DNA from: Pseudotabrizicola formosa
GTDB lineage: Bacteria; Pseudomonadota; Alphaproteobacteria; Rhodobacterales; Rhodobacteraceae
Length of the DNA: 64,000 nt
Direction: 5' to 3'
Assembly: GCF_002900965.1 (NCBI RefSeq)
Contig: NZ_PJOM01000001.1
Coordinates: 434,001-498,000, forward strand
The position numbers were made by a program, and so were the translations under genes. The number at the start of each line of letters is the position of its first letter. Position 1 is the stretch's first letter. Positions 1 to 64,000 of the stretch are shown in pieces. Under the pieces are notes generated by a model. That model saw only the letters and a program-made list of their open reading frames with translations. It was not told where the DNA came from and did no database searches.

Positions 1-350
1 TCATCGCGCGACCCCGTCAGCCGGGCGACACCGGCAAATGTCAGCGCGCCAACGGCGATGGCCAGCACGGTGGACGCCACCACCGCAACCGCGATGGCGG
101 CGGTCTGGTTGCCCAGCGTGGCAAAGTGGCCCACCACGCCGACCCCGGCCGGCACGAAGAGCAGGGACAGATGTGACAGGATGCCTTGCGCCGTGGGACG
201 CACGAGGGCTGCAAAGCGGGGTGATGCGACAAGCCCCGCCAGCATCAGCACCATGCCAAGCACCGGGCCGGGCAGCGGCAGGGGCAGGGCGCGGGCGAGG
301 GTCTCGCCGATCAGCTGAAAAGCCAGGATGGCGATCAGGGCATGAAGCAT
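1..350 (-). CDS. CidA/LrgA family holin-like protein (3' end cut by window edge)
   Basis: Small integral membrane protein of the CidA/LrgA family, whose members form holin-like pores or exporters in the inner membrane. The visible 116 codons begin with a hydrophobic helix containing FQLIGETLARAL and then PLPGPVLGMVLML, the family's conserved Pro-Gly segment. Two more hydrophobic helices follow. The reading frame is still open at the left edge. An ATG of the next gene could overlap there, and a cidB/lrgB partner would be expected just outside the window. The start ATG follows a T-rich upstream stretch. Family assignment is good; the physiological role is not shown by the sequence. Confidence 0.75.
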   Translation of the reverse strand, partial: MLHALIAILAFQLIGETLARALPLPLPGPVLGMVLMLAGLVASPRFAALVRPTAQGILSHLSLLFVPAGVGVVGHFATLGNQTAAIAVAVVASTVLAIAVGALTFAGVARLTGSRD

Positions 351-425
351 CGGCGCAACCTTTCACAAACTGAGACAAGCCTAAGACCTTTGGCGCAAAA
401 GGAAAAGGGTCGCCCTGTCCGCCAC

Positions 426-470
426 CTGTCACCGATGACAGCACGCAAGGCTTTGCCTGCCGGACAGGCA
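426..470 (-). terminator. Two adjacent hairpins between GNAT and cidA-like genes
   Basis: Two perfect 6-bp dyads lie head to tail: CTGTCA-CCGA-TGACAG and TGCCTG-CCGGA-CAGGCA. They begin 3 bases past the stop codon of the acetyltransferase gene (read on the minus strand), and a pyrimidine-rich run follows toward cidA. Position and symmetry fit a transcription terminator. There is no clean U tract, so this is inference. Confidence 0.45.
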
Positions 471-472
471 GA

Positions 473-931
473 TCACACCGCCCGCTGAAAGGTCAGCGTT
501 GTCACCCGGTCATAGCCCGGGTGGCTGCTGTGCCCCACCTGTGTAAATCCCATGGCGCGAAAGGCGGCGTGGTTCTCGACCAGCTCGATCCGCGTCTGCA
601 ATTCCACCACGGGCAGACCCATGGCACGGGCGCGGTCTGTCGCCCTGTCGATCAGCACCCGCGCCAGACCCTTGCCCCGGTGGCTGCCTGCCACCGCCAG
701 CTTTCCCAGATACAGCGCATGCGGCTTCATGGTCAGGATCATGCAGGCGACAGGCGGCGCGCCCATCACCCAGACCTCACCCGTGCTGGACTGCGTTGCA
801 ATCGCTTCTGCGGTCAGGGTCCGCATGGACGATGGCGGGTCGATCCGCCCCTCCATCGACGCAAATTCCTGCTGGATCAGCTGCAGGATGGAAGTCCAGT
901 CATAGGGGTCGGTGGCGCGAATGGGGGTCAT
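473..931 (-). CDS. GNAT family N-acetyltransferase
   Basis: Single-domain acetyl-CoA-dependent N-acetyltransferase of 152 residues, the usual length of this superfamily. Motif A with the acetyl-CoA pyrophosphate loop is seen as LAVAGSHRGKGLARVLID around residues 78-95 (R/QxxGxG/A signature). Motif B follows with ENHAAFRAMGFTQVG, the typical end of the fold. The substrate cannot be told from sequence. It is transcribed divergently from smc, with about 170 bases between the two starts. Confidence 0.85.
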   Translation of the reverse strand: MTPIRATDPYDWTSILQLIQQEFASMEGRIDPPSSMRTLTAEAIATQSSTGEVWVMGAPPVACMILTMKPHALYLGKLAVAGSHRGKGLARVLIDRATDRARAMGLPVVELQTRIELVENHAAFRAMGFTQVGHSSHPGYDRVTTLTFQRAV

Positions 932-1100
932 CTGTTCGGGTCTCTGAGATTTCCTTCAAAAGATGGCAAACCGATCCGGGCTGCAAGGTGCCAACATCTT
1001 GGGGATAATCGCTGATGCACCTCCAGATACGGGGGACGGCCTGTTGACTCTGCCCCCGCCAATGCCCGACGATCAGCGCCTTGCGACTCACGAGGCACAG

Positions 1101-4100
1101 GTGCGTTTTTCCCGGCTCCGGCTCAACGGCTTCAAAAGCTTTGTCGACCCCACGGATGTGGTGATCCATGAGGGTCTGACCGGCGTGGTCGGCCCCAACG
1201 GCTGCGGCAAATCGAACTTGCTGGAGGCGCTGCGCTGGGTCATGGGCGAAAACCGCCCCACCGCGATGCGCGGCGGCGGGATGGAGGATGTGATCTTTGC
1301 GGGGGCCGCGACCCGTGGCGCGCGGCATTTTGCCGAAGTGTCGATCGTGATCGACAATCAGGACCGGCTCGCCCCCTCGGGTTTCAACGATGCCGACACC
1401 ATCGAGATCGTGCGCCGGATCACCCGCGATGCCGGATCGGCCTACAAGGCCAATGCCAAGGATGTGCGGGCCCGCGATGTGCAGATGCTGTTTGCAGATG
1501 CCTCCACCGGCTCACACTCTCCGGCGCTGGTGCGGCAGGGCCAGATCTCGGAGCTGATCAACGCCAAGCCCAAGTCGCGCCGCCGCATTCTGGAAGAGGC
1601 TGCCGGTATCTCCGGCCTTTATGCTCGGCGGCATGAGGCAGAGCTGAAACTGTCGGGGGCCGAGCAGAACCTGTTGCGCGTCGATGACGTGCTGGAAGGA
1701 TTGGCCCAACAGGTCGCGACGCTGACCCGGCAGGCCCGGCAAGCTGCCCGCTACCGCGAAATCGGTGAAGACCTGCGGCGGTCGGAAGGCATGCTGCTGT
1801 TCCGCCGCTGGCGCGAGGCGGATCTGGCCCGGGCCGAGGCCGAGGCGCATTTGCGAGACCGTCTGGTGGCGGCTGGAAAGGCCGACGCCGCCGCCCGGGC
1901 CGCGAGCAAGGCGCGCGAGGCCCGGGAAGACGCCCTGCCACCCAGGCGCGAAGAAGAGGCGGTGGCGGCGGCCATTCTGCAACGGCTTGTCTTGCAGCGC
2001 GACGCTTTGGGCGATCAGGAAGCCCGGGCGATGCAGTTGATCGAGACTCTGCGCGGCCGCATCACCCAGCTGGACCGCGATATGGAGCGTGAGGCCGGGC
2101 TGAACAGCGACGCGGGCGAGACCATCAGCCGGCTGGATTGGGAAGTGGAGCAGTTGCTTCGGGCCCACGACGGCCATGACGCGCGTCTGGCCGAGGCGGC
2201 CGAGGCCGCGCGTGAGGCAGGGGCGATCCTGTCCGACCGCGAAACCCTGCTGTCTCAGGCGACCGAGGATTCGGCGCGGCTCGCCGCCCGGCACCAGTCG
2301 GTGCAGCGCCTGTTGTCGGACACCCGCGCCACGGTGGACCGCGCCGAAACGGAAGCGGCGCGCGCCCGCGCGATGGTCGATACGGCCGCCGAGGCTCTGG
2401 ACGCCGCGACCGAAGCCTATGCCAGTGCGACCGAAGGGCAGGAAGACGCCGCCGCTTTGGCCGAAGCCGCCGAAGAGGCGCTTGAGCTGGCCGAATCCGC
2501 CCGTGCCGAAGCGCAGGGGCGCGAGGCCGAGGCCCGCGCCGCGCGCGGTGAAGCGGAAGGTGAGGCGAACGCCCTGCGCGCCGAAGTCGCTGCCCTGGCC
2601 CGTCTGGTGGACAGGGAATCGCAGGCCGGTCATCAGTTGCTGGACCGCCTGACTGTCGAGCCGGGGTATGAAAAGGCGCTCGGGGCCGCTCTGGCCGATG
2701 ACCTGCGCGCGCCCGAGGTGGGGGCGGATGCCCGTTCGGGCTGGGCCGTGCTGCCCGCCTATGAGGACACTGCCCCCTTGCCTGCAGGTGCGCAGCCGCT
2801 GGCCAGCCATGTCGGCGCGCCCGATGTGCTGGACCGCAGGCTTTCCCAGATCGGGTTGGTCAGCCGCAGCCAAGGGGCCGCGCTGCAACACCTTTTGCGT
2901 CCGGGACAGCGCCTTGTCAGTCTGGAAGGTGACCTCTGGCGTTGGGACGGGTTCCGCGCCTCTGCCGAAGACGCGCCCTCTGCCGCCGCCGCGCGGCTGC
3001 AACAGCTCAACCGGCTGGTGCAGCTGAAACTTGATCTTGAACAGATCACGGCGCGTGCCGAAGGGGCCCGGCGCGCGCATGAGGCGCTGCAAAACCGCCT
3101 CGCCGATCTGGCCCGCGCCGATCAGATGGCCCGCGAGGCCCGCCGTGCCGCCGACGCCCGCGTGACCGAAGCCAACCGCGCCGCCAGCCGGGCCGAGGCG
3201 GAGGCCTCCATTGCCGGGGGTAAGCTGGACTCGGCCAAACTCGCCGTCGCCCGCTATGAGGATGAGGCGATGGCCGCCCGCGCCCGCCTGCGCGAGGCCG
3301 AGGCGAACGCCACCGATCTGCCTGACCTGAACGCCGCCCGCGACCGGGTTGAAGGGGCCAAGGTGGCGGTCGAGGCCGCGCGACTGGCGATGCTCACCCG
3401 CCGCTCCGCCCATGATGAGGTGCGCCGCGAAGGCGAAGCCCGCGTGCGCCGCCGTCAGGAAGCCACCAAGGAGCTGTCCGGCTGGCGTCACCGCTTGGAG
3501 ACGGCGGAAAAGCGCAGTGCCGAACTTGCTGAGCGCCGGGCGGAAACCCAGGAAGAGCTGGAAGAGGCCTGCGCAGCCCCCGAAGAGCTTGCCGCCAAAC
3601 GCGAAGAACTTTCCGATGCCATCGACACCGCCGAAACGCGCCGCCGCAGGGCGGCCGAGGCCCTCAGCGAGGGCGAGGCCGCCCTGCGTGACGCGCAATT
3701 GGCCGAGCGTGATGCGGATCGCCTCAATGGCGAGGCGCGCGAGGCGCGGGCCCGGGCCGAAGCCCGCAATGACGCTGCACGCGAAACCGTCGCCTATGCC
3801 GCCGAGCGCATCGCCGAGGATGCAGATTGCACGCCGGCAGAACTGCTCGCCTCGCTCAAGGTCAGTCCCGACGACATGCCAGATGCCGAAGCCCTCGATG
3901 TCGAGGTGCAGCGGCTCAAACGTCAGCGCGAAGCGCTTGGCGCCGTCAACCTGCGCGCGGAAGAGGATATGGCCGCGGTTGCAGGCGAACATGCCACGCT
4001 GCTGAAAGAAAAGACCGATCTTGAAGAGGCGATCAAGAAGCTCCGGGCTGGCATTTCCGGGCTGAACCGTGAAGGGCGTGAACGGTTGCTGACCGCCTTC

Positions 4101-4556
4101 GAGCAGGTCAACCAGAACTTTGCCACTTTGTTTACCCATTTGTTCGGCGGGGGTGAGGCGCGGCTTGTCCTGGTTGAATCCGACGACCCGTTGGAGGCGG
4201 GTCTGGAAATCATGTGCCAACCGCCCGGCAAGAAGCTTGCCACCTTGTCGCTGTTGTCCGGGGGCGAACAGACCCTCACGGCTTTGGCGCTGATCTTCGG
4301 GGTTTTTCTGGCCAATCCCGCGCCGATCTGCGTGCTGGACGAGGTGGATGCCCCGCTGGATGACGCCAATGTCACCCGCTTCTGCGACCTGCTTGATGAA
4401 ATGGCCCGCCGCACCGAAACCCGCTTTCTGATCATCACTCACCACGCCGTCACCATGGCGCGGATGGACCGGCTGTTCGGCGTCACCATGGCCGAACAGG
4501 GCGTCAGCCAACTGGTCAGTGTCGATCTGAAGAAGGCCGAGGCGCTTGTCGCATGA
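1101..4556 (+). CDS. smc: Chromosome segregation ATPase SMC
   Basis: Structural-maintenance-of-chromosomes ATPase that compacts and segregates the nucleoid with ScpA/ScpB. The GTG at 1101 gives 1151 residues beginning MRFSRLRLNGFKSF, the family's standard N-terminus. An upstream in-frame ATG at 963 adds 46 residues of non-conserved sequence and was not chosen. Walker A is GPNGCGKSN (residues 31-39). Long Ala/Glu/Arg-rich coiled coils flank a hinge at about residues 510-640. The ABC signature LSLLSGGEQ is near 1050 and Walker B ICVLDEVDAPLDD near 1076. The stop codon overlaps the next gene. Confidence 0.97.
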   Translation: MRFSRLRLNGFKSFVDPTDVVIHEGLTGVVGPNGCGKSNLLEALRWVMGENRPTAMRGGGMEDVIFAGAATRGARHFAEVSIVIDNQDRLAPSGFNDADTIEIVRRITRDAGSAYKANAKDVRARDVQMLFADASTGSHSPALVRQGQISELINAKPKSRRRILEEAAGISGLYARRHEAELKLSGAEQNLLRVDDVLEGLAQQVATLTRQARQAARYREIGEDLRRSEGMLLFRRWREADLARAEAEAHLRDRLVAAGKADAAARAASKAREAREDALPPRREEEAVAAAILQRLVLQRDALGDQEARAMQLIETLRGRITQLDRDMEREAGLNSDAGETISRLDWEVEQLLRAHDGHDARLAEAAEAAREAGAILSDRETLLSQATEDSARLAARHQSVQRLLSDTRATVDRAETEAARARAMVDTAAEALDAATEAYASATEGQEDAAALAEAAEEALELAESARAEAQGREAEARAARGEAEGEANALRAEVAALARLVDRESQAGHQLLDRLTVEPGYEKALGAALADDLRAPEVGADARSGWAVLPAYEDTAPLPAGAQPLASHVGAPDVLDRRLSQIGLVSRSQGAALQHLLRPGQRLVSLEGDLWRWDGFRASAEDAPSAAAARLQQLNRLVQLKLDLEQITARAEGARRAHEALQNRLADLARADQMAREARRAADARVTEANRAASRAEAEASIAGGKLDSAKLAVARYEDEAMAARARLREAEANATDLPDLNAARDRVEGAKVAVEAARLAMLTRRSAHDEVRREGEARVRRRQEATKELSGWRHRLETAEKRSAELAERRAETQEELEEACAAPEELAAKREELSDAIDTAETRRRRAAEALSEGEAALRDAQLAERDADRLNGEAREARARAEARNDAARETVAYAAERIAEDADCTPAELLASLKVSPDDMPDAEALDVEVQRLKRQREALGAVNLRAEEDMAAVAGEHATLLKEKTDLEEAIKKLRAGISGLNREGRERLLTAFEQVNQNFATLFTHLFGGGEARLVLVESDDPLEAGLEIMCQPPGKKLATLSLLSGGEQTLTALALIFGVFLANPAPICVLDEVDAPLDDANVTRFCDLLDEMARRTETRFLIITHHAVTMARMDRLFGVTMAEQGVSQLVSVDLKKAEALVA

Positions 4557-4903
4557 TCAGCGCGCTGCGGGTTGCAGGGTTTCTGGCCGTCGAGGTCGAG
4601 GGCGATACCATCCATGCCCGTCTCTGGGCCAGTTCGGTCGATTTTACCGCCACCCCGGAGGGAGACCGCTGGCATCTTGCCCTGCTATGGCCGGTCCGCA
4701 GCAGTGATGCGCAGCGCGCACAGTGGAACGCCGACCACCCAGAGGCCCTGATGGACCTTCACAACGGGGAAACCCGCCTTTCGATGCATGTCGGTGCGCA
4801 GGATCTGCAAGGGCTCGCCCGCTGGGCCAGCTTGGCCGAGTTGGCGATCGCCCGGATGATCCGCTGGCGTCGGGCTCAACGTCAGCCGGGCGAAGGCTAC
4901 TGA
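4553..4903 (+). CDS. Conserved unknown protein translationally coupled to smc
   Basis: A 116-residue protein of unknown function. Its ATG overlaps the smc stop (ATGA), so it is probably co-translated with smc. It is predicted soluble, with no signal peptide or membrane segment. It contains several Trp residues and a C-terminal basic stretch (MIRWRRAQRQ). The middle part, LHNGETRLSMHV, looks like beta strands. I recognise no catalytic motif. The tight coupling suggests a role connected with SMC, but genes of unrelated function can be coupled in the same way. Confidence 0.7.
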   Translation: MISALRVAGFLAVEVEGDTIHARLWASSVDFTATPEGDRWHLALLWPVRSSDAQRAQWNADHPEALMDLHNGETRLSMHVGAQDLQGLARWASLAELAIARMIRWRRAQRQPGEGY

Positions 4904-4976
4904 TCTGCCCCAGGTCGGGGGATGGGCGCTTTTGCCCGTGCCAAGACCGCGCCTGCAGCGCCGCCGGTCTTGCCGA

Positions 4977-6140
4977 TCAAAGCGCGTCCAGCAACGCCTG
5001 CGTCGGCCAGGCATCGGCCGGCAGTCCAAGCCGCGCCTGTTCCTGTTGCACCGCGGCGCGGGTGCCCGACCCCAGAATGCCGTCGATGCGCCCCACATCA
5101 TGCCCAAGTGCCGCAAGCTTTTCCTGCAAGCGCATCATCTGGGCATCATCCAGCCCCGGCTCGGGGTTGCCCGCCGCAAAGACCGGGGCCCCTTCCAGCC
5201 GCGTTGCGAAATAGGCCGCAGTCAGCACATAGGTGAAGCTTTGATTCCACTCGAACAGGGTGCGGAAATTCGGATAGGCCAGAAACGCCGGCCCCCGCCG
5301 CCCCTGTGGCAGGATAAGCGATGCCACCCCCTCGGGCAGCGCATCCCGTCCCACGATCCCCATCGCCTGCCAATCGGCCAACGGCAACTGCACCTCCAGC
5401 CCCGACAGCGCCCAGTCCAGTTCGGCGGGCACTGCAACCTCGGCCAGCCATGGCTGGCCCGCGCGCCAGCCATGGTGCTGTAGCAATCGCGCGCCTGACA
5501 GCAGCGCGTCGGGCACCGATGTCTTCAGCGTCACGTGCCCGTCGCCATCGCCATCCACCCCCCGCGCAAGGATATCGGCGGGCAGCATCTGCACCATGCC
5601 GATCTCGCCCGCCCATGCGCCCGTGGTATCGGTTGGCAGATCGCCCTTGGCATGCAAATCGATCGCCGCCAGGATCTGCGGTTGAAACAATTCCGGTCGC
5701 CGGCAATCATGGCCCAGCGTAACCAGCGCGTCGCGGGTGTTGAACTCTCCCTGCACGGCACCGTAATCGGTTTCAAACGCCCAGAATGCCAGCAGGATGC
5801 CTTTTGGCACCCCGTACTCTGTCGCCGCCCGGTCAAAAATCGTCGCATGTCGTGCCGCCAGAGCAAGACCCTGTTCCAGCCGGTTCTGCGAGATCAGCCG
5901 CCGGGCAAAATCGGTGAAGGCCATGCGGAACACGCCTTGCGAGCGGTCGGCGCGCAGCACGCCCTCATCGATCCGCGCGCCTGTCAGATAGGAGCGCGCC
6001 GCCTCTTGCGGCAGGCCCGCAGCCACCGCCTCAGCCGTGATCGCGGCGGTGAAATCGGACAAGGTACCGCCACAAGGAACAAGCGTGGGGGCAGCGAGGG
6101 CGGGGCCGCTCATCAGAGCCAGGGCAAGACCAATACGCAT
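4977..6140 (-). CDS. Lytic murein transglycosylase, MltB type, with peptidoglycan-binding domain
   Basis: Periplasmic enzyme that cleaves the MurNAc-GlcNAc bond of peptidoglycan to form 1,6-anhydro ends. Residues 1-16 are a short signal peptide (ALALMSGPALAA). The catalytic Glu is E123 in AFWAFETDYG, the MltB/SLT signature. GEIGMVQMLPADIL is the second conserved block, and NFRTLFEWNQSFTYVLT is typical of the MltB subfamily. The last 60 residues are a PG_binding_1 domain (LQEKLAALGHDVGRIDG...GSGTRAAV). There is no lipobox, so it is soluble rather than a lipoprotein. It lies 10 bases before cobD's stop but is functionally unrelated. Confidence 0.92.
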   Translation of the reverse strand: MRIGLALALMSGPALAAPTLVPCGGTLSDFTAAITAEAVAAGLPQEAARSYLTGARIDEGVLRADRSQGVFRMAFTDFARRLISQNRLEQGLALAARHATIFDRAATEYGVPKGILLAFWAFETDYGAVQGEFNTRDALVTLGHDCRRPELFQPQILAAIDLHAKGDLPTDTTGAWAGEIGMVQMLPADILARGVDGDGDGHVTLKTSVPDALLSGARLLQHHGWRAGQPWLAEVAVPAELDWALSGLEVQLPLADWQAMGIVGRDALPEGVASLILPQGRRGPAFLAYPNFRTLFEWNQSFTYVLTAAYFATRLEGAPVFAAGNPEPGLDDAQMMRLQEKLAALGHDVGRIDGILGSGTRAAVQQEQARLGLPADAWPTQALLDAL

Positions 6141-6150
6141 ACTGCAGATC

Positions 6151-7050
6151 CTAGATCAGGGCAGCGCAGCCGACAAGCAGCAGCATCAGCGCCCAGGTTC
6201 GCCACAACGCCCGGCAAGCGGCATCGACATCGTCCGGCCCGGCATCGCGGCGTCCTTCGGGCCAGACCCAGGGAAACGCCGACATCACCCCGTGATAGGC
6301 GCGTGGTCCTGACAAGGCGACATCCAGCACCACGGCCATCGCGGCCTCGGGCCAGCCTGCATTCGGGCTGCGGTGCAGGGGGGCGTCGCGCAGGACAGGG
6401 CGCACCGTCAGCCGCCCGTGTGCCACCGCGATCAGCACCGCCGTCAACCGGGCCGGGATCAGGTTCAACAGGTCGTCAAACCGGGCCGAGGCCCAGCCGA
6501 ACGCTTCATGCCGTTCGGTTCGATGGCCGATCATGCTGTCGGCGGTGTTGGTGATTTTATACACCAGCATCAACGGCAATCCGCCGATCAGGAACCAGAA
6601 GGCCGGTGCGATCACCCCGTCTGACAGGTTTTCCGCCGCGCTTTCGATGGCCGCCCGCGCAACACCCGGCCCGTCCAGCGCTGCCGTGTCGCGACCCACG
6701 ATCATCGCCACCGCTTGCCGCCCGGCAGGAAGCGAGTGCCGAAGACCCTCCGCCACGGCGCGCACATGATCGACCAGTGCTTTCTGCGCCAGCAGGATTG
6801 CGGCCACAAGGCCTTCCAGCACACCGAAATCCGGCACCGAGGCAATCAACCGCCCCAGCGCATAGGCCCCCAATACCATCACCACCAGAGCCGCCACCCC
6901 TTTGGCCCGCCGCTGGCGGCCCGCATTCAGCCGCCGGTCCAGACCGCTGACCACACGGCCCATCAGCACCGCAGGATGCGGCACGCGGTCCCAGATCGCC
7001 TTGGGTTCACCAAAGGCAGCATCCAGCAACATGGCAAAGAACAGGATCAT
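6151..7050 (-). CDS. cobD: Adenosylcobinamide-phosphate synthase CobD/CbiB
   Basis: Integral membrane enzyme that joins adenosylcobyric acid to (R)-1-aminopropan-2-ol phosphate in late cobalamin synthesis. The ATG at 7050 gives 299 residues starting MILFFAMLLDAAFGEP, the family's conserved beginning. Longer versions upstream add Cys/Arg-rich nonsense and were rejected. Conserved blocks include HPAVLMGRVV, ESAAENLSDGVIAPAFW and KITNTADSMIGHR. Several hydrophobic helices are present. No other cob gene is adjacent, though a PduO adenosyltransferase lies at 42 kb. The product supports the AdoCbl-dependent mutases of the ethylmalonyl-CoA pathway. Confidence 0.93.
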   Translation of the reverse strand: MILFFAMLLDAAFGEPKAIWDRVPHPAVLMGRVVSGLDRRLNAGRQRRAKGVAALVVMVLGAYALGRLIASVPDFGVLEGLVAAILLAQKALVDHVRAVAEGLRHSLPAGRQAVAMIVGRDTAALDGPGVARAAIESAAENLSDGVIAPAFWFLIGGLPLMLVYKITNTADSMIGHRTERHEAFGWASARFDDLLNLIPARLTAVLIAVAHGRLTVRPVLRDAPLHRSPNAGWPEAAMAVVLDVALSGPRAYHGVMSAFPWVWPEGRRDAGPDDVDAACRALWRTWALMLLLVGCAALI

Positions 7051-7141
7051 TCTGGCTTGTCCCCTTCGCTCGGGGCAGAGCCCGGGCATCGCCAAGGATC
7101 TACACTGCCGATTCTCGCGGCGACAGGGGCAGCAGGCACCA

Positions 7142-7183
7142 GACAGGGGCCGGTTGTTTCGACCGGTCTCCAAATGCCCTGTC
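7142..7183. repeat. Nested inverted repeat upstream of cobD
   Basis: Outer arms GACAGGG and CCCTGTC enclose an inner hairpin CCGGT-(7 nt)-ACCGG. On the minus strand it lies about 90 bases before the cobD start, in a 248-bp divergent intergenic region, so it could be a leader structure or operator. The minus strand contains GGAGACCGG, similar to part of the cobalamin-riboswitch B12 box. The rest of that riboswitch consensus was not found in the right order. Confidence 0.35.
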
Positions 7184-7298
7184 AGAACCCTGATTTACGG
7201 CCTGCCAGTCAACCGTCATCTGATTGACTTGATTTTCATAAATACTGGTTCACTGTGTAGGTACCGGGTCTGGTTGCAGACCGGCGAAAGGGGGCGCT

Positions 7299-7649
7299 GT
7301 GCTGGAATTTCTGCCGCAAGACATTCGAGACGGTCTGGATGCCGCCCGCAAGCGCGAGGCAAAGCGTAAATCGCGCCTGCGGGTTCAGGTGGGCGAAGCC
7401 GTGTTCCCGGTGCTGCGCTTCTGGCACGATGGGTTTGTGCTGGATGGCAATCTTGCGCCGCATCTGCGTGGCTTGGTCGATCTCTACGATGGGTCGAACC
7501 ACATCTTTCAATGCCTGATCGTTGCCTCCAGCCTGGAAAACGGCGATCTGGTCTGCGAATTCAAGCGCTCCACCGCCGTGCAGGACAAGGCCCCGCTGGA
7601 TTTCTGGCGGGATGAAAACGCGCCGGTGGCGTACCTTCCGCGCGCCTGA
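7299..7649 (+). CDS. Conserved hypothetical protein, possibly PilZ-like
   Basis: A 116-residue protein with a GTG start preceded by a GAAAGGGGG ribosome-binding site. The N-terminal third is basic (RKREAKRKSRLRVQVG), followed by a strand-rich segment (FWHDGFVLDG, HLRGLVDLYDG). The basic RxxxR-like start followed by a Gly-containing turn faintly recalls PilZ c-di-GMP-binding domains, but the diagnostic D/NxSxxG motif is not clear. No signal peptide or membrane helix is visible. The function is unknown; the divergent neighbour cobD gives no clue. Confidence 0.7.
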   Translation: MLEFLPQDIRDGLDAARKREAKRKSRLRVQVGEAVFPVLRFWHDGFVLDGNLAPHLRGLVDLYDGSNHIFQCLIVASSLENGDLVCEFKRSTAVQDKAPLDFWRDENAPVAYLPRA

Positions 7650-7691
7650 GCAAGGGCAGGGGCCTGACGACTGGCCCCCGCGCCTCGAACG

Positions 7692-8864
7692 CTATTGCAG
7701 ATCGCCAAACGCCGTCTTCATCCGTGCCACCGCTTGCTCGACCCGCGCGCGCGGCGTGGCGATGTTGAAGCGCATGTAGCTTTCGCCCCCGGTGCCAAAG
7801 GTTTCGCCGTGGTTGGCGCAGATCTGCGCCGCCTGTTCGACCCGCGCCTTGAACTCGGCGGGGGCCATGCCGGTCCCGGTAAAATCCACCCAGGACAGAT
7901 ACGTTGCCGCCAGCGGCATCGACCGCAGGCCCGGAATGGCATTCACCCCGTCGTCAAACAGCCGCCGGTTGCCATCAAGATAATCCACCAGCGCATCGAC
8001 CCAGACCGCCCCTTCGGGGGAGTAGGCCGCTTCGGCCATATGCATGCCAAAGGAATTGCCGGAAATCCCCATCGCCGTGATCTTGCTTGCAAACTTTGCC
8101 CGCAGCGCCGGATCGGCGATGATGACATTGCCGATATGCGCGCCCGCGATGTTGAAGGTCTTGGTCGTCGCGGTCAGCATCACCAGCCGGTCGGCGCAGT
8201 CGGGGGCCACCACCGGCATCGCATGATGCTTGTGCCCGGGCATCACCAGATCATGGTGGATCTCGTCCGAGACCAGGATCAGATCATGCCGCGTGCAGAA
8301 ATCCGCCACGCCGCGCAACTCCTCCGCCGTCCAGACCCGCCCGCCCGGATTGTGCGGCGAACACAGGATCAGCATCCGCTCGCCCCCGGTCATCTGTGCA
8401 TCCCAGGCCGCGAAATCCATTTCATAGCGCCCGTCAACCAGCGCCAGCTCGCATTCCACCACCAGGCGTCCCGCCGCTTTGATGGTCCGGGCAAAGGCGT
8501 GATAGACCGGCGTCATCAGCACCACCCCGTCGCCGGGCCTCGTGTAGGTATCGACCACCAGTCCCGTCGCATTGACCAGCCCATGCGTGGTAAAGATATG
8601 GTCGGGGTCCAGCGCCCAGCCGTGCCGGGTCTGCATCCACCAGCGGATTGACTCCCGGTAGCCTGCATCGTCGCCGTAATAGCCGTAAACGCCATGCGCT
8701 GCCATTTTCTCCAACGCAGCCTGCACGCAGGCCGGCGGCCGAAAATCCATATCCGCCACCCACATCGACAACCCTTTGTCGGCAGGCACGCCATACAGGC
8801 GTTCCATCATGTCCCATTTGACCGAATGGGTGCCCAAGCGGTTGATCTGATCATCAAAATTCAT
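7692..8864 (-). CDS. PatB/MalY-type PLP-dependent C-S lyase or aminotransferase
   Basis: Fold-type I PLP enzyme of 390 residues, resembling cystathionine beta-lyase PatB/MalY. The start MNFDDQINRLGTHSVKWD is the family's usual N-terminus; an upstream in-frame extension to 9263 has no conserved features. Key residues are visible: N172 in CSPHNPGG, D200 in VSDEIHHDL, the Schiff-base lysine K235 in TATTKTFNIAG, and an Arg near the C-terminus in ESYMRFNIA. These enzymes cleave cystathionine or cysteine to pyruvate, ammonia and a thiol. The exact substrate is uncertain. It is transcribed away from the deformylase operon. Confidence 0.9.
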   Translation of the reverse strand: MNFDDQINRLGTHSVKWDMMERLYGVPADKGLSMWVADMDFRPPACVQAALEKMAAHGVYGYYGDDAGYRESIRWWMQTRHGWALDPDHIFTTHGLVNATGLVVDTYTRPGDGVVLMTPVYHAFARTIKAAGRLVVECELALVDGRYEMDFAAWDAQMTGGERMLILCSPHNPGGRVWTAEELRGVADFCTRHDLILVSDEIHHDLVMPGHKHHAMPVVAPDCADRLVMLTATTKTFNIAGAHIGNVIIADPALRAKFASKITAMGISGNSFGMHMAEAAYSPEGAVWVDALVDYLDGNRRLFDDGVNAIPGLRSMPLAATYLSWVDFTGTGMAPAEFKARVEQAAQICANHGETFGTGGESYMRFNIATPRARVEQAVARMKTAFGDLQ

Positions 8865-9033
8865 GAAATCGCCTTTTTCTGCAGGTCTCTTGTTCCGGTT
8901 ACAGCGGTTTTGGCCCAAAGTCATCCTGATCTGAACCCGCCCTGCGCTGAGCTGGCCTGAAGCGCCGGCAAAATATGGACCTCGCGTCTCACAGCCTCTG
9001 CCCCTTGCGCGAACAGACCCCGCGCCGTAAATC

Positions 9034-9555
9034 ATGCCCATGATCCGCCCCATCCTTATCCATCCCGATCCGCGCCTCAAGAAGCCCTGTGAACAAGTGG
9101 CGGTCTTTGACGGCGCTTTGCGCCGCCTTGCGGACGATATGTTCGAGACGATGTATGACGCGCCCGGCATCGGCCTTGCCGCCCCCCAGATCGGGGTGAT
9201 GCAACAGGTCTTGGTGATGGATTGCATCAAGGACGGTCCGCCGCGCCCGATGGCATTGGTCAACCCGCGCGTGGTCTGGTCGTCGGAAGATCTTGCCTGC
9301 TATGAGGAAGGCTGCCTGTCGATCCCCGATCAATATGCCGAAGTGCGCCGTCCGGCCGAGGTTCGGGTGGCATGGCAGGCGCTCGACGGGTCAGAGCAGG
9401 AAGAGCAGTTCGCCGGCCTGTGGTCCACCTGTGTCCAGCATGAGATCGACCATCTGAACGGCAAGCTGTTCATTGATTATCTGGGCCCGCTCAAGCGCCA
9501 GATGATCACCCGCAAGATGGAAAAGCTGAAGCGCGAACGCGCACGGCAATCCTGA
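9034..9555 (+). CDS. def: Peptide deformylase (canonical copy)
   Basis: Fe2+-type peptide deformylase that removes the N-formyl group from nascent proteins. All three signature motifs are intact: GIGLAAPQIG, EEGCLSIP with metal ligand C94, and QHEIDHLNG with H136, catalytic E137 and H140. At 173 residues it has the usual length. It is the first of three tandem deformylase genes ending in fmt, with the next ATG overlapping its stop. It is the most consensus-like of the three, so probably the housekeeping enzyme. An alternative start two codons downstream is possible. Confidence 0.96.
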   Translation: MPMIRPILIHPDPRLKKPCEQVAVFDGALRRLADDMFETMYDAPGIGLAAPQIGVMQQVLVMDCIKDGPPRPMALVNPRVVWSSEDLACYEEGCLSIPDQYAEVRRPAEVRVAWQALDGSEQEEQFAGLWSTCVQHEIDHLNGKLFIDYLGPLKRQMITRKMEKLKRERARQS

Positions 9556-10055
9556 TGCCGGTGCGTCCCATCCTGACATGGCCTGATCCTCGCCTTGCCA
9601 CCCCTTGCCTGCCAGTGGGGGACGAGGATGTGTCTTCCCTCGCCATCGACATGCTGGACACGATGTACAACGCCCCCGGTCGCGGGTTGGCAGCACCACA
9701 GGTGGGCGTGCTCAAGCGCCTGTTCGTGATGGACGTGACGTGGAAAGAAGGCACGCCCGACCCCCGCATCGTGATCAACCCGCAGATCCTGTGGCGGTCG
9801 GAAGACACGGTTGCCGGGCCTGAAGGATGCCTGTCACTTCCCGGCATCAGCACGGAGGTCACACGCGCCCGGCAGATCCGCATGGGCTGGACCGATCAGC
9901 ATGGCCGGGCACAGGAAGAAACCCTGACCGGCTTTGCCGCAATCTGCGCGCAGCACGAAAATGATCATCTGGATGGGCTGGTGACCTTTGATCGCCTGTC
10001 GCCCGATCAGCGTATTGCCGCGCAGGCGGCCTATCTGCACCGGCCCTTAGCATGA
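9555..10055 (+). CDS. Peptide deformylase, second copy
   Basis: Second tandem deformylase paralogue, 166 residues. Metal and catalytic residues are kept: EGCLSLPG with C92 and QHENDHLDG with H134, E135 and H138. Motif 1 is GRGLAAPQVG, with Arg where most enzymes have Ile or Val. HENDH replaces the common HEIDH. These changes suggest an active enzyme with altered substrate preference. It shares bases with the preceding stop and the following start, so the three paralogues are translationally coupled. Activity is inferred from the intact catalytic set. Confidence 0.92.
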   Translation: MPVRPILTWPDPRLATPCLPVGDEDVSSLAIDMLDTMYNAPGRGLAAPQVGVLKRLFVMDVTWKEGTPDPRIVINPQILWRSEDTVAGPEGCLSLPGISTEVTRARQIRMGWTDQHGRAQEETLTGFAAICAQHENDHLDGLVTFDRLSPDQRIAAQAAYLHRPLA

Positions 10056-10552
10056 CCCGACCCTGCATCCCATGGCCGCACCCGGTTTTGCGCACAGCTG
10101 CTGCCGACGTGGCCCAGATCACTGATGACATCCGCGCGATCTGGGAAGAGATGATCGAGGTCATGGACGCCATGCCCGGTTATGGCCTTGCGGCCGTGCA
10201 GATCGGGGTGCCGTTGCGCCTGGCCGTTGTCGATTGCTTCGAGGCGCGCGGGCAGGCCATCCGCATGGCCAATCCCGAGGTTCTGCACGCCAGCGGTCAA
10301 ATGCGCGACCATGAAGAGGCGAGCCCAAATCTGCCCGGCGTTTCTGCCGTCATCAACCGGCCGCGCGCGGTGACGGTGCGCTATCTGAACGCAGAGGGTG
10401 TGATCGAGGACCGCGATTTCGTAAACCTCTGGGCCACGTCGGTGCAGCACCAGATCGACCATCTGGCGGGGCGGATGTATTTCGACCATCTCTCCCCGCT
10501 CAAGCGCAAGATGCTGATCACCAAGGCGGAAAAGGCGCGCAAACGGCAATGA
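10052..10552 (+). CDS. Degenerate peptide deformylase-like protein
   Basis: Third tandem deformylase-fold protein, 166 residues, with the catalytic centre altered. Motif 1 is [10 protein letters not shown] (P to V). Motif 2 reads EASPNLPG where active enzymes have EGCLS, so the metal-ligand Cys is replaced by Ser91. Motif 3 is QHQIDHL, with catalytic Glu replaced by Gln134, although both His ligands remain. The frame is intact and length is normal, so it is not a decayed pseudogene in the usual sense. It is probably an inactive or repurposed deformylase homologue. Its stop overlaps the fmt start. Confidence 0.9.
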
Positions 10553-11445
10553 AGATCATCTTCATGGGCACGCCTGACTTTTCGGTTCCTGTGCTGGAAG
10601 CCCTTGCCAAACAGCATGACATCCTCGCCGTCTACACCCAGCCCCCCCGGCCGGCAGGACGCGGCAAGGCTGATCGTCCCAGCCCTGTGCATCAAAAGGC
10701 ACGCGCGCTTGGTCTGCCGGTGCGTCACCCCGCCCGTCTGAAAGACCCTGCCGATCAGGCAGAATTTGCCGCGCTGAATGCCGATGTGGCTGTTGTTGTC
10801 GCCTATGGACTGATCCTGCCGCAAGCGGTGCTGGATGCCCCGCGCCTTGGCTGTCTGAACATCCACGCCAGCCTGTTGCCCCGGTGGCGGGGGGCGGCTC
10901 CGATCCACCGCGCGATCATGGCGGGTGACGCAACGACCGGCATCTGTATCATGCAGATGGAGGCGGGGCTGGACACTGGCCCGGTGCTGCTGCGCGAAGA
11001 AACCGCCATCGGCGCAGAGGAAACCACCGCCGGCCTGCATGACCGTCTGTCCGCACTGGGGGCAACGCTGATCTTGCAGGCGCTGGACCAACTGCCCCAT
11101 CTGACGCCCCAGCCGCAGGCTGATGTCGGCGTGACCTATGCGGCCAAGATCGACAAGGCAGAGGCGCGGGTTGATTTCACGCAAGACGCCACGGTTGTCG
11201 ACCGCCAGATCCGCGGGTTGTCGCCCTTTCCCGGCGCATGGGTGCAGGTCGGGGCAGAGCGGGTGAAACTCTTGCGCTCGCGCCTGACCGAGGGAAGCGG
11301 TGCACCCGGGCAAGTGCTGCATGGTTTCACCATTGCTTGCGGCAGCGGCGCGGTGGAGGTGACAGAGGCGCAGCGCGAAGGCAAGCGCCCGATGCCATCT
11401 GCCGACGTGCTGCAGGGATTGCGGCTGCCAGAGCGTCTGGCCTAG
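10549..11445 (+). CDS. fmt: Methionyl-tRNA formyltransferase
   Basis: Transfers a formyl group from 10-formyltetrahydrofolate to initiator Met-tRNA. The 298-residue protein shows the N-terminal Rossmann-type domain ([19 protein letters not shown]). The catalytic triad is N104, H106 and D142 in [20 protein letters not shown] and [12 protein letters not shown]-terminal tRNA-binding OB domain runs from about residue 205 ([23 protein letters not shown]). It ends the def-def-def-fmt operon, which pairs formylation with deformylation. A weak hairpin follows the stop. Confidence 0.97.
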
Positions 11446-11462
11446 CCAATCCACATCCGGCC

Positions 11463-11475
11463 CCCCATAGTGGGG
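11463..11475 (+). terminator. Short hairpin after fmt
   Basis: CCCCA-TAG-TGGGG hairpin between fmt and the next small gene. The stem is only 5 bp and there is no U tract, so terminator function is tentative. Confidence 0.3.
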
Positions 11476-11497
11476 CTGCGCACAGGAAAGGCCCGTC

Positions 11498-11740
11498 ATG
11501 CCCATCATTGCCCTGATCATCATTGGCGCTGCCGCAGGCTTCATCGCCACACGCATGATGAAGCTTGAAACCGACGTGCTGACGACCATCGCCATCGGCG
11601 TGTTCGGCGCATTGATCGGCGGCTTTGCCTTGCGGTTTCTCATCACCATCACCGGCTGGATGGCGGGTTTTGTAGGCGCTGTTCTGGGGGCGATGGTGCT
11701 GATCTGGGTGTGGAAGGCCTATATCCGCCCGCCCAAGTGA
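11498..11740 (+). CDS. GlsB/YeaQ/YmgE-like small membrane protein
   Basis: An 80-residue inner-membrane protein with three predicted helices: PIIALIIIGAAAGFIATRM, a central VLTTIAIGVFGALIGGFAL and a last MAGFVGAVLGAMVLIWVW. The Gly-rich GAAAGFIA and GVFGALIGGF pattern is that of the transglycosylase-associated (GlsB/YeaQ/YmgE) family, which is often stress-induced. An AGGAAAGG ribosome-binding site precedes the ATG. No further function can be read. Confidence 0.75.
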   Translation: MPIIALIIIGAAAGFIATRMMKLETDVLTTIAIGVFGALIGGFALRFLITITGWMAGFVGAVLGAMVLIWVWKAYIRPPK

Positions 11741-11752
11741 ATGCTGTCGCGG

Positions 11753-12274
11753 TCAGGTCAGGCGCTTCACCGCATCTTTCAGCTTGAACCCCTTGTCCCC
11801 GGCGTCTTGCCAGAGCATCTGCCCCTGCCAGGCGGCAAACAGCAGTGCCGCCGCCTCGCGCCCCTTGGCACTGCCGCCCAGGCGCAGGGCAAGCGCCTGT
11901 TCTACCCGTGTCCGCCAGGCCATTGCGCGCTGCCTCAGGGTCGGGTCGTCCAGATGCCGGACCAACAGCGGCAGGACCGACCCATCGCCAGACACGTCCG
12001 CCAAGGCCTTGAGAAGCATATGCGCCCCCTTGACGGACAGGTCGGACAGCCCCTCTGCCGCATCCGTCGCCTGCTCCAGCACGTCCCAGCCATCCAGCAA
12101 TGCGGCACGCACCATCCCCTCCTGGCTGCCATAGCGCTGCACCAGCGTCGGCGCCGCCAGCCCGGTCGCGCGCGCCACCGCGCCAAAGCTTGCCCCCCGT
12201 TCGCCCGACAGAACCAACAGCGCACGGATGCTGACAAAAACCACCGGATCAGGGATGAGCTTTGAACGGGACAT
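11753..12274 (-). CDS. TetR/AcrR family transcriptional regulator
   Basis: A 173-residue one-component repressor. The N-terminal helix-turn-helix is recognisable in ASFGAVARATGLAAPTLVQR followed by YGSQEGMVRAALL, the typical TetR recognition helix and linker to helix 4. The C-terminal ligand-binding domain is divergent, as usual. It is the last gene of a minus-strand series (ispH, DUF3429, rnhA, TRIC). Targets and ligand are unknown; autoregulation or control of a neighbouring membrane-protein gene is possible. Confidence 0.85.
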   Translation of the reverse strand: MSRSKLIPDPVVFVSIRALLVLSGERGASFGAVARATGLAAPTLVQRYGSQEGMVRAALLDGWDVLEQATDAAEGLSDLSVKGAHMLLKALADVSGDGSVLPLLVRHLDDPTLRQRAMAWRTRVEQALALRLGGSAKGREAAALLFAAWQGQMLWQDAGDKGFKLKDAVKRLT

Positions 12275-12313
12275 TCTCTGACTGTATGCACCCGGTCAGG
12301 TCAGGCGCAACAC

Positions 12314-12958
12314 CTATCGCTTTGGCGGCAGCGTCCGGGCGGGGCGGGGCCGGTACACCGGCAAGCGCCAGCCAAACACCAGACTGCCCGCCCGCAGAAT
12401 CAGTGTCACCAAGGCGCAGGCCAACAATTGCACGCTGCCCGCCGCGCCCAGCCCGTCTGCCGCGAGTGCCGCCAGACCCCCGGCAAAGGCGCAGGAAACG
12501 TACAACTCGCCCTGCTTCAGCACCAGAGGCACCTCGTTGCACACCACATCACGCATCAACCCGCCCATGCAGCCGGTGACCATCCCCATGATCAGAACCA
12601 CCGGCCAGCCCAGTCCCGCCCCAACCGCAGCCGCCACGCCCGCAGGCACCGCCACTGCCAAGGCGCAGGCGTCCAGCCACAGAATGGCGCGGTAGCGGCT
12701 TTCCAGGAAATGGGCGGTGAAGAACACGGTCACCGCCGCCAGTGTCGCCACACCCAGCATCATCGGATCGACGATCCAGAACACGTCGCGGTCCAGCATC
12801 ACGTCGCGCACTGTGCCGCCCCCTGTTGCGGTCAGGCTGGCGATGAAGATGAACCCGACAATATCAAGCTGCGCCCGGCTGGCGACCAATGCCCCGGTCA
12901 GCGCGAAGACGGCGACCGAGGCATAGTCGAGGAAAGGGAGCAGCCAGAGCAGGGTCAT
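12314..12958 (-). CDS. TRIC-like (UPF0126/YadS) membrane channel protein
   Basis: Trimeric intracellular cation channel-like protein of 214 residues with about seven hydrophobic helices. The duplicated family motif is seen as [16 protein letters not shown] and [14 protein letters not shown], one in each three-helix repeat. These Gly-rich kinks line the pore in the family. The start ATG overlaps the rnhA stop by four bases, so the two are co-translated. Cation selectivity is family knowledge, not shown here. Confidence 0.9.
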
Positions 12959-13416
12959 GGCTTGCCCGGTTTGAACGGGGCCATTCCGGCACGGGCCAGG
13001 GCATCTGCGCGCTCATTCTCGACGTGGCCGGCATGGCCCTTGATCCAGCGCCATTCCACCTTGTGCCGCTCTTGCGCTGCCTCCAGCCGCTGCCATAGCT
13101 CGATGTTCTTCACCGGCTTGTTGTCAGCGGTCTTCCAGCCCCGGCGCTTCCAGCTGTGAATCCAGGTGGTCACACCATTCTTCACATAGGCGCTGTCGGT
13201 CACGATGATCAGATCCGACGGGCGGGACAGCGCCTCCAGCGCGGAAATCGCTGCCATCAGCTCCATCCTGTTGTTGGTGGTGTCCGCCTCGCCGCCCTGC
13301 AACTCGCGTTCTTTCAACACCGTCGCGCCGTCGCGCGCAATCATCAGCACGCCCCAGCCTCCGGGGCCGGGATTGCCGGAGCACGCTCCATCGGTATAGG
13401 CGTAAACTTGGGGCAT
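12955..13416 (-). CDS. rnhA: Ribonuclease HI
   Basis: Degrades the RNA strand of RNA-DNA hybrids. The 153-residue protein carries the catalytic acidic residues in [24 protein letters not shown] and VTDSAYV, plus a later Asp in [10 protein letters not shown]. The ATG at 13416 is preceded by an AAGGAAG ribosome-binding site; the upstream TTG gives only five extra residues. It lies in a minus-strand run after ispH and DUF3429, an order common in Rhodobacterales. Confidence 0.96.
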
Positions 13417-13476
13417 CTGGCTTCCTTGCAACGACGCCCCCGGATAGGCCGGGCTGATCAGCGGGTCAACTGGCAG

Positions 13477-13935
13477 CTAGCCGAGGATCGGCACGATCAG
13501 ACAGATCAGCACCACCGTCGTCAGCCCGATGCGCAGCCGCAGCCACCAATCCGGCGCGGTGCCCATCTTCCAGAAATGCCAGTCCAGCAGCAGCAGCCCG
13601 AGGAACCCTGCAAACAGGTTCACTGCGGCATCTCCGGGATTGCCATTCACCATGAAAAACGCCCACAGCGCCGGGGCCACCGACAGGATATAGCCGGTCG
13701 CCGCTTCCGGCCCGCTGGCCTTGGTCGCAAAGCCCCACAGCACCCCCGACATGAAGGACAGGATCACCGTGCCATAGGTCAGGCTGATATAGCTGCCAAT
13801 GAACAGCGGCCCCATAAAGCGCCCGCCCCAAGCCGCCAGGGCAGGCGACAGGCCGGTCGCCGCGCCCCAGACAAAGGGGGTCAACCCTGCCACCCCAAGG
13901 ATCAGGGCCGTTCTCGGAATAGGCTCCACCATCAT
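13477..13935 (-). CDS. DUF3429 membrane protein
   Basis: A 152-residue integral membrane protein with about five hydrophobic helices. It matches the DUF3429 pattern: PRTALILGVAGLTPFVWGA at the start, then YGTVILSFMSGVLWG and LLLLDWHFW. The function of the family is unknown. It sits between ispH and rnhA on the same strand. A second in-frame Met follows the first directly. Confidence 0.82.
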   Translation of the reverse strand: MMVEPIPRTALILGVAGLTPFVWGAATGLSPALAAWGGRFMGPLFIGSYISLTYGTVILSFMSGVLWGFATKASGPEAATGYILSVAPALWAFFMVNGNPGDAAVNLFAGFLGLLLLDWHFWKMGTAPDWWLRLRIGLTTVVLICLIVPILG

Positions 13936-14157
13936 ACCTGCTCAAACGATTCTGGTCGCAAGTGATAGACTGCCCGACCGAAGGGTCCAGCCATGCGCGG
14001 CAAAATGACGGTGTTGTTGCTCTGTAGCCATCACCGGGGCGTGGCAGGTGGCCAGACGGACCAAAGGGCCGGCAATCTTGCCTCGACCTGCCGCGCGCAT
14101 CAACCGCCGGAGTGTCGCAAGGATCGTGCCCCAAGGCCTGCGCCTCTGGTGTCTGAT

Positions 14158-15111
14158 CTAGACCGGCTCCCGCAAAATGCGTGGCACCTTGAACTCCACA
14201 TTCTCCTGCGCGGTTTCCACCAGTTCAACCGTGGTGGCAAAACGGGCGCGGAAGGCGTCAATCACCTCGTTCACCAGAACTTCGGGGGCAGAGGCCCCGG
14301 CGGTGATGCCCACCGAACGGATGCCCTCCAGCGCCCGCCAGTCGATATCGGTGGCGCGCTGGATCAGTTGCGCATAGGCGCACCCCGCCGCCGAGCCGAC
14401 CTCCACCAACCGTCTGGAGTTGGACGAGTTCGGCGCGCCGATCACCAGCAGCGCATCGATGCGCGGGGCAATCGCCTTGACCGCCATCTGCCGGTTGGTG
14501 GTGGCATAGCATATATCCTCATGCGCCGGCGCGTGGATCGCCGGAAACCGTGCCTTGAGCGCTGCCGCAATATCGGCCGTGTCATCCACCGACAGGGTGG
14601 TCTGGGTGATGAAGGCCAGCTTGCCCGGATCGCGCACCTGCAGCCCCGCCACATCTGCCACGGTCTCCACCAGCAGCACCTCGCCTTCGGGCAGCTGCCC
14701 CATGGTGCCCACGGTTTCCGGGTGGCCGGCATGGCCGATCATGATCATCTGCAGCCCGGCCTCATGGTGCCGCGCCGCCTCGTTGTGAACCTTGGTCACC
14801 AAAGGACAGGTGGCATCGACGGCAATCATCTCGCGCCGCGCCGCCTCGGCTGGCACCGCTTTGGGCACACCATGGGCGGAGAACACCACCGGGCGGTCCG
14901 GCGGGCAATCGTCGAGGTCCTCGACAAACACGGCACCCTGGGCACGCAGCGCATCGACCACGAACTTGTTATGCACGATCTCGTGCCGCACATAGACAGG
15001 TGCGCCCCATTTCACCAAGGCCAGTTCAACAATCTTGATCGCCCGGTCCACCCCGGCGCAGAACCCGCGCGGCGCGGCAAGATACAGGTGCAGGGGCGGC
15101 AGATCGGTCAT
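14158..15111 (-). CDS. ispH: 4-hydroxy-3-methylbut-2-enyl diphosphate reductase
   Basis: Last enzyme of the MEP isoprenoid pathway, converting HMBPP to IPP and DMAPP with a [4Fe-4S] cluster. The three cluster cysteines are C18 ([12 protein letters not shown]), C102 ([12 protein letters not shown]) and C201 ([11 protein letters not shown]). The acid-base Glu is E132 in AGHPETVGT. At 317 residues it has the normal length. It probably leads the minus-strand group toward rnhA, though a 222-bp gap without recognised genes separates it from DUF3429. Confidence 0.97.
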
Positions 15112-15185
15112 GGCAAGCCTTCGGCGTCAGGGTCGTACCAGAGGTAAGGGCAACCGGGCCGCAGGTCCAGCCCCCGATGCGGACC

Positions 15186-15623
15186 TTACCCCCAGATCCC
15201 CAGCCCGATCAGCGCCACCACGGCGTAGCGCGCTGTCTTGGCGAGTGTGACCAGCAGCAAGAACCGGGGCAGGGGGACGCGCAGCGCGCCCGACACGGCG
15301 ACGATGAAATCGCCCCCCGGAGCCCAGCTGAACAGCAGGGCCCAGATCCCCCAGCGACCAAACCATCGCTCGGCTTTGACCCGTCGCTCCGGAGTCAGGC
15401 CCAGCCAGCGTGCCCCTCGGACACCGCCCAGACCCCGGCCAAGCGCATAGGTGACGCAAGACCCAAGGATATTGCCCACCGAGGCCACCACAACCAGCGC
15501 CAAGATTGGCACGGTCCCCTGCGCCATCAGCGCCAGAAACACCACCTCGGACTGGAATGGCACCGGCGTCGCCGCCAGAAAAGCCGCCACAAACAGGCCC
15601 AGAAGCGAAGTTCCGGTCAGCAC
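15186..15623 (-). CDS. YqaA-like VTT-domain membrane protein
   Basis: A 145-residue membrane protein of the YqaA branch of the DedA/VTT (SNARE-associated) family. Features are ATPVPFQSEVVFLALMAQG near the N-terminus, the Gly-rich GNILGSCVTYALGRGLG segment, and WFGRWGIWALLFSWAPGGDFI with the family's re-entrant loop. Such proteins are linked to lipid or polyprenyl-phosphate flipping in DedA relatives. The start is a GTG without an obvious ribosome-binding site, so the exact N-terminus is uncertain. Confidence 0.82.
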   Translation of the reverse strand: MLTGTSLLGLFVAAFLAATPVPFQSEVVFLALMAQGTVPILALVVVASVGNILGSCVTYALGRGLGGVRGARWLGLTPERRVKAERWFGRWGIWALLFSWAPGGDFIVAVSGALRVPLPRFLLLVTLAKTARYAVVALIGLGIWG

Positions 15624-15710
15624 GTTGCGTCGCCGCTTGTCATGAAATACGCTCTCATCCCGCCCGACCTAGGGCGATTGCGCGCCAAGGTCCACCCGGT
15701 CATCGCGTTG

Positions 15711-15761
15711 CCGCAGCCCGGGGCTGCGGCACATCAGAACGGGGCACCGCAGCGCCCCGTT
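15711..15761 (-). terminator. Two GC-rich hairpins downstream of the NYN gene
   Basis: AACGGGGC-(8 nt)-GCCCCGTT lies 4 bases beyond the NYN-domain stop codon (minus strand). It is followed by a near-perfect palindrome built on CCGCAGCCC and GGGCTGCGG. The position fits transcription termination. Confidence 0.55.
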
Positions 15762-15764
15762 CCA

Positions 15765-16343
15765 TCATTTCACCATTTCGCCCGTGTCTTCGCGCTCGCC
15801 TGGCGAGCGGGGTTCGCGGGGGGGGCGGCCGATCACGTCGCGCAGTTCTTCCAGCTCGATGAAATTGTCGCACTGACGGCGCAATTCGTCTGCAATCATC
15901 GGCGGCTGGCTGCGGATGGTGGAGACCACAGACACGCGCACGCCTTGGCGCTGCAGACTCTCGATCAGCGGCCGGAAATCCCCATCTCCGGAAAACAGAA
16001 CGATATGATCCACGCGCGGTGCAAGCTCCATGGCATCGACGGCCAGCTCGATATCCATGTTCCCCTTGACCTTCCGCCGGCCCTGGCTGTCTGTATATTC
16101 CTTGGCCGGTTTGGTCACCATGGTAAAGCCGTTGTAGTGCAGCCAGTCCACCAACGGGCGGATCGGCGAATACTCGTCGTTTTCAAGCAATGCAGTGTAG
16201 TAAAACGCGCGCAACAGCTTGCCGCGGCGCATGAATTCCTGCCGCAGAAGCTTGTAGTCGATATCAAACCCCAGCGCCTTGGCCGCTGCGTAAAGGTTTG
16301 ATCCGTCTATGAACAGCGCAAGCCGTTCGTCCTTGTAAAACAT
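15765..16343 (-). CDS. NYN domain (LabA/DUF88) putative ribonuclease
   Basis: A 192-residue PIN-like NYN domain protein of the LabA/DUF88 type. The acidic residues expected for a metal-dependent nuclease are in ALFIDGSNLY, GNMDIELAVDAM and VLFSGDGDFRPLI. The final 25 residues are polar and charged (PPREPRSPGEREDTGE), a disordered tail. Eukaryotic and bacterial relatives act on RNA; the substrate here is unknown. It is divergent from folK across a 170-bp promoter region. Confidence 0.88.
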   Translation of the reverse strand: MFYKDERLALFIDGSNLYAAAKALGFDIDYKLLRQEFMRRGKLLRAFYYTALLENDEYSPIRPLVDWLHYNGFTMVTKPAKEYTDSQGRRKVKGNMDIELAVDAMELAPRVDHIVLFSGDGDFRPLIESLQRQGVRVSVVSTIRSQPPMIADELRRQCDNFIELEELRDVIGRPPREPRSPGEREDTGEMVK

Positions 16344-16513
16344 CTAGTCGTCCCCTCGAAAATTCTGTCCCCGTCGCGCCAACATGTAAGTGGTCGGTCG
16401 GTAAGTGTGAGTGATAATCTGGTAATCGAAATCAGCGCTGTTTAAGGACAGGTTTTGATATCAGTCCAAAACGTGGCGCTGCAAGCTGGTCTATACGAAA
16501 GTGTAACTCTATC

Positions 16514-17089
16514 ATGCAAAACAGATTGCAATCTCTGATTGCGCTTGGCACCAATTTACCCTTTGGCGCATTTTCACCTGACCAGATCATCACAGAGGCG
16601 CTTGAACGCCTCAACACGCCTGCCACAAGAATTAGGCACCAAAGCCGCCTGTTCAAGACGCCGGCTTTTCCAAAAGGCTCTGGTCCCGACTATGTGAATG
16701 CCGCCGCCGTGCTGGATGTTGCGCCCGAACTTGGCCCAGACGCGCTTTTGCGCCTTTTGCATGACCTAGAGGCAGAGTTTGGCCGTCGGCGTGATCGTCG
16801 CTGGGACAAGCGCACGCTCGACATTGACCTGCTGGCACTGGCCGATCTTGTCTTGCCGGACAGCGCCACACAAGGCCAATGGCGCGCCCTGCCACCTGCC
16901 GATCAGGCGCGCCTCACTCCGGACCAGCTTATCCTGCCGCATCCCCGCCTGCAGGACCGTGCTTTTGTGCTGGTGCCGCTGGCCGAGATTGCACCGGAGT
17001 GGGTGCATCCCGTTCTGCATCGCAGCGTCCGGCAGATGCTTGCGGCGCTTTCGCCCGAAGAACGTGCCGAAGTGCGGGCAATCGGCTGA
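16514..17089 (+). CDS. folK: 2-amino-4-hydroxy-6-hydroxymethyldihydropteridine diphosphokinase
   Basis: Transfers pyrophosphate from ATP to hydroxymethyldihydropterin in folate synthesis. It starts LIALGTNLPFG, with the conserved pterin-binding region QSRLFKTPAFPKGSGPDYVNAA broken over two strands. The HPPK signature is RRWDKRTLDIDLLAL with R-x2-D-x-D. ILPHPRLQDRAFVLVPLAEIAPEW is also typical. The 191-residue length is normal. It stands upstream of rpoZ-rel. Confidence 0.95.
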   Translation: MQNRLQSLIALGTNLPFGAFSPDQIITEALERLNTPATRIRHQSRLFKTPAFPKGSGPDYVNAAAVLDVAPELGPDALLRLLHDLEAEFGRRRDRRWDKRTLDIDLLALADLVLPDSATQGQWRALPPADQARLTPDQLILPHPRLQDRAFVLVPLAEIAPEWVHPVLHRSVRQMLAALSPEERAEVRAIG

Positions 17090-17164
17090 ATCCGGGGTTG
17101 TCAAGTCCCGGCATCACGCGTAAGTACAGCCTTTCCATGCCCCCAAACCCTACTGGAGTCGTCC

Positions 17165-17518
17165 ATGGCCCGCGTGACGGTTGAAGACTGCGTTGACAAG
17201 GTTCCGAACCGGTTCGAACTGGTGATGCTCGCCGCCCATCGGGCACGCGAGATCCAGTCCGGATCGCCGATCACCGTGGACCGCGACAATGACAAGAACC
17301 CGGTCGTCGCCCTGCGCGAGATCGCTGATGAAACCCAGGCCGCAGAATCGCTGCGCGAGCGGATGATCGAAAGCCATCAGACCCAGATCGAGGTGGATGA
17401 GCCGGAAGATGATCAGATGGCGCTGCTGATGTCGGGCGAAATTGACCGCCCGATGCAGGACGACATGTCGGAAGAAAAGCTGCTGCGCGCCCTGATGGAA
17501 GCGCAGGGCGAACTCTAA
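17165..17518 (+). CDS. rpoZ: RNA polymerase omega subunit
   Basis: Small RNA polymerase subunit that assists beta-prime folding and holds one ppGpp-binding site. The 117-residue sequence begins [20 protein letters not shown] and has the helix HRAREIQSG and the block [14 protein letters not shown], all diagnostic. The acidic C-terminal tail is typical of alphaproteobacteria. It is followed after 27 bases by the ppGpp synthetase/hydrolase gene, a conserved pairing. Confidence 0.96.
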
Positions 17519-17545
17519 ATCCGGGGGTAACCCCTCGCAGGGGCG

Positions 17546-19666
17546 ATGATGATCGACGTAGAAGACCTCATCGCCCTTGTCAGGAACTACAATCCGCGCA
17601 CCAATGCCGATTTGATCCGCCGCGCCTATGCCTATGGCATGTCGATGCACGAAGGTCAGTTTCGCAAATCGGGAGAACCTTATTTCACCCACCCCGTCGC
17701 CGTTGCCGCCATTCTGACGGAGCAGCGGCTGGATGATGCGACCATCGTCACGGCCCTGTTGCATGACACGATCGAAGACACCAAGTCCACCTATACTGAG
17801 GTCGAACGCCAGTTCGGGCATGAGGTGGCCGAACTGGTCGATGGTGTCACCAAGCTGACCAACCTGCAACTCTCCAGCACGGAAACCCAGCAGGCGGAAA
17901 ACTTCCGCAAACTGTTCATGGCGATGTCCAAGGATCTGCGCGTGATCCTGGTCAAACTGGCCGACAGACTGCACAATATGCGCACCATCAAGAGCATGCG
18001 GCAGGAAAAGCAGGCGCAGAAGGCGCGCGAGACCATGGAAATCTATGCACCTCTGGCAGGGCGCATGGGTATGCAGTGGATGCGCGAGGAGCTGGAGGAT
18101 CTGTCCTTCAAGGTCCTGAATCCCGATGCCCGCAACTCCATCATCCGCCGCTTCCTCACCCTGCAACGCGAAGCCGGCGATGTGGTCCACAAGATCACCG
18201 CCGATATCCGGTTCGAGCTGGAAAAGGTCGAACTGGAAGCAACGGTTTACGGTCGCGCCAAAAAACCATACTCGATCTGGCGCAAGATGCAGGAGAAGGA
18301 TCTGGCCTTTTCGCGCCTGTCCGACATCTACGGCTTTCGCATCATCTGTGCGTCCGTGGCCGACTGTTACCGCATCCTTGGCGTGATCCATCAACGCTGG
18401 CGGTCGGTGCCGGGGCGGTTCAAGGATTACATCAGCCAGCCCAAATCGAACGGCTACCGCAGTATCCACACCACTGTCTCGGGGCGTGACGGCAAACGGG
18501 TCGAGGTGCAGATCCGCACCCGTGAAATGCACGAGGTGGCTGAGGCCGGGGTCGCCGCGCACTGGTCCTACCGCGAAGGCGTGCGTGCGCACAACCCCTT
18601 TGCCATCGATCCCGGCAAATGGATCGCCTCGATGACCGAACGGTTTGACGAAGGCGATCACAGCGAGTTTCTGGAACACGTCAAGCTGGAGATGTATTCC
18701 GATCAGGTGTTCTGCTTCACGCCCAAGGGCGATGTGGTGCAGCTGCCGCGCGGGGCCACGCCCCTGGATTACGCGTATTCGATCCACACCCGCATCGGCA
18801 ATTCCTGCGTGTCGGCCAAGGTCGATGGCATCCGCGTCCCGCTCTGGACCCGGTTGAAGAACGGCCAATCGGTCGAGATCATCACCGCCGAGGGACAGCG
18901 CCCGCAGGCCAGCTGGATCGACATCGTCACGACAGGCCGCGCCAAGGCGGCGATCCGCAAATCCCTGCGCGAAGAGGACAAGGGCCGCTTTGTCAAACTG
19001 GGCAAGGAACTGGCCCGCGCGGCCTTTGATCATGTCGGCAAGAAGGCGTCGGAAAAGGCGTTGCGCACCGCCGCCAAGATGCTGGGTCTGGCGGATGAGG
19101 AAGATCTGCTGGCCCGCCTCGGCTCTGCCGAACTGACCGCGCGGCGTGTGGTCGAGACGCTGTACCCCGAACTGGCCCGCGCCGATCTGGACGTGGTCGA
19201 TGCCGCCCGCCCGGTTCTGGGCCTGTCTGACGATCAGGCCTTCCGCCGCGCGCCCTGCTGCCAGCCCGTGCCGGGCGAACGCATTGTCGGCATCACCTAT
19301 CGCGGCAAGGGCGTTGTGGCCCATGCGATCGACTGCCCCGCATTGGAGGAATTCGAGGAACAGACCGAACGCTGGGTCGATCTGGCCTGGCATTCAGGCC
19401 GCCATGCCGCGGTGCATACCGTTACAATGGAAATGACTATTGCCAATGACGCTGGCGTGCTTGGGCGCATTTGCACCTTGATCGGCGAGCAGCGTGCCAA
19501 TATCTCTGACCTGAGGTTTACAGATCGCAAGCCAGACTTTTATCGTCTGATTGTCGATGTTGATCTTCGCGATGTCGAACATCTGCATATGGTGATGACA
19601 GCGCTTGAGGCAGAAACCGATGTCGCTCAGGTGTCGCGTTATCGTGATCAGAGCCGCAAGCCCTAG
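17546..19666 (+). CDS. rel: Bifunctional (p)ppGpp synthetase/hydrolase Rel
   Basis: Synthesises and degrades the alarmone (p)ppGpp. The HD hydrolase domain (about residues 25-180) keeps THPVAVAAIL and LLHDTIEDT. The synthetase domain (about 240-355) has GFRIICASVADCYR and GRFKDYISQPKSNGYRSIHT; the RFKD form rather than ExDD marks a bifunctional enzyme. TGS (about 395-455, VFCFTPKGDVVQLPRGATPLDYAY) and a C-terminal ACT domain (about 635-700) follow. The 706-residue length is standard. ATG codons at the first and second positions are equally possible starts. Confidence 0.97.
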   Translation: MMIDVEDLIALVRNYNPRTNADLIRRAYAYGMSMHEGQFRKSGEPYFTHPVAVAAILTEQRLDDATIVTALLHDTIEDTKSTYTEVERQFGHEVAELVDGVTKLTNLQLSSTETQQAENFRKLFMAMSKDLRVILVKLADRLHNMRTIKSMRQEKQAQKARETMEIYAPLAGRMGMQWMREELEDLSFKVLNPDARNSIIRRFLTLQREAGDVVHKITADIRFELEKVELEATVYGRAKKPYSIWRKMQEKDLAFSRLSDIYGFRIICASVADCYRILGVIHQRWRSVPGRFKDYISQPKSNGYRSIHTTVSGRDGKRVEVQIRTREMHEVAEAGVAAHWSYREGVRAHNPFAIDPGKWIASMTERFDEGDHSEFLEHVKLEMYSDQVFCFTPKGDVVQLPRGATPLDYAYSIHTRIGNSCVSAKVDGIRVPLWTRLKNGQSVEIITAEGQRPQASWIDIVTTGRAKAAIRKSLREEDKGRFVKLGKELARAAFDHVGKKASEKALRTAAKMLGLADEEDLLARLGSAELTARRVVETLYPELARADLDVVDAARPVLGLSDDQAFRRAPCCQPVPGERIVGITYRGKGVVAHAIDCPALEEFEEQTERWVDLAWHSGRHAAVHTVTMEMTIANDAGVLGRICTLIGEQRANISDLRFTDRKPDFYRLIVDVDLRDVEHLHMVMTALEAETDVAQVSRYRDQSRKP

Positions 19667-19714
19667 TGCATCTGCGCGGGCAGGCGTGGGCGGCAGGGAA
19701 AGGGGGGCTGAACG

Positions 19715-20392
19715 GTGGTGTTTCGTCGCCGCAACAAACGGTCATGGCCGGAACGGCTCAAGGCGCTGGTCTATCCGCAAGGCGGATGGCTGCGTGCGGG
19801 GCAGTATGTCTGGCACCGTCTGTCGCGCCTGCCTGACCCCCCCCACCGGATTGCGCGCGGCATCTTCGCCGGGGTGTTCATTTCCTTCACCCCGCTGTTC
19901 GGCCTGCATTTCTTTGCCTCTGCCCTGCTGGCCTTTCTGATCCGCGGCAACATCATCGCGTCGATTTTCGCCACCTTCTTCGGCAATCCGATCACCTTCC
20001 CGATCATCGCCGTTTCGTCTGTGCAACTGGGCCACATGATCCTGGGGACGGGCGTCGATGCGGTCCCCGCCCGGCTGATCCTCTCGGCCTTCGCCAGTGC
20101 CGGGGGTGAGATCTGGTCGAACATCTTCGCCACCTTTACCGGCGATCCGGCCCAATGGGGCCAACTGCGCCATTTTTACTATGGTCTGTTCAAACCCTAT
20201 CTGATTGGCGGCCTGTTGCCGGGGCTGGTCGCGGGGACAATCTGTTACTATGTCAGCCTGCCGGTGATCTTGGGGTATCAAAAAATGCGTCAGAAACGGC
20301 GGCGTGAGCGGGCGGAAAACTTGCGCGAACGCGCCGCTGCCCGGCTGCGCGCCAGGCATTCGGTCGATGACGGGGCCTCGGGTGGCAACTGA
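19715..20392 (+). CDS. DUF2062 membrane protein, copy 1
   Basis: A 225-residue protein with three hydrophobic segments, a DUF2062 core and a basic C-terminus (MRQKRRRERAENLRER). The core reads PPHRIARGIFAGVFISFTP, then LAFLIRGNIIAS and FGNPITFPI, the family's NPxTxxx signature. The family function is unknown, with suggested roles in membrane or cell-surface processes. The GTG start sits 48 bases after rel. A second homologous gene follows, so this is a tandem duplication. Confidence 0.85.
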   Translation: MVFRRRNKRSWPERLKALVYPQGGWLRAGQYVWHRLSRLPDPPHRIARGIFAGVFISFTPLFGLHFFASALLAFLIRGNIIASIFATFFGNPITFPIIAVSSVQLGHMILGTGVDAVPARLILSAFASAGGEIWSNIFATFTGDPAQWGQLRHFYYGLFKPYLIGGLLPGLVAGTICYYVSLPVILGYQKMRQKRRRERAENLRERAAARLRARHSVDDGASGGN

Positions 20393-20537
20393 ACTATGCC
20401 GAGCTGCGTTCATGAAACACTCTTCCCGGGGAATGATTTCTGGCGTGCCAGTCATATCGAGTTCATGTATTGCGGCTTTTGTCATGCCACGTCTTGCGCT
20501 GCCTTGCGCAGCAGACCTGGTTTAAGCGAGGATCGAC

Positions 20538-21254
20538 GTGGTTTTTAAAAGGCGCGACCCGCGCGGCTGGTTGGCTTGGCTGCGCGAGATGTTTTACCCT
20601 ACCGGCGGCTTTCGCCGCGCGACCCGCTATGTCATCCACCGCATGCGCCGCCTGCCAGACCGCCCGCACCGGATTGCGCGCGGGGTGTTTGCCGGCAGTC
20701 TGATCGGCTTTCTGCCGCTGCCGGGCCTGCAGTTCCTGGGGGCCTGGGGGCTGGCATGGGCCATGCGGGGCAATGTGCTGGCCGCCCTGCTGGCCACCTT
20801 CAACTCCAACCCGATCACGACGCCGTTTTTCGCTGTGGGGGCCATTTCGCTTGGTCACTGGATGCTGGGCATCGACACGCCGCTGAGCGCCGAAGCCATC
20901 GGCGATGGCTTTGCCCGGGCAGGGGCAGAGCTGTGGCACAACATGCGGGCCCTGTTTGGCCCCGCCGAAATGCATTGGGATGGGCTGGCGCAGTTCTGGT
21001 CTGATATTTACCTGCCCTATTTCATCGGTGCGCTGGGGCCGGGCATCGGCCTGAGCCTGATCTTTTATTACATCACCATTCCCTTGGTAGAGGCGTATCA
21101 AAAGGCGCGGGCGGACAAGTTCAGGGAAAGCAGCGAAAGACGTCTGCTGTTGCGCGAAAAGTTGGCCGTGCTGGCCAAGCGCGGCGGCGATGCGGCAAAA
21201 GACCCTGTACCCGGCACAAAACAAGGGGATGACGACACCCCGCCCGCAGCCTAA
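20538..21254 (+). CDS. DUF2062 membrane protein, copy 2
   Basis: Paralogue of the preceding gene, 238 residues. Shared blocks are RLPDRPHRIARGVFAG, WAMRGNVLAALLATF, NSNPITTPFFAVG and the C-terminal PLVEAYQKAR. The charged tail differs (KRGGDAAKDPVPGTKQGDDD). The start is GTG. It is separated from copy 1 by 145 bases in which I see no gene, and it precedes pdxJ by 27 bases. Both copies have diverged enough that they probably have distinct roles. Confidence 0.85.
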   Translation: MVFKRRDPRGWLAWLREMFYPTGGFRRATRYVIHRMRRLPDRPHRIARGVFAGSLIGFLPLPGLQFLGAWGLAWAMRGNVLAALLATFNSNPITTPFFAVGAISLGHWMLGIDTPLSAEAIGDGFARAGAELWHNMRALFGPAEMHWDGLAQFWSDIYLPYFIGALGPGIGLSLIFYYITIPLVEAYQKARADKFRESSERRLLLREKLAVLAKRGGDAAKDPVPGTKQGDDDTPPAA

Positions 21255-21281
21255 CCTTCGCCCAAAGGACAGGAGGCCTGC

Positions 21282-22034
21282 ATGACACAGACCGGAAAAC
21301 TTCGGCTCGGGATCAACATCGACCACGTGGCCACGCTGCGCAACGCCCGCGGCAGCGCGTGGCCAGACCCGCTGCGCGCCGCCCTGCTGGCGCAGGCCGC
21401 CGGGGCCGATGGCATCACCGCCCATCTGCGCGAAGACCGCCGCCATATCCGCGACGCCGATATGGCGGCGCTGAAGGCGGGCATCACCATTCCGCTGAAC
21501 TTCGAATGCGGCGCGACCGATGAAATGCAGGCAATCTGCCTCGCAACCAAACCCCATGCGGTCTGCCTTGTGCCCGAGCGGCGCGAAGAGCGCACAACCG
21601 AAGGCGGGCTTGATGTCGCGGGCGATGAAGCGCGGCTGTCTGCTTTTGTGACCCCGCTGCGCAGTGCGGGTGCCCGGGTCAGCATGTTCATCAGCCACGA
21701 TCCGCGCCAGATCGAAGCCTCGGCCCGCATCGGGGCCGCCGTGGTCGAATTGCATACCGGGCTGTATTCAGACCTGCACGCCGAAGGCCGCAGCGATGAG
21801 GCCGAAGCCGAGTTGAACGCGTTGCGCCAGGGCGCGGGCCTTGCGCAGTCCCTTGGCCTTGAGGTGCATGCCGGTCATGGCCTGACATTCGCCAATGTCT
21901 CCCCCATCGCGGCCATCCCGCAAGTGATGGAGCTGAACATCGGCCATTTCCTGATCGGTGAGGCCGTCTTCCTGGGCCTTGGCCCCGCCATCACCGAGAT
22001 GCGGCGGTTGATGGATGCGGCGCGGGGGCTGTGA
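21282..22034 (+). CDS. pdxJ: Pyridoxine 5'-phosphate synthase
   Basis: Condenses 3-amino-2-oxopropyl phosphate with deoxyxylulose 5-phosphate to make pyridoxine 5'-phosphate. The TIM-barrel protein of 250 residues shows [48 protein letters not shown] and [12 protein letters not shown], all diagnostic, with catalytic Glu and His residues in FECGA and HAGHG. It starts the conserved pdxJ-acpS-lepB-rnc-era order. A GGACAGGAGG ribosome-binding site precedes the ATG. Confidence 0.97.
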
Positions 22035-22122
22035 GCGTGGCTGGGGTGGTGGAGCGCGACAGGATGAGCAGCCGGCAAGGGTGCAAACCAAGGCGGCAGC
22101 GCATGCTTGAAACGGCGCTGCG

Positions 22123-22545
22123 ATGATCCTTGGTATCGGCAGCGATCTGGCCAATATCGAACGGATCGAAGCCACGCTGGCCCGCTTTGGCGACCGGTTC
22201 CGCGACCGGGTGTTCACCGAGCGGGAGCAGCGCAAGGCTGCCAGCCGCCCGCATGGCGTGGCCGCCACCTATGCCAAACGCTGGGCCGCAAAAGAGGCGT
22301 GTTCCAAGGCCTTGGGCACCGGTCTGCGCATGGGCATTGCCTGGAAGGATATGGCGGTGACCAATCTGACCACCGGTCAGCCGGTGATGCACCTGACCGG
22401 CTGGGCCGCCGAGCGTTTGCGGCGCATGACCCCGCCGGGACATGAAGCGGTGATCCATGTCACTCTGACGGACGATCACCCTTGGGCACAGGCCTTTGTG
22501 GTGATCGAAGCGCGTCCGGTGGCAGCCCCCGCCCCGCCGGGCTGA
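22123..22545 (+). CDS. acpS: Holo-[acyl-carrier-protein] synthase
   Basis: Transfers 4'-phosphopantetheine from CoA to acyl carrier protein. The 140-residue sequence has the two signature regions [15 protein letters not shown] and [16 protein letters not shown], carrying the Mg-binding Asp and Glu. [20 protein letters not shown] is the usual C-terminal part. It lies between pdxJ and lepB as in many proteobacteria. Confidence 0.95.
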
Positions 22546-22607
22546 ACTTGACTCGGCGGGCCTGCGGGCGCATGTAGCGGCCCGAAGAGCAGCAAGGTGA
22601 ACACGAT

Positions 22608-23396
22608 ATGGCCAGCAAGGCAAAAGAAGACGGCGGCATCGTCGAGACGATCAAGACGGTGGTCTATGCGCTGTTGATTGCAGGCGTCTTCCGCACCTTG
22701 TTTTTTCAGCCGTTCTGGATTCCGTCTGGCAGCATGAAAGACACGCTGCTGATCGGGGATTTCCTGTTCGTCAACAAGATGGCCTATGGCTACAGCCGCT
22801 TTTCCTGCCCGTTTTCGGCCTGCCCGTTTTCGGGCCGCCTTTTCTTCAGCGAGCCCGAGCGTGGCGATGTCGTGGTGTTCCGCCATCCGGTCAACGGCAG
22901 CGATTTCATCAAGCGTCTGATCGGTCTGCCCGGGGACACGGTCCAGATGCGTGGGGGCATGGTTTATCTGAACGGCACCGAGGTGCCGCAGGAAGAGGCG
23001 GGCGTGTTCAGCGAACTTTACGAGCAGCAAGGCCCGATGGGCCAGTTGCCGCGCTGCGAAAACGGCCCGGTGGGGCAGGGCGATACCTGCACCAAGAGCC
23101 GGGCACGCGAAACCCTGCCGGGCGGGCGCACCCATGATGTGCTCAACATCGACAGCAATGGTGCCGGGGACAACACCGATGTGTTTACCGTGCCCGAAGG
23201 CCATTACTTCTTCATGGGCGACAACCGCGACAATTCGCAGGACAGCCGCTTTGTGCAGGCTGTGGGGGGCGTGGGCTTTGTGCCCGCCGACCACCTGATC
23301 GGCCGCGCCGACCGGATCATGTTCTCCTCTGCCGGACGCTCGATGCTGTATTTCTGGACCTGGCGGTCTGACCGCTTCTTCAAGGCGGTGGAATGA
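22608..23396 (+). CDS. lepB: Signal peptidase I
   Basis: Inner-membrane serine protease that removes signal peptides from Sec- and Tat-exported proteins. One N-terminal membrane helix ([19 protein letters not shown]) is followed by the catalytic Ser in [12 protein letters not shown] and the catalytic Lys in [14 protein letters not shown]. Box E is [15 protein letters not shown] Cys-containing loop ([11 protein letters not shown]) and an insertion with paired Cys residues ([13 protein letters not shown]) are seen in alphaproteobacterial enzymes. The stop overlaps rnc. Confidence 0.96.
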
Positions 23397-24079
23397 GGCT
23401 GGCTGCGGACCTCAAGGCCTTTGAAGGCCGGATCGGGCACACGTTCCACACGCCCGAATTGCTGGTCCGCGCCGTGACCCATGCGTCCTTGTCCTCACAG
23501 ACCCGGCCCGACAATCAACGGCTGGAGTTTCTGGGCGACCGGGTGCTGGGCCTGGTGATGGCCGAGGCGTTGCTGGGCGCCGATGAGGCCGCGAGTGAAG
23601 GCCAGCTAGCGCCGCGCTTCAACGCCATGGTCCGCAAGGAAACCTGTGCCGATGTCGCCCGCGCCGTCGGGCTGGGCGAGGTGATGAAGCTGGGGCGTTC
23701 GGAAATGCTGTCCGGGGGCCGCCGCAAGGAGGCGCTGCTGGGCGACGCGATGGAGGCGCTGATTGCCGCCGTCTATCTGGACGGCGGGTTCGATGCCGCC
23801 CGTGCCATGGTGCTGCGGCTCTGGTCAGACCGGATCGGGACGGTGGACCGTGACGCCCGCGACCCCAAGACCGCCCTGCAGGAATGGGCGCAGGCGCGCG
23901 GCATGACCCCGCCCGCCTATACACAGACCGGGCGCACAGGCCCGGATCATCAACCGGTTTTCACCGTCGAAGTGACTCTGGACAATGGCGCGCGTGAAAC
24001 CGCCCGCGCAGGCTCCAAACGCATCGCCGAACAACAAGCCGCCCGCGTTTTGCTGGCCCGGCTGGAGCAAGAGACATGA
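23393..24079 (+). CDS. rnc: Ribonuclease III
   Basis: Cleaves double-stranded RNA in rRNA and mRNA processing. The catalytic domain signature is [14 protein letters not shown], and a second acidic site is [16 protein letters not shown]. The C-terminal double-stranded-RNA-binding domain runs from about residue 155 ([19 protein letters not shown]...) to [18 protein letters not shown]. The 228-residue length is normal. The start overlaps lepB and the stop overlaps era by four bases each. Confidence 0.96.
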
Positions 24080-24993
24080 CAGACACACCCACCCGCGCCG
24101 GCTTTGTCGCGCTGATCGGCGAACCCAATGCCGGCAAATCCACCCTGCTCAACCGCATGGTCGGGGCCAAGATCTCGATCGTGACGCACAAGGTGCAAAC
24201 CACCCGCACCCGGATTCGCGGTGTGGCGATCGAGGGTCCGGCGCAGATCGTCTTTGTCGATACGCCCGGCCTGTTCCGTCCCCGGCGGCGCCTCGACCGC
24301 GCCATGGTCAAGGCCGCCTGGGGGGGCGCGTCAGATGCCGATGTGATCGTGCTGATGATCGAAGCGCATCGCGGCATGACCGAGGGGGTCAGCGCGATCA
24401 TCGACCGGATGCGGGATGAAATGCCACAGGGCCAGCCGGTGGCGCTTGCCATCAACAAGATCGACCGGGTGCAGGCCGAAGTGCTGCTGGCCTTGGCCGA
24501 AAAGCTGAACGAGGCCTTTCCTTTTGCCCGCACCTTCATGATCAGCGCCGAAAAAGGCTATGGCGTCAAAGACCTGCGCGAATGGCTGGCCGAACAGATC
24601 CCGACTGGCCCGTGGTTCTATCCCGAAGACCAGATCGCCGATCTGCCGATGCGGATGATCGCGGCCGAAATGACCCGCGAAAAGCTGACCCTGCGCCTGC
24701 ACGAGGAACTGCCCTACCAGCTCACGGTGGAAACCGAAAAATGGGAGGACAAGCCTGATGGGTCGACGCGCATCGACCAGATCGTCTATGTCATGCGCGA
24801 CGGTCACAAGGGCATTGTGCTGGGCAACAAGGGTGAAACGATCAAGGCCATCGGCTCTGCCGCCCGCGCCGACATCTCGGAATTCCTGGGCCGCACCGTG
24901 CACCTCTTCCTGCAGGTCAAGGTGCGCCCGAACTGGCTGGATGAGCCCGAGCGCTATTCCGAAATGGGCCTCGACTTCAAGGACGGCGACTGA
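24076..24993 (+). CDS. era: GTPase Era
   Basis: Ribosome-assembly GTPase that binds the 3' end of 16S rRNA. G1 is [15 protein letters not shown]3 is VDTPGLF, and G4 is INKIDRV. The KH domain follows at about residues 215-290 with [19 protein letters not shown]. The 305-residue length matches the family. Its coupling with rnc is conserved in many bacteria. Confidence 0.97.
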
Positions 24994-24995
24994 TC

Positions 24996-25334
24996 TTGGC
25001 TGCCGATATCCGGCTCAAGGCCGACCTTTGGGTTTCGGCCTACCTCAACCGTCTGCGCCTTGCCGACATCCCGGCCTATGTCACCCGCAAGGGCGACCCC
25101 ACGGCGGGAACCGTGCTGGTGAAGGTGGCCTTGCTCGACGGCACCGCCCGCGCCTTTGAGCGTGGCTATGACATGGCCAGCGGGGCGCGCGTCTGGCGGC
25201 TGATGTCCGAGGGGCCCGAGCGCGATGTCGATGCCCTGCTCAGCCGCGCCGGACAGCGCGACCCCGACCTTTGGGTGATCGAGCTGGAGGACAAGACAGG
25301 CCGCACCCTGCTGGACGAAGACGGCCTAACCTAG
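24996..25334 (+). CDS. DUF1491 family protein
   Basis: A 112-residue protein beginning with TTG two bases after era. The family pattern is LKADLWVSAYLNRLR, YVTRKGDPTAGTVLVKV and DPDLWVIELED. The family is found mainly in alphaproteobacteria between era and recO, as here; the function is not known. The 3' end overlaps the convergent neighbour by nine bases. Confidence 0.85.
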   Translation: MAADIRLKADLWVSAYLNRLRLADIPAYVTRKGDPTAGTVLVKVALLDGTARAFERGYDMASGARVWRLMSEGPERDVDALLSRAGQRDPDLWVIELEDKTGRTLLDEDGLT

Positions 25335-25931
25335 CCGCCGCTTGAGGGCGATCAGCACAGTCCCGACGCCCGTGAAGGCCAGCACCATGCCGGCTGAATT
25401 CAGCGCCACGCCCCCCCAGCCCAGCCGCGCCACATCGAGAAACGGATAGGGCCAGAACCCGGTCACGCCACCGCGCAGCAGAGCATAGATCAGATAGACC
25501 ATGGGCCAGATCATCCCGCTGATCAGGGCCTGCCACCGTGGCACGGGCGCAAACATCAGCCACCACCCCAGCATCAGCAGCGGCACCGCCGTGTGCAGCC
25601 CCTGATCTGCCCACCACGCCAGATCCTGCGGATCGTTCAGCCCCGCCAGCAGCGTGTGATAGACCAGCCCCACCATCACAATGGCCAGCACCGCAGCATA
25701 GGCCAGCCCTCCGGGCACCCGCCATCGCAGCGCCACAAGGGCCGTCATGAGCGCCACCAGCAGATTGGTCAATATCGTGAAATAGCCCGCCAGCCGCCAG
25801 AGTGTGTCGGCCGCCGATCCGCTGCCGGGGAGGGCCCTGCTGGCATCAAACTGCATCCGCAGCGACAATGCCGCCACGACAAAGACACTGAGCGCCGCCA
25901 GACGGGCCGCGTTGGAAACTGGATACGTCAT
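25326..25931 (-). CDS. Pr6Pr family membrane protein
   Basis: A 201-residue membrane protein with six hydrophobic helices, matching the Pr6Pr / FAR-17a/AIG1-like group. Typical segments are WRLAGYFTILTNLLVAL, QGLHTAVPLLMLGWWLMF and the Trp/Pro-rich PFLDVARLGWGG. The family function is unknown. The start could also be an ATG five codons upstream. The gene lies convergent to DUF1491 and divergent from recO, interrupting the usual era-recO direction. Confidence 0.82.
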   Translation of the reverse strand: MTYPVSNAARLAALSVFVVAALSLRMQFDASRALPGSGSAADTLWRLAGYFTILTNLLVALMTALVALRWRVPGGLAYAAVLAIVMVGLVYHTLLAGLNDPQDLAWWADQGLHTAVPLLMLGWWLMFAPVPRWQALISGMIWPMVYLIYALLRGGVTGFWPYPFLDVARLGWGGVALNSAGMVLAFTGVGTVLIALKRRLG

Positions 25932-26007
25932 CCCCCCAATCTGCATTGCCAGACGCAAGGGGCAAGCCCCCTCTTGCTGCTGACACCCGGCCCTGCAAAG
26001 ATCAGCC

Positions 26008-26733
26008 ATGGAATGGCGCGAAGACGGCATCCTTCTGTCCATGCGGCCGCATGGCGAAGGCTCCGCAATCATCGAGGTGTTTACCAGCGGCCATGGCCGC
26101 CATTTCGGCGTCGTTCGTGGCGGGGCCTCGCGCAAGCGTGCGCCGCTCTTGCAACCCGGTGCCCAGCTGGACCTCACATGGCGGGCGCGGTTGGAGGACC
26201 AGATCGGCAGCTTTCTGGCCGAGCCCGTGCAGTCGCGCGCTGCCGTGCTGGAAAGCCCGCTGGCGCTTGCCGGCCTGACCGCCGCCTGCGGTCTGTTGCA
26301 CATCAGCCTGGCCGAGCGCGATCCGCACCCGCAGCTGTACCGCCGCACCCTGTCGCTGATGGATGCGATGGCCGGTGGGGCGGATTGGCTGGGCGATTAC
26401 CTGCGCTGGGAATTGCTGCTGCTCGATGAAATCGGCTTTGGCCTTGATCTGTCGCGCTGCGCCCTCACCGGCCAGCGCGATGATCTGGCCTATGTCAGTC
26501 CGCGCACCGGCCGCGCGGTCAGCCGCGCTGCTGCCGGGGACTGGGCACCGAAACTGCTGCCGCTGCCACAGGCGTTGATGGGGCAGGGGCCTGTCTCCCG
26601 GGCTGAGGCGGCGCAGGCGCTTGCGGTCACCGGCCATTTCCTGAGCCGCGAACTGGCCAACGAGTCCCGTCCCGTCGCGCTGCCCGAATCCCGCAACCGC
26701 CTGCTGGCCCGTCTGAGCCGCGACACCCTCTGA
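26008..26733 (+). CDS. recO: DNA repair protein RecO
   Basis: RecF-pathway mediator that loads RecA on gapped DNA. The N-terminal OB fold reads MEWREDGILLSMRPHGEGSA and VVRGGASRKRAPLLQPG. The helical C-terminal part has FLAEPVQSRAAVL, YRRTLSLMDAM and YLRWELLLLDEIGFGLDL. The zinc-binding Cys cluster of some RecO proteins is not evident, leaving one Cys after LDLSR. The 241-residue length is normal. Confidence 0.94.
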   Translation: MEWREDGILLSMRPHGEGSAIIEVFTSGHGRHFGVVRGGASRKRAPLLQPGAQLDLTWRARLEDQIGSFLAEPVQSRAAVLESPLALAGLTAACGLLHISLAERDPHPQLYRRTLSLMDAMAGGADWLGDYLRWELLLLDEIGFGLDLSRCALTGQRDDLAYVSPRTGRAVSRAAAGDWAPKLLPLPQALMGQGPVSRAEAAQALAVTGHFLSRELANESRPVALPESRNRLLARLSRDTL

Positions 26734-26849
26734 GGCGGCGATCTGGCGGCTGCCGAGCACCATGCCCCACGAGTCACAAACGACCTGTAATGTCGCGCCC
26801 GGCGCAGACCCGCCGCCTGATCCTTGAGCAGATGGCACAGAGACAGGAC

Positions 26850-28061
26850 ATGGCCAACAAATTCATCCCCCTCCACCTGAAACATGCGCCGACCCCACGG
26901 GTCGAGAGCTTTGCCTTGCTTTCAGGGATCGAATCTTGCGTGCGCGGCATGCTGGTGTCGGCCATGCCTCTGGCGGTCTATGATGCGCTTGGCAGTGCCG
27001 AGGGCACGTCCTCCGCCTATTTCGTCGCCGGGATCGTGTCGATGCTCTGGGGGTTGATGGTGCCATGGGGCACCCGCCACGTTCCGCGCCGCTGGATGTA
27101 TACGCTGGGCTGTGGATTGTATCTGGTGGGCATGGCGCTTGCGGTCATCGGTACCAGCTGGGCGCTGCCTCTGGCGCTGATGTGTCTGGCCATGGCAACG
27201 GCGACCACCTTTGTCTGCTTGAACGCCTATATCCTTGATTACATCGATCGCCAGAACCTTGGCCGCACCCAATCCATGCAGATGGTCTTCTCTGCCGGTC
27301 CCTGGGCGGTGGGGCCTTTGCTCGGGGTCTGGCTGCGCAGTGTCTGGGCGCCTCTGCCCTTCCTGGTGGCGGGCGGCTGCGCGATTGCGCTTTTGGCCAC
27401 GTTCTGGGTGCTTCGCCTTGGCAATGGCAAGCAGATCACCCGCGCCAGGGGCCCCGCCGCCAATCCGCTGGCCTATTTGTCCCGCTTTTTTGCCCAGCCA
27501 CGCCTGATTGCCGGTTGGCTGTTTGCGGTGATGCGATCCTGCGGCTGGTGGGTCTATGTGGTCTACCTGCCGATCTTCTGTATCGAGACCGGATTGGGTG
27601 ACAAGGTGGGGGGCGTCGCGCTGTCGCTGTCCAACGCCCTATTGTTTGCCTCGCCCGTCATGCTGCGCCATGCCCGCGCCGCCTCGGTGCGCCGCACGGT
27701 GCGGTTTGCCTTCGGCTGCTGCGGCCTGCTGTTCATTGCCGCTGCTCTGGTCGCCCCGCTGCCATGGGCCACGGTCGCGGCCTGCATGGCGGCAGCGGTG
27801 TTTCTGGTGCTGTTGGATATCGTCGGTGGCCTGCCCTTCCTGATGGCGGTCAAACCGTCCGAGCGGACCGAGATGTCGGCGGTCTATTCCAGCTTCCGCG
27901 ACGTGTCCGGTATCCTGACCCCCGGAGCTGCCTGGCTGGTGCTGCTGGTGGCACCCTTGCCGGGCATCTTTGCCGCCTCGGGGGCCGGGATGCTGATCGC
28001 CTGGGCCATTTCGGGCCGCTTGCATCCTCGTCTGGGCAGCCAACGCGAAAGCGCCGCCTGA
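26850..28061 (+). CDS. MFS transporter
   Basis: Major facilitator superfamily protein of about 403 residues with roughly twelve hydrophobic helices. The intracellular loop between helices 2 and 3 is WGTRHVPRRWMYTLG, a degenerate MFS motif. NLGRTQSMQMVFSAGPWAVGPLLGVWL resembles motif C in helix 5. The substrate is unknown. The chosen ATG (MANKFIPLHL) has an AGAGACAGGA ribosome-binding site; an in-frame ATG 20 codons upstream is possible. It ends at a long symmetrical hairpin shared with the convergent mcd gene. Confidence 0.85.
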   Translation: MANKFIPLHLKHAPTPRVESFALLSGIESCVRGMLVSAMPLAVYDALGSAEGTSSAYFVAGIVSMLWGLMVPWGTRHVPRRWMYTLGCGLYLVGMALAVIGTSWALPLALMCLAMATATTFVCLNAYILDYIDRQNLGRTQSMQMVFSAGPWAVGPLLGVWLRSVWAPLPFLVAGGCAIALLATFWVLRLGNGKQITRARGPAANPLAYLSRFFAQPRLIAGWLFAVMRSCGWWVYVVYLPIFCIETGLGDKVGGVALSLSNALLFASPVMLRHARAASVRRTVRFAFGCCGLLFIAAALVAPLPWATVAACMAAAVFLVLLDIVGGLPFLMAVKPSERTEMSAVYSSFRDVSGILTPGAAWLVLLVAPLPGIFAASGAGMLIAWAISGRLHPRLGSQRESAA

Positions 28062-28118
28062 CGCGGCACAGCAGGGGGCTGTCTTTGCGGTCAACCGTTA
28101 AAAATCTCTTAATGCTGA

Positions 28119-28161
28119 GGGGTCAAGTTGTTGATATCAAAAGATATCATAACTTGTCCCC
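28119..28161. terminator. Long interrupted palindrome between convergent genes
   Basis: Arms GGGG-T-CAAGTT-GT-TGATATC and GATATCA-T-AACTTG-T-CCCC surround an AAAA loop, giving about 17 paired bases with small bulges. It lies between the convergent MFS and mcd stops. There is no U tract on either side, but symmetry and place fit a bidirectional terminator. A regulatory dyad is the alternative. Confidence 0.6.
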
Positions 28162-28178
28162 CTGTGTTACACGCCACC

Positions 28179-29846
28179 TCAGTCCAACAGCCGCCGGGCA
28201 ATCACCTGCGCCTGAATCTCGGCGGCCCCTTCAAAGATGTTCAGGATCCGCGCATCGCACAGGATGCGGCTGATCTGATACTCCAGCGCAAAGCCGTTGC
28301 CGCCATGGATCTGCAGGGCATTGTCCGCCGCCGCCCAGGCGACGCGCGCGCCCAGCAGCTTGGCCATCCCGGCCTCCAGATCGCAGCGCTTGTCATGATC
28401 CTTCTGCCAGGCGCTGAAATAGGTCAGCTGCCGCGCCACCATGATCTCCACCGCCATCATCGCCAGTTTGCCCGCCACGCGCGGGAATTCGATCAGGGCT
28501 TTGCCGAACTGCTTGCGGTCCTCGGCATAGCCCATCCCGACATCCAGCGCGTTCTGAGCCACCCCGATGGCACGGGCGGCGGTCTGGATGCGGGCCGATT
28601 CAAAGGTCTGCATCAGCTGTTTGAAGCCTTGCCCTTCGACCCCGCCCAGCAGATTGGCCCCCTTTACCCTGAAATCATCAAAGTTGACGGTGTATTCCTT
28701 CATCCCGCGATAGCCCAAAACCTCGATCTCGCCACCCGACAGCCCCGGGTCGACAAAGGGGGCCTCATCGGTGCCGGGGGTCTTCTCGGCCAAGAACATC
28801 GACAGACCACGATAATCGGTGGTTGCATCCACAGAGCGCGCCAGAACCGTCATCACATGGGTCCGCGCGGCATGGGTGATCCAGGTCTTGTTGCCGGTGA
28901 TGGTCCAGTCTTCGCCGTCGCGCCGCGCGCGGGTGCGCAAGGCTCCCAGGTCAGACCCGGTGTTGGGTTCGGTGAACACTGCCGTCGGCAGGATCTCCCC
29001 ACTGGCCAGCTTGGGCAGCCACTGTGCCTTTTGCTCGGGCGTGCCGCCGCACAGGATCAGTTCCGCAGCGATTTCCGACCGCGTGCCAAGCGACCCGACA
29101 CCGATATAGCCGCGCGACAATTCTTCCGACACCACGACCATGCTGGCCTTGGACAGGCCAAAGCCGCCGAATTCTTCCGGAATGGTCAGACCGAACACGC
29201 CCATTTCGGCCAGCTGGTCGATAACCGACATCGGGATCAATGCATCTTTCAGGTGCCATTCATGGGCAAAGGGCGTCACCTGTTCGGCGGCAAAGCGGCG
29301 GAACTGGTCACGGATCATTTCCAGCTCGTCCTCCAGCCCCGTCGCGCCAAAGGTGGCATTGGCGCGCGAGTCGCGCATCAAGGCCACCAGCGCCGCGCGG
29401 GCGGCACTGGTATTGCCCTGCGTCATGAGGGTTTGTGCCGCCACGCCAAGGGGCGTGACTTCAAGCCCAAGATCCTGCAGGCGGGCGATTTCGCCCTGGC
29501 TCATGGGGATGCCGCCTTGGATCTGATGGAGATATTCGCCAAAGGCGATCTGCAGGATCAGCGCCTCCATCTGGCCAAACTGCCCACCATCCTGCAGTCG
29601 CAGCGCCCAGGCCTGCATTTGCCGCAAGGCCTCGGTATAGGTCGCGAGCCAGGACAGCGCATGGGCGGCATATTGATGCTCTTCCATCGCCGGCGCCGAA
29701 ACCTTGCCCGCGACCGTGACCCGTTCCCGTAAGTTTTCGCGCCCTTGGGCGAAGATCGCCTCGACCTCGGGCAGGGCCCGCGCGGTCAGATCAAGCAGGT
29801 CTGCCAGCAAGGGCGAGGTCGGTTGGGTCTGTCCGTCATGGGCCAT
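28179..29846 (-). CDS. mcd: (2S)-methylsuccinyl-CoA dehydrogenase (ethylmalonyl-CoA pathway)
   Basis: FAD-dependent acyl-CoA dehydrogenase of 555 residues that probably oxidises (2S)-methylsuccinyl-CoA to mesaconyl-CoA. Ordinary acyl-CoA dehydrogenases are about 380-400 residues; the extra 170-residue N-terminal region is the known mark of Mcd. The catalytic core starts near residue 175 (LEDELEMIRDQFRRFAAEQV), with FTEPNTGSDLGALRT, TWITHAARTHVMTV and RILNIFEGAAEIQAQ. Electrons would pass to the ETF encoded at 40-42 kb. A long-chain or isovaleryl-type dehydrogenase is less likely because of the extension. Confidence 0.85.
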   Translation of the reverse strand: MAHDGQTQPTSPLLADLLDLTARALPEVEAIFAQGRENLRERVTVAGKVSAPAMEEHQYAAHALSWLATYTEALRQMQAWALRLQDGGQFGQMEALILQIAFGEYLHQIQGGIPMSQGEIARLQDLGLEVTPLGVAAQTLMTQGNTSAARAALVALMRDSRANATFGATGLEDELEMIRDQFRRFAAEQVTPFAHEWHLKDALIPMSVIDQLAEMGVFGLTIPEEFGGFGLSKASMVVVSEELSRGYIGVGSLGTRSEIAAELILCGGTPEQKAQWLPKLASGEILPTAVFTEPNTGSDLGALRTRARRDGEDWTITGNKTWITHAARTHVMTVLARSVDATTDYRGLSMFLAEKTPGTDEAPFVDPGLSGGEIEVLGYRGMKEYTVNFDDFRVKGANLLGGVEGQGFKQLMQTFESARIQTAARAIGVAQNALDVGMGYAEDRKQFGKALIEFPRVAGKLAMMAVEIMVARQLTYFSAWQKDHDKRCDLEAGMAKLLGARVAWAAADNALQIHGGNGFALEYQISRILCDARILNIFEGAAEIQAQVIARRLLD

Positions 29847-30047
29847 GGCGTGAGTCCTGTCCTTGAGTCTGTGGGTGAGTCCGAGCTAATCACTTTGCAG
29901 GTGCAGCGCAACTTAATTTCAACATAAACCGCGTCAACTGATCGAATATGTCGCGGTCAAAGCGTCGCAGTCGCGCCGCTGCAACGCGTTTCTTCTGCGC
30001 GTGCCAAGGGGGTTTTCATTTCCGTTCCGGCGCGCGATGCAGGCGGG

Positions 30048-30833
30048 ATGACGGATGCATTTCTCCTCCATATCTCTGCCGGGCAAGGCCTTTGGCCGTT
30101 GTTGGCGGCATTGGCTGTGACCCTGTTTGCCGGTTTTGTCAAAGGCGCAGTCGGCTTTGCCATGCCGCTGATCATGATCTCGGCCTTTTCGGCCTTTCTG
30201 CCGCCCGAGGTGGCGCTTGCGGGGTTGATCCTGCCCACATTGATCACCAACCTGAGCCAGGCGTTTCGCCAGGGCATTGCCCCCGCACGGGCGACCGCCT
30301 GGGCTTTCCGGCGGTTTCTGATCGGCACGGTGGTCTTTATTGCGATTGCCGCGCAGTTTTTCGACCAGATCCCCCGGGTGGCCTATCTGTTGCTGCTTGG
30401 CGTGCCGGTCACGGCTTTTGCGGCGTTGCAACTGGCCGGGGTGCCGCTGGCCCTGCGGCTGGAGCATCGCAACCGCGCCGAATGGGGTCTGGGGGTGATC
30501 GGCGGGCTCTACGGGGGGGTGTCGGGCATCTGGGGGCCGCCGTTGCTGGTGTACCTGTTGTCGATCGATGCGCCAAAGCTGGAGGCGATCCGGGCGCAGG
30601 GTGTGGTCTTTCTGATCGGCGCGGTGGCGTTGTTGGCCGCGCATCTGACCACTGGGCTTGCGAATGCGCAGACATTGGCGTTTTCGGCGGCCCTGGTGGT
30701 GCCGGCGCAGATCGGGATGGTGCTGGGCTACCGGTTGCAGGACCGCTTGCCACAGGCGCGGTTCCGGCGCTGGACTCAGGCGCTGTTAGTGGTGACCGGG
30801 CTTAATCTGGTGGTGCAGGCGCTGATGACCTAG
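30048..30833 (+). CDS. TauE/SafE family sulfite or organic-anion exporter
   Basis: A 261-residue membrane protein with seven to eight helices of the TauE/SafE (DUF81) family. The duplicated family motif appears as GFVKGAVGFAMPLI near the N-terminus and GVIGGLYGGVSGIWGPPLLVYLL in the second half. Family members export sulfite, sulfoacetate or related anions, but the substrate here is not identified. It is convergent with pckA, with a GC-rich hairpin and an 11-bp repeat array between them. Confidence 0.88.
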   Translation: MTDAFLLHISAGQGLWPLLAALAVTLFAGFVKGAVGFAMPLIMISAFSAFLPPEVALAGLILPTLITNLSQAFRQGIAPARATAWAFRRFLIGTVVFIAIAAQFFDQIPRVAYLLLLGVPVTAFAALQLAGVPLALRLEHRNRAEWGLGVIGGLYGGVSGIWGPPLLVYLLSIDAPKLEAIRAQGVVFLIGAVALLAAHLTTGLANAQTLAFSAALVVPAQIGMVLGYRLQDRLPQARFRRWTQALLVVTGLNLVVQALMT

Positions 30834-30842
30834 GGCGGACCC

Positions 30843-30865
30843 GCCCGCGTGCGGAACACGCGGGC
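30843..30865 (+). terminator. GC-rich hairpin after the TauE/SafE gene
   Basis: Perfect 9-bp stem GCCCGCGTG / CACGCGGGC with a 5-nt loop, starting 10 bases after the stop codon. It fits a terminator for the TauE gene. No U tract follows. Confidence 0.6.
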
Positions 30866-30880
30866 GCGGCATATGGTCAG

Positions 30881-30924
30881 CGTAGGATCACCGTATGGCT
30901 GACGTATGGCTTACGTAGGGCTGT
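30881..30924. repeat. 11-bp phased tandem repeat, four units
   Basis: Four consecutive 11-mers, CGTAGGATCAC, CGTATGGCTGA, CGTATGGCTTA and CGTAGGGCTGT, share the core CGTAKGG at one-helical-turn spacing. The array starts 11 bases past the pckA stop codon (pckA lies on the minus strand). The same core and period recur between bhcC and bhcD. The role is unknown; helical phasing suggests protein binding on one DNA face, or a transcript structure. Confidence 0.7.
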
Positions 30925-30934
30925 CTGTGCGGTG

Positions 30935-32533
30935 TCAGCAGATCGCCGCAGCTTTGATATCGTCGTCGATATAGGGCACATATTGACCGAAGTTCTTTGA
31001 GAACATCTCGACCAGTTTGCGCGCCTGCGCATCATAGGCAGCGGTATCGGCCCATGTCGCGCGCGGGTTGAGCAGCGTGGCATCCACGCCCGCCACCGCC
31101 ACCGGCACGTCAAAGCCGAAGTTCGGATCACGGCGGAATTCAACCCCTGCCAGCGAGCCATCCAGCGCCGCCGTCAGCAGGGCGCGGGTGGCCTTGATCG
31201 GCATCCGCTTGCCAGTGCCATAGGCGCCGCCGGTCCAGCCGGTGTTGACCAGCCAGCAGGTGGCCCCCTGTTTCAGGATCTTGTCCTGCAACAGCTTGCC
31301 GTACACCTCGGGCCGGCGCGGCATGAAGGGCGCGCCGAAACAGGTGGAGAAGGTCGGGGTGGGTTCGGTGATCCCGCGCTCGGTGCCTGCCACCTTGGAG
31401 GTGAAGCCCGACAGGAAATGATACATCGCCTGCGCCGGTGACAGGCGCGCGATGGGGGGCAGCACGCCGAAGGCATCACAGGTCAGCATCACCACATGCT
31501 TTGGGTGCCCACCCAAGCCTGTGTCGGATGCGTTGGAAATCGCCTCCAGCGGATAGGCGCAGCGGGTGTTGTCGGTCAGCGAATTGTCGGAAAAGTCCAG
31601 ATCCAGTGTTTCGGGATCATACACCATGTTTTCGACCACAGTGCCAAAGCGCGACGTGGTGGCATAAATCTCTGGTTCGGCCTTGGGGTCGAGGTTGATG
31701 GTCTTGGCGTAGCAGCCGCCTTCAAAATTGAAGATGCCGCGATCGGACCAGCCATGTTCATCATCGCCGATCAGCGTGCGGTCGGGGGCGGCCGACAGCG
31801 TGGTCTTGCCGGTGCCCGACAGGCCAAAGAACACGGCCGCATCCACCGGATTGCCGATCGCATGATTGGCCGAGCAGTGCATGGGCATCACGCCGGCTTC
31901 GGGCAAAAGGTAGTTCAGGATGGTGAATACCGATTTCTTGTTTTCGCCCGCATAGGCGGTATTGGCGATCAGCACGGTCTTTTCGTCAAAGTTCAGCGCG
32001 ATCACGGTTTCTGTGCGGCAGCCGTGGCGGGCCGGGTCGGCCTTGAAGCTGGGGACGTTGATGATGGTCCATTCCGGGGTGAACCCGTCGAGTTCGGCAG
32101 ATGCCGGGCGGCGCAGCAGGTGGCGGATGAACAGGCCGTGCCAGGCCAGTTCGGTGATCACCCGCACATCCAGACGGTGCAGCGGATCGGCCCCGGCATA
32201 AAGATCCTGCACGAACATGTCGCGCCCCTTGAGATGCGCCAGCATGTCGGCCTTGAGCAGGGCATAGGCATCTGGCGTCATCGGCGCGTTATTGTCCCAC
32301 CAGACCGTGTTTTCGACGGAAGGGGTGCGGACCACGAATTTGTCCTTGGGGGAGCGGCCGGTGAACTGCCCGGTCGAGCACAGGAACGCGCCACCCTTGC
32401 CCAGACGCCCTTCCCCGCGCGACACGGCAGCTTCGACAAGCGCAGGCTCGATCTGGTTGTAATAGACGTTGCCCAGACCTGTGATGCCTTGCGCTTCAAG
32501 GGTCTGTCTTGGGTTCACGCGTCCGTGGTTCAT
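30935..32533 (-). CDS. pckA: Phosphoenolpyruvate carboxykinase (ATP)
   Basis: Gluconeogenic enzyme converting oxaloacetate and ATP to PEP, CO2 and ADP. The ATG at 32533 gives 532 residues. Motifs include [15 protein letters not shown] (substrate binding), the kinase-1a P-loop [13 protein letters not shown], the metal and kinase-2 region [11 protein letters not shown], and [11 protein letters not shown]. It lies divergent from chvI, the synteny known in alphaproteobacteria, where ChvI controls pckA. In this genome it would draw on oxaloacetate from the bhc cycle. Confidence 0.97.
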
Positions 32534-32892
32534 CCTGCAAGCTCCCGTTGCCCGCACCGCAGCGCGGACTGATTTCGGTCATATTCGGTATCCGGGCCAA
32601 TAGGATACCGGTGGCGCCCAGGGCCATTGGCCGTCACAGACCGCATATAACACAGCGATGACACTTCGGAACAGGCGGCATGACCACAGTTAGCGCAACC
32701 ATTCTCAGTTTAGCGCAACCATTTTCCGTCCGGTCATGGAAGTGAGGCAAATTAGCCATTCCTTGGCAATTATCGCGTCTGATGGGAACCGAAACCGAGG
32801 TGATTCGCACTTCGTTGTTGATTCTGTTGGCAGTTCCCCTGATCATGGTAAAAAAATGAAGATATTCGGGCAGTCACAAGGAAACTCACACC
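32534..32892. other. Long divergent intergenic region pckA / chvI
   Basis: A 359-bp spacer without a credible gene. It holds the 5' leaders of both genes, the 14-bp direct repeat listed separately, and the AAGGAAA ribosome-binding site of chvI. The part nearest chvI is AT-richer than the surroundings, as expected for promoters. Confidence 0.6.
32690..32723. promoter_or_regulatory. Direct repeat with 20-bp period, candidate response-regulator site
   Basis: TTAGCGCAACCATT occurs twice with a 6-bp spacer, so the two copies sit 20 bp apart, about two helical turns on the same face. This is the usual arrangement for OmpR-family response regulators, which bind as head-to-tail dimers. The place, between pckA and chvI, makes ChvI the obvious candidate, but the binding protein is inferred. 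Confidence 0.55.
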
Positions 32893-33594
32893 ATGGCAAG
32901 GATCGCCCTTGTTGACGACGACAGGAACATCCTGACGTCGGTCGCAATGACACTGGAAGCCGAAGGGTTCGAGGTTGAGACCTATAATGACGGTCAGTCG
33001 GCCTATGATGCCTTTACCCGCAGAATGCCTGACATGGCGGTGCTTGATATCAAGATGCCGCGCATGGACGGGATGGATCTGCTGCAACGCATCCGGCTCA
33101 AGACCAGCATGCCGGTCATCTTCCTGACCTCCAAGGATGACGAGATTGACGAAGTCCTGGGCCTGCGGATGGGGGCCGATGATTATGTGAAAAAGCCGTT
33201 CAGCCAGCGTCTGCTGGTTGAACGCATCCGCGCGCTGCTGCGCCGGCAGGATGCCATCGCCACGGGTGAGGTGGCGGTCACCGAAGAAACCAAGATCATG
33301 GAGCGCGGCCATCTGCGGATGGACCCGCTGCGCCATTCGGTCAGCTGGAAGGGGCTGGATGTGTCCCTGACCGTGACCGAATTCATGCTGCTTCAGGCCC
33401 TTGCCCAGCGTCCCGGTTTCGTCAAGTCGCGCGATCAGCTGATGGACGTGGCCTATGATGACCAAGTCTATGTTGATGATCGCACCATCGACAGTCATAT
33501 CAAGCGCTTGCGCAAGAAAATGCGCTCGGTGGATGATGAGTTTTCGGCCATCGAGACGCTGTATGGCATTGGCTATCGTTACAACGAAGCATGA
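32893..33594 (+). CDS. chvI: Response regulator ChvI
   Basis: OmpR-family two-component regulator of 233 residues. The receiver domain shows DDDRN, phospho-acceptor D52 in [15 protein letters not shown]82 in IFLTSKDD and K104 in YVKKPF. The winged-helix DNA-binding domain ends with [17 protein letters not shown] and [10 protein letters not shown]. ChvI homologues control envelope, acid response and pckA in Rhizobiales. The stop overlaps the chvG start (ATGA), so kinase and regulator are co-translated. Confidence 0.95.
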
Positions 33595-35294
33595 CCGCGA
33601 TGCCTCAGGCCGGCCCCAGGGATCCGCAAAACTCAAAGGGCGGTGATGTCCTTCTGAGTGAGGATTGGGTATCGCCTGAGGCGGCTGATCCGGTGTTGCG
33701 CGAAAGCCGGGGGCGGCGCAGTCTGGTGTCGCTGAACCGGTCGCCCTTGGCGCGCAAGATCATCATCTTCAACCTGATGGCGCTTCTGGTGCTGGTGGCG
33801 GGCGTGTTGTTCCTCAACCCGTTCCGCGACAGTCTGGTGGTGCAGCGCGAACAGGCCTTTGTGACCGAGGCACGGTTGGTGGCCGATGTGTTCGAGGCAC
33901 GCCTGCCAGCGGAGGGCGTGGTGGACATGGGGCCGGACAGCGTTTTCGCGCGGTCCATCGGGGATATCAGCCTCAGCTCTGGCACGTCGATCTTTGTGAT
34001 TGCAAAGGATGGCCGGGTGGTGGGCTCTGCCACCGGCGCGATCCGGGTGCCGCAAGAGCGGGAAGATCAATCGACCCTGATCACCGATTTTCTGAACGGG
34101 GTATGGGAGAATGCGTCCGCGCTGATGGCCTCTGACCGTGGGCGCGGGGCGGTGATCGACCCTGAAAGTCTGGTGCGGGCCCTGTTTGAACGGGCGATGG
34201 CCGGGCAGACGGCGGTCAACCTTAGCACCGGCGCGGAAGGCGGCGCGCTGTTTTCGGTGGTCAGTCCGGTTGAGCGGGCCGGTGAGGTGCTGGCCGTTGT
34301 CGCCTTGATCAGCGCCGAGGGTGAGATTGACGCGCTGGTGCGCAATGAGCGCGAACAGATCCTGCAGATGTTTCTGGTGGCCTTGCTGGTGTCCATCGGG
34401 CTCAGCCTTGTGCTGGCCTCGACCATCGCCAACCCGTTGTCAGATCTGGCTGCCGCTGCCGAACTGGGGCACGACCGCGACGCGCGCAAGATGCAGCCGG
34501 GGCGCATCCGCATTCCGGATCTTGCCGGGCGCCCCGATGAGATCGGGCGTTTGTCTGTGGCGTTGCGCGGTATGGTGGCGGCCCTGTACGACCGGATTGA
34601 CGCCAATGAACAGTTTGCCGCCGATGTGGCGCATGAAATCAAGAACCCGCTGGCCAGCCTGCGCTCGGCCGTGGCCTCGATGCATCTGGCCAAGCGCGAT
34701 GATCAGCGCACCCGCTTGCTGGAGGTGATCGATCATGATGTGCGCCGGCTTGACCGGCTGGTGAGCGACATTTCCAATGCCTCGCGGCTGGACAGCGAAT
34801 TGGTCAAGGAAGAGGAAGAGACCTTCAACCTGACCAGAACCCTGACCAACCTGTGCGAGTATCTGGGCCAGCAGGCGGGTGAAAAGGGGGTTGAGCTGAT
34901 CACCGATTTCCCGGCGGAGCCGATCATGATTTCCGGGCTGGAGGCGCGGCTGGCGCAGGTTTTTGTCAACCTGATCACCAATGCGGTGTCGTTCTGCGAG
35001 GACGGCGATGCGGTGCGGGTCTGGACGCGCAAGCGCGACAACCGTGTGCTGGTCGTGGTCGAGGACACCGGCCCCGGCATTCCCGAACAGGCGCTGACCA
35101 AAGTGTTCAAGCGGTTCTATTCCGAACGACCGCAGGGCCAGTTCGGCAACAACTCGGGCCTTGGCCTGTCGATCTCCAAGCAGATCGTCGAGGCCCATGG
35201 CGGGGTGATCTGGGCGGAGAACATCCGCCCCACCAATGCCGATGCCACCTCTGACCCGCTCGGCGCGCGGTTCATCGTCGGCCTGCCGGTCTGA
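33591..35294 (+). CDS. chvG: Sensor histidine kinase ChvG
   Basis: Membrane sensor kinase partner of ChvI, 567 residues. A charged cytoplasmic head of about 50 residues precedes membrane helix 1 ([20 protein letters not shown]). A periplasmic sensor domain of about 190 residues follows, then helix 2 ([19 protein letters not shown]), a HAMP region and the H-box [18 protein letters not shown] with His348. N and G boxes are visible in [19 protein letters not shown] and [15 protein letters not shown]. An ATG three codons downstream could be the start. Confidence 0.95.
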
Positions 35295-35312
35295 GGCAGG
35301 GGGGGCCGGGGG

Positions 35313-35735
35313 ATGACGGCGCCGTTGACCCTGCACGCCACCACTGTCGCCTTTGAGGGCCGGGCCATCCTGCTGACCGGGGCCTCGGGCAGCGGAAAAT
35401 CCGCCCTGGCGCTGCAGCTGATGGCGATCGGCGCCACATTGGTTGCGGATGATCAGACCCGGCTGACCCTGCAGGGCACAGAGATCCTTGCCAGCTGTCC
35501 CGCCCCGATTGCCGGGCTGATCGAGGCGCGGGGCATTGGCCTGCTCAACGCGCCCCATCTGGCGCAGGGCAGCGTGGCGCTTGTGGTCGATCTGGACCGG
35601 GTGGAAACAGACCGTTTGCCCATCCATCGGTATATCACCATATTGGGACAGCGCCTTTCCCTTGTACTTGGCAGCAAATCGGCCCATTTTCCTTCTTCGC
35701 TTAAGCATTACATCCTGCATGGGAGGCGGGATTAG
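35313..35735 (+). CDS. hprK: HPr kinase/phosphorylase, short alphaproteobacterial form
   Basis: A 140-residue kinase that probably phosphorylates HPr on Ser46. It contains only the catalytic domain, with Walker A in [14 protein letters not shown] (residues about 24-31); the N-terminal domain of Firmicutes HprK is missing, as is normal for alphaproteobacteria. [11 protein letters not shown] carries the second acidic motif. It follows chvG by 18 bases and overlaps the chosen rapZ start. The neighbouring HPr has a Ser46, giving it a substrate in the same operon. Confidence 0.9.
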
Positions 35736-36684
35736 CAGTTTGGAAAACGTGGCAGACATCGATCACCTTTCGCCCAGGGACCATCAGGTGGTTCTGGTGA
35801 CTGGCCCGTCCGGGGCCGGCAGGTCCACTGCGGTCAACGCGCTGGAGGATCTGGGGTATGAGGTGATCGACAACCTGCCACTGTCGCTGGTGCCCCGGCT
35901 GATCGACGGGCCGGCGACCGCGCAACCGCTGGCGCTTGGCCTTGATGTCCGCAACCGCGATTTTGCCGCCTCAAGCCTGATCGAGCTGATTGACCGGCTG
36001 ACCCGCGACCCGCGCGTGCAGTTGACCGTCCTCTATCTTGATTGCCAGCCGGCCGTTCTGGTGCAGCGCTACAGTGAAACCCGCCGCCGCCACCCGCTGG
36101 CCCCCAGCGACAGCCCCGAAGCCGGGATCGAGCGGGAGATCGATCTGCTGGCCCCCATCCGGGCCCGCGCCGACCATCTGATCGACACCACGGATCTGAC
36201 GGTGCACGGGCTCAAGGCCGAGGTCGCACGCTGGTTTGCCCGAGGGCAGGGGCCGACCCTGTCGGTGTCGGTGCAAAGCTTCAGCTACAAGCGCGGTGTG
36301 CCGCGTGGCGTCGATCTGGTGTTCGACTGCCGGTTTCTGCGCAATCCGCATTGGGAACCGGCGCTGCGCGGCCAGGATGGCCGCGATTCGCAGGTGGTTG
36401 ACCATATCCGCGCCGACCCCCGCTTTGCCGAGTTCACCCAGAGGGTGAGTGATCTGATTGGCTTTCTGCTTCCGGCCCATGTCGAGGAGGGGCGGTCGCA
36501 TGTCAGCATTGCCTTTGGGTGTACCGGGGGGCAACACAGGTCCGTTGCCGTAGCGGAAATGATGGGTGATACCCTTGCAGAGTCAGGCTGGGCAGTGTCA
36601 AAACGGCACCGGGAACTGGAGCGACGGGCCGCCGCCGATCCATCTGCCACGGGCGCGCAGGCAACAAGGATGGACGGCGTTTGA
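35719..36684 (+). CDS. rapZ: RNase adapter / nucleotide-binding protein RapZ
   Basis: Homologue of RapZ (YvcJ), a P-loop protein that in enterobacteria guides RNase E to the sRNA GlmZ. The P-loop reads [13 protein letters not shown], with Arg in place of the usual Lys. The second block is [12 protein letters not shown]. The C-terminal domain has [24 protein letters not shown] and [15 protein letters not shown], which are diagnostic. The ATG overlaps hprK by 17 bases; a TTG at 35740 after GGAGGCGGG is an alternative start. The stop overlaps the EIIA start. Confidence 0.93.
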
Positions 36685-37076
36685 TCGGGATCGTGATCGT
36701 GGCACATGGCGGGCTTGCGCGCGAATACCTCGCCGCCGTCGAACATGTCGTCGGACCGCAATCGGGCATGCGCGCCATTTCCATCGAGGATGACCATGAC
36801 CGCGCGGCCAAACAGGCCGAGATCTGTGGGGCGGCGGATGCGGTGGACAAGGGGGCGGGGGTTGTGGTGGTCACCGACATGTTCGGCGGATCACCCTCGA
36901 ACCTGTCGTTGATGGCCTGTTGCGGGCCTGACCGGCGGATCATCTATGGCGCAAATCTGCCGATGCTGATCAAACTGGCCAAGACCCGCGATGTTTCGGT
37001 GGCAACGGCGGTGGCCGCAGCGCTGGACGCGGGGCGCAAATACATCAACAGCCTCGATCTGGGCGGAGGGGCCTGA
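36681..37076 (+). CDS. PTS EIIA component, mannose/fructose type (regulatory)
   Basis: A 131-residue EIIA domain of the mannose-fructose-sorbose family. The phosphorylation site is H9 in [15 protein letters not shown], followed by [15 protein letters not shown] typical of this fold. No EIIB or EIIC permease is present. With HPr and HprK in the operon it is therefore likely a signalling protein rather than a transporter part. The start is TTG, overlapping the rapZ stop. Confidence 0.9.
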
Positions 37077-37078
37077 CT

Positions 37079-37348
37079 TTGGTGGATAAAACGCTTCATA
37101 TCGTCAATGAAAAGGGCCTTCACGCCCGCGCCAGTGCCAAGTTTGTCGAAGTGGTCGAAGCGCATGAGGCGCAGGCGCAGGTCAGCAAGGACGGCATGAC
37201 GGTGTCGGGCGATTCCATCATGGGCCTTTTGATGTTGGCAGCCTCTCGCGGAACCTCTATTGAGGTGACGACCACGGGGGCCGACGCGGACTCTCTGGCC
37301 GAGGCGCTCAGTGCGCTGGTGGCCAACCGCTTCGGGGAAGAGTACTGA
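37079..37348 (+). CDS. Phosphocarrier protein HPr
   Basis: An 89-residue HPr. With the TTG start, the PTS phosphorylation site is H15 in NEKGLHARASAK and the HprK target is S46 in SGDSIMGLLMLAA, matching canonical numbering. A GTG one codon later is an alternative start. Lying directly after EIIA and near hprK, it would connect PEP-dependent and ATP-dependent phosphorylation to ChvG/ChvI signalling. No sugar permease is in the window. Confidence 0.94.
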   Translation: MVDKTLHIVNEKGLHARASAKFVEVVEAHEAQAQVSKDGMTVSGDSIMGLLMLAASRGTSIEVTTTGADADSLAEALSALVANRFGEEY

Positions 37349-37356
37349 GCCACAAG

Positions 37357-38262
37357 GTGGTGCAGAAAGGCCGACGGATCGTGACCGAACATCCGCAGAT
37401 TGAGACCCATATCCGCCAAGAGGCCCGCCGCGGGCTGCCGGAGCGCCCCTATGACATGCGCCGCCTGTCCTATGCGGGCAGCTTTTCAAACCCGGTCAAG
37501 GCCGGGACGATCCGCGCGATCGAATGGCTGACCGCCAAGATCACCCTGCTGCGGCTGATCCGCGAATTTGAGCGCGCCGGCGCGCCCTTCGGCTCGCCGT
37601 TCTGGCCCAAGGCCCTGCGCCATATGGGCATCCGAATTGATACCCCGCCGGAAGAGGTGGCGCATATCCCGCCGACTGGCCCGGTTGTGGTGGTGTCGAA
37701 CCATCCGCATGGGCTGGTGGATGGGATGATCCTGGCCGAGATCGTGAATCGGGTGCGGTCGGATTTCAAGATCCTGACCCGTTCCTTGCTGACCGGGATA
37801 CCGGAGGTTGAGGAGTTCATGATCCCGGTGCCCTTCCCGCATGAAGAAAACGCGCGCGAGGCGGGGCTGGTGATGCGCAACGAGACGATGGAGCATCTGA
37901 AACGCGGCGGCGTCATCATCCTGTTCCCCGCGGGCAAGGTGGCGATGTCCGAAGGCTTCTTTGGCCCGGCCATCGAGGCGGAATGGAACGTCTTTACCCA
38001 CAAGATGATCCAGCGGTCCGGGGCGACCATTGTGCCGGTGCATTTCACCGGTCAGAACAGCCGGCTGTTCCTGATTGCCAACAAGCTGTCCGATACGCTG
38101 CGGCAGGGCCTGCTGCTGTATGAAATCAAGCGCGCCCTGTTCAAGCCGCAGCGCCCGCATATCGGGGCTGCCATCCCGGCGTCTGAACTGACGAAATGGG
38201 AAGGCAACCCGCGCGGTTTTCTGGCCTGGCTGCGCCAGCACACGCTTGATCTGGGCCGATAG
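37357..38262 (+). CDS. Lysophospholipid acyltransferase family protein
   Basis: A 301-residue acyltransferase of the PlsC/LPLAT superfamily, probably membrane-associated. The catalytic motif is VVVSNHPHGLVDGMILAE, with the NHPxxxxDG form found in the putative-hemolysin branch rather than the strict NHxxxxD of PlsC. VIILFPAGKVAMSEG is the acceptor-binding motif III (FPxG). RSGATIVPVHFTGQNSRLFL is also typical. A later GTG at 37381 is an alternative start. It may acylate a phospholipid or an ornithine-lipid precursor; which one is unclear. Confidence 0.85.
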   Translation: MVQKGRRIVTEHPQIETHIRQEARRGLPERPYDMRRLSYAGSFSNPVKAGTIRAIEWLTAKITLLRLIREFERAGAPFGSPFWPKALRHMGIRIDTPPEEVAHIPPTGPVVVVSNHPHGLVDGMILAEIVNRVRSDFKILTRSLLTGIPEVEEFMIPVPFPHEENAREAGLVMRNETMEHLKRGGVIILFPAGKVAMSEGFFGPAIEAEWNVFTHKMIQRSGATIVPVHFTGQNSRLFLIANKLSDTLRQGLLLYEIKRALFKPQRPHIGAAIPASELTKWEGNPRGFLAWLRQHTLDLGR

Positions 38263-38274
38263 CGGCCCGCGCGC

Positions 38275-39150
38275 TCAGCGGGTCGGCACCGGCGTTTCGC
38301 CGCGATAGTCATAGAACCCGCGCTGGGTCTTGCGGCCCAGCCAGCCCGCCTCGACATATTTGGTCAGCAGCGGGCAGGGGCGGTACTTGGTATCGGCCAG
38401 CCCGTCATGCAGCACGTTCATGATGGCAAGACAGGTGTCCAGCCCGATGAAATCCGCCAGCTCCAGCGGCCCCATCGGATGATTGGCCCCCAGTTTCAGC
38501 GACTCGTCGATCGATTTGACCGAGCCCACCCCTTCATACAGCGTATAGACCGCTTCATTGATCATCGGCATCAGGATGCGGTTGACGATGAAGGCCGGGA
38601 AGTCTTCGGCCGAGGCTGCGGTTTTGCCCAGGCGGCGCACCACCGCATGCATCGCATCCCAGGTTTCCTGATCGGTGGCGATGCCCCGGATCAGTTCGAC
38701 CAGTTGCATCACCGGCACCGGGTTCATGAAATGGAACCCCATGAACTTTTCCGGCCGGTCCGTGCGGCTGGCCAATCGGGTGATCGAAATCGAAGAGGTG
38801 TTCGAGGTCAGAATCGTATGGGGCTTGAGATGCGGCAACAGGTCTTCGAAAATCGCCTGTTTGACGGTTTCGCGCTCGGTCGCGGCTTCGATGATCAGAT
38901 CACAGGGGCCGACTTCGGCCAAGACCAGCGTGGTCTTGATTCGCGCCATGGCGGCGGCCTTGTCTTCGGCGCTGACCTTGCCGCGCGTGACCTGGCGTTC
39001 GATATTGCGGTCGATGATCGAAATGGCATTGGTCAGGGCCGCTTCCTTCACATCGGTCAGGATCACATCATAGCCGGCAAGCGCAAAGACATGGGCAATG
39101 CCATTGCCCATCTGCCCGGCCCCGACCACGCCCACAGTTGATATTTCCAT
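38275..39150 (-). CDS. 3-hydroxybutyryl-CoA dehydrogenase
   Basis: NAD(P)-dependent 3-hydroxyacyl-CoA dehydrogenase of 291 residues. The ATG gives MEISTVGVVGAGQMGNGIAH, the dinucleotide-binding Gly-rich loop. Catalytic His lies in FMGFHFMNPVPVMQLVE, and GDSLKLG-type substrate contacts are seen in DESLKLGANHPMGPLELADFIG broken across two helices. The product interconverts acetoacetyl-CoA and 3-hydroxybutyryl-CoA in PHB metabolism or the entry of the ethylmalonyl-CoA pathway. It lies near etfAB, separated by the DUF6473 gene on the other strand. Confidence 0.93.
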   Translation of the reverse strand: MEISTVGVVGAGQMGNGIAHVFALAGYDVILTDVKEAALTNAISIIDRNIERQVTRGKVSAEDKAAAMARIKTTLVLAEVGPCDLIIEAATERETVKQAIFEDLLPHLKPHTILTSNTSSISITRLASRTDRPEKFMGFHFMNPVPVMQLVELIRGIATDQETWDAMHAVVRRLGKTAASAEDFPAFIVNRILMPMINEAVYTLYEGVGSVKSIDESLKLGANHPMGPLELADFIGLDTCLAIMNVLHDGLADTKYRPCPLLTKYVEAGWLGRKTQRGFYDYRGETPVPTR

Positions 39151-39311
39151 CCCGGATGTCCTTTTCTGCCGTCGGCGCAACCATAGGCGTGGCCTTCGGA
39201 CGGGGCAAGGGCGCTGCGTTGCGGCGCATTTGTCTCAAATCCCACTTTTAGGAGGTTGGTAACGGAAAGCTGCAAATGTGCCCGCGGGTGTCTAAAACTT
39301 TGGTGGGTGTG

Positions 39312-40139
39312 ATGACGTATGAATATACGGGCGGCGGGTCGCTCGACTACTACCTATGCCGGTACGGCGACTCCCGCGTCGCGTTCCGTGGTCCTCGGCG
39401 TGATCTGGACCGGCCCTATGTGGTCATGGTGGGGGGCACGGAAACCTTTGGGAAATTCGTGCCCGAACCCTTCCCGGCATTGGTTGAAGCGGCAACCGGG
39501 CTGCGGGTGGTCAATCTTGGCGTCGTCAATGCCGGGCTTGATCTGTACCTCAAAGATCCCAGCGTGCTCGACATCGCGGCGCGGGCGCAGGTGGCGGTGA
39601 TTCAGATCGTCGGCGCGCAGAACCTCAGCAATCGGTTCTACACGGTGCACGCCCGGCGCAACGACCGGTTTCTGTTTGCGTCACACGCGCTGCGCGATCT
39701 TTACGGGGACGTGGATTTCACCGACTTCAGTTTTACCCGGCACATGCTGCACACGCTGCAAGCCCTTTCGGCCGACCGGTTCGAGGTGCTGGCCGAAGAG
39801 CTGCGCACGGCCTGGGTGGCCCGGATGAAGACGTTGCTTGCCTTGCTGCCCTGCCCGACCATCCTGTTGTGGGTGGGTGCTACCCCGCCGCCCATGCCGG
39901 GGCGGAGGTCGGATCTGGTGCAGAATCCGCTGCTGGTCGATGCCGAAATGGTCGCTGCCCTGCGCGCGCGGGCCACCTGCTATGTTGAAATCCTGCCGTC
40001 GCCGGAGGCTCTGGCATGCGGTACGGCCGGCATGGCCTTCGGGCCGCTGGACCAGCCGGTGGCACAGCTGCTGCCGGGTCCGGCCGTTCATCGCCAGATC
40101 GCCGATCAGCTTGGGCCAGAGCTGTTGCGGTTGCTGTAA
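39312..40139 (+). CDS. DUF6473 family protein
   Basis: About 275 residues, starting MTYEYTGGGSLDYYLCRYG. The sequence RVAFRGPRRDL, YVVMVGGTETFGKFV and VVNLGVVNAGLDLYL resembles a group common in Rhodobacterales (DUF6473) with a GDSL-like or sulfotransferase-like look. No signal peptide is present. An ATG 12 codons upstream has a better ribosome-binding site (GGAAAG) and may be the true start. The function is unknown. A perfect 10-bp hairpin terminates it. Confidence 0.75.
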   Translation: MTYEYTGGGSLDYYLCRYGDSRVAFRGPRRDLDRPYVVMVGGTETFGKFVPEPFPALVEAATGLRVVNLGVVNAGLDLYLKDPSVLDIAARAQVAVIQIVGAQNLSNRFYTVHARRNDRFLFASHALRDLYGDVDFTDFSFTRHMLHTLQALSADRFEVLAEELRTAWVARMKTLLALLPCPTILLWVGATPPPMPGRRSDLVQNPLLVDAEMVAALRARATCYVEILPSPEALACGTAGMAFGPLDQPVAQLLPGPAVHRQIADQLGPELLRLL

Positions 40140-40145
40140 ATGCAA

Positions 40146-40169
40146 ACGGGCACCCAAAGGGGTGCCCGT
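40146..40169. terminator. Bidirectional terminator between DUF6473 gene and etfA
   Basis: Perfect 10-bp stem ACGGGCACCC / GGGTGCCCGT around an AAAG loop, between convergent stops. Confidence 0.8.
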
Positions 40170-40192
40170 CCTCGATGCGCCGTGTCAGAGCC

Positions 40193-41116
40193 TTAGAGCT
40201 TCTCGGTCAGTTCCGGCACGAGGGTGAACAGATCGCCGACCAGACCATAATCGGCCACCTGGAAGATCGGGGCTTCTTCGTCCTTGTTGATCGCGACGAT
40301 CACCTTGCTGTCCTTCATCCCGGCCAGGTGCTGGATGGCGCCGGAGATTCCGACCGCGACATAGAGCTTGGGTGCCACAACCTTGCCGGTTTGCCCGACC
40401 TGCCAGTCGTTTGGCGCATAGCCCGAATCAACGGCGGCCCGGCTTGCCCCCACGGCCGCGCCCAGCTTGTCCGCCAGCCCTTCGATCAGCTTGAAGTCCT
40501 CTTCCGACCCGACGCCACGCCCGCCCGACACCACAATGCCTGCACTGGTCAGGTCTGGCCGGTCGCTGGAGGCCACCTTGTCTTCTACCCAGGACGACAG
40601 GGCTTCGACAGGGCCGGTCACCGGTTCTACCGCGACCGAGCCACCCGAGCCCACGCCGGTAAAGTTGGCGGTGCGGATGGTCATCACCTTGGTCGCGTCA
40701 GACGATTTTACCGTCTGGATGGCGTTGCCGGCATAGATCGGGCGTTCAAAGGTGTCGGCATCGATCACAGCCGTCACATCCGACAGCACCATCACGTCCA
40801 GCAGCGCTGCCACGCGCGGCATCACATTCTTGCAAAACGCGGTCGAGGCCCCGGCAATGTGGGAATAATCCCCGGCCAAAGACACGATCAGCGCGGCGGT
40901 GGATTCCGCCAGACCATGTTCATAGGCGGCGTCAGCGGCAAACAGCACACGCGCCACACCATCCAGCTTGGCAGCCTCGGCCGCAGCAGACTCGCCGCCC
41001 TGGCCCGCGACCAGAATATGCACATCGCCGAGCGGCTTTACCGCCGTGACGGTCTTGGCCACCGCATCGGTGGCCAGTTGTCCGTCATTCACATCGGCCA
41101 GAAGGAGAACAGCCAT
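40193..41116 (-). CDS. etfA: Electron transfer flavoprotein alpha subunit
   Basis: FAD-binding subunit of ETF, 307 residues. The C-terminal FAD domain is clear: [21 protein letters not shown] split by a helix, [35 protein letters not shown] and the signature [24 protein letters not shown] passes electrons from acyl-CoA dehydrogenases such as Mcd to ETF-quinone oxidoreductase. The ATG shares one base with the etfB stop, so the subunits are co-translated. Confidence 0.97.
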
Positions 41117-41877
41117 CAGATCACCCCCGCTTCATCTTTGAGTTTTGCAATCAGCTCGTCGACCGAGCCCACCTTGATCCCGGCCTTGCGGCCTGCGGGT
41201 TCCACCGTTTTGAGCACCGACAGACGTGGGGCGACGTCCACGCCGTAATCGGCGGGGGTCTTGGCGGCCAGAGGCTTGGCCTTGGCCTTCATGATATTGG
41301 GCAGGCTGGCATAGCGCGGTTCGTTCAGGCGCAGATCCACCGTGACGATGGTTGGCATCTTCACCGAAATCGTCTGCAAGCCGCCGTCAACCTCGCGCGT
41401 CACCTTTGCGGTGTCGCCGTCAATCACCAGCTCACTGGCGAATGTCGCCTGCGACCAGCCCAGCAGGGCCGAAAGCATCTGCCCGGTGGCATTCATGTCA
41501 TTGTCGATGGCCTGCTTGCCGCAGAGCACCAGCCCGGGGGCTTCTTCCTTGACCACCGCCGCCAGCAATTTGGCCACGGCCAGCGGCTCGATGTCGGTCT
41601 GCACGCTATCGGTCGCCTCGATCAGAATGGCGCGGTCCGCCCCCATGGCCAGCGCGGTGCGCAGCGTTTCCTGGCTTTGCTTGACCCCGATCGACACCAC
41701 GACAACCTCGGTCGCGACGCCTTTTTCCTTCAGACGGATCGCCTCTTCGACGGCGATCTCGTCGAAGGGGTTCATCGACATCTTCACATTGGCCAGATCG
41801 ACACCGCTCCCGTCCGCTTTGACGCGCACTTTCACGTTGTAGTCGATCACACGTTTGACGGGCACCAGCACCTTCAT
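41116..41877 (-). CDS. etfB: Electron transfer flavoprotein beta subunit
   Basis: ETF beta, 253 residues, binding AMP. Begins [19 protein letters not shown]; the family signature includes [36 protein letters not shown] and [17 protein letters not shown]. It is the first gene of etfBA, with an AGGAGA ribosome-binding site seven bases before the ATG. The adenosyltransferase gene lies upstream on the same strand with a 115-bp gap, which may hold the promoter. Confidence 0.97.
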
Positions 41878-41992
41878 CGACGCAAATCTCCTATAGGTTC
41901 AAGCTCTCTGCCCCGGTAAGTAGCGGGTCTGGACCCTGCGCGACAGTGCAAAATCGACGCGCTCCCCTCCGGGAACGCCACGTTTTCCCGGT

Positions 41993-42565
41993 TCAGCGGG
42001 TCAGACCCGGCACCCACAGCACATCGGCTTTGCCATCGTCATTGGCAATGCGCCCTGCCACAAAGAACCAGTCCGACAGCCGGTTGAGATACTTTACCGC
42101 TTCGGCATTCACCTCTTCCAGGGTGCCCAGTTCCACCACAAGCCGCTCGGCCCGGCGACAGACGGTGCGGCACAGGTGCAACTGTGCGGCCAAGGCACTG
42201 CCGCCGGGCAGGATAAAGCTGCGCAGCGGGGTCAGGCGGGCGTTCCAGGCATCAATCTCATGTTCCAGCCGGGTGACCTGGCTCTCGACCATGCGCAGCG
42301 GTGTGTAGGACAGGTCCTTGTCCTTGTGCATGTCAGGCGTGCACAGGTCGGCCCCCAGATCGAACAGATCGTTGGAAATCCGGGCCAGCGCCGCGTCCAT
42401 TTCAGGATCGGCGTGCAGGCGGGCAAGGCCCACTGTGGCATTGGTTTCGTCCACCGTGCCATAGGCCGAGACCCGCAGGCTGTGCTTGGCCACCCGCGCG
42501 CCATTGCCCAGCGCCGTTTCCCCGGCATCCCCGGTCTTTGTGTAGATTTTCGACAGAACGACCAA
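41993..42565 (-). CDS. Cob(I)alamin adenosyltransferase, PduO type
   Basis: ATP:cob(I)alamin adenosyltransferase of 190 residues, making adenosylcobalamin. The ATP-binding N-terminus is IYTKTGDAGETALGNG, then VSAYGTVDETNA, followed by the helical core with CRTVCRRAERLVVEL and YLNRLSDWFFVAGR. The start is TTG. AdoCbl is the cofactor of ethylmalonyl-CoA and methylmalonyl-CoA mutases, so the gene supports the same pathway as mcd. A small membrane-protein gene lies directly upstream. Confidence 0.94.
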   Translation of the reverse strand: MVVLSKIYTKTGDAGETALGNGARVAKHSLRVSAYGTVDETNATVGLARLHADPEMDAALARISNDLFDLGADLCTPDMHKDKDLSYTPLRMVESQVTRLEHEIDAWNARLTPLRSFILPGGSALAAQLHLCRTVCRRAERLVVELGTLEEVNAEAVKYLNRLSDWFFVAGRIANDDGKADVLWVPGLTR

Positions 42566-42568
42566 GGC

Positions 42569-42775
42569 TTAGCTCCCTTTGCTGCGCAGATAGGCGAAGC
42601 CGACAATCAGCAGAACCGCCAGCGCCTGGGCCGCGATGCGGTAGCGCATCAGGCGGTTGGCATGTTTGCGGTTGAAGTCGCCGCCTTTGGCAAAGCCTCC
42701 GATTCCGATCATCAGAATGATCAGAACCCCAAGGCTGGCAACGGCAGCCAGAATGAACAGCGGATCATCAAGCAT
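42569..42775 (-). CDS. HIG1-like twin-transmembrane small protein
   Basis: A 68-residue protein with two hydrophobic helices (FILAAVASLGVLIILMIGIG and IAAQALAVLLIVGFAYL) joined by the polar loop GGDFNRKHANRLMRYR. This matches the bacterial twin-transmembrane group related to mitochondrial HIG1, where RxxxNxLMRxRV-type loops are conserved. Some HIG1 proteins associate with cytochrome oxidase; that role here is speculative. It precedes the adenosyltransferase gene by three bases. Confidence 0.8.
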   Translation of the reverse strand: MLDDPLFILAAVASLGVLIILMIGIGGFAKGGDFNRKHANRLMRYRIAAQALAVLLIVGFAYLRSKGS

Positions 42776-42955
42776 GGGTATCCCCTTCCTGTCCGCATGA
42801 CTTAGGCGGCAATCGCGCAAAAGCGAAGGCCAATTTTGCACGCGCAGGCACGCGCGGGGGATCGGTCTTCGCAGCGGCGCGCGCCGCATTCCGTGGCAAC
42901 GCCGCCGAGCGGGGGCTCGATGCCCCCCGAGGTGGCCCCTGTTGCGGCGGTCCTG

Positions 42956-43780
42956 TCAGCCTTTGGCGATCAGCCAGTCCAGCGTGCGCGTCGGCAGAAC
43001 CCGGCGCAGGAAGCCCATCAGATGGGTCGGCGTTGTGACATAATAGCGCGCCCGGGGCCGGGGGCTTTCCAGCGCGTGGATCAGCTTTTTGGTCACCGCA
43101 CTGGCGGGCAGTTCAAACCGGTCCGGGCCGCGGTCTTCATACAGGCGCCCGCGCAGGCCGGCGTATTCGGCGGCGCGCGCCGAGTTTTCCCAGTCGATCC
43201 ACTTTTCGAAATGCGCAATCGCATTGGCGCGGATGTGGCTGGTCACCGGTCCGGGTTCGATCAGGCTGATCGAGATGCCGGTGCCCTGCATTTCGATGCG
43301 CAGCACATCGGTCAGCCCTTCCAGGGCGAATTTGGTCGAAACATAGGCCCCGCGCCATTTGATCCCGACCAGACCCAGCACCGACGAGCAGTTCACGATC
43401 CGCCCATGCCCTTGCGCCCGCATCACCGGAATCACCCGGCGGGTCAGGTCATGGGGGCCGAACAGATTGGTCTCGAAGATCTCGCGCAGCGCGCCGCGCG
43501 GCAGGTCTTCCACCGCGCCGGGGCAGGCAAAGGCGCCGTTGTTGTACAGCGCGTCCAATGTACCGCCGGTCGCGTCCAGCACCTGCGCCAGGGCCGTCTC
43601 GATGCTGGCCTCATCGGCATAGTCGAGCCGGGGGCTGTCAAACCCTTCGGCGCGCAAAAGGTCGCAATCGGCCTGTTGGCGACAACTGGCAAAGACCCGC
43701 CAGCCGCGTGCCCGCAAGCCCCGCGCTGCATCCAGCCCGATGCCCGAGGAACATCCTGTGATAAGAATTGACTGTGCCAT
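42956..43780 (-). CDS. SDR family oxidoreductase
   Basis: Classical short-chain dehydrogenase of 274 residues. The cofactor loop is ITGCSSGIG (residues 7-15), and the stabilising motif appears as LYNNGAF (NNG rather than NNAG). The active site has Ser in IVNCSSVLGLVG and Tyr/Lys in GAYVSTKFALEG. The C-terminal basic portion could touch the membrane. The substrate is unknown. Clear fold assignment, with no context clue. Confidence 0.9.
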   Translation of the reverse strand: MAQSILITGCSSGIGLDAARGLRARGWRVFASCRQQADCDLLRAEGFDSPRLDYADEASIETALAQVLDATGGTLDALYNNGAFACPGAVEDLPRGALREIFETNLFGPHDLTRRVIPVMRAQGHGRIVNCSSVLGLVGIKWRGAYVSTKFALEGLTDVLRIEMQGTGISISLIEPGPVTSHIRANAIAHFEKWIDWENSARAAEYAGLRGRLYEDRGPDRFELPASAVTKKLIHALESPRPRARYYVTTPTHLMGFLRRVLPTRTLDWLIAKG

Positions 43781-43871
43781 GCTCTGCCCGTTCGTTTTTT
43801 TTCCTGCTTAGGATGAAACGACGGGGCAGCAAAGCGGTAATGCGGATAGGTTTGGCGGATGGCTCCAGGGC

Positions 43872-44414
43872 TCAGGGCGCGCTGTCGCTCAGGAAGGACA
43901 TCGACATGAAGCCGTCGATGCCATCGCCTTCCATGCGGACGCGGGCCCAGCCATTGTCTTCCATTGCCACCACGGTGACGGCCTCGCCGCGCGTCAGCCG
44001 GCCCAGAACCTCATTGCGAGTTGACGGTCCGCTGCGCACATTGACCGACCGGCCGGTTACATACCACAGCTTGCCGTCGGTCGCGGAAGGGGTGGTCGCA
44101 GCGTCGCTGCGGGCCTGAACGGCGCGTGGCTGCATGATCGGTTGAGATGTCCCGAAGGTCACCGGAATGACGGCCGCATCAGAAGGGGCAGGGGTCTGGG
44201 GCGGGAGCGTCGCCGGTTCGGCAAAGGCGGCCCCTGTGGCTGAGGGCCTGTTGACCCTCTCCTCGGTTGCCATCGCTTCGCTTGGCGCTGCGACATCCCG
44301 CGCTGGAGCGCGCGCTGCCTCTGCCAGGCCAAAGCGCATTTGCCCCTTGTCCTGCCCCCCGATCTGAAGGGTCAGATACAACCCCGCACACAACACCAGC
44401 AGCATTCGGATCAT
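43872..44414 (-). CDS. SH3-domain exported protein
   Basis: About 180 residues. An N-terminal hydrophobic helix (MIRMLLVLCAGLYLTLQIGG) serves as signal peptide or anchor, followed by an Ala/Pro/Thr-rich linker of about 90 residues. A C-terminal bacterial SH3 domain reads WYVTGRSVNVRSGPSTRN, EVLGRLTRGEAVTVV and GWARVRMEG. Such domains often bind cell-wall peptides in the periplasm. An ATG nine codons upstream is an alternative start. It is divergent from parC. Confidence 0.83.
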   Translation of the reverse strand: MIRMLLVLCAGLYLTLQIGGQDKGQMRFGLAEAARAPARDVAAPSEAMATEERVNRPSATGAAFAEPATLPPQTPAPSDAAVIPVTFGTSQPIMQPRAVQARSDAATTPSATDGKLWYVTGRSVNVRSGPSTRNEVLGRLTRGEAVTVVAMEDNGWARVRMEGDGIDGFMSMSFLSDSAP

Positions 44415-44611
44415 TCGGGCACCTGAGACTTGAGCATTCAAAATTCGATATGGGGCCTGCGTTCACGCCCCTGTCACACGGTATCAACCCGCCGTGATGC
44501 AAGTGGTTCCCCATGGTGCGGACAGTTTGAAAACTTTTGGCCTCAAACCCGCGTCATGCTCGTCCGCATTTCGGTCTGGACCGGCAGCGCCCTGCAGATT
44601 ACACCACCCCC

Positions 44612-46915
44612 ATGTCAGACAATACCGATCCGCCCAAGACCGAACCTGTCGAATTGGCCGAGCCTCTGAGCCGGGCCATTGGCGAACGGTATCTGACCTA
44701 TGCGTTGTCCACCATCATGCACCGCGCGCTGCCCGATGCGCGTGACGGGCTGAAACCGGTGCACCGCCGAATCCTGTTTGCCATGCGTGAGTTGCGCCTG
44801 TCGGCCACATCCGCCTTCCGCAAATCGGCCAAGATCGCCGGCGATGTGATGGGCAACTATCACCCGCATGGCGACGCCGCCATTTATGACGCGATGGCGC
44901 GTCTGGCGCAGGATTTCAACGTCCGCTATCCGCTGGTCGACGGGCAGGGCAACTTTGGCAATATTGACGGCGATAACCCCGCCGCCAGCCGCTATACCGA
45001 AGCCCGCCTGACCGCGATTGCGGAAACGCTGATGGAGGGGCTGACCGAAAACGCGGTCGATTACCGGCCCAATTATGACGGCACGCTGGAAGAGCCGGTG
45101 GTCATGCCCGCCGCCTTTCCGAACCTGCTGGCCAACGGGTCCAGCGGCATTGCGGTCGGCATGGCCACCAATATTCCGCCGCATAACCTGGATGAGCTGA
45201 TCGAAGGCTGCCACGCCATGCTGCGCAACCCCGAGATCACCACCGCAGAGCTTGTCGATCTGATTCCCGGGCCGGATTTTCCCACCGGCGGCATCATGGT
45301 GGAACCCCGTTCCGTGATGCTTGATGCCTATGAAACCGGGCGCGGCTCGTTCCGCACCCGGGCCAAATGGCAGGTCGAGGATCTGGGCCGCGGCACCTGG
45401 CAGATCGTTGTCACCGAGATCCCCTATCAGGTCGCCAAATCCAAGCTGATCGAAAAGCTGGCCGAGCTGATCCAGACCAAGAAGATTCCGCTTCTGGCCG
45501 ATGTGCGCGACGAATCCGCCGAAGATGTCCGCATCGTGCTGGAGCCGCGCGCCAAGACAGTGGACCCCGAGGTGCTGATGGGCACGCTGTTCCGCAATTC
45601 CGATCTGGAAACCCGGTTCAGCCTGAACATGAACGTGCTGATCGACGGCAAGGTGCCAAAGGTCTGCAGCCTGAAAGAGGTGCTGCGCGCCTTTCTGGAC
45701 CACCGCCGCGATGTGCTGCGCCGCCGCTCGCTGCACCGGATGGAAAAGATCGACCACCGGCTGGAGATTCTCGAAGGCTTCATCATCACCTTCCTGAACC
45801 TTGACCGGGTGATCGACATCATCCGCTATGACGCCGATCCCAAAGCCGCCCTGATGCGTGAAGACTGGGGCAAGCCCCATGCCCGGGCGCCTTCGGAAAA
45901 GGATTACACCCCGCCCGCTGCGGGTGAGGGGGAATTGACCGAGGTTCAGGCCGAAGCCATCCTCAACATGCGGCTGCGGTCCTTGCGCAAGCTGGAAGAG
46001 ATGGAGCTGATTGCCGAACGCGATGCCCTGATGAAGGAACGCGCCGGGCTGGCCGATCTGCTGGAAAGCGACCGTCTGCAATGGAAGCAGATCGGCATCG
46101 AGTTGGACGCCATCCGCAAGCAATTCGGCAAAGGCACCAAACTTGGCGCCCGCCGCACCGCCTTTGCCGAGGCGGGGGTGATCGAGGATGTGCCCTATGA
46201 GGCAATGATCGAACGTGAACCGATCACCGTGATCTGTTCAAAAATGGGCTGGATCCGGGCCTTGAAGGGCCATGTCGATCTGACCGCCGAGCAGAAGTTC
46301 AAGGACGGCGACGGTCCGCGCTTTGCCTTCCACGCGGAAACCACCGACAAGATCCTGCTGATCGCCGCCAATGGCCGGTTCTACACGCTGATCGGGGCCA
46401 ACCTGCCCGGCGGGCGTGGCATGGGCGAACCTGTCCGGCTGATGGTTGATCTGCCCAATGATGCCGAAATTGTCTCTCTGACGATCTTCCAGCCGGGGCA
46501 GAAACTGCTGGTCGCCTCTTCTGCCGGGGACGGGTTCATCGTGCCATCGGAAGAGGTGCTGGCCCAGACCCGCGCCGGCAAACAGGTGCTGACGGTGCGC
46601 GAGGGTGTGACGACGGCCGTGGTGACCGTGGCGCGCGGCGACCATGTGGCCGTGGTTGGCGAAAACCGCAAAGTGCTGGTCTTCCCGCTGTCCGAGTTGC
46701 CGGAAATGGCACGGGGCAAGGGCGTGCGGCTGCAAAAGTACAAGGATGGCGGCTTGTCCGATGCCATCACCTTCACGCTGGCCGATGGGCTGACATGGAA
46801 AGACCCGGCCGGACGCACCCGCAGCGAACCTGATCTGGCCGAATGGCTGGGCCCCCGCGCCGGGGCTGGCAAGATGGCGCCGCGGGGCTTCCCGCGCGAC
46901 AACAAATTCAGCTGA
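44612..46915 (+). CDS. parC: DNA topoisomerase IV subunit A
   Basis: Breakage-reunion subunit of topoisomerase IV, 767 residues, which unlinks daughter chromosomes. Conserved regions are [37 protein letters not shown] and the active-site Tyr128 in [12 protein letters not shown]. The quinolone-resistance region includes [19 protein letters not shown] with Ser/Ala positions that cannot be interpreted without references. A beta-pinwheel C-terminal domain follows residue 500. The start chosen is MSDNTDPP; upstream codons are not conserved. Confidence 0.96.
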
Positions 46916-47738
46916 CGCCGCCTCCGGGCTGTAGCCCCCCGGTCGCCTCTGTCACCTGATCCGCCGCCGCCCGCACCAATGCCCCGATGCGCGCGGTGTC
47001 CTCCAGCGCGATGCGGAAGGCGGGGCCAGAGACGGAAAGCCCGGCCACCGGCTCACCATGGCTGTTGAAGATCGGGGCCGCCACGCAGCGCATGCCGGGC
47101 GCGCGTTCCTGATCATCAATCGCGTAGCCGCGCGCCCTTGTGGCCGCCAGATCGCGGAACAGATCGGCCTCGGTGCCCAGCGTCCGGTCGGTGAAGCGCT
47201 CCAGCCCCTTGCGCTCGATCACCCGCCGCACCCGGAGGTCGCCATACCAGGCCAGCAGCGCCTTGCCGATGCCCGACACATGCATCGGGGCCTTGGTGCC
47301 GGGCGGAAAGAAGGCGCGGATTGCCTCATGCGTTTCCACCTGAGACAGGAACAGCACCTCATCCCCGGCCTCGATCCCCAGATTGGCGGTCTCGCCGCTG
47401 TCGCGCATCAGCATGTCCATCGGATGGCGCGACCGCTCCACCACCTTGGTGCGGCGCAGGAAGGTGCTGCCGACGCGGAAGGCGCCGGGGCCGATGTGCC
47501 ACAGCTGCCCGCCCTCTTCGGCCTCGACCATGTCGCGCCCCTGCAGCGTGACCAGCGCGCGGAACACGGTTGCAACCGCCTCGTTGCTGGCCGCCGCCAG
47601 TTCTGACAGCGACAATCCGGGCCGCGCTGCCACCAGTTCCAAAAGCGCCAAACCGCGATCCAGCGCCTGCACCGTGTTCTGATCCGTCTTGTCATGAAAG
47701 GCCCTGGGGCGGCCGCGTGGACGAGGGGGGGTGGTCAT
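46908..47738 (-). CDS. bhcR: IclR family regulator of the beta-hydroxyaspartate cycle (BhcR)
   Basis: IclR-type regulator of 276 residues, divergent from bhcA. The winged HTH is in [21 protein letters not shown] and [21 protein letters not shown]. The ligand-binding domain shows [11 protein letters not shown] and [24 protein letters not shown] basic N-terminus ([13 protein letters not shown]) may touch DNA. In Paracoccus denitrificans a divergent IclR protein, BhcR, controls the bhc operon with glyoxylate as effector; position and family make this the orthologue. Confidence 0.88.
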
Positions 47739-47799
47739 GTCCTGCACCTTTGTGATTGGTGTGAAAAACGGTTGAGCGTTGATTATGCTTATGAATAGC

Positions 47800-47823
47800 G
47801 GGTTTTCAAAAAAATGAAAAACC
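47800..47823. promoter_or_regulatory. Inverted repeat between bhcR and bhcA, candidate BhcR operator
   Basis: GGGTTTTC and GAAAAACC face each other across an 8-bp A-rich spacer (7 of 8 positions symmetric). It sits in the 155-bp divergent promoter region. A second small dyad, TTTCCGAAA, lies a few bases further toward bhcA. IclR proteins bind such palindromes; the assignment is inference. Confidence 0.5.
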
Positions 47824-47893
47824 TTTCCGAAAAAATTGTCTGATGGCTCTCCATCGCCTAGAGTCACCTCAACAGCGCTTTGGAGGAGCCGCC

Positions 47894-49084
47894 ATGTCTT
47901 CGCAGAACCCTGTCTTCATTCCCGGCCCGACCAATATTCCCGAGGTCATTCGCAAGGCCTGCGACATGCCCACGCTCGACCACCGCTCCCCCGCCTTTGC
48001 CCGGCTGTTCCGTCCGGCGGTGGCCGGCGTGCGCCGGGTGCTGAAGATGGCCGAGGGTGAGGTCATCATCCTGCCCTCCACCGGCACCGGCGGGTGGGAG
48101 GCGGCGATCACCAATACCCTGTCGCCCGGCGACACCGTGCTGGCCGCGCGCTTTGGCATGTTCAGCCACCGCTGGATCGACCTGTGCCAGCGCCACGGCC
48201 TGACCGTGCAGATCATCGAGACGCCATGGGGAGAAGGCACCCCGCTGGACCGGATAGAAGCCGCGCTGAAGGCCGACACCAGTGGCACGATCAAGGCCGT
48301 CCTCGCCACCCATAACGAGACCGCCACCGGCGTGCGGTCCGACATTGCAGGCCTGCGCCGCGCCATGGATGCGGCGGTCCATGGCGCGATGCTGATGGTT
48401 GATGGCGTGTCGTCCATCGGGTCGATGCCGTTCGAAATGGGGGCTTGGGGCGTTGATATCGCGGTGGCGGGCAGCCAGAAGGGGTTCATGCTGCCCGCCG
48501 GTCTGGCGATTGTTGGCGTCAGCCCCAAGGCCCTGGCGGCGATGGACAGCGCGATGCTGCCGCGCACTTTCTTTGATTTCAAGGACATGCTGAAAAGCTA
48601 TGCCGCAGGTGGGTTCCCCTATACCCCACCGGTCGGGTTGATCGCCGGCCTTGCCCGGTCGATCGAACTGCTGGAGGATGAAGGGATGGAGGCTGTCTAT
48701 GCCCGCCATCACCGCCTGGCGGAAGGCGTGCGCCGTGCGGTTGCCGCCTGGGGCATGCGCCCCTGTGCCGTGACGCCTGACCTGTATTCCGACACGGTGA
48801 CCGCCGTGATGGTGCCCGAGGGCTGCAATGGCACGGATCTGGTGAAGCTGGCGGCCGAGAAATACGGTGTGGCCTTTGGCGTCGGCCTGGGCGAGGTGGC
48901 GGGCAAGGTGTTCCGCATCGGACACCTGGGGATGCTGACCGATGTGATGGTGCTGTCCGGCCTTGCCACCGCCGAGATGTGCATGGCCGATCTGGGCTGG
49001 CCGATCACGCTGGGGTCGGGCGTGGCGGCGGCGCAGGAGTATTATCGCGGGTCATCCGTGGCGCTGGCCATGGCCGCGGAGTGA
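47894..49084 (+). CDS. bhcA: L-aspartate:glyoxylate aminotransferase BhcA
   Basis: PLP aminotransferase of class V, 396 residues, similar to serine-glyoxylate aminotransferase. In the beta-hydroxyaspartate cycle it transfers the amino group from aspartate to glyoxylate, giving glycine and oxaloacetate. Residues in view are the N-terminal FIPGPTNIPEVIRKA, STGTGGWEAAI (cofactor phosphate region), D170 in MLMVDGVSSIG and the Schiff-base K196 in AGSQKGFMLP. A GGAGGAGC ribosome-binding site precedes the ATG. Family membership alone would allow serine-glyoxylate activity; the operon decides. Confidence 0.93.
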   Translation: MSSQNPVFIPGPTNIPEVIRKACDMPTLDHRSPAFARLFRPAVAGVRRVLKMAEGEVIILPSTGTGGWEAAITNTLSPGDTVLAARFGMFSHRWIDLCQRHGLTVQIIETPWGEGTPLDRIEAALKADTSGTIKAVLATHNETATGVRSDIAGLRRAMDAAVHGAMLMVDGVSSIGSMPFEMGAWGVDIAVAGSQKGFMLPAGLAIVGVSPKALAAMDSAMLPRTFFDFKDMLKSYAAGGFPYTPPVGLIAGLARSIELLEDEGMEAVYARHHRLAEGVRRAVAAWGMRPCAVTPDLYSDTVTAVMVPEGCNGTDLVKLAAEKYGVAFGVGLGEVAGKVFRIGHLGMLTDVMVLSGLATAEMCMADLGWPITLGSGVAAAQEYYRGSSVALAMAAE

Positions 49085-49091
49085 GGCGGCA

Positions 49092-49140
49092 CCCCCGGGG
49101 CTCTGCCCCGGACCCCGGGATATTTTGAAACAGATAATGA
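49092..49140 (+). repeat. Hairpin-plus-tail repeat, copy 1 (bhcA-bhcB spacer)
   Basis: GGGG-CTCTG-CCCC hairpin followed by GGACCCCGGGATATTTTG and AACAGATAATGA. A very similar sequence lies between allA and the ureidoglycine aminohydrolase gene. The hairpin with T-rich tail could attenuate transcription between bhcA and bhcB. Confidence 0.75.
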
Positions 49141-49164
49141 CCAAGGATGAAGGATCTGCCCCAG

Positions 49165-50118
49165 ATGCATGTGCCGACCTTTGACGATGTGATTGCGGCG
49201 CATGACCGCATTCGCCCCCATATCCACCGCACGCCGGTGCTGACATCGCGCTATTTCAATGAGTTGGTGGGCGCTGAGCTGTTCTTCAAATGCGAGAACT
49301 TTCAGAAGGCCGGGGCGTTCAAGGTGCGCGGGGCCTGCAATGCGGTGTTTGGGCTGGGGGAGGATCAGGCAAAGGCGGGGGTTTGCACCCATTCCAGCGG
49401 CAACCATGCGCTGAGCCTGTCTTATGCGGCGGGGCGGCGGGGCATCCCGTGCAATGTGGTGATGCCGCGCACGGCACCACAGGCCAAGAAGGATGCGGTG
49501 CGGGGCTATGGCGGGGTGATCACGGAATGTGAGGCATCCACCAGCAGCCGCGAGGCGGTGTTTGCCCAAGTGCAGGCGCGGACGGGGGGAGAGTTTGTGC
49601 ACCCCTACAATGACCCGCGCGTGATTGCCGGGCAGGCCACCTGTTCGCGCGAACTGCTTGAACAGGTTGAGGATTTGGACTGCGTTATCGCACCAATTGG
49701 TGGGGGCGGCATGATCTCGGGCACCTGTCTGACCATGAGCGCGATTGCCCCGGGGGTGGATGTCTATGCGGCTGAGCCGTTGAATGCCGATGACGCCTAT
49801 CGCAGTTTCAAGGCGGGCAGGATCATTGTCGATGATGCGCCCGAAACCGTGGCCGACGGGTTGAAGGTGCCGCTGAAGGACCTGACCTGGCATTTCGTCT
49901 CGAACCACGTCGCCGATATTTTCACGGCCACGGAAGAAGAGATCATCGCGGCGATGAAGCTGACCTGGCAGCGGATGAAGATCGTGATGGAGCCAAGCTG
50001 CGCCGTGCCGCTGGCCACCCTATTGAAAAACAAGGATGTCTTCCGGGGGCGGCGCGTGGGCGTCATCATCACCGGGGGGAACGTCGATCTGGACACTTTG
50101 CCTTGGATGAAAGGGTAA
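49165..50118 (+). CDS. bhcB: beta-hydroxyaspartate dehydratase BhcB
   Basis: Fold-type II PLP enzyme of the serine/threonine dehydratase family, 317 residues. It dehydrates (2R,3S)-beta-hydroxyaspartate to iminosuccinate in the cycle. The PLP lysine is K53 in CENFQKAGAFKVRGA, the phosphate loop is SSGNHALSLS, and the Gly-rich GGGGMISG follows. The second in-frame ATG was chosen because AAGGATC lies at proper distance; the earlier ATG at 49147 has its ribosome-binding site too close. It ends four bases before bhcC. Confidence 0.93.
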   Translation: MHVPTFDDVIAAHDRIRPHIHRTPVLTSRYFNELVGAELFFKCENFQKAGAFKVRGACNAVFGLGEDQAKAGVCTHSSGNHALSLSYAAGRRGIPCNVVMPRTAPQAKKDAVRGYGGVITECEASTSSREAVFAQVQARTGGEFVHPYNDPRVIAGQATCSRELLEQVEDLDCVIAPIGGGGMISGTCLTMSAIAPGVDVYAAEPLNADDAYRSFKAGRIIVDDAPETVADGLKVPLKDLTWHFVSNHVADIFTATEEEIIAAMKLTWQRMKIVMEPSCAVPLATLLKNKDVFRGRRVGVIITGGNVDLDTLPWMKG

Positions 50119-50122
50119 CACC

Positions 50123-51286
50123 ATGAACAAGCACGCAGATTTCGAAGGCTTCGAGGTAGGCTATGACATTCCGGCCCTGCCGGGGATGGATGAGGCGGAT
50201 ATCCAGACCCCGTGCCTTGTGCTGGATCTGGACGCTTTGGAGCGCAATATCAAGAAGATGGGCGATTATGCCCGGGCGCATGGCATGCGCCACCGGGTGC
50301 ATGGCAAGATGCACAAATCGGTCGATGTGGCCTTGCTGCAAGAGCGGCTTGGCGGGTCGGTGGGTGTGTGTTGCCAGAAGGTGTCGGAGGCCGAGGTTTT
50401 TGCCCGGGGCGGCATCAAGGATGTGCTGGTCAGCAATCAGGTGCGCGATCCGGCCAAGATTGACCGGCTGGCGCGGATGCCGAAATTGGGTGCAAGAACA
50501 ATTGTTTGCGTCGATATGCTGGACAATGTCGCCGACCTGTCGGCGGCGGCGGTGCGGCATGGCACGACCATCGAATGTCTGGTGGAGATCGACTGCGGGG
50601 CCGGGCGCTGCGGGGTGAAGACCACGCCGGAGGTGGTTGCCATCGCACAGGCGATTGACGGCGCGCCGGGGCTGAAATTTGCGGGGCTGCAGGCCTATCA
50701 GGGGGCGATGCAGCATATGGACAGCTACGCCGACCGCAAGGCCAAGATCGACCTTGCCGTGGCGCAGGTCAGGGACGCGGTGGAGGGGCTCAAGGCCGTG
50801 GGGCTGGCGTGCGACATCGTGGGCGGCGGCGGCACCGGCAGCTATTATTTTGAAAGCAATTCCGGCGTTTACAATGAGTTGCAATGCGGCAGCTATGCGT
50901 TCATGGATGCCGATTATGGCCGGATTCTGGACAGGGATGGCAAGCGGATTGATCAGGGCGAATGGGAGAATGCGCTGTTCATCCTGACCTCTGTGATGTC
51001 CCATGCCAAGGCGGACAAGGCCATTGTGGATGCCGGATTGAAGGCGCAATCGGTGGATTCCGGGCTGCCGGTGATCTTTGGGCGGACGGATGTAAAGTAC
51101 GTCAAATGCAGTGATGAGCATGGCGTGGTTGATGACCCGGCCGGGGTCTTGAGCGTCAATGACAAGCTGCGGCTGGTGCCGGGCCACTGTGATCCGACCT
51201 GCAATGTGCATGATTGGTATGTCGGTGTGCGCGGCGGGAAGGTCGAAGTGGTCTGGCCGGTGTCTGCCCGGGGCAAGGCCTATTGA
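50123..51286 (+). CDS. bhcC: beta-hydroxyaspartate aldolase BhcC
   Basis: Fold-type III PLP enzyme of the D-threonine aldolase family, 387 residues. In the cycle it condenses glycine and glyoxylate to beta-hydroxyaspartate. The PLP lysine is K62 in RVHGKMHKSVDVA. The metal ligands are H355 and D357 in VPGHCDPTCNVHDWYVG. The barrel shows VEIDCGAGRCGV and DIVGGGGTGSYYF. Standing after bhcB with an almost immediate start, it forms part of one operon. Alone, family membership would also fit D-threonine or 3-hydroxyaspartate aldolases. Confidence 0.94.
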   Translation: MNKHADFEGFEVGYDIPALPGMDEADIQTPCLVLDLDALERNIKKMGDYARAHGMRHRVHGKMHKSVDVALLQERLGGSVGVCCQKVSEAEVFARGGIKDVLVSNQVRDPAKIDRLARMPKLGARTIVCVDMLDNVADLSAAAVRHGTTIECLVEIDCGAGRCGVKTTPEVVAIAQAIDGAPGLKFAGLQAYQGAMQHMDSYADRKAKIDLAVAQVRDAVEGLKAVGLACDIVGGGGTGSYYFESNSGVYNELQCGSYAFMDADYGRILDRDGKRIDQGEWENALFILTSVMSHAKADKAIVDAGLKAQSVDSGLPVIFGRTDVKYVKCSDEHGVVDDPAGVLSVNDKLRLVPGHCDPTCNVHDWYVGVRGGKVEVVWPVSARGKAY

Positions 51287-51299
51287 GATGGGAATTGAC

Positions 51300-51354
51300 C
51301 GTATGGTTCGTGTCTGGCCCGCGTATGGTGCGCGTATGGCAAACGTCATGACGC
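51300..51354. repeat. 11-bp phased tandem repeat, five units (bhcC-bhcD spacer)
   Basis: Five consecutive 11-mers, CGTATGGTTCG, TGTCTGGCCCG, CGTATGGTGCG, CGTATGGCAAA and CGTCATGACGC, carry a CGTATGG-like core at one-turn spacing. The array fills most of the 78-bp spacer ahead of the bhcD ATG. The same core and period are seen downstream of pckA. Confidence 0.7.
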
Positions 51355-51364
51355 GGGTGCGGGC

Positions 51365-52324
51365 ATGAGGATTGTGCCGGAAGCGCTGATTGCGGGGCTG
51401 GTGTCGCCCGAGGATGCCTTTGCGGCGGTCGAGGCGGTGTTTGCCGCCATGTCGCGGGGAGAGGCCTATAACTTCGACGTGGTGCGCGAAGCCTTGGGCG
51501 AAGGGCGGCAGTACGGGTTCAAGTCGGGGCTGGACCGGGCTGGCGGGCAGCTGGGGGTGAAGGCCGGGGGGTACTTTCCGGGCAATGCGGCGCGGGGGAT
51601 CATCAACCACCAATCCACCGTGTTCCTGTTCGATCCGGAGACCGGGCGGCCCACGGCCATGGTGGGGGGCGGGCTGTTGACCGCGCTGCGCACCGCCGCC
51701 GCCTCGGCCATTTCCATCGACCGGCTGGCGCGGCGGGAGGCGCGCGTGCTTGGCATGGTGGGGGCCGGGCATCAGGCCGGGTTCCAGCTGCGCGCGGCGG
51801 CGCGGGTGCGGGAGTTTGAGCGGGTGATCGCCTGGAACCTGCACCCCGAGATGCTGGACAGCCTGGGCACGATTGCGGCCGAGCTGGGCCTGCCGTTCGA
51901 AGCGGTGCCTCTGGCGCGGATGGCAGAGGCGGATGTGATTGTGACGATCACCTCTTCGCCCGCGGCCAGCCTGATGAGTGCGCCTGTGGCACCGGGCACG
52001 CATCTGGCCTGTATGGGGACCGATACGAAGGGCAAGCAGGAGGTGGAGCCGGCGCTGCTGGGCCGTGCGTCCGTCTTTACCGATGAGATTGCGCAATCGG
52101 TGAGCCTTGGCGAGGCGCAGCATGCGGTGGCGGCGGGCCTGCTGGATGCGACGGCGATCACGCCTTTGGGCGATGTGATCACCGGCAGGCACCCGGGGCG
52201 GCGGTCGGCGGAGGAGATCACGCTGTTTGATGGCACCGGCGTTGGCTTGCAGGATCTGGCGGTGGCGGCGATGGCCGTGCGCCGGGCGGAAGAGCGCGGG
52301 CAGGGCGTGGTGGTTGAGGTTTAG
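51365..52324 (+). CDS. bhcD: Iminosuccinate reductase BhcD
   Basis: Ornithine cyclodeaminase/mu-crystallin family NAD(P)H enzyme, 319 residues. It reduces iminosuccinate to L-aspartate, closing the cycle. Visible motifs are a substrate-binding Lys in LGVKAGGYFPGN, a Rossmann loop in RVLGMVGAGHQAGFQL, ADVIVTITSS and GVGLQDLAVAAMAV. The start has no strong ribosome-binding site; the 11-bp repeat array stands where one would expect it. Without context an ornithine cyclodeaminase call would be made, but the operon supports BhcD. Confidence 0.92.
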   Translation: MRIVPEALIAGLVSPEDAFAAVEAVFAAMSRGEAYNFDVVREALGEGRQYGFKSGLDRAGGQLGVKAGGYFPGNAARGIINHQSTVFLFDPETGRPTAMVGGGLLTALRTAAASAISIDRLARREARVLGMVGAGHQAGFQLRAAARVREFERVIAWNLHPEMLDSLGTIAAELGLPFEAVPLARMAEADVIVTITSSPAASLMSAPVAPGTHLACMGTDTKGKQEVEPALLGRASVFTDEIAQSVSLGEAQHAVAAGLLDATAITPLGDVITGRHPGRRSAEEITLFDGTGVGLQDLAVAAMAVRRAEERGQGVVVEV

Positions 52325-52424
52325 ACCCGAGCTGGCGCGCGGGAAACCTTGTCCGGGTGACAAAGCCGCGCTTGCGCGCGGGGCGGGGGCGTGCTGATCC
52401 TGCCGTCCGGGAATGAGGTGCAGG

Positions 52425-53411
52425 ATGCGGGTCTTTATCAACGGGTTTGGCCGGATCGGCCGTTCGGTGCTGCGGGCCTGGGCGACGGACCCGGCGCTGT
52501 GGCCCGGGCTGGAGGTGGTGGGGATCAATGACATCGCAGCCCCCGAGATGTGCGCGCATCTGTTTGAATATGACAGTGTGTTTGGCCCGTGGCGCGGGAC
52601 GGTTGCCTTGGAAGGCGGCTGTCTGGTTGTGAACGGGCGGGCGATTCCGCTGCACCGGGTGGCGGATCTGTCGGGTCTGGATCTCGGCGCTGTGGATGTG
52701 GTGATGGAATGCACCGGGCGGGCGGATGGCCGCGAGGTGGCGGCACGCGGGCTGCAAGCCGGGGCGCGGCGGGTGCTGGTCTCTGGCCCGTCGCAGGCGG
52801 CGGAGGTGACGATTGTGCTGGGGGCGAATGAGGACGTGCTGGGCGATCAGCAGATCGTGTCGAACGCGTCCTGCACCACCAATGCGCTGGCGCCGCTGGC
52901 GCGGCTGATTGACCGCGACTGGGGGGTGGTGACGGGGTCGATGACCACGATCCATTGCTATACCGGCAGCCAGCCGACGGTGGATGCCCCGGCGGCGGAT
53001 TACGCACGGTCGCGCGCGGCGGCGCTGTCGATGGTGCCGACGACCACCAGTGCCTCGCGCCTGCTGGATGCGGTGCTGCCCGGGATGGCGGGGCGGATCG
53101 AGGGGTCGGCGGTGCGGGTGCCGGTGGCCAGCGTGTCTTGCGTTGATCTGGCGGTGATGACGGCGCGGCCGGTGACGGTGGAGGCGGTGAATGCGGCGTT
53201 CCATGCGGCGGCCAGATCGGGGGGCGCTGTCATTGGCGTGACCGACCGGGCGCTGGTGTCAACCGATCTGCGGGCAAGGCCGGAAAGCATCGTGATGGCC
53301 ACGCCGGAGACGCGGGTGACGCAGGGCGGGATGCTGCGGGTGTTCGGCTGGTATGACAATGAGTGGGGATTCTCCAACCGGATGCTGGATGTGGCCTTGC
53401 GGATGGGGTGA
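52425..53411 (+). CDS. Glyceraldehyde-3-phosphate dehydrogenase-like protein
   Basis: GAPDH-family oxidoreductase of 328 residues. The NAD-binding start is MRVFINGFGRIGRSVLRAW, the nucleophile is C150 in SNASCTTNALAPLAR, and the general-base His lies in MTTIHCYTGSQP. VPTTTSASRLL and FGWYDNEWGFSNRMLD complete the family pattern. It could be a gluconeogenic GAPDH or an erythrose-4-phosphate dehydrogenase; sequence alone does not settle this. It follows bhcD by 100 bases, so may be induced with the cycle. The ATG at 52425 has a GAGGTGCAGG upstream. Confidence 0.9.
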   Translation: MRVFINGFGRIGRSVLRAWATDPALWPGLEVVGINDIAAPEMCAHLFEYDSVFGPWRGTVALEGGCLVVNGRAIPLHRVADLSGLDLGAVDVVMECTGRADGREVAARGLQAGARRVLVSGPSQAAEVTIVLGANEDVLGDQQIVSNASCTTNALAPLARLIDRDWGVVTGSMTTIHCYTGSQPTVDAPAADYARSRAAALSMVPTTTSASRLLDAVLPGMAGRIEGSAVRVPVASVSCVDLAVMTARPVTVEAVNAAFHAAARSGGAVIGVTDRALVSTDLRARPESIVMATPETRVTQGGMLRVFGWYDNEWGFSNRMLDVALRMG

Positions 53412-53510
53412 CCGGTGCCGGTGCATCTGCCCGAACGGGATCTGATTGAGCGCGCTGCGCGCGCGTTGTCTTGTGTCGCCTGCGGGCCCTTCGGCCCTCG
53501 GCTCCGCTGA

Positions 53511-53527
53511 GGGGGGCGCGGCCCCCC
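53511..53527. terminator. Hairpin between GAPDH-like gene and convergent bciB-like gene
   Basis: GGGGGGC-GCG-GCCCCCC, a 7-bp GC stem between two convergent stops, with a second partly symmetric GC-rich stretch just before it. Confidence 0.55.
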
Positions 53528-53549
53528 AAGCTGCTGTACACTGGCGCTG

Positions 53550-54785
53550 TCAGGCTTTGGGAGGGCGGGTTTCATCTGTGCCGGGCGTCAGGCCGTAGCG
53601 GGCGGCGATGGCCCAGACATGGGGCGGGATCATGTTTTTCATCCGCGCCGGATGGGCGCGGCGCAGATGGAGGATGGTTTCCACCGCTTTCATCTCGACC
53701 CGTGCACGGGCGAATTCCAACCCCTTGGGACCGAAGCGGCGTTGCATCAGGCCGACCAGCGGGCGCAGCCAGTTGGGCATGCGGCGGAGCGGCAGGCCAC
53801 CGGCGGCGCGGGCGGTGTTTTCCATGAAGCCTTTGACGGCGGCTTCGCGTTTGCCGGAGGAGGTGAGGGGGGTAGTGGTCAGGCGGTCAGCGATCATTGC
53901 CAGCAGGTCTGCACCGCGCGCGTTGCGGGCGATGATCCATTGGTCGCCGTCGCCGCCCATATAGCCCACGGTGATATCGGCCAGACGGTTGGTGTAATCG
54001 ACGCAGGTCTTGCAGGTCATCGGGAAGAAATCGGCGGGCAACTGGCTGATGGGGAGCTGCAGGAAGGGGATGAAGCGGGGTTTGCGGCCATCGTCGAAGC
54101 GCAGTTCCACGCGGAAATCGGCGCGGAATTCGAGGTAGCTGATGGTCTGGGGGGCCGCGTCCAGCAGGTTCAGGAAACTGTGGAAATTCGCGGTCGTGGT
54201 GTTGTCGGAGCAGGGGGTGCCGATGATGTAGAGCGCGTCCAGCCCCAGTTCGGATTCGAGCGCGCGCAGGGCGTAGGTCTGGCAGGGGATGCCGATCATC
54301 GCCAGCCGCTTGTATCCGGCGGCGCGGGCGGGTTCCAGCAGCGCCAGCGTGGGCGCCCAGCCCATGCGCATGCCGCGGGCAAGCGCCATGTCGGCGGGGT
54401 TGGTGATGAGGGCGGGCAGGGGTTTCCAGCGGTCGGACGGGTCTGGCAGCACGGTCAGGACGGCATCAACCAGCCCGCGTTCGAGCAGCGTGGCGGCGAG
54501 GGTGGTGGTGATGCCGGTCCATTGCGCGCCGGGGGCCGGGGGGGTGAGGCGGGCGCGCAGCATGGTCTGGGTGACGCCGAAGAAGGAGTCATCCGTGCCG
54601 GGGGTGGCGCTGCGGCCATGCACCGCCAGTTCCAGTGCGGGGTAGTCGGGGGCGATGAACTGGCAGGCACGCCCGCAGGCGCGGCCATCGCCCAGGCGCG
54701 AGATGCCGCAATCGGTGCAGAGCCCGTCGCGCGGGCCACCGGGGAGGGTGGGGATCTGCGGGCCGGGGGTGGTGTGGTCGAACAT
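53550..54785 (-). CDS. FrhB/BciB family iron-sulfur flavoprotein, candidate 8-vinyl reductase
   Basis: A 411-residue protein of the coenzyme F420 hydrogenase beta-subunit family. The N-terminal cluster has Cys in LCTDCGISRLG and ACGRACQF; further Cys are in CKTCVDYTNRLADITVGYMG. The middle part, AMIGIPCQTYALRALE and YIIGTPCSDNTTT, is characteristic. Bacterial members include BciB, the ferredoxin-dependent 8-vinyl reductase of (bacterio)chlorophyll synthesis, and hydroxymethyl chlorophyll reductase. A TGT-N12-ACA dyad upstream points to photosynthesis control, so BciB is the best guess. An AAGGAGG ribosome-binding site precedes the ATG. Confidence 0.72.
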   Translation of the reverse strand: MFDHTTPGPQIPTLPGGPRDGLCTDCGISRLGDGRACGRACQFIAPDYPALELAVHGRSATPGTDDSFFGVTQTMLRARLTPPAPGAQWTGITTTLAATLLERGLVDAVLTVLPDPSDRWKPLPALITNPADMALARGMRMGWAPTLALLEPARAAGYKRLAMIGIPCQTYALRALESELGLDALYIIGTPCSDNTTTANFHSFLNLLDAAPQTISYLEFRADFRVELRFDDGRKPRFIPFLQLPISQLPADFFPMTCKTCVDYTNRLADITVGYMGGDGDQWIIARNARGADLLAMIADRLTTTPLTSSGKREAAVKGFMENTARAAGGLPLRRMPNWLRPLVGLMQRRFGPKGLEFARARVEMKAVETILHLRRAHPARMKNMIPPHVWAIAARYGLTPGTDETRPPKA

Positions 54786-55100
54786 GGGGCCTCCTTGGCG
54801 ATGGGGGCAGAATAGAACTGTCAGGAAAAAATGACAGTGCCTTGTGGCGGGGGGGGGAGGCGGACAGTCGGGCGGAGGCCGCATGGCAGGCTGACCCCAA
54901 ATCCTGCGGCAATGGACAGGGGCGGGGTGGGGTATGCCTGTTGCAGGCCGGGCGGCCTGCTGTCCTGTGGCCGAAGGGGGCCCCGCTGCGGTGGCGGGGG
55001 CGGCTTTGCCGCTGCGGACCCTGTTTCCGGTGCGTTTGGCTTTGGGCGTTTGGCAGGTCCCTTGGCGCAGCCTCTATGTCCGGGCTGGCCTGCCCCCCGT
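54786..55100. other. 315-bp intergenic region with regulatory dyad and hairpins
   Basis: No credible gene. Besides the PpsR-type site, it holds a strong hairpin, GCAGGCC-(4 nt)-GGCCTGC, around 54943-54960, and smaller GC-rich dyads near 54997 (GCGGC-TTT-GCCGC). These probably end transcription coming from the other side. Confidence 0.5.
54817..54838 (-). promoter_or_regulatory. TGT-N12-ACA dyad, candidate PpsR/CrtJ operator
   Basis: ACTGTCA and TGACAGT form a perfect 7-bp inverted repeat with an 8-bp spacer, containing TGT-N12-ACA, the consensus of the photosynthesis repressor PpsR/CrtJ. It lies 32-53 bases upstream of the BciB-like ATG, over the expected promoter. Binding is inferred from the match. 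Confidence 0.6.
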
Positions 55101-55577
55101 TCAGGGTGCCAGGACCGTCCAGCTGTCGCGGTAGCGGTGTTCTTCGAGGTTTGGGCTGGCACCGATGCGGTCGACCACGGCGAAGAGGCCGGGGGCGTGG
55201 AGCGGGGTCAGCACGCCATGCCAGGTGCCGCGATGCAGATTGATGCCCTGGCTGCCATCGGTCAGGAAGGCGAGGGGGGGCGCATCGGGGCCGGGAGCGA
55301 CGATGACCAGAAACGGATGCGCGGTCATCGGGAGGAAGGCCTGGGAGCCGTCGGGGTGGCGTTCGATCAGGTCAAATGTGTAGGGCAGGGTGCGGGGGGC
55401 GGCCTGGAAGATGGAGATCCCGGCGCGGCCATCGGGCCCGAAATCGAGGGTGGCGCGGTCGTGGTGGCGCTGGCAGAGGCCTGCGTTGATGAGGCGGAAC
55501 TCTCCCGTCGCGTCGAGAATGTCGCCATAGGGGGCGAAGGCCTGGGCGGTGAGGGGGATGGGCGTGATGACCTGCAT
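55101..55577 (-). CDS. allA: Ureidoglycolate lyase
   Basis: Splits (S)-ureidoglycolate into glyoxylate and urea. The 158-residue protein starts MQVITPIPLTAQAFAPYGD and has INAGLCQRHHDRATLDF, SIFQAAPRTLPYTFDLIERHPDGSQAF split by a turn, and INLHRGTWHGVLTPL. The conserved His/Arg set of the AllA cupin-like fold is present. The chosen ATG removes about 75 unconserved residues. It is the final step of the purine set; the product glyoxylate feeds the bhc cycle nearby. Confidence 0.93.
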   Translation of the reverse strand: MQVITPIPLTAQAFAPYGDILDATGEFRLINAGLCQRHHDRATLDFGPDGRAGISIFQAAPRTLPYTFDLIERHPDGSQAFLPMTAHPFLVIVAPGPDAPPLAFLTDGSQGINLHRGTWHGVLTPLHAPGLFAVVDRIGASPNLEEHRYRDSWTVLAP

Positions 55578-55606
55578 CGGGCGTGCCTTTGGGCTGGGGG
55601 CGGAGC

Positions 55607-55661
55607 GGGGGGTTTCACACCCCCCGGACCCCCCGTGGGATATTTGGGAACAGATAATGGG
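55607..55661 (+). repeat. Hairpin-plus-tail repeat, copy 2 (allA spacer)
   Basis: GGGGGG-(7 nt)-CCCCCC hairpin, then GGACCCCCCGTGGGATATTTG and AACAGATAATG. Close to the copy at 49092: same hairpin, same GGATATTT core, same AACAGATAATG tail. It lies between two minus-strand genes, in the opposite orientation to them. Confidence 0.75.
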
Positions 55662-55672
55662 CAGGGGCGGGA

Positions 55673-56515
55673 TTACAGTGCCGGGCCGAAGGCCCCGGGG
55701 CCGCGCAGTCTGGCGTGGCGGTTGACGTCCTTGTAGAGCAGGTAGCGGAAGGGGCCGGGGCCTGCGGCATAGCAGGCCTGCGGGCAATAGGCGCGCAGCC
55801 ACATGAAATCGCCGGCCTCAACCTCGACCCAGTCCTGATTGAGCTTGTAGACCGCCTTGCCCTGCAAGACGTAGAGCCCGTGTTCCATCACATGGGTTTC
55901 CTCGAATGGGATCGTGCCGCCGGGCTGGAAGGTGACGATGTTGACATGGGCATCGTGGCGCAGATCGGCGGGGTCGGCAAAGCGGGTGGTGCCCCAGACC
56001 TGGTTGGTGCCGGGCATGAAGGTGAGGGGCATGTCGCGGTCATTGGTGAGGATGGGATCGGGGGGCGCGATGCCGGGGGCGGGGTCGTAGAGTTTGCGCA
56101 GCCAGTGGAAGCGGGCGGGGCTGCTGCCCGTGGCCAGCAGGGTCCAGGGCATGCCTGCGGGGATGAAAGCGTAGCTGCCGTCTTGCAGGGGGTGGCTTTG
56201 GCCGTCGAGGGTGAGGGTGGCGGTGCCTTCGGTGAAGAACAGCCAGTGTTCGGCGCCTTCCTCGGCGTCGGGGGTATCGGAGCCGCCGCCGGGGGCCACT
56301 TCCATCACATATTGGCTGAAGGTTTCGGAAAACCCGGACATCGGGCGGGCGATCAGCCAGAGGCGGGTGTCGCGCCAGCCGGGCAGGGCGCTGGTGACGA
56401 TGTCGGAAAAGCAGCCCTTGGGGATCACCGCATAGGCGGTGGTGAAGACGGCGCGGCCGGTCATCAGCTGGGTTTGCGGCGGCAGGCCGCCAGGGGGGGC
56501 GTAATACTGGGTCAT
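55673..56515 (-). CDS. (S)-ureidoglycine aminohydrolase
   Basis: Double-cupin Mn-dependent enzyme of 280 residues converting (S)-ureidoglycine to (S)-ureidoglycolate and ammonia. It starts MTQYYAPPGGLPPQTQLMTGR. The first cupin has GAEHWLFFTEGTATL and the second PFEETHVMEHGLYVLQGKAVY, with metal ligands Glu, His, His and Gln in that second block. YLLYKDVNRHARL ends the protein. The start overlaps the stop of the puuE-uraD gene, so the two are co-translated. Confidence 0.93.
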   Translation of the reverse strand: MTQYYAPPGGLPPQTQLMTGRAVFTTAYAVIPKGCFSDIVTSALPGWRDTRLWLIARPMSGFSETFSQYVMEVAPGGGSDTPDAEEGAEHWLFFTEGTATLTLDGQSHPLQDGSYAFIPAGMPWTLLATGSSPARFHWLRKLYDPAPGIAPPDPILTNDRDMPLTFMPGTNQVWGTTRFADPADLRHDAHVNIVTFQPGGTIPFEETHVMEHGLYVLQGKAVYKLNQDWVEVEAGDFMWLRAYCPQACYAAGPGPFRYLLYKDVNRHARLRGPGAFGPAL

Positions 56516-57927
56516 GGCAGGATGTCTTTCAGGCGCAGGGCGGCGATGCGTTCCACCTGGGCGCAGGCGGTGGTGAATTCGGTGGCGGTGTCATTGGCGA
56601 TGCGGGCGTGGAAGGCGGCAAGGATGCTGTCCTTGCTGTGGTCGCGCACGGCGATGATGAAGGGAAAGCCGTGCTTGGCGACATAATCGGTGTTGAGCCG
56701 CTCGAACGCCGCGCGCTCGGCATCGGTGAGCGCATCCAGCGCCGCGCTGGCCTGTTCGGCGGCGGAATCGGGTGTCAGCCGTTTGGCGGCGGCCAGTTTG
56801 CCGGCGAGGTCGGGGTGGGCCCGCAGCACGCCCAGCTTTTCGGCGGGGGTGGCGCTGCGGAACATCCGGGTCAGGGCGGAATGCACCCCGGCGGCGCAGT
56901 CATGCGCGGGGCCAAGTTCGAGGGCATGGGCGCGGTCGGCGATCCAGGGCGAGTGTTCAAAGATGCTGCCGAAGCACGCGGTGAAGCGGGCGCGGCTCAT
57001 CTGGCTGGGGCGTTCAAAGCGCCGGTGTGGGTGGGTTGCGGCCCAATGGCGGGCGATGTCGATGCGGCGGGGGAACCAGACGCCATCGTGGGTTTGTGCG
57101 TAGTCGAGGAAGCGTTGCAGGCCGGCAAATTTTCCGGGGCGGCCGATCAGGCGGTTGTGCAGGCCGATGGAAAACATCTTGGCCCGGCCTGCCTCGCCTT
57201 CGGCATAAAGCACGTCGAAGGTGTCTTTCAGGTATTGGAAGAACTGCTCGCCGGTGATGTAGCCGGGGGCGGTGGCGAAGCGCATGTCGTTTGCTTCCAG
57301 CGTATAGGGGATGACCAGCTGGTCATGGTCGCCGAGCGCCAGCCAATAGGGCAGGTCGTCATCATAGGTGTCGGAGATCCAGGCCAGTTTGCGGGACTCG
57401 GCGGTGAGGCGCACGGTGTTCATCGAACAGCGGCCGGTGTACCAGCCCTGAGGGGGCGCGCCGGTGAGCTCTTCGTGCAGGCGGAAGGAGTCTGCGATCT
57501 GGGCGCGTTCTTCATCTTCGGCCATGTCGCGGTGATCGACCCATTTCAGCCCGTGGCTGGCGATTTCCCAGCCTGCGGCCTGCATGGCGGCCAGCTGTTC
57601 GGGGTTGCGCGCCAGGGCGCTGGTCACGCCGTAGACCGTGACCGGCAGGCCGCGCGCGGTGAACAGGCGGTGCAGGCGCCAGAACCCGGCGCGGGCGCCG
57701 TAGTCATAGATCGACTCCATGTTCCAATGCCGCTGGCCCGGCCATGGCGCGGCCCCGGCGATGTCGGACAGGAAGGCCTCGGACTGGGCATCACCGTGCA
57801 GCAGGTTGTTCTCGCCGCCCTCTTCGTAGTTGAGCACGAGGGAGATGGCGATCTTGGCGCCACCCGGCCACCCGGCATCAGGGGCGTCGGGGCCGTGGCC
57901 ACGGAAATCTCGGGGGTAGCGGGTCAC
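56512..57927 (-). CDS. puuE: Allantoinase (PuuE) fused to OHCU decarboxylase (UraD)
   Basis: Fusion of two purine-ring enzymes in 471 residues. Residues 1-310 are a PuuE allantoinase of the polysaccharide-deacetylase fold, metal-independent: YPRDFRGHGPDAPDAGWPGG, LVLNYEEGGENNLLHGD, EIASHGLKWVDH and WYTGRCSMNTVRL. Residues about 315-471 are UraD, OHCU decarboxylase, with FGSIFEHSPWIADRA, LGVLRAHPDLAGKLA and RLNTDYVAKHGFPFIIAV. One chain thus makes (S)-allantoin and then allantoate. It opens the operon with the ureidoglycine aminohydrolase and allA. Confidence 0.94.
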   Translation of the reverse strand: MTRYPRDFRGHGPDAPDAGWPGGAKIAISLVLNYEEGGENNLLHGDAQSEAFLSDIAGAAPWPGQRHWNMESIYDYGARAGFWRLHRLFTARGLPVTVYGVTSALARNPEQLAAMQAAGWEIASHGLKWVDHRDMAEDEERAQIADSFRLHEELTGAPPQGWYTGRCSMNTVRLTAESRKLAWISDTYDDDLPYWLALGDHDQLVIPYTLEANDMRFATAPGYITGEQFFQYLKDTFDVLYAEGEAGRAKMFSIGLHNRLIGRPGKFAGLQRFLDYAQTHDGVWFPRRIDIARHWAATHPHRRFERPSQMSRARFTACFGSIFEHSPWIADRAHALELGPAHDCAAGVHSALTRMFRSATPAEKLGVLRAHPDLAGKLAAAKRLTPDSAAEQASAALDALTDAERAAFERLNTDYVAKHGFPFIIAVRDHSKDSILAAFHARIANDTATEFTTACAQVERIAALRLKDILP

Positions 57928-58082
57928 CGGGACACCTCACTTTCAGGTATTGCGGAAGGATAGACGCGAATTCTGCGCTGGTTTATCAAGAAATTCGAGA
58001 AAGACATATTGGGTGCACAGGCTGTCGTATCGGGGCGCGTTTCGTGCTGTGATGCAAGCCGGATCACAGGAAGGACCACAGG

Positions 58083-58436
58083 ATGGGACGGCTTTCGACG
58101 CATGTGCTGGATACGGCGCTGGGCAAACCGGCGGCGGGCGTGAAAATCCGGCTGTACCGGGTGAGCGGCACCTCATCCGAGCAGATTGCCGAGGTTGTGA
58201 CCAATGGTGATGGCCGCACCGATGCGCCGCTGTTGACTGGGGATGGCTTGACAGCGGGCACCTATGAGCTGGTGTTCCTTGCGGGCGATTACCTGCGCCA
58301 GACCGGGCAGGCGACGGGTGAGGTGTTGTTTTTGAACGAAATTCCGATCCGCTTTGGCGTGCCGGATGCAGGGCAGCATTATCATGTGCCACTGCTGATT
58401 TCGCCCTTTGCCTATTCCACCTATCGCGGCAGTTGA
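58083..58436 (+). CDS. hiuH: 5-hydroxyisourate hydrolase
   Basis: Transthyretin-like HIU hydrolase, 117 residues, converting 5-hydroxyisourate to OHCU. Family signatures are LSTHVLDTALGKPAAGV near the start and the C-terminal YRGS, plus HYHVPLLISPFAYSTY. It lies divergent from puuE-uraD over a 155-bp intergenic region that probably holds both promoters. It acts on the product of PuuD (61 kb). Confidence 0.96.
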   Translation: MGRLSTHVLDTALGKPAAGVKIRLYRVSGTSSEQIAEVVTNGDGRTDAPLLTGDGLTAGTYELVFLAGDYLRQTGQATGEVLFLNEIPIRFGVPDAGQHYHVPLLISPFAYSTYRGS

Positions 58437-58522
58437 CCGGGGGGCGCAAAACCTGACCTTGCACTGCGCGCCGGAAAGCTATTCTGTCTTGCCACAACGA
58501 TAGCACTTTTCTGGAGAGTGAC

Positions 58523-59989
58523 ATGTTCAGGACCAATGTTTTGATGACGGCGCCGGTGATGGCGATTTTGATGTGTGGCACGGCGCAGGCTGCGTTGACG
58601 GCGGATCAGGTCTGGGCCGACCTGCAGGCGGCGGCCACCGAGGGCGGGATGAAGATCAGCGCGGCGACGGAAGTGGCAGGCGATGGCGAGCTGACGCTGA
58701 ATGGTGTGAGCATCACCCCCGATGGCAAGCCCGCGATTGCCACGATTTCCGAAGTGTCGATCGTCGAGCAGGAGGATGGCAGCGTGGCCTTCTTCCCCGG
58801 CGAGATCCGGTTGGAGAACACCGGGCCGGGCAAGGTTGCGATCACGCATGAAGAGCTGTCGATCAGCGCGTTCGAGGATGCGGGCGGGCTGGGCTATGGC
58901 ATGGACGCAGACAGCCTGTCGGTTGCGGTCAATGTCGTCGAGGGCGCGAACATGTTTGACGGCACCTTTGATCTGACCGCGGTTTCGGGGCGCTATACGC
59001 GCGGCTTGGAGGCGCTGGGGATGGAGATGTCGGCGGACCAGCTGCTGTACAACATCACGCAGAAAGACCCGTCGCTGGGCATCGACTCGGTGAACAGCAG
59101 CGATACGGCCGATCTGGTGCTGACCGGTGAGCTGACCCTGCCCGAAGGCATCAACCTGATGTCTTTGCAGGACACGCCTTCGTTCATCGCGGCGGTGCGC
59201 GCGGGGCTTGGCCTCAGCTTTGAAGCGACGCAGGGCGTATCGACCGGCGACATGGTCGAGAACAACCCGATGATGCCGGTGAGCGTGGCGTTTTCAGCGG
59301 CACCGGGGACCACCTCGGTGAAGGCGGGTGCCGATGGGGTGGATATTTCGACCACTGTCGAAGGATTTGACGTGACCCTGCGTCCGCCGATGATGCCGAT
59401 GCCGGTCGAGGCCACGAGCGGCACCTTTGGCCTTGGGCTGAGCCTGCCGGTGGTGGCGACCGAGGAGGCGGGCGCCTATGGCCTGCAGCTGACGATGGAA
59501 AATCTGGTGCTGGATGATGCGGCCTGGGGCATGATCGACGCGGGCAATGTGCTGGAGCATGGGCCGCTGGATGTGGCGCTGGATCTGGGCGGTACGGTCA
59601 AGGTCGATGTGCTGGACCTGATGCAGGCGGGCGAAACCGGTGCGCCGCCGAACACCACGCCGGAGCTGCTGACGCTGGATATCCGCACGCTGGCGGTTCA
59701 GGCGCTTGGGGCCGTGGCCAATGCGACAGGGGCCTTTACCTTTGACAATTCGATGGTGGCCATGGGCGGGCCGCCGATGCCGGTGGGCACTGCCGATGTG
59801 CGGCTGGAAGGCGGCAACAAGGTGATCGACGGGTTGATCGCCATGGGGGTGATCACGCAGGAGGATGCGATGGGCGCGCGCATGATGATGGCGATGTTCG
59901 GCCAGCCTGCGGGTGACGATGTGCTGACCTCGAAGATCGAGGCGCGCGAGGGCGGGTCGATCTTTGTGAACGGCCAGCAGATTCAATAA
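58523..59989 (+). CDS. DUF2125 exported protein
   Basis: A 488-residue secreted or periplasmic protein with a signal peptide of about 23 residues (MFRTNVLMTAPVMAILMCG, cleavage after AQA). The mature part is strand-rich with many Gly, Asp and Met residues, as in the DUF2125 family, and has repeated LENTGPG and SLSVAVNVVEG-like strands suggesting a beta-helix or lipid-transfer-like fold. Function unknown. It follows hiuH by 86 bases but is not a known purine gene. Confidence 0.82.
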   Translation: MFRTNVLMTAPVMAILMCGTAQAALTADQVWADLQAAATEGGMKISAATEVAGDGELTLNGVSITPDGKPAIATISEVSIVEQEDGSVAFFPGEIRLENTGPGKVAITHEELSISAFEDAGGLGYGMDADSLSVAVNVVEGANMFDGTFDLTAVSGRYTRGLEALGMEMSADQLLYNITQKDPSLGIDSVNSSDTADLVLTGELTLPEGINLMSLQDTPSFIAAVRAGLGLSFEATQGVSTGDMVENNPMMPVSVAFSAAPGTTSVKAGADGVDISTTVEGFDVTLRPPMMPMPVEATSGTFGLGLSLPVVATEEAGAYGLQLTMENLVLDDAAWGMIDAGNVLEHGPLDVALDLGGTVKVDVLDLMQAGETGAPPNTTPELLTLDIRTLAVQALGAVANATGAFTFDNSMVAMGGPPMPVGTADVRLEGGNKVIDGLIAMGVITQEDAMGARMMMAMFGQPAGDDVLTSKIEAREGGSIFVNGQQIQ

Positions 59990-60012
59990 GCGGACCGGGT
60001 CTGCCTGACCTG

Positions 60013-60990
60013 TCAGACGCCCGCGCCATCCCCGGTGCGGGCGTCTTGCGGTGCAGCCTCCGGCGGTGTGTCTGGGCCATCGGTGGCGCGCCGCAGTTCT
60101 TCCTTGATCTTTGCCGCCATGTAATCGGTGAAGATCCGCACCTTGGGGTCTTTCAACCGGCGGTGCTGGCTGAGGCTGGACAGTTGCACCGGGATGGGGG
60201 GCGTGGCCACTGCCACGGGTCGCAGGGTGCCCGCGCGCAGATGGTCGGCCACTTCGAACCGGGGTTTGAGGACAATGCCGCGCCCGGCAAGCGCCCATTG
60301 CGTCAGCACATCGCCATCATCGGATTCATAGGGGCCGGTGATTTCGAACCGGCGCGGGCCGTCCGGGGTGATCAGGGTCCATTGGAACTCTTTCGCGCCC
60401 GGATAGCGCAGGTTCAGGCAATCATGCCGGTCGCGCAGCAGGGCCGCCCCGTCCTCGGGCATGCCGCGCCGCGCGATATAGGCGGGGGCGGCGCAGAGCA
60501 CCCGCTGACAATCGGCGATCAGCCGGACCTTGAGTGTGCTGTCATCAAGGATGCCAAGGTGGAAGGCCACGTCGATGCCTTCGCTGACCACATCAACCCC
60601 GCGGTCCGACAGGCGCAGGCGCACGTCGATCTGCGGGTAGAGATCCTTGAAGGGCGGCACATGGGGGGCGATGAAGCGCCGCCCGATGCCAAGCGGGGCC
60701 GCGACAAAGATGGTGCCGCGCGGGTTTTGCGTGACATCCATCACGGCGGATTCGGCATCCTCGATCGCTTCGAGGATGCGGATGGCACCGTCATAGAAGA
60801 TGCGGCCGTTTTCGGTGGGTTGCAGGCTGCGGGTGGTGCGGTTGAACAGGCGCACGCCCAGATGCTTTTCGAGGTCCGAGATCCGGGCCGAGGCCACGGC
60901 GGGCGAGGTGCGCTGATCGCGGGCCGCCGCACTCATGCTGCTCAATTCATAGACGCGGACAAACATGCGGATGGTGTTGACGTAGGACAT
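60013..60990 (-). CDS. LysR family regulator, probably of purine catabolism
   Basis: LysR-type regulator of 325 residues, divergent from puuD. The winged HTH is in MFVRVYELSSMSAAARDQRT, SPAVASARISDLEKHLGVRL and FNRTTRSLQPTENG. The effector domain starts near residue 90 (GTIFVAAPLGIGRRFIAPHV). The ATG at 60990 gives the standard MSYVNTIRMF start; another ATG five codons upstream is possible. A T-N11-A dyad lies between it and puuD. Urate or a metabolite is a plausible effector, but not shown. Confidence 0.88.
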   Translation of the reverse strand: MSYVNTIRMFVRVYELSSMSAAARDQRTSPAVASARISDLEKHLGVRLFNRTTRSLQPTENGRIFYDGAIRILEAIEDAESAVMDVTQNPRGTIFVAAPLGIGRRFIAPHVPPFKDLYPQIDVRLRLSDRGVDVVSEGIDVAFHLGILDDSTLKVRLIADCQRVLCAAPAYIARRGMPEDGAALLRDRHDCLNLRYPGAKEFQWTLITPDGPRRFEITGPYESDDGDVLTQWALAGRGIVLKPRFEVADHLRAGTLRPVAVATPPIPVQLSSLSQHRRLKDPKVRIFTDYMAAKIKEELRRATDGPDTPPEAAPQDARTGDGAGV

Positions 60991-61055
60991 CTGGGCATAT
61001 CCCATTATACGGACGTATTTGAAAGTGATGCGGTATTTCGCAGGATTAACAGAAG

Positions 61056-61070
61056 ATACCGGCTTGGTAT
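61056..61070. promoter_or_regulatory. LysR-type T-N11-A dyad upstream of puuD
   Basis: ATACC-GGCTT-GGTAT, a perfect 5-bp inverted repeat with the T-N11-A spacing of LysR boxes. It lies 36 bases before the puuD ATG and 66 bases before the divergent LysR gene. Confidence 0.6.
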
Positions 61071-61105
61071 AGCGTTTGCGCCAAGGACAGGCAGGAGGGC
61101 GTGCG

Positions 61106-62344
61106 ATGTATGATCTGGCGGTGATGTGGGAATGGGTCGAGATCGGCGTGCGCTGGCTGCATGTGATCACGGCCATCGCCTGGATCGGGTCGTCGTTCTA
61201 TTTCGTGGCGCTGGACCTTGGCTTGCGCAAGACCCCCAGCCTGCCGCCGCTGGCGCATGGCGAGGAGTGGCAGGTGCATGGCGGGGGGTTCTACCATATC
61301 CAGAAATATCTGGTGGCCCCCGAGATGATGCCCGAGCATCTGACATGGTTCAAATGGGAGGCCTATGCGACCTGGCTTTCGGGCTTTGCCATGCTGGTGC
61401 TGGTCTATTATCTGGGGGCAGAACTGTTTCTGATCGACCCCACCGTGATGGATCTGGCGGTGTGGCAGGCGATCGGCATTTCGCTCGCGTCGCTGGCCTT
61501 TGGCTGGCTGGCCTATAACACGCTGTGCCGGCTGTTCGTGAATGCGGATCAGACGGTGCTGATGGTGGCGCTGTTCGGGGTGCTGGTGGGGATGTCGTGG
61601 TTTTACACGCAAGTGTTTTCGGGCCGCGCGGCGCTTTTGCATCTGGGGGCGTTCACCGCCACGATCATGAGTGCGAATGTGTTCATGGTGATCATGCCCA
61701 ATCAGCGCATTGTGGTGGCCGATCTGAAGGCGGGGCGCAAGCCGGACCCGAAATACGGCAAGATCGCCAAGCAGCGCAGCACGCATAACAATTACCTGAC
61801 GCTGCCGGTGATCTTCCTGATGCTGTCGAACCATTATCCGCTGGTGTTTGCCACCGAGTATAACTGGATCATCGCGTCACTGGTGTTCCTGATGGGGGTG
61901 ACGATCCGGCATTGGTTCAACACCAAGCACGCGCGCAAGGGCAACCCGCACTGGACCTGGGGGCTGACGGCGATCCTGTTCCTGCTGATCGCCTGGCTGT
62001 CCACCGCGCCCTTGCGCACGGTGCCGGAGCCCGAGACTGCGCTGTCCGGGGCGGCCTTGCAGCACGCGGCGGCGGATGGTTTTGAAGATGTGGTGGGCAT
62101 CGTGCAGGGCCGTTGCAGCATGTGCCACGCGGCAGAGCCGTCTTGGGAGGGCATGGTCTGGCCGCCCAAGGGCGTGGTGCTGGAGACGCCTGCCCAGATC
62201 GCGCAAGAGGCGCGGCGGATCTATCTGCAATCGGGGGTCAGCCATGCGATGCCGCCGGGCAACCTGAGCTATATGGAGCCGGAAGAACGGCTTGCCATCC
62301 TCCGCTGGTTCCGCGCCGCGGACTTGGGCGGGGTAGAGGGGTGA
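61106..62344 (+). CDS. puuD: Membrane urate hydroxylase with cytochrome c domain (PuuD)
   Basis: PuuD-type urate oxidase of 412 residues that oxidises urate to 5-hydroxyisourate and passes electrons to the respiratory chain. About eight membrane helices (WLHVITAIAWIGSSFYFVAL, VWQAIGISLASLAFGWLAY, LPVILMLSNH-like helix) are followed by a periplasmic cytochrome c domain with the CSMCH heme motif around residue 336 and Met ligand in HAMPPGN. The ATG follows CAGGAGGG. This replaces the soluble uricase in many proteobacteria. Confidence 0.95.
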   Translation: MYDLAVMWEWVEIGVRWLHVITAIAWIGSSFYFVALDLGLRKTPSLPPLAHGEEWQVHGGGFYHIQKYLVAPEMMPEHLTWFKWEAYATWLSGFAMLVLVYYLGAELFLIDPTVMDLAVWQAIGISLASLAFGWLAYNTLCRLFVNADQTVLMVALFGVLVGMSWFYTQVFSGRAALLHLGAFTATIMSANVFMVIMPNQRIVVADLKAGRKPDPKYGKIAKQRSTHNNYLTLPVIFLMLSNHYPLVFATEYNWIIASLVFLMGVTIRHWFNTKHARKGNPHWTWGLTAILFLLIAWLSTAPLRTVPEPETALSGAALQHAAADGFEDVVGIVQGRCSMCHAAEPSWEGMVWPPKGVVLETPAQIAQEARRIYLQSGVSHAMPPGNLSYMEPEERLAILRWFRAADLGGVEG

Positions 62345-62350
62345 CAGGCA

Positions 62351-62377
62351 AACGGGCCGGGATGATCCCGGCCCGTT
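62351..62377. terminator. Strong bidirectional terminator between puuD and znuA
   Basis: AACGGGCCGGGAT and ATCCCGGCCCGTT form a perfect 13-bp inverted repeat around one G, between two convergent stops. A TTT follows on the plus strand. Confidence 0.8.
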
Positions 62378-62395
62378 GCGTTTGACAGGGCCGGA

Positions 62396-63505
62396 TCAGC
62401 CGTTCAGGCAATCGGCCAGATTGGTCGCCAAGGCGCGCATCATCGTGGCGTAGGCGTCCGGTCCCGGCTCCACCGTGCTGCCTTCGGGGTCCAGCGCCGC
62501 GCCGATGCGGGCTTGCGTGCCCTCGGCCATCTGCGTGACAAGCGCCGGGTCGTGCTGTGCTTCGGGAAAGAGGCACAGGGCGCTGCCTGTGGCCACCGTT
62601 TCCGACAGATCGCGCAGCCGCGCCGCACCCGGAGAGCTTGCATCGCCAAGCGCCACGGCTCCGGCCAGGGACAGGCCGTAATGGCTGACGAAATAGCTGT
62701 AGGCGTCGTGATAGACCACAAAGGGCCGGTCTGCGACCGGGGCCAGGGTGGCCACCAGTTCGGCATCAAGCGCGGCAAATCCGGCCTTGGCGCTTTGCGC
62801 ATTTGCCGCATAGGTCGCCGCGTTTTCCGGGTCCAGCCGCGACAGTTCGGCGGCGATCACATCGGCCCAGAGGCCTGCGTTGGCCGGGTCGAGCCAGGCG
62901 TGCGGGTCGGTCCCGGCGTGGTCGTGGCCCTCGTGATCATCGTGGCCGGCGTGGGAGTCGTGATCGTGGTCATGGTCATGGGCCTCGGCACTGGCCTCTG
63001 CGCCATGGTCATGCCCGGCGTGAGTTTCGTGGTCGTGGTCGTGGGCATCGGCACTGGCTTCGGCGGCGTGGTCTTCATGGTCATGCCCGGCGTGGGCTTC
63101 GTGGTCATGGACCTCGGCGCGCGCCTCTGCGGCGTGGTCGTGGTCATCATGATCATGCGCGCCGGTGTCGCCGTAGTTCTGGCGGTAGGTGCCTTCTGCG
63201 GCCAGCAGGCCAAGGCGCGGCACATCGGCGGAGAGGCCGTCCAGCGCGCGCGCCATCCACGGGGTCAGTTCTGGCCCGACCCAGACGATCAGCCCGGCAT
63301 CGGCAAGGCTGGCGGCCTGGCTGGGGCGCATCTGGTAGGAATGGGCATTGGCCCCACGGTCCAAGAGCAGATCCGGCTGGCCCAGATCGCCCATCACCTG
63401 CGCGACAATCGAATGGACCGGCGGGATATCGGTGACCACGCGCGGCACTTCTGCCAAGGCGGGGCCTGCGGTGCTGGCCAAGAGAAGGGATATGATATAA
63501 CGCAT
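62396..63505 (-). CDS. znuA: Zinc ABC transporter substrate-binding protein ZnuA
   Basis: Periplasmic zinc-binding protein of 369 residues with a signal peptide (MRYIISLLLASTAGPALA). Metal ligands are expected in GANAHSYQM (H55), the DPHAWLDP block (H202) and YHDAYSYF. Between residues 117 and 196 lies an unusually long His/Asp-rich loop made of three imperfect repeats containing AHAGHDH, THAGHDH and SHAGHDD. Such loops bind extra zinc and help transfer. It is longer than usual ZnuA. It is divergent from zur across a Zur box; znuC and znuB are not in the window. Confidence 0.95.
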   Translation of the reverse strand: MRYIISLLLASTAGPALAEVPRVVTDIPPVHSIVAQVMGDLGQPDLLLDRGANAHSYQMRPSQAASLADAGLIVWVGPELTPWMARALDGLSADVPRLGLLAAEGTYRQNYGDTGAHDHDDHDHAAEARAEVHDHEAHAGHDHEDHAAEASADAHDHDHETHAGHDHGAEASAEAHDHDHDHDSHAGHDDHEGHDHAGTDPHAWLDPANAGLWADVIAAELSRLDPENAATYAANAQSAKAGFAALDAELVATLAPVADRPFVVYHDAYSYFVSHYGLSLAGAVALGDASSPGAARLRDLSETVATGSALCLFPEAQHDPALVTQMAEGTQARIGAALDPEGSTVEPGPDAYATMMRALATNLADCLNG

Positions 63506-63544
63506 GTGAAAGCCTTTCGGAACATCGTTCGGGGCCTTATGTAT

Positions 63545-63557
63545 GTTATACCATAAC
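63545..63557. promoter_or_regulatory. Zur box between znuA and zur
   Basis: GTTATA-C-CATAAC, nearly perfect 6+1+6 dyad, in the 77-bp region between the divergent starts. It fits the alphaproteobacterial Zur consensus. Binding by Zur would repress both genes when zinc is plentiful. Confidence 0.8.
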
Positions 63558-63582
63558 TGGTCAACCCAGCAAGGAGCCCGTC

Positions 63583-64000
63583 ATGCCGCATGACCACACC
63601 GACAGCGATTGTCCCGGCTGCGCGGCCCCTGATCTGGCGTTTTCCAGGCATGATCACGCCCATTGCGCCGCCGATGTGCTGGCGCGGGCAGAGGCGCTGA
63701 CCACCGCTTCGGGGGCGCGGTTGACGCCGGTGCGCAGGCGGGTGCTGGAGATCTTGCTGGAAAACCACAAGGCGATGGGGGCCTATGACGTGCTGCAACG
63801 GCTGGCGGCGGATGGCTTTGGCAACCAGCCGCCGGTGGCCTATCGCGCGCTGGAGTTTCTGGTGGAGCATGGGCTGGCGCATCGCATCCGCCGGTTGAAT
63901 GCCTTTGCCGCTTGCATGCACCCCGGCGAAGCGCATGCGCCCGCCTTCCTGATCTGCCGGGCCTGCGATACGGTGGCCGAGGCCCCGGCCGCCCCGGTGC
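63583..64000 (+). CDS. zur: Fur family zinc regulator Zur (3' end cut by window edge)
   Basis: First 139 codons of a Fur-superfamily repressor. The N-terminus is His/Cys-rich (MPHDHTDSDCPGCAAP). The winged HTH reads TPVRRRVLEILLENHKAMGA, YDVLQRLA and QPPVAYRALEFLVEHGL, as in Zur (YRALxFL). The metal-binding motif LICRACDTV is the CxxC-type structural zinc site. An AAGGAGCCCG ribosome-binding site precedes the ATG. Its divergent neighbour znuA makes the zinc role likely. The last part of the protein is outside the window. Confidence 0.92.
   Translation, partial: MPHDHTDSDCPGCAAPDLAFSRHDHAHCAADVLARAEALTTASGARLTPVRRRVLEILLENHKAMGAYDVLQRLAADGFGNQPPVAYRALEFLVEHGLAHRIRRLNAFAACMHPGEAHAPAFLICRACDTVAEAPAAPV

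Follow-up and report, generated by a model that had tools for sequence, protein, structure and literature searches.

The window analysed here, a 64,000-nt stretch of Pseudotabrizicola formosa (contig NZ_PJOM01000001.1), comes from a host described from its genome as Pseudotabrizicola-like, within the Rhodobacteraceae, and positions are those of the window unless a contig is named. Its minus strand carries at 53550..54785 a gene of 411 aa (coordinates with the stop codon included), which we name bciB as a putative ferredoxin-dependent 8-vinyl (divinyl-chlorophyllide) reductase. The ATG start codon occupies 54785-54783, with a Shine-Dalgarno sequence, AAGGAGG (54790..54796, minus strand), 4 bases ahead of it. 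Further upstream, at 54817..54838, stands a predicted PpsR/CrtJ-type operator without strand, ACTGTCA-GGAAAAAA-TGACAGT (N8 spacer), assigned from its sequence and its conservation upstream of orthologues. Its core, TGTCA-N8-TGACA (54819-54836), contains TGT-N12-ACA. The sequence-only reading had described a perfect 7-bp dyad holding TGT-N12-ACA 32-53 bases before the gene, and the coordinates confirm this. Two minus-strand promoter elements are predicted only: a -35-like hexamer within the operator, CTGTCA (54832..54837), matching TTGACA at 4/6 positions, and, 17 bp from it, a -10-like hexamer, TATTCT (54809..54814), matching TATAAT at 4/6.

The neighbouring genes belong to other pathways. A complete beta-hydroxyaspartate cycle operon, bhcA-bhcB-bhcC-bhcD, occupies 47843-52321 on the plus strand, with all four genes above their NCBIfam equivalog cut-offs, and is followed by a GAPDH-like gene. 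Purine catabolism genes lie at 55101-58436 and 61076-62344, including an allantoinase PuuE fused to OHCU decarboxylase, (S)-ureidoglycine aminohydrolase and hydroxyisourate hydrolase, together with ureidoglycolate-lyase-like and PuuD-like genes recognised by eye. Purine breakdown by these genes yields glyoxylate, on which the beta-hydroxyaspartate cycle encoded nearby acts. We found no evidence for a functional link between bciB and these adjacent purine or beta-hydroxyaspartate genes.

The protein and its cysteines

The protein matches the Pfam domains FrhB_FdhB_N and FrhB_FdhB_C, which on their own would allow it to be read as a coenzyme F420-dependent hydrogenase/dehydrogenase beta subunit. 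Against this, every NCBIfam F420 model scores far below its cut-off (about 59-76 bits against 269-475), including frhB (63.7 bits, cut-off 331.5) and FpoF (58.9 bits, cut-off 475). The nearest solved sequence is instead Arabidopsis HCAR (PDB 5dqr), with 239 bits over residues 12-397 and around 35% identity, compared to 55 bits for FrhB. An AlphaFold2 model (pLDDT 82, pTM 0.86) superposes on HCAR with a TM-score of 0.84 (390 columns), whereas F420 enzymes reach only 0.43-0.56. Both sequence and predicted fold therefore place the protein, over its full length, in the HCAR/BciB branch of the FrhB superfamily. Taken with the tie of the gene to phototrophy described below (PufM in 29/30 genomes with BciB), these results reject the F420 hydrogenase identity, which we regard as vanishingly improbable, and bear out the earlier suspicion that such a label misleads.

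Eight cysteines (C23, C26, C37, C41, C168, C192, C258, C261) are conserved, each in 99-102 of 103 sequences, so that the FrhB/BciB family protein with iron-sulfur cysteines proposed at the outset is recovered in both its domains and its conserved cysteines. By analogy with published BciB work, the eight would be assigned to two [4Fe-4S] clusters. Seven of them align with HCAR (C23, C26, C41, C168, C192, C258 and C261). A CxxCxxC stretch close to the N terminus is shared by HCAR and a Thiodictyon protein; in the clade of the window protein Ser29 replaces the third Cys and Cys37 appears instead (99/103), so the N-terminal CxxCxxC...C cluster motif of the HCAR type is absent. A review presents an AF3 model with ferredoxin on residues 9-40 of Synechocystis BciB (PMC13297055). 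Judged by that model, the N-terminal cysteine change would lie about where ferredoxin sits.

The predicted operator and the PpsR regulon of the host

As a generic dyad the upstream element is unremarkable: 13 perfect 7-bp dyads with an 8-bp spacer occur in the GC-rich 64-kb window, and bare TGT-N12-ACA shows no enrichment there (10 found, 6.5 expected). The specific sequence is a different matter. Strict TGTCA-N8-TGACA occurs once in the window against 0.07 expected, and six times in the 3.7 Mb genome against one occurrence of a reversed control pattern.

These six sites lie in the bchF/ppaA promoter region, just before bchG, in the divergent hemE/hemC region, at bciB, and inside two unrelated reading frames, the names bchF and ppaA having been assigned by position and length. 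Targets of PpsR in R. sphaeroides ChIP-seq include bchF, ppaA, bchG and hemE (PMC4344238), so the operator beside bciB sits within a regulon whose members are those expected. The two intragenic sites (C7:474109-474126 and C7:552028-552045 of the host genome, G000) fall in inositol-catabolism-type and glycosyltransferase-type reading frames, as named from their translations, and are probably non-functional. Scored with a matrix derived from 13 PpsR ChIP-seq sites of R. sphaeroides (PMC4344238 Table 2), the bciB operator receives 19.5 bits. In the host genome this matrix detects nine sites above 13 bits at C7:375-395 kb, plus one at hemE/hemC, and none above 13 bits in three other 20-kb pieces scanned of the C7 region.

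The regulator and the pathway are both encoded by the host. PpsR lies at C7:376698-378014 (TIGR02040, 510 bits, cut-off 275), and the photosynthesis gene cluster includes bchG, P, H, B, N, L, X, Y, Z, I and D, pufM, and crtI, B and C. The sequence-only reading had supposed that the organism makes bacteriochlorophyll, had proposed looking for puf/bch genes and ppsR in the genome, and had named a missing photosynthesis gene cluster as grounds for dropping the idea. The search finds all of them in place, which supports bacteriochlorophyll synthesis.

Conservation of the predicted operator among relatives

We compared 80 orthologues with their flanking DNA (988 kb in total), the nearest named being from Pseudotabrizicola, at 92% identity. 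Over this DNA the strict motif turns up 38 times, on every occasion within 250 bp upstream of bciB. When the loci are scored with the ChIP-derived matrix, the top-scoring position of the entire locus falls upstream of bciB in 56/80. The scores are bimodal: 54 promoters reach at least 17 bits and 24 stay at or below 8, with two close to 13 in between. None of the approximately 966,000 other positions of the orthologous loci reaches 17 bits. In a subset of 33 promoters sharing less than 55% flank identity with one another, conservation is 97% in the arms, 52% in the spacer and 40-43% in the flanks; the operator positions were picked by matrix score, which favours the arms in these figures, although the absence of background hits indicates that the choice did not draw on noise. 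A good site is missing in 24/80 orthologues, including those of close relatives (L019, L020, L021), and with sampling evened out to roughly one genome per genus the site is found in 18/30 orthologues. The PpsR-type site is thus kept, by the criterion of sequence, in many lineages and not in all.

Core promoters around the site vary. The near relatives L017, L018, L022 and L023 carry -10-like variants (TATTCT/TATCCT/TATTGT), and Pseudotabrizicola promoters have TATTCT four bases past the operator core. In Roseicyclus-type promoters the predicted -35 element is probably the downstream arm itself, TTGACA, with GATACT at 17 bp. Marivita promoters show neither of these -35/-10 layouts, and a single layout common to all relatives was accordingly rejected.

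It could be argued that the dyad arose by chance, or serves some other regulator, and that bciB is not under PpsR. The abundance of generic dyads in the window, the two strict sites inside unrelated genes and the 24/80 relatives lacking a good site all point that way. They are outweighed by the rarity and conservation of the specific sequence, by a matrix that is best in its locus in 56/80 cases with a background of zero at 17 bits or more, and by the recurrence of the same sequence at bchF/ppaA, before bchG and at hemE/hemC. We therefore reject a chance dyad and hold this explanation to be very improbable. The proposal of a PpsR/CrtJ-type operator gains in support, the element being conserved upstream of orthologues in many genera.

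Distribution of BciB and BciA

The distribution of the two 8-vinyl reductases was examined in 160 Rhodobacteraceae genomes from 159 genera, at least 95% complete. BciB is present in 30, BciA in 30 and PufM in 64, and no genome of the 160 contains BciA and BciB together. The 64 phototrophs divide into 29 with BciB, 29 with BciA, none with both and six with neither; PufM accompanies 29/30 BciB genomes. Fisher tests, not corrected for phylogeny, give p = 1.3e-12 for the avoidance between BciA and BciB and 5e-13 for the association of each with PufM. In the wider phylum the gene is found in 21/397 genomes, 20 of the 21 being in the host's class.

The BciA query was a protein of Rhodobacter sp. CZR27, reached through a DVR sequence of Arabidopsis (48% identity) and annotated only as an NAD(P)H-binding protein; its restriction to phototrophs supports the name. 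With this query, a BciA elsewhere in the genome of the window was rejected, the best match there having 29% identity and 39 bits and the only other being weaker.

The sole candidate for BciB without phototrophy, a genome lacking PufM and PpsR (G023), owes its hit to a lone 3,164-bp contig (G023:C24). This contig matches a MAG contig (L048) in length and coordinates, carries a Marivita-like BciB with a PpsR site, and is probably misbinned. Six phototrophs with PufM and PpsR have neither enzyme (G021, G024, G072, G092, G148, G153) and may rely on COR or carry divinyl pigment; one of them, G148, retains a short BciB-like remnant with two in-frame TGA codons.

The distribution bears on a further possibility, that the gene encodes a PpsR-controlled reductase of the HCAR/BciB family acting on another tetrapyrrole position (e.g., 7-hydroxymethyl, or a breakdown product) rather than on the 8-vinyl group. 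The nearest solved relative is indeed HCAR, at approximately 35% identity, and not a solved BciB, and in the six phototrophs without BciA and BciB another 8-vinyl reductase (COR) must suffice. The structure-library matches included no BciB, however, which makes HCAR as the nearest relative uninformative, and the exact exclusion of BciA in 58 phototrophs is the prediction for replacement at the same step. Moreover, purple bacteria are not known to run a chlorophyll b cycle. A reductase of another position consequently seems very unlikely to us.

Genomic context of bciB varies between relatives. In one genome (G116) bciB abuts puhA-acsF-puhE-hemA, and in Thiodictyon the neighbours of a 38%-identical protein are bchI, bchD and bchO; in another genome (G033), a scan of genes close to BciB on the contig with pufM brought up no bch matches.

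The promoters of bciA were scanned in 27 loci of the same genome sample. Only 2/27 have a good PpsR site in the 300 bp upstream, a figure obtained with approximate BciA starts and unresolved operons. These two loci (L106, L110) have a strong site directly upstream (23.0 and 19.4 bits), which suggests that BciA too can be drawn into the PpsR regulon, and two bciA loci have a strong site approximately 950 bp upstream. Since only 2/27 bciA loci carry a site within 300 bp, and since bciA is not among the R. sphaeroides PpsR ChIP targets (PMC4344238), PpsR control may belong more to the BciB branch than to the reaction itself, although this pattern in the promoters is suggestive only.

Discussion

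We consider it very likely that the gene at 53550-54785 (minus strand) is bciB of bacteriochlorophyll a synthesis and that the dyad at 54817-54838 is a PpsR operator placed over its core promoter. Computation establishes the operator sequence and its conservation, the presence of the cognate regulator and of the pathway, the protein family, and that BciA takes the place of this protein in sister genomes. The proposal from the sequence that the gene encodes a ferredoxin-dependent 8-vinyl reductase is likewise favoured by its place in the chlorophyll-reductase branch and its exclusion of BciA.

DNA binding, the sign and cue of the regulation, the cofactors, the substrate and the electron donor would follow the precedent of PpsR/CrtJ and BciB work in other organisms. 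In this model, PpsR in its active state (oxygen, light) would occupy the dyad and block RNA polymerase, switching bciB off together with the bch and hem targets; relief of PpsR would allow bciB to be made. Electrons from ferredoxin would then travel via two [4Fe-4S] clusters and FAD to reduce the C8-vinyl of divinyl-chlorophyllide to ethyl. With either the Pseudotabrizicola or the Roseicyclus layout, PpsR binding would exclude RNA polymerase. PpsR/CrtJ-type polymerase exclusion has been shown for bchC in R. capsulatus (PMC5362033) and for bchF in Dinoroseobacter (PMC10890935).

COR (chlorophyllide a reductase), a third 8-vinyl reductase, can also reduce the 8-vinyl group (PMC7242693, PMC4214422), so that a bciB knock-out need not yield purely divinyl pigment. 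Against the assignment stand the orthologues that lack a good site, the departure of the N-terminal cysteines from HCAR and the Thiodictyon protein, and a published result: Synechocystis BciB expressed in R. sphaeroides did not restore 8-vinyl reduction (PMC4214422), which indicates that the donor or folding needs of BciB are not trivial.

The presence of BciB in some purple bacteria has already been stated in a review (PMC7242693), and the very probable bciB identity of the gene is best seen as a solid correction of its label, a modest advance rather than a surprise. What is under-described is the relocated N-terminal cysteine, the frequent predicted PpsR control of bciB and not of bciA, and the clean either/or distribution; a literature search that missed most subscription journals, and so constitutes weak evidence, found no paper on bciB in the PpsR regulon or on the relocated cysteine. 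A survey of aerobic anoxygenic phototrophs found the bacteriochlorophyll a pathway complete in photosynthesis gene clusters bar the 8-vinyl reductase (PMC3176799). Our results point out this missing gene for about half of the sampled phototrophic Rhodobacteraceae genera, the other half using BciA. bciB usually lies away from the photosynthesis gene cluster, yet is often on the cluster's regulator, and its predicted operator adds a PpsR target that R. sphaeroides, as a user of BciA, could not reveal, alongside the correction of an F420 hydrogenase beta subunit label.

More tentatively, and with the balance of probability somewhat against it, alphaproteobacterial BciB could form a subfamily of its own, in which the N-terminal [4Fe-4S] site is re-wired (C-x2-C-x10-C-x3-C) close to where ferredoxin is predicted to dock, and which was recruited to the PpsR regulon while the BciA of sister genera stayed mostly outside. 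If true, a distinct PpsR-controlled subfamily would link the choice of 8-vinyl reductase to the tightness of pigment shut-off by oxygen and light.

Comparison with known systems

The characterised BciB proteins (Synechocystis slr1923, Chloroherpeton thalassium Ctha_1208 and Acaryochloris AM1_2849) resemble the window protein as chlorophyll reductases of the FrhB superfamily with Fe-S cysteines, tied to phototrophy and able to substitute for BciA, and known BciB has similarly been mislabelled as an F420 hydrogenase subunit (frhB; PMC4836224). The window gene differs from them in its predicted PpsR operator; the cysteine shift is a difference judged against HCAR and the Thiodictyon protein rather than against characterised BciB sequences. 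Arabidopsis HCAR (5dqr), the nearest solved relative, shares seven of the eight conserved cysteines but is an enzyme of the plant chlorophyll b-to-a cycle, and its N-terminal CxxCxxC is missing in the window protein. BciA/DVR of R. sphaeroides and plants performs the same reaction and fills the same slot in sister genomes (29/64 phototrophs), although it is an unrelated NADPH-dependent protein, rarely with an upstream PpsR site. Finally, the PpsR/CrtJ operators of bch, crt, puc and hem genes in R. sphaeroides and R. capsulatus share with the predicted site TGT-N12-ACA, the TGTCA/TGACA arms and a position over the core promoter; here, by contrast, a single operator stands on bciB, outside the photosynthesis gene cluster, whereas R. 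sphaeroides uses BciA.
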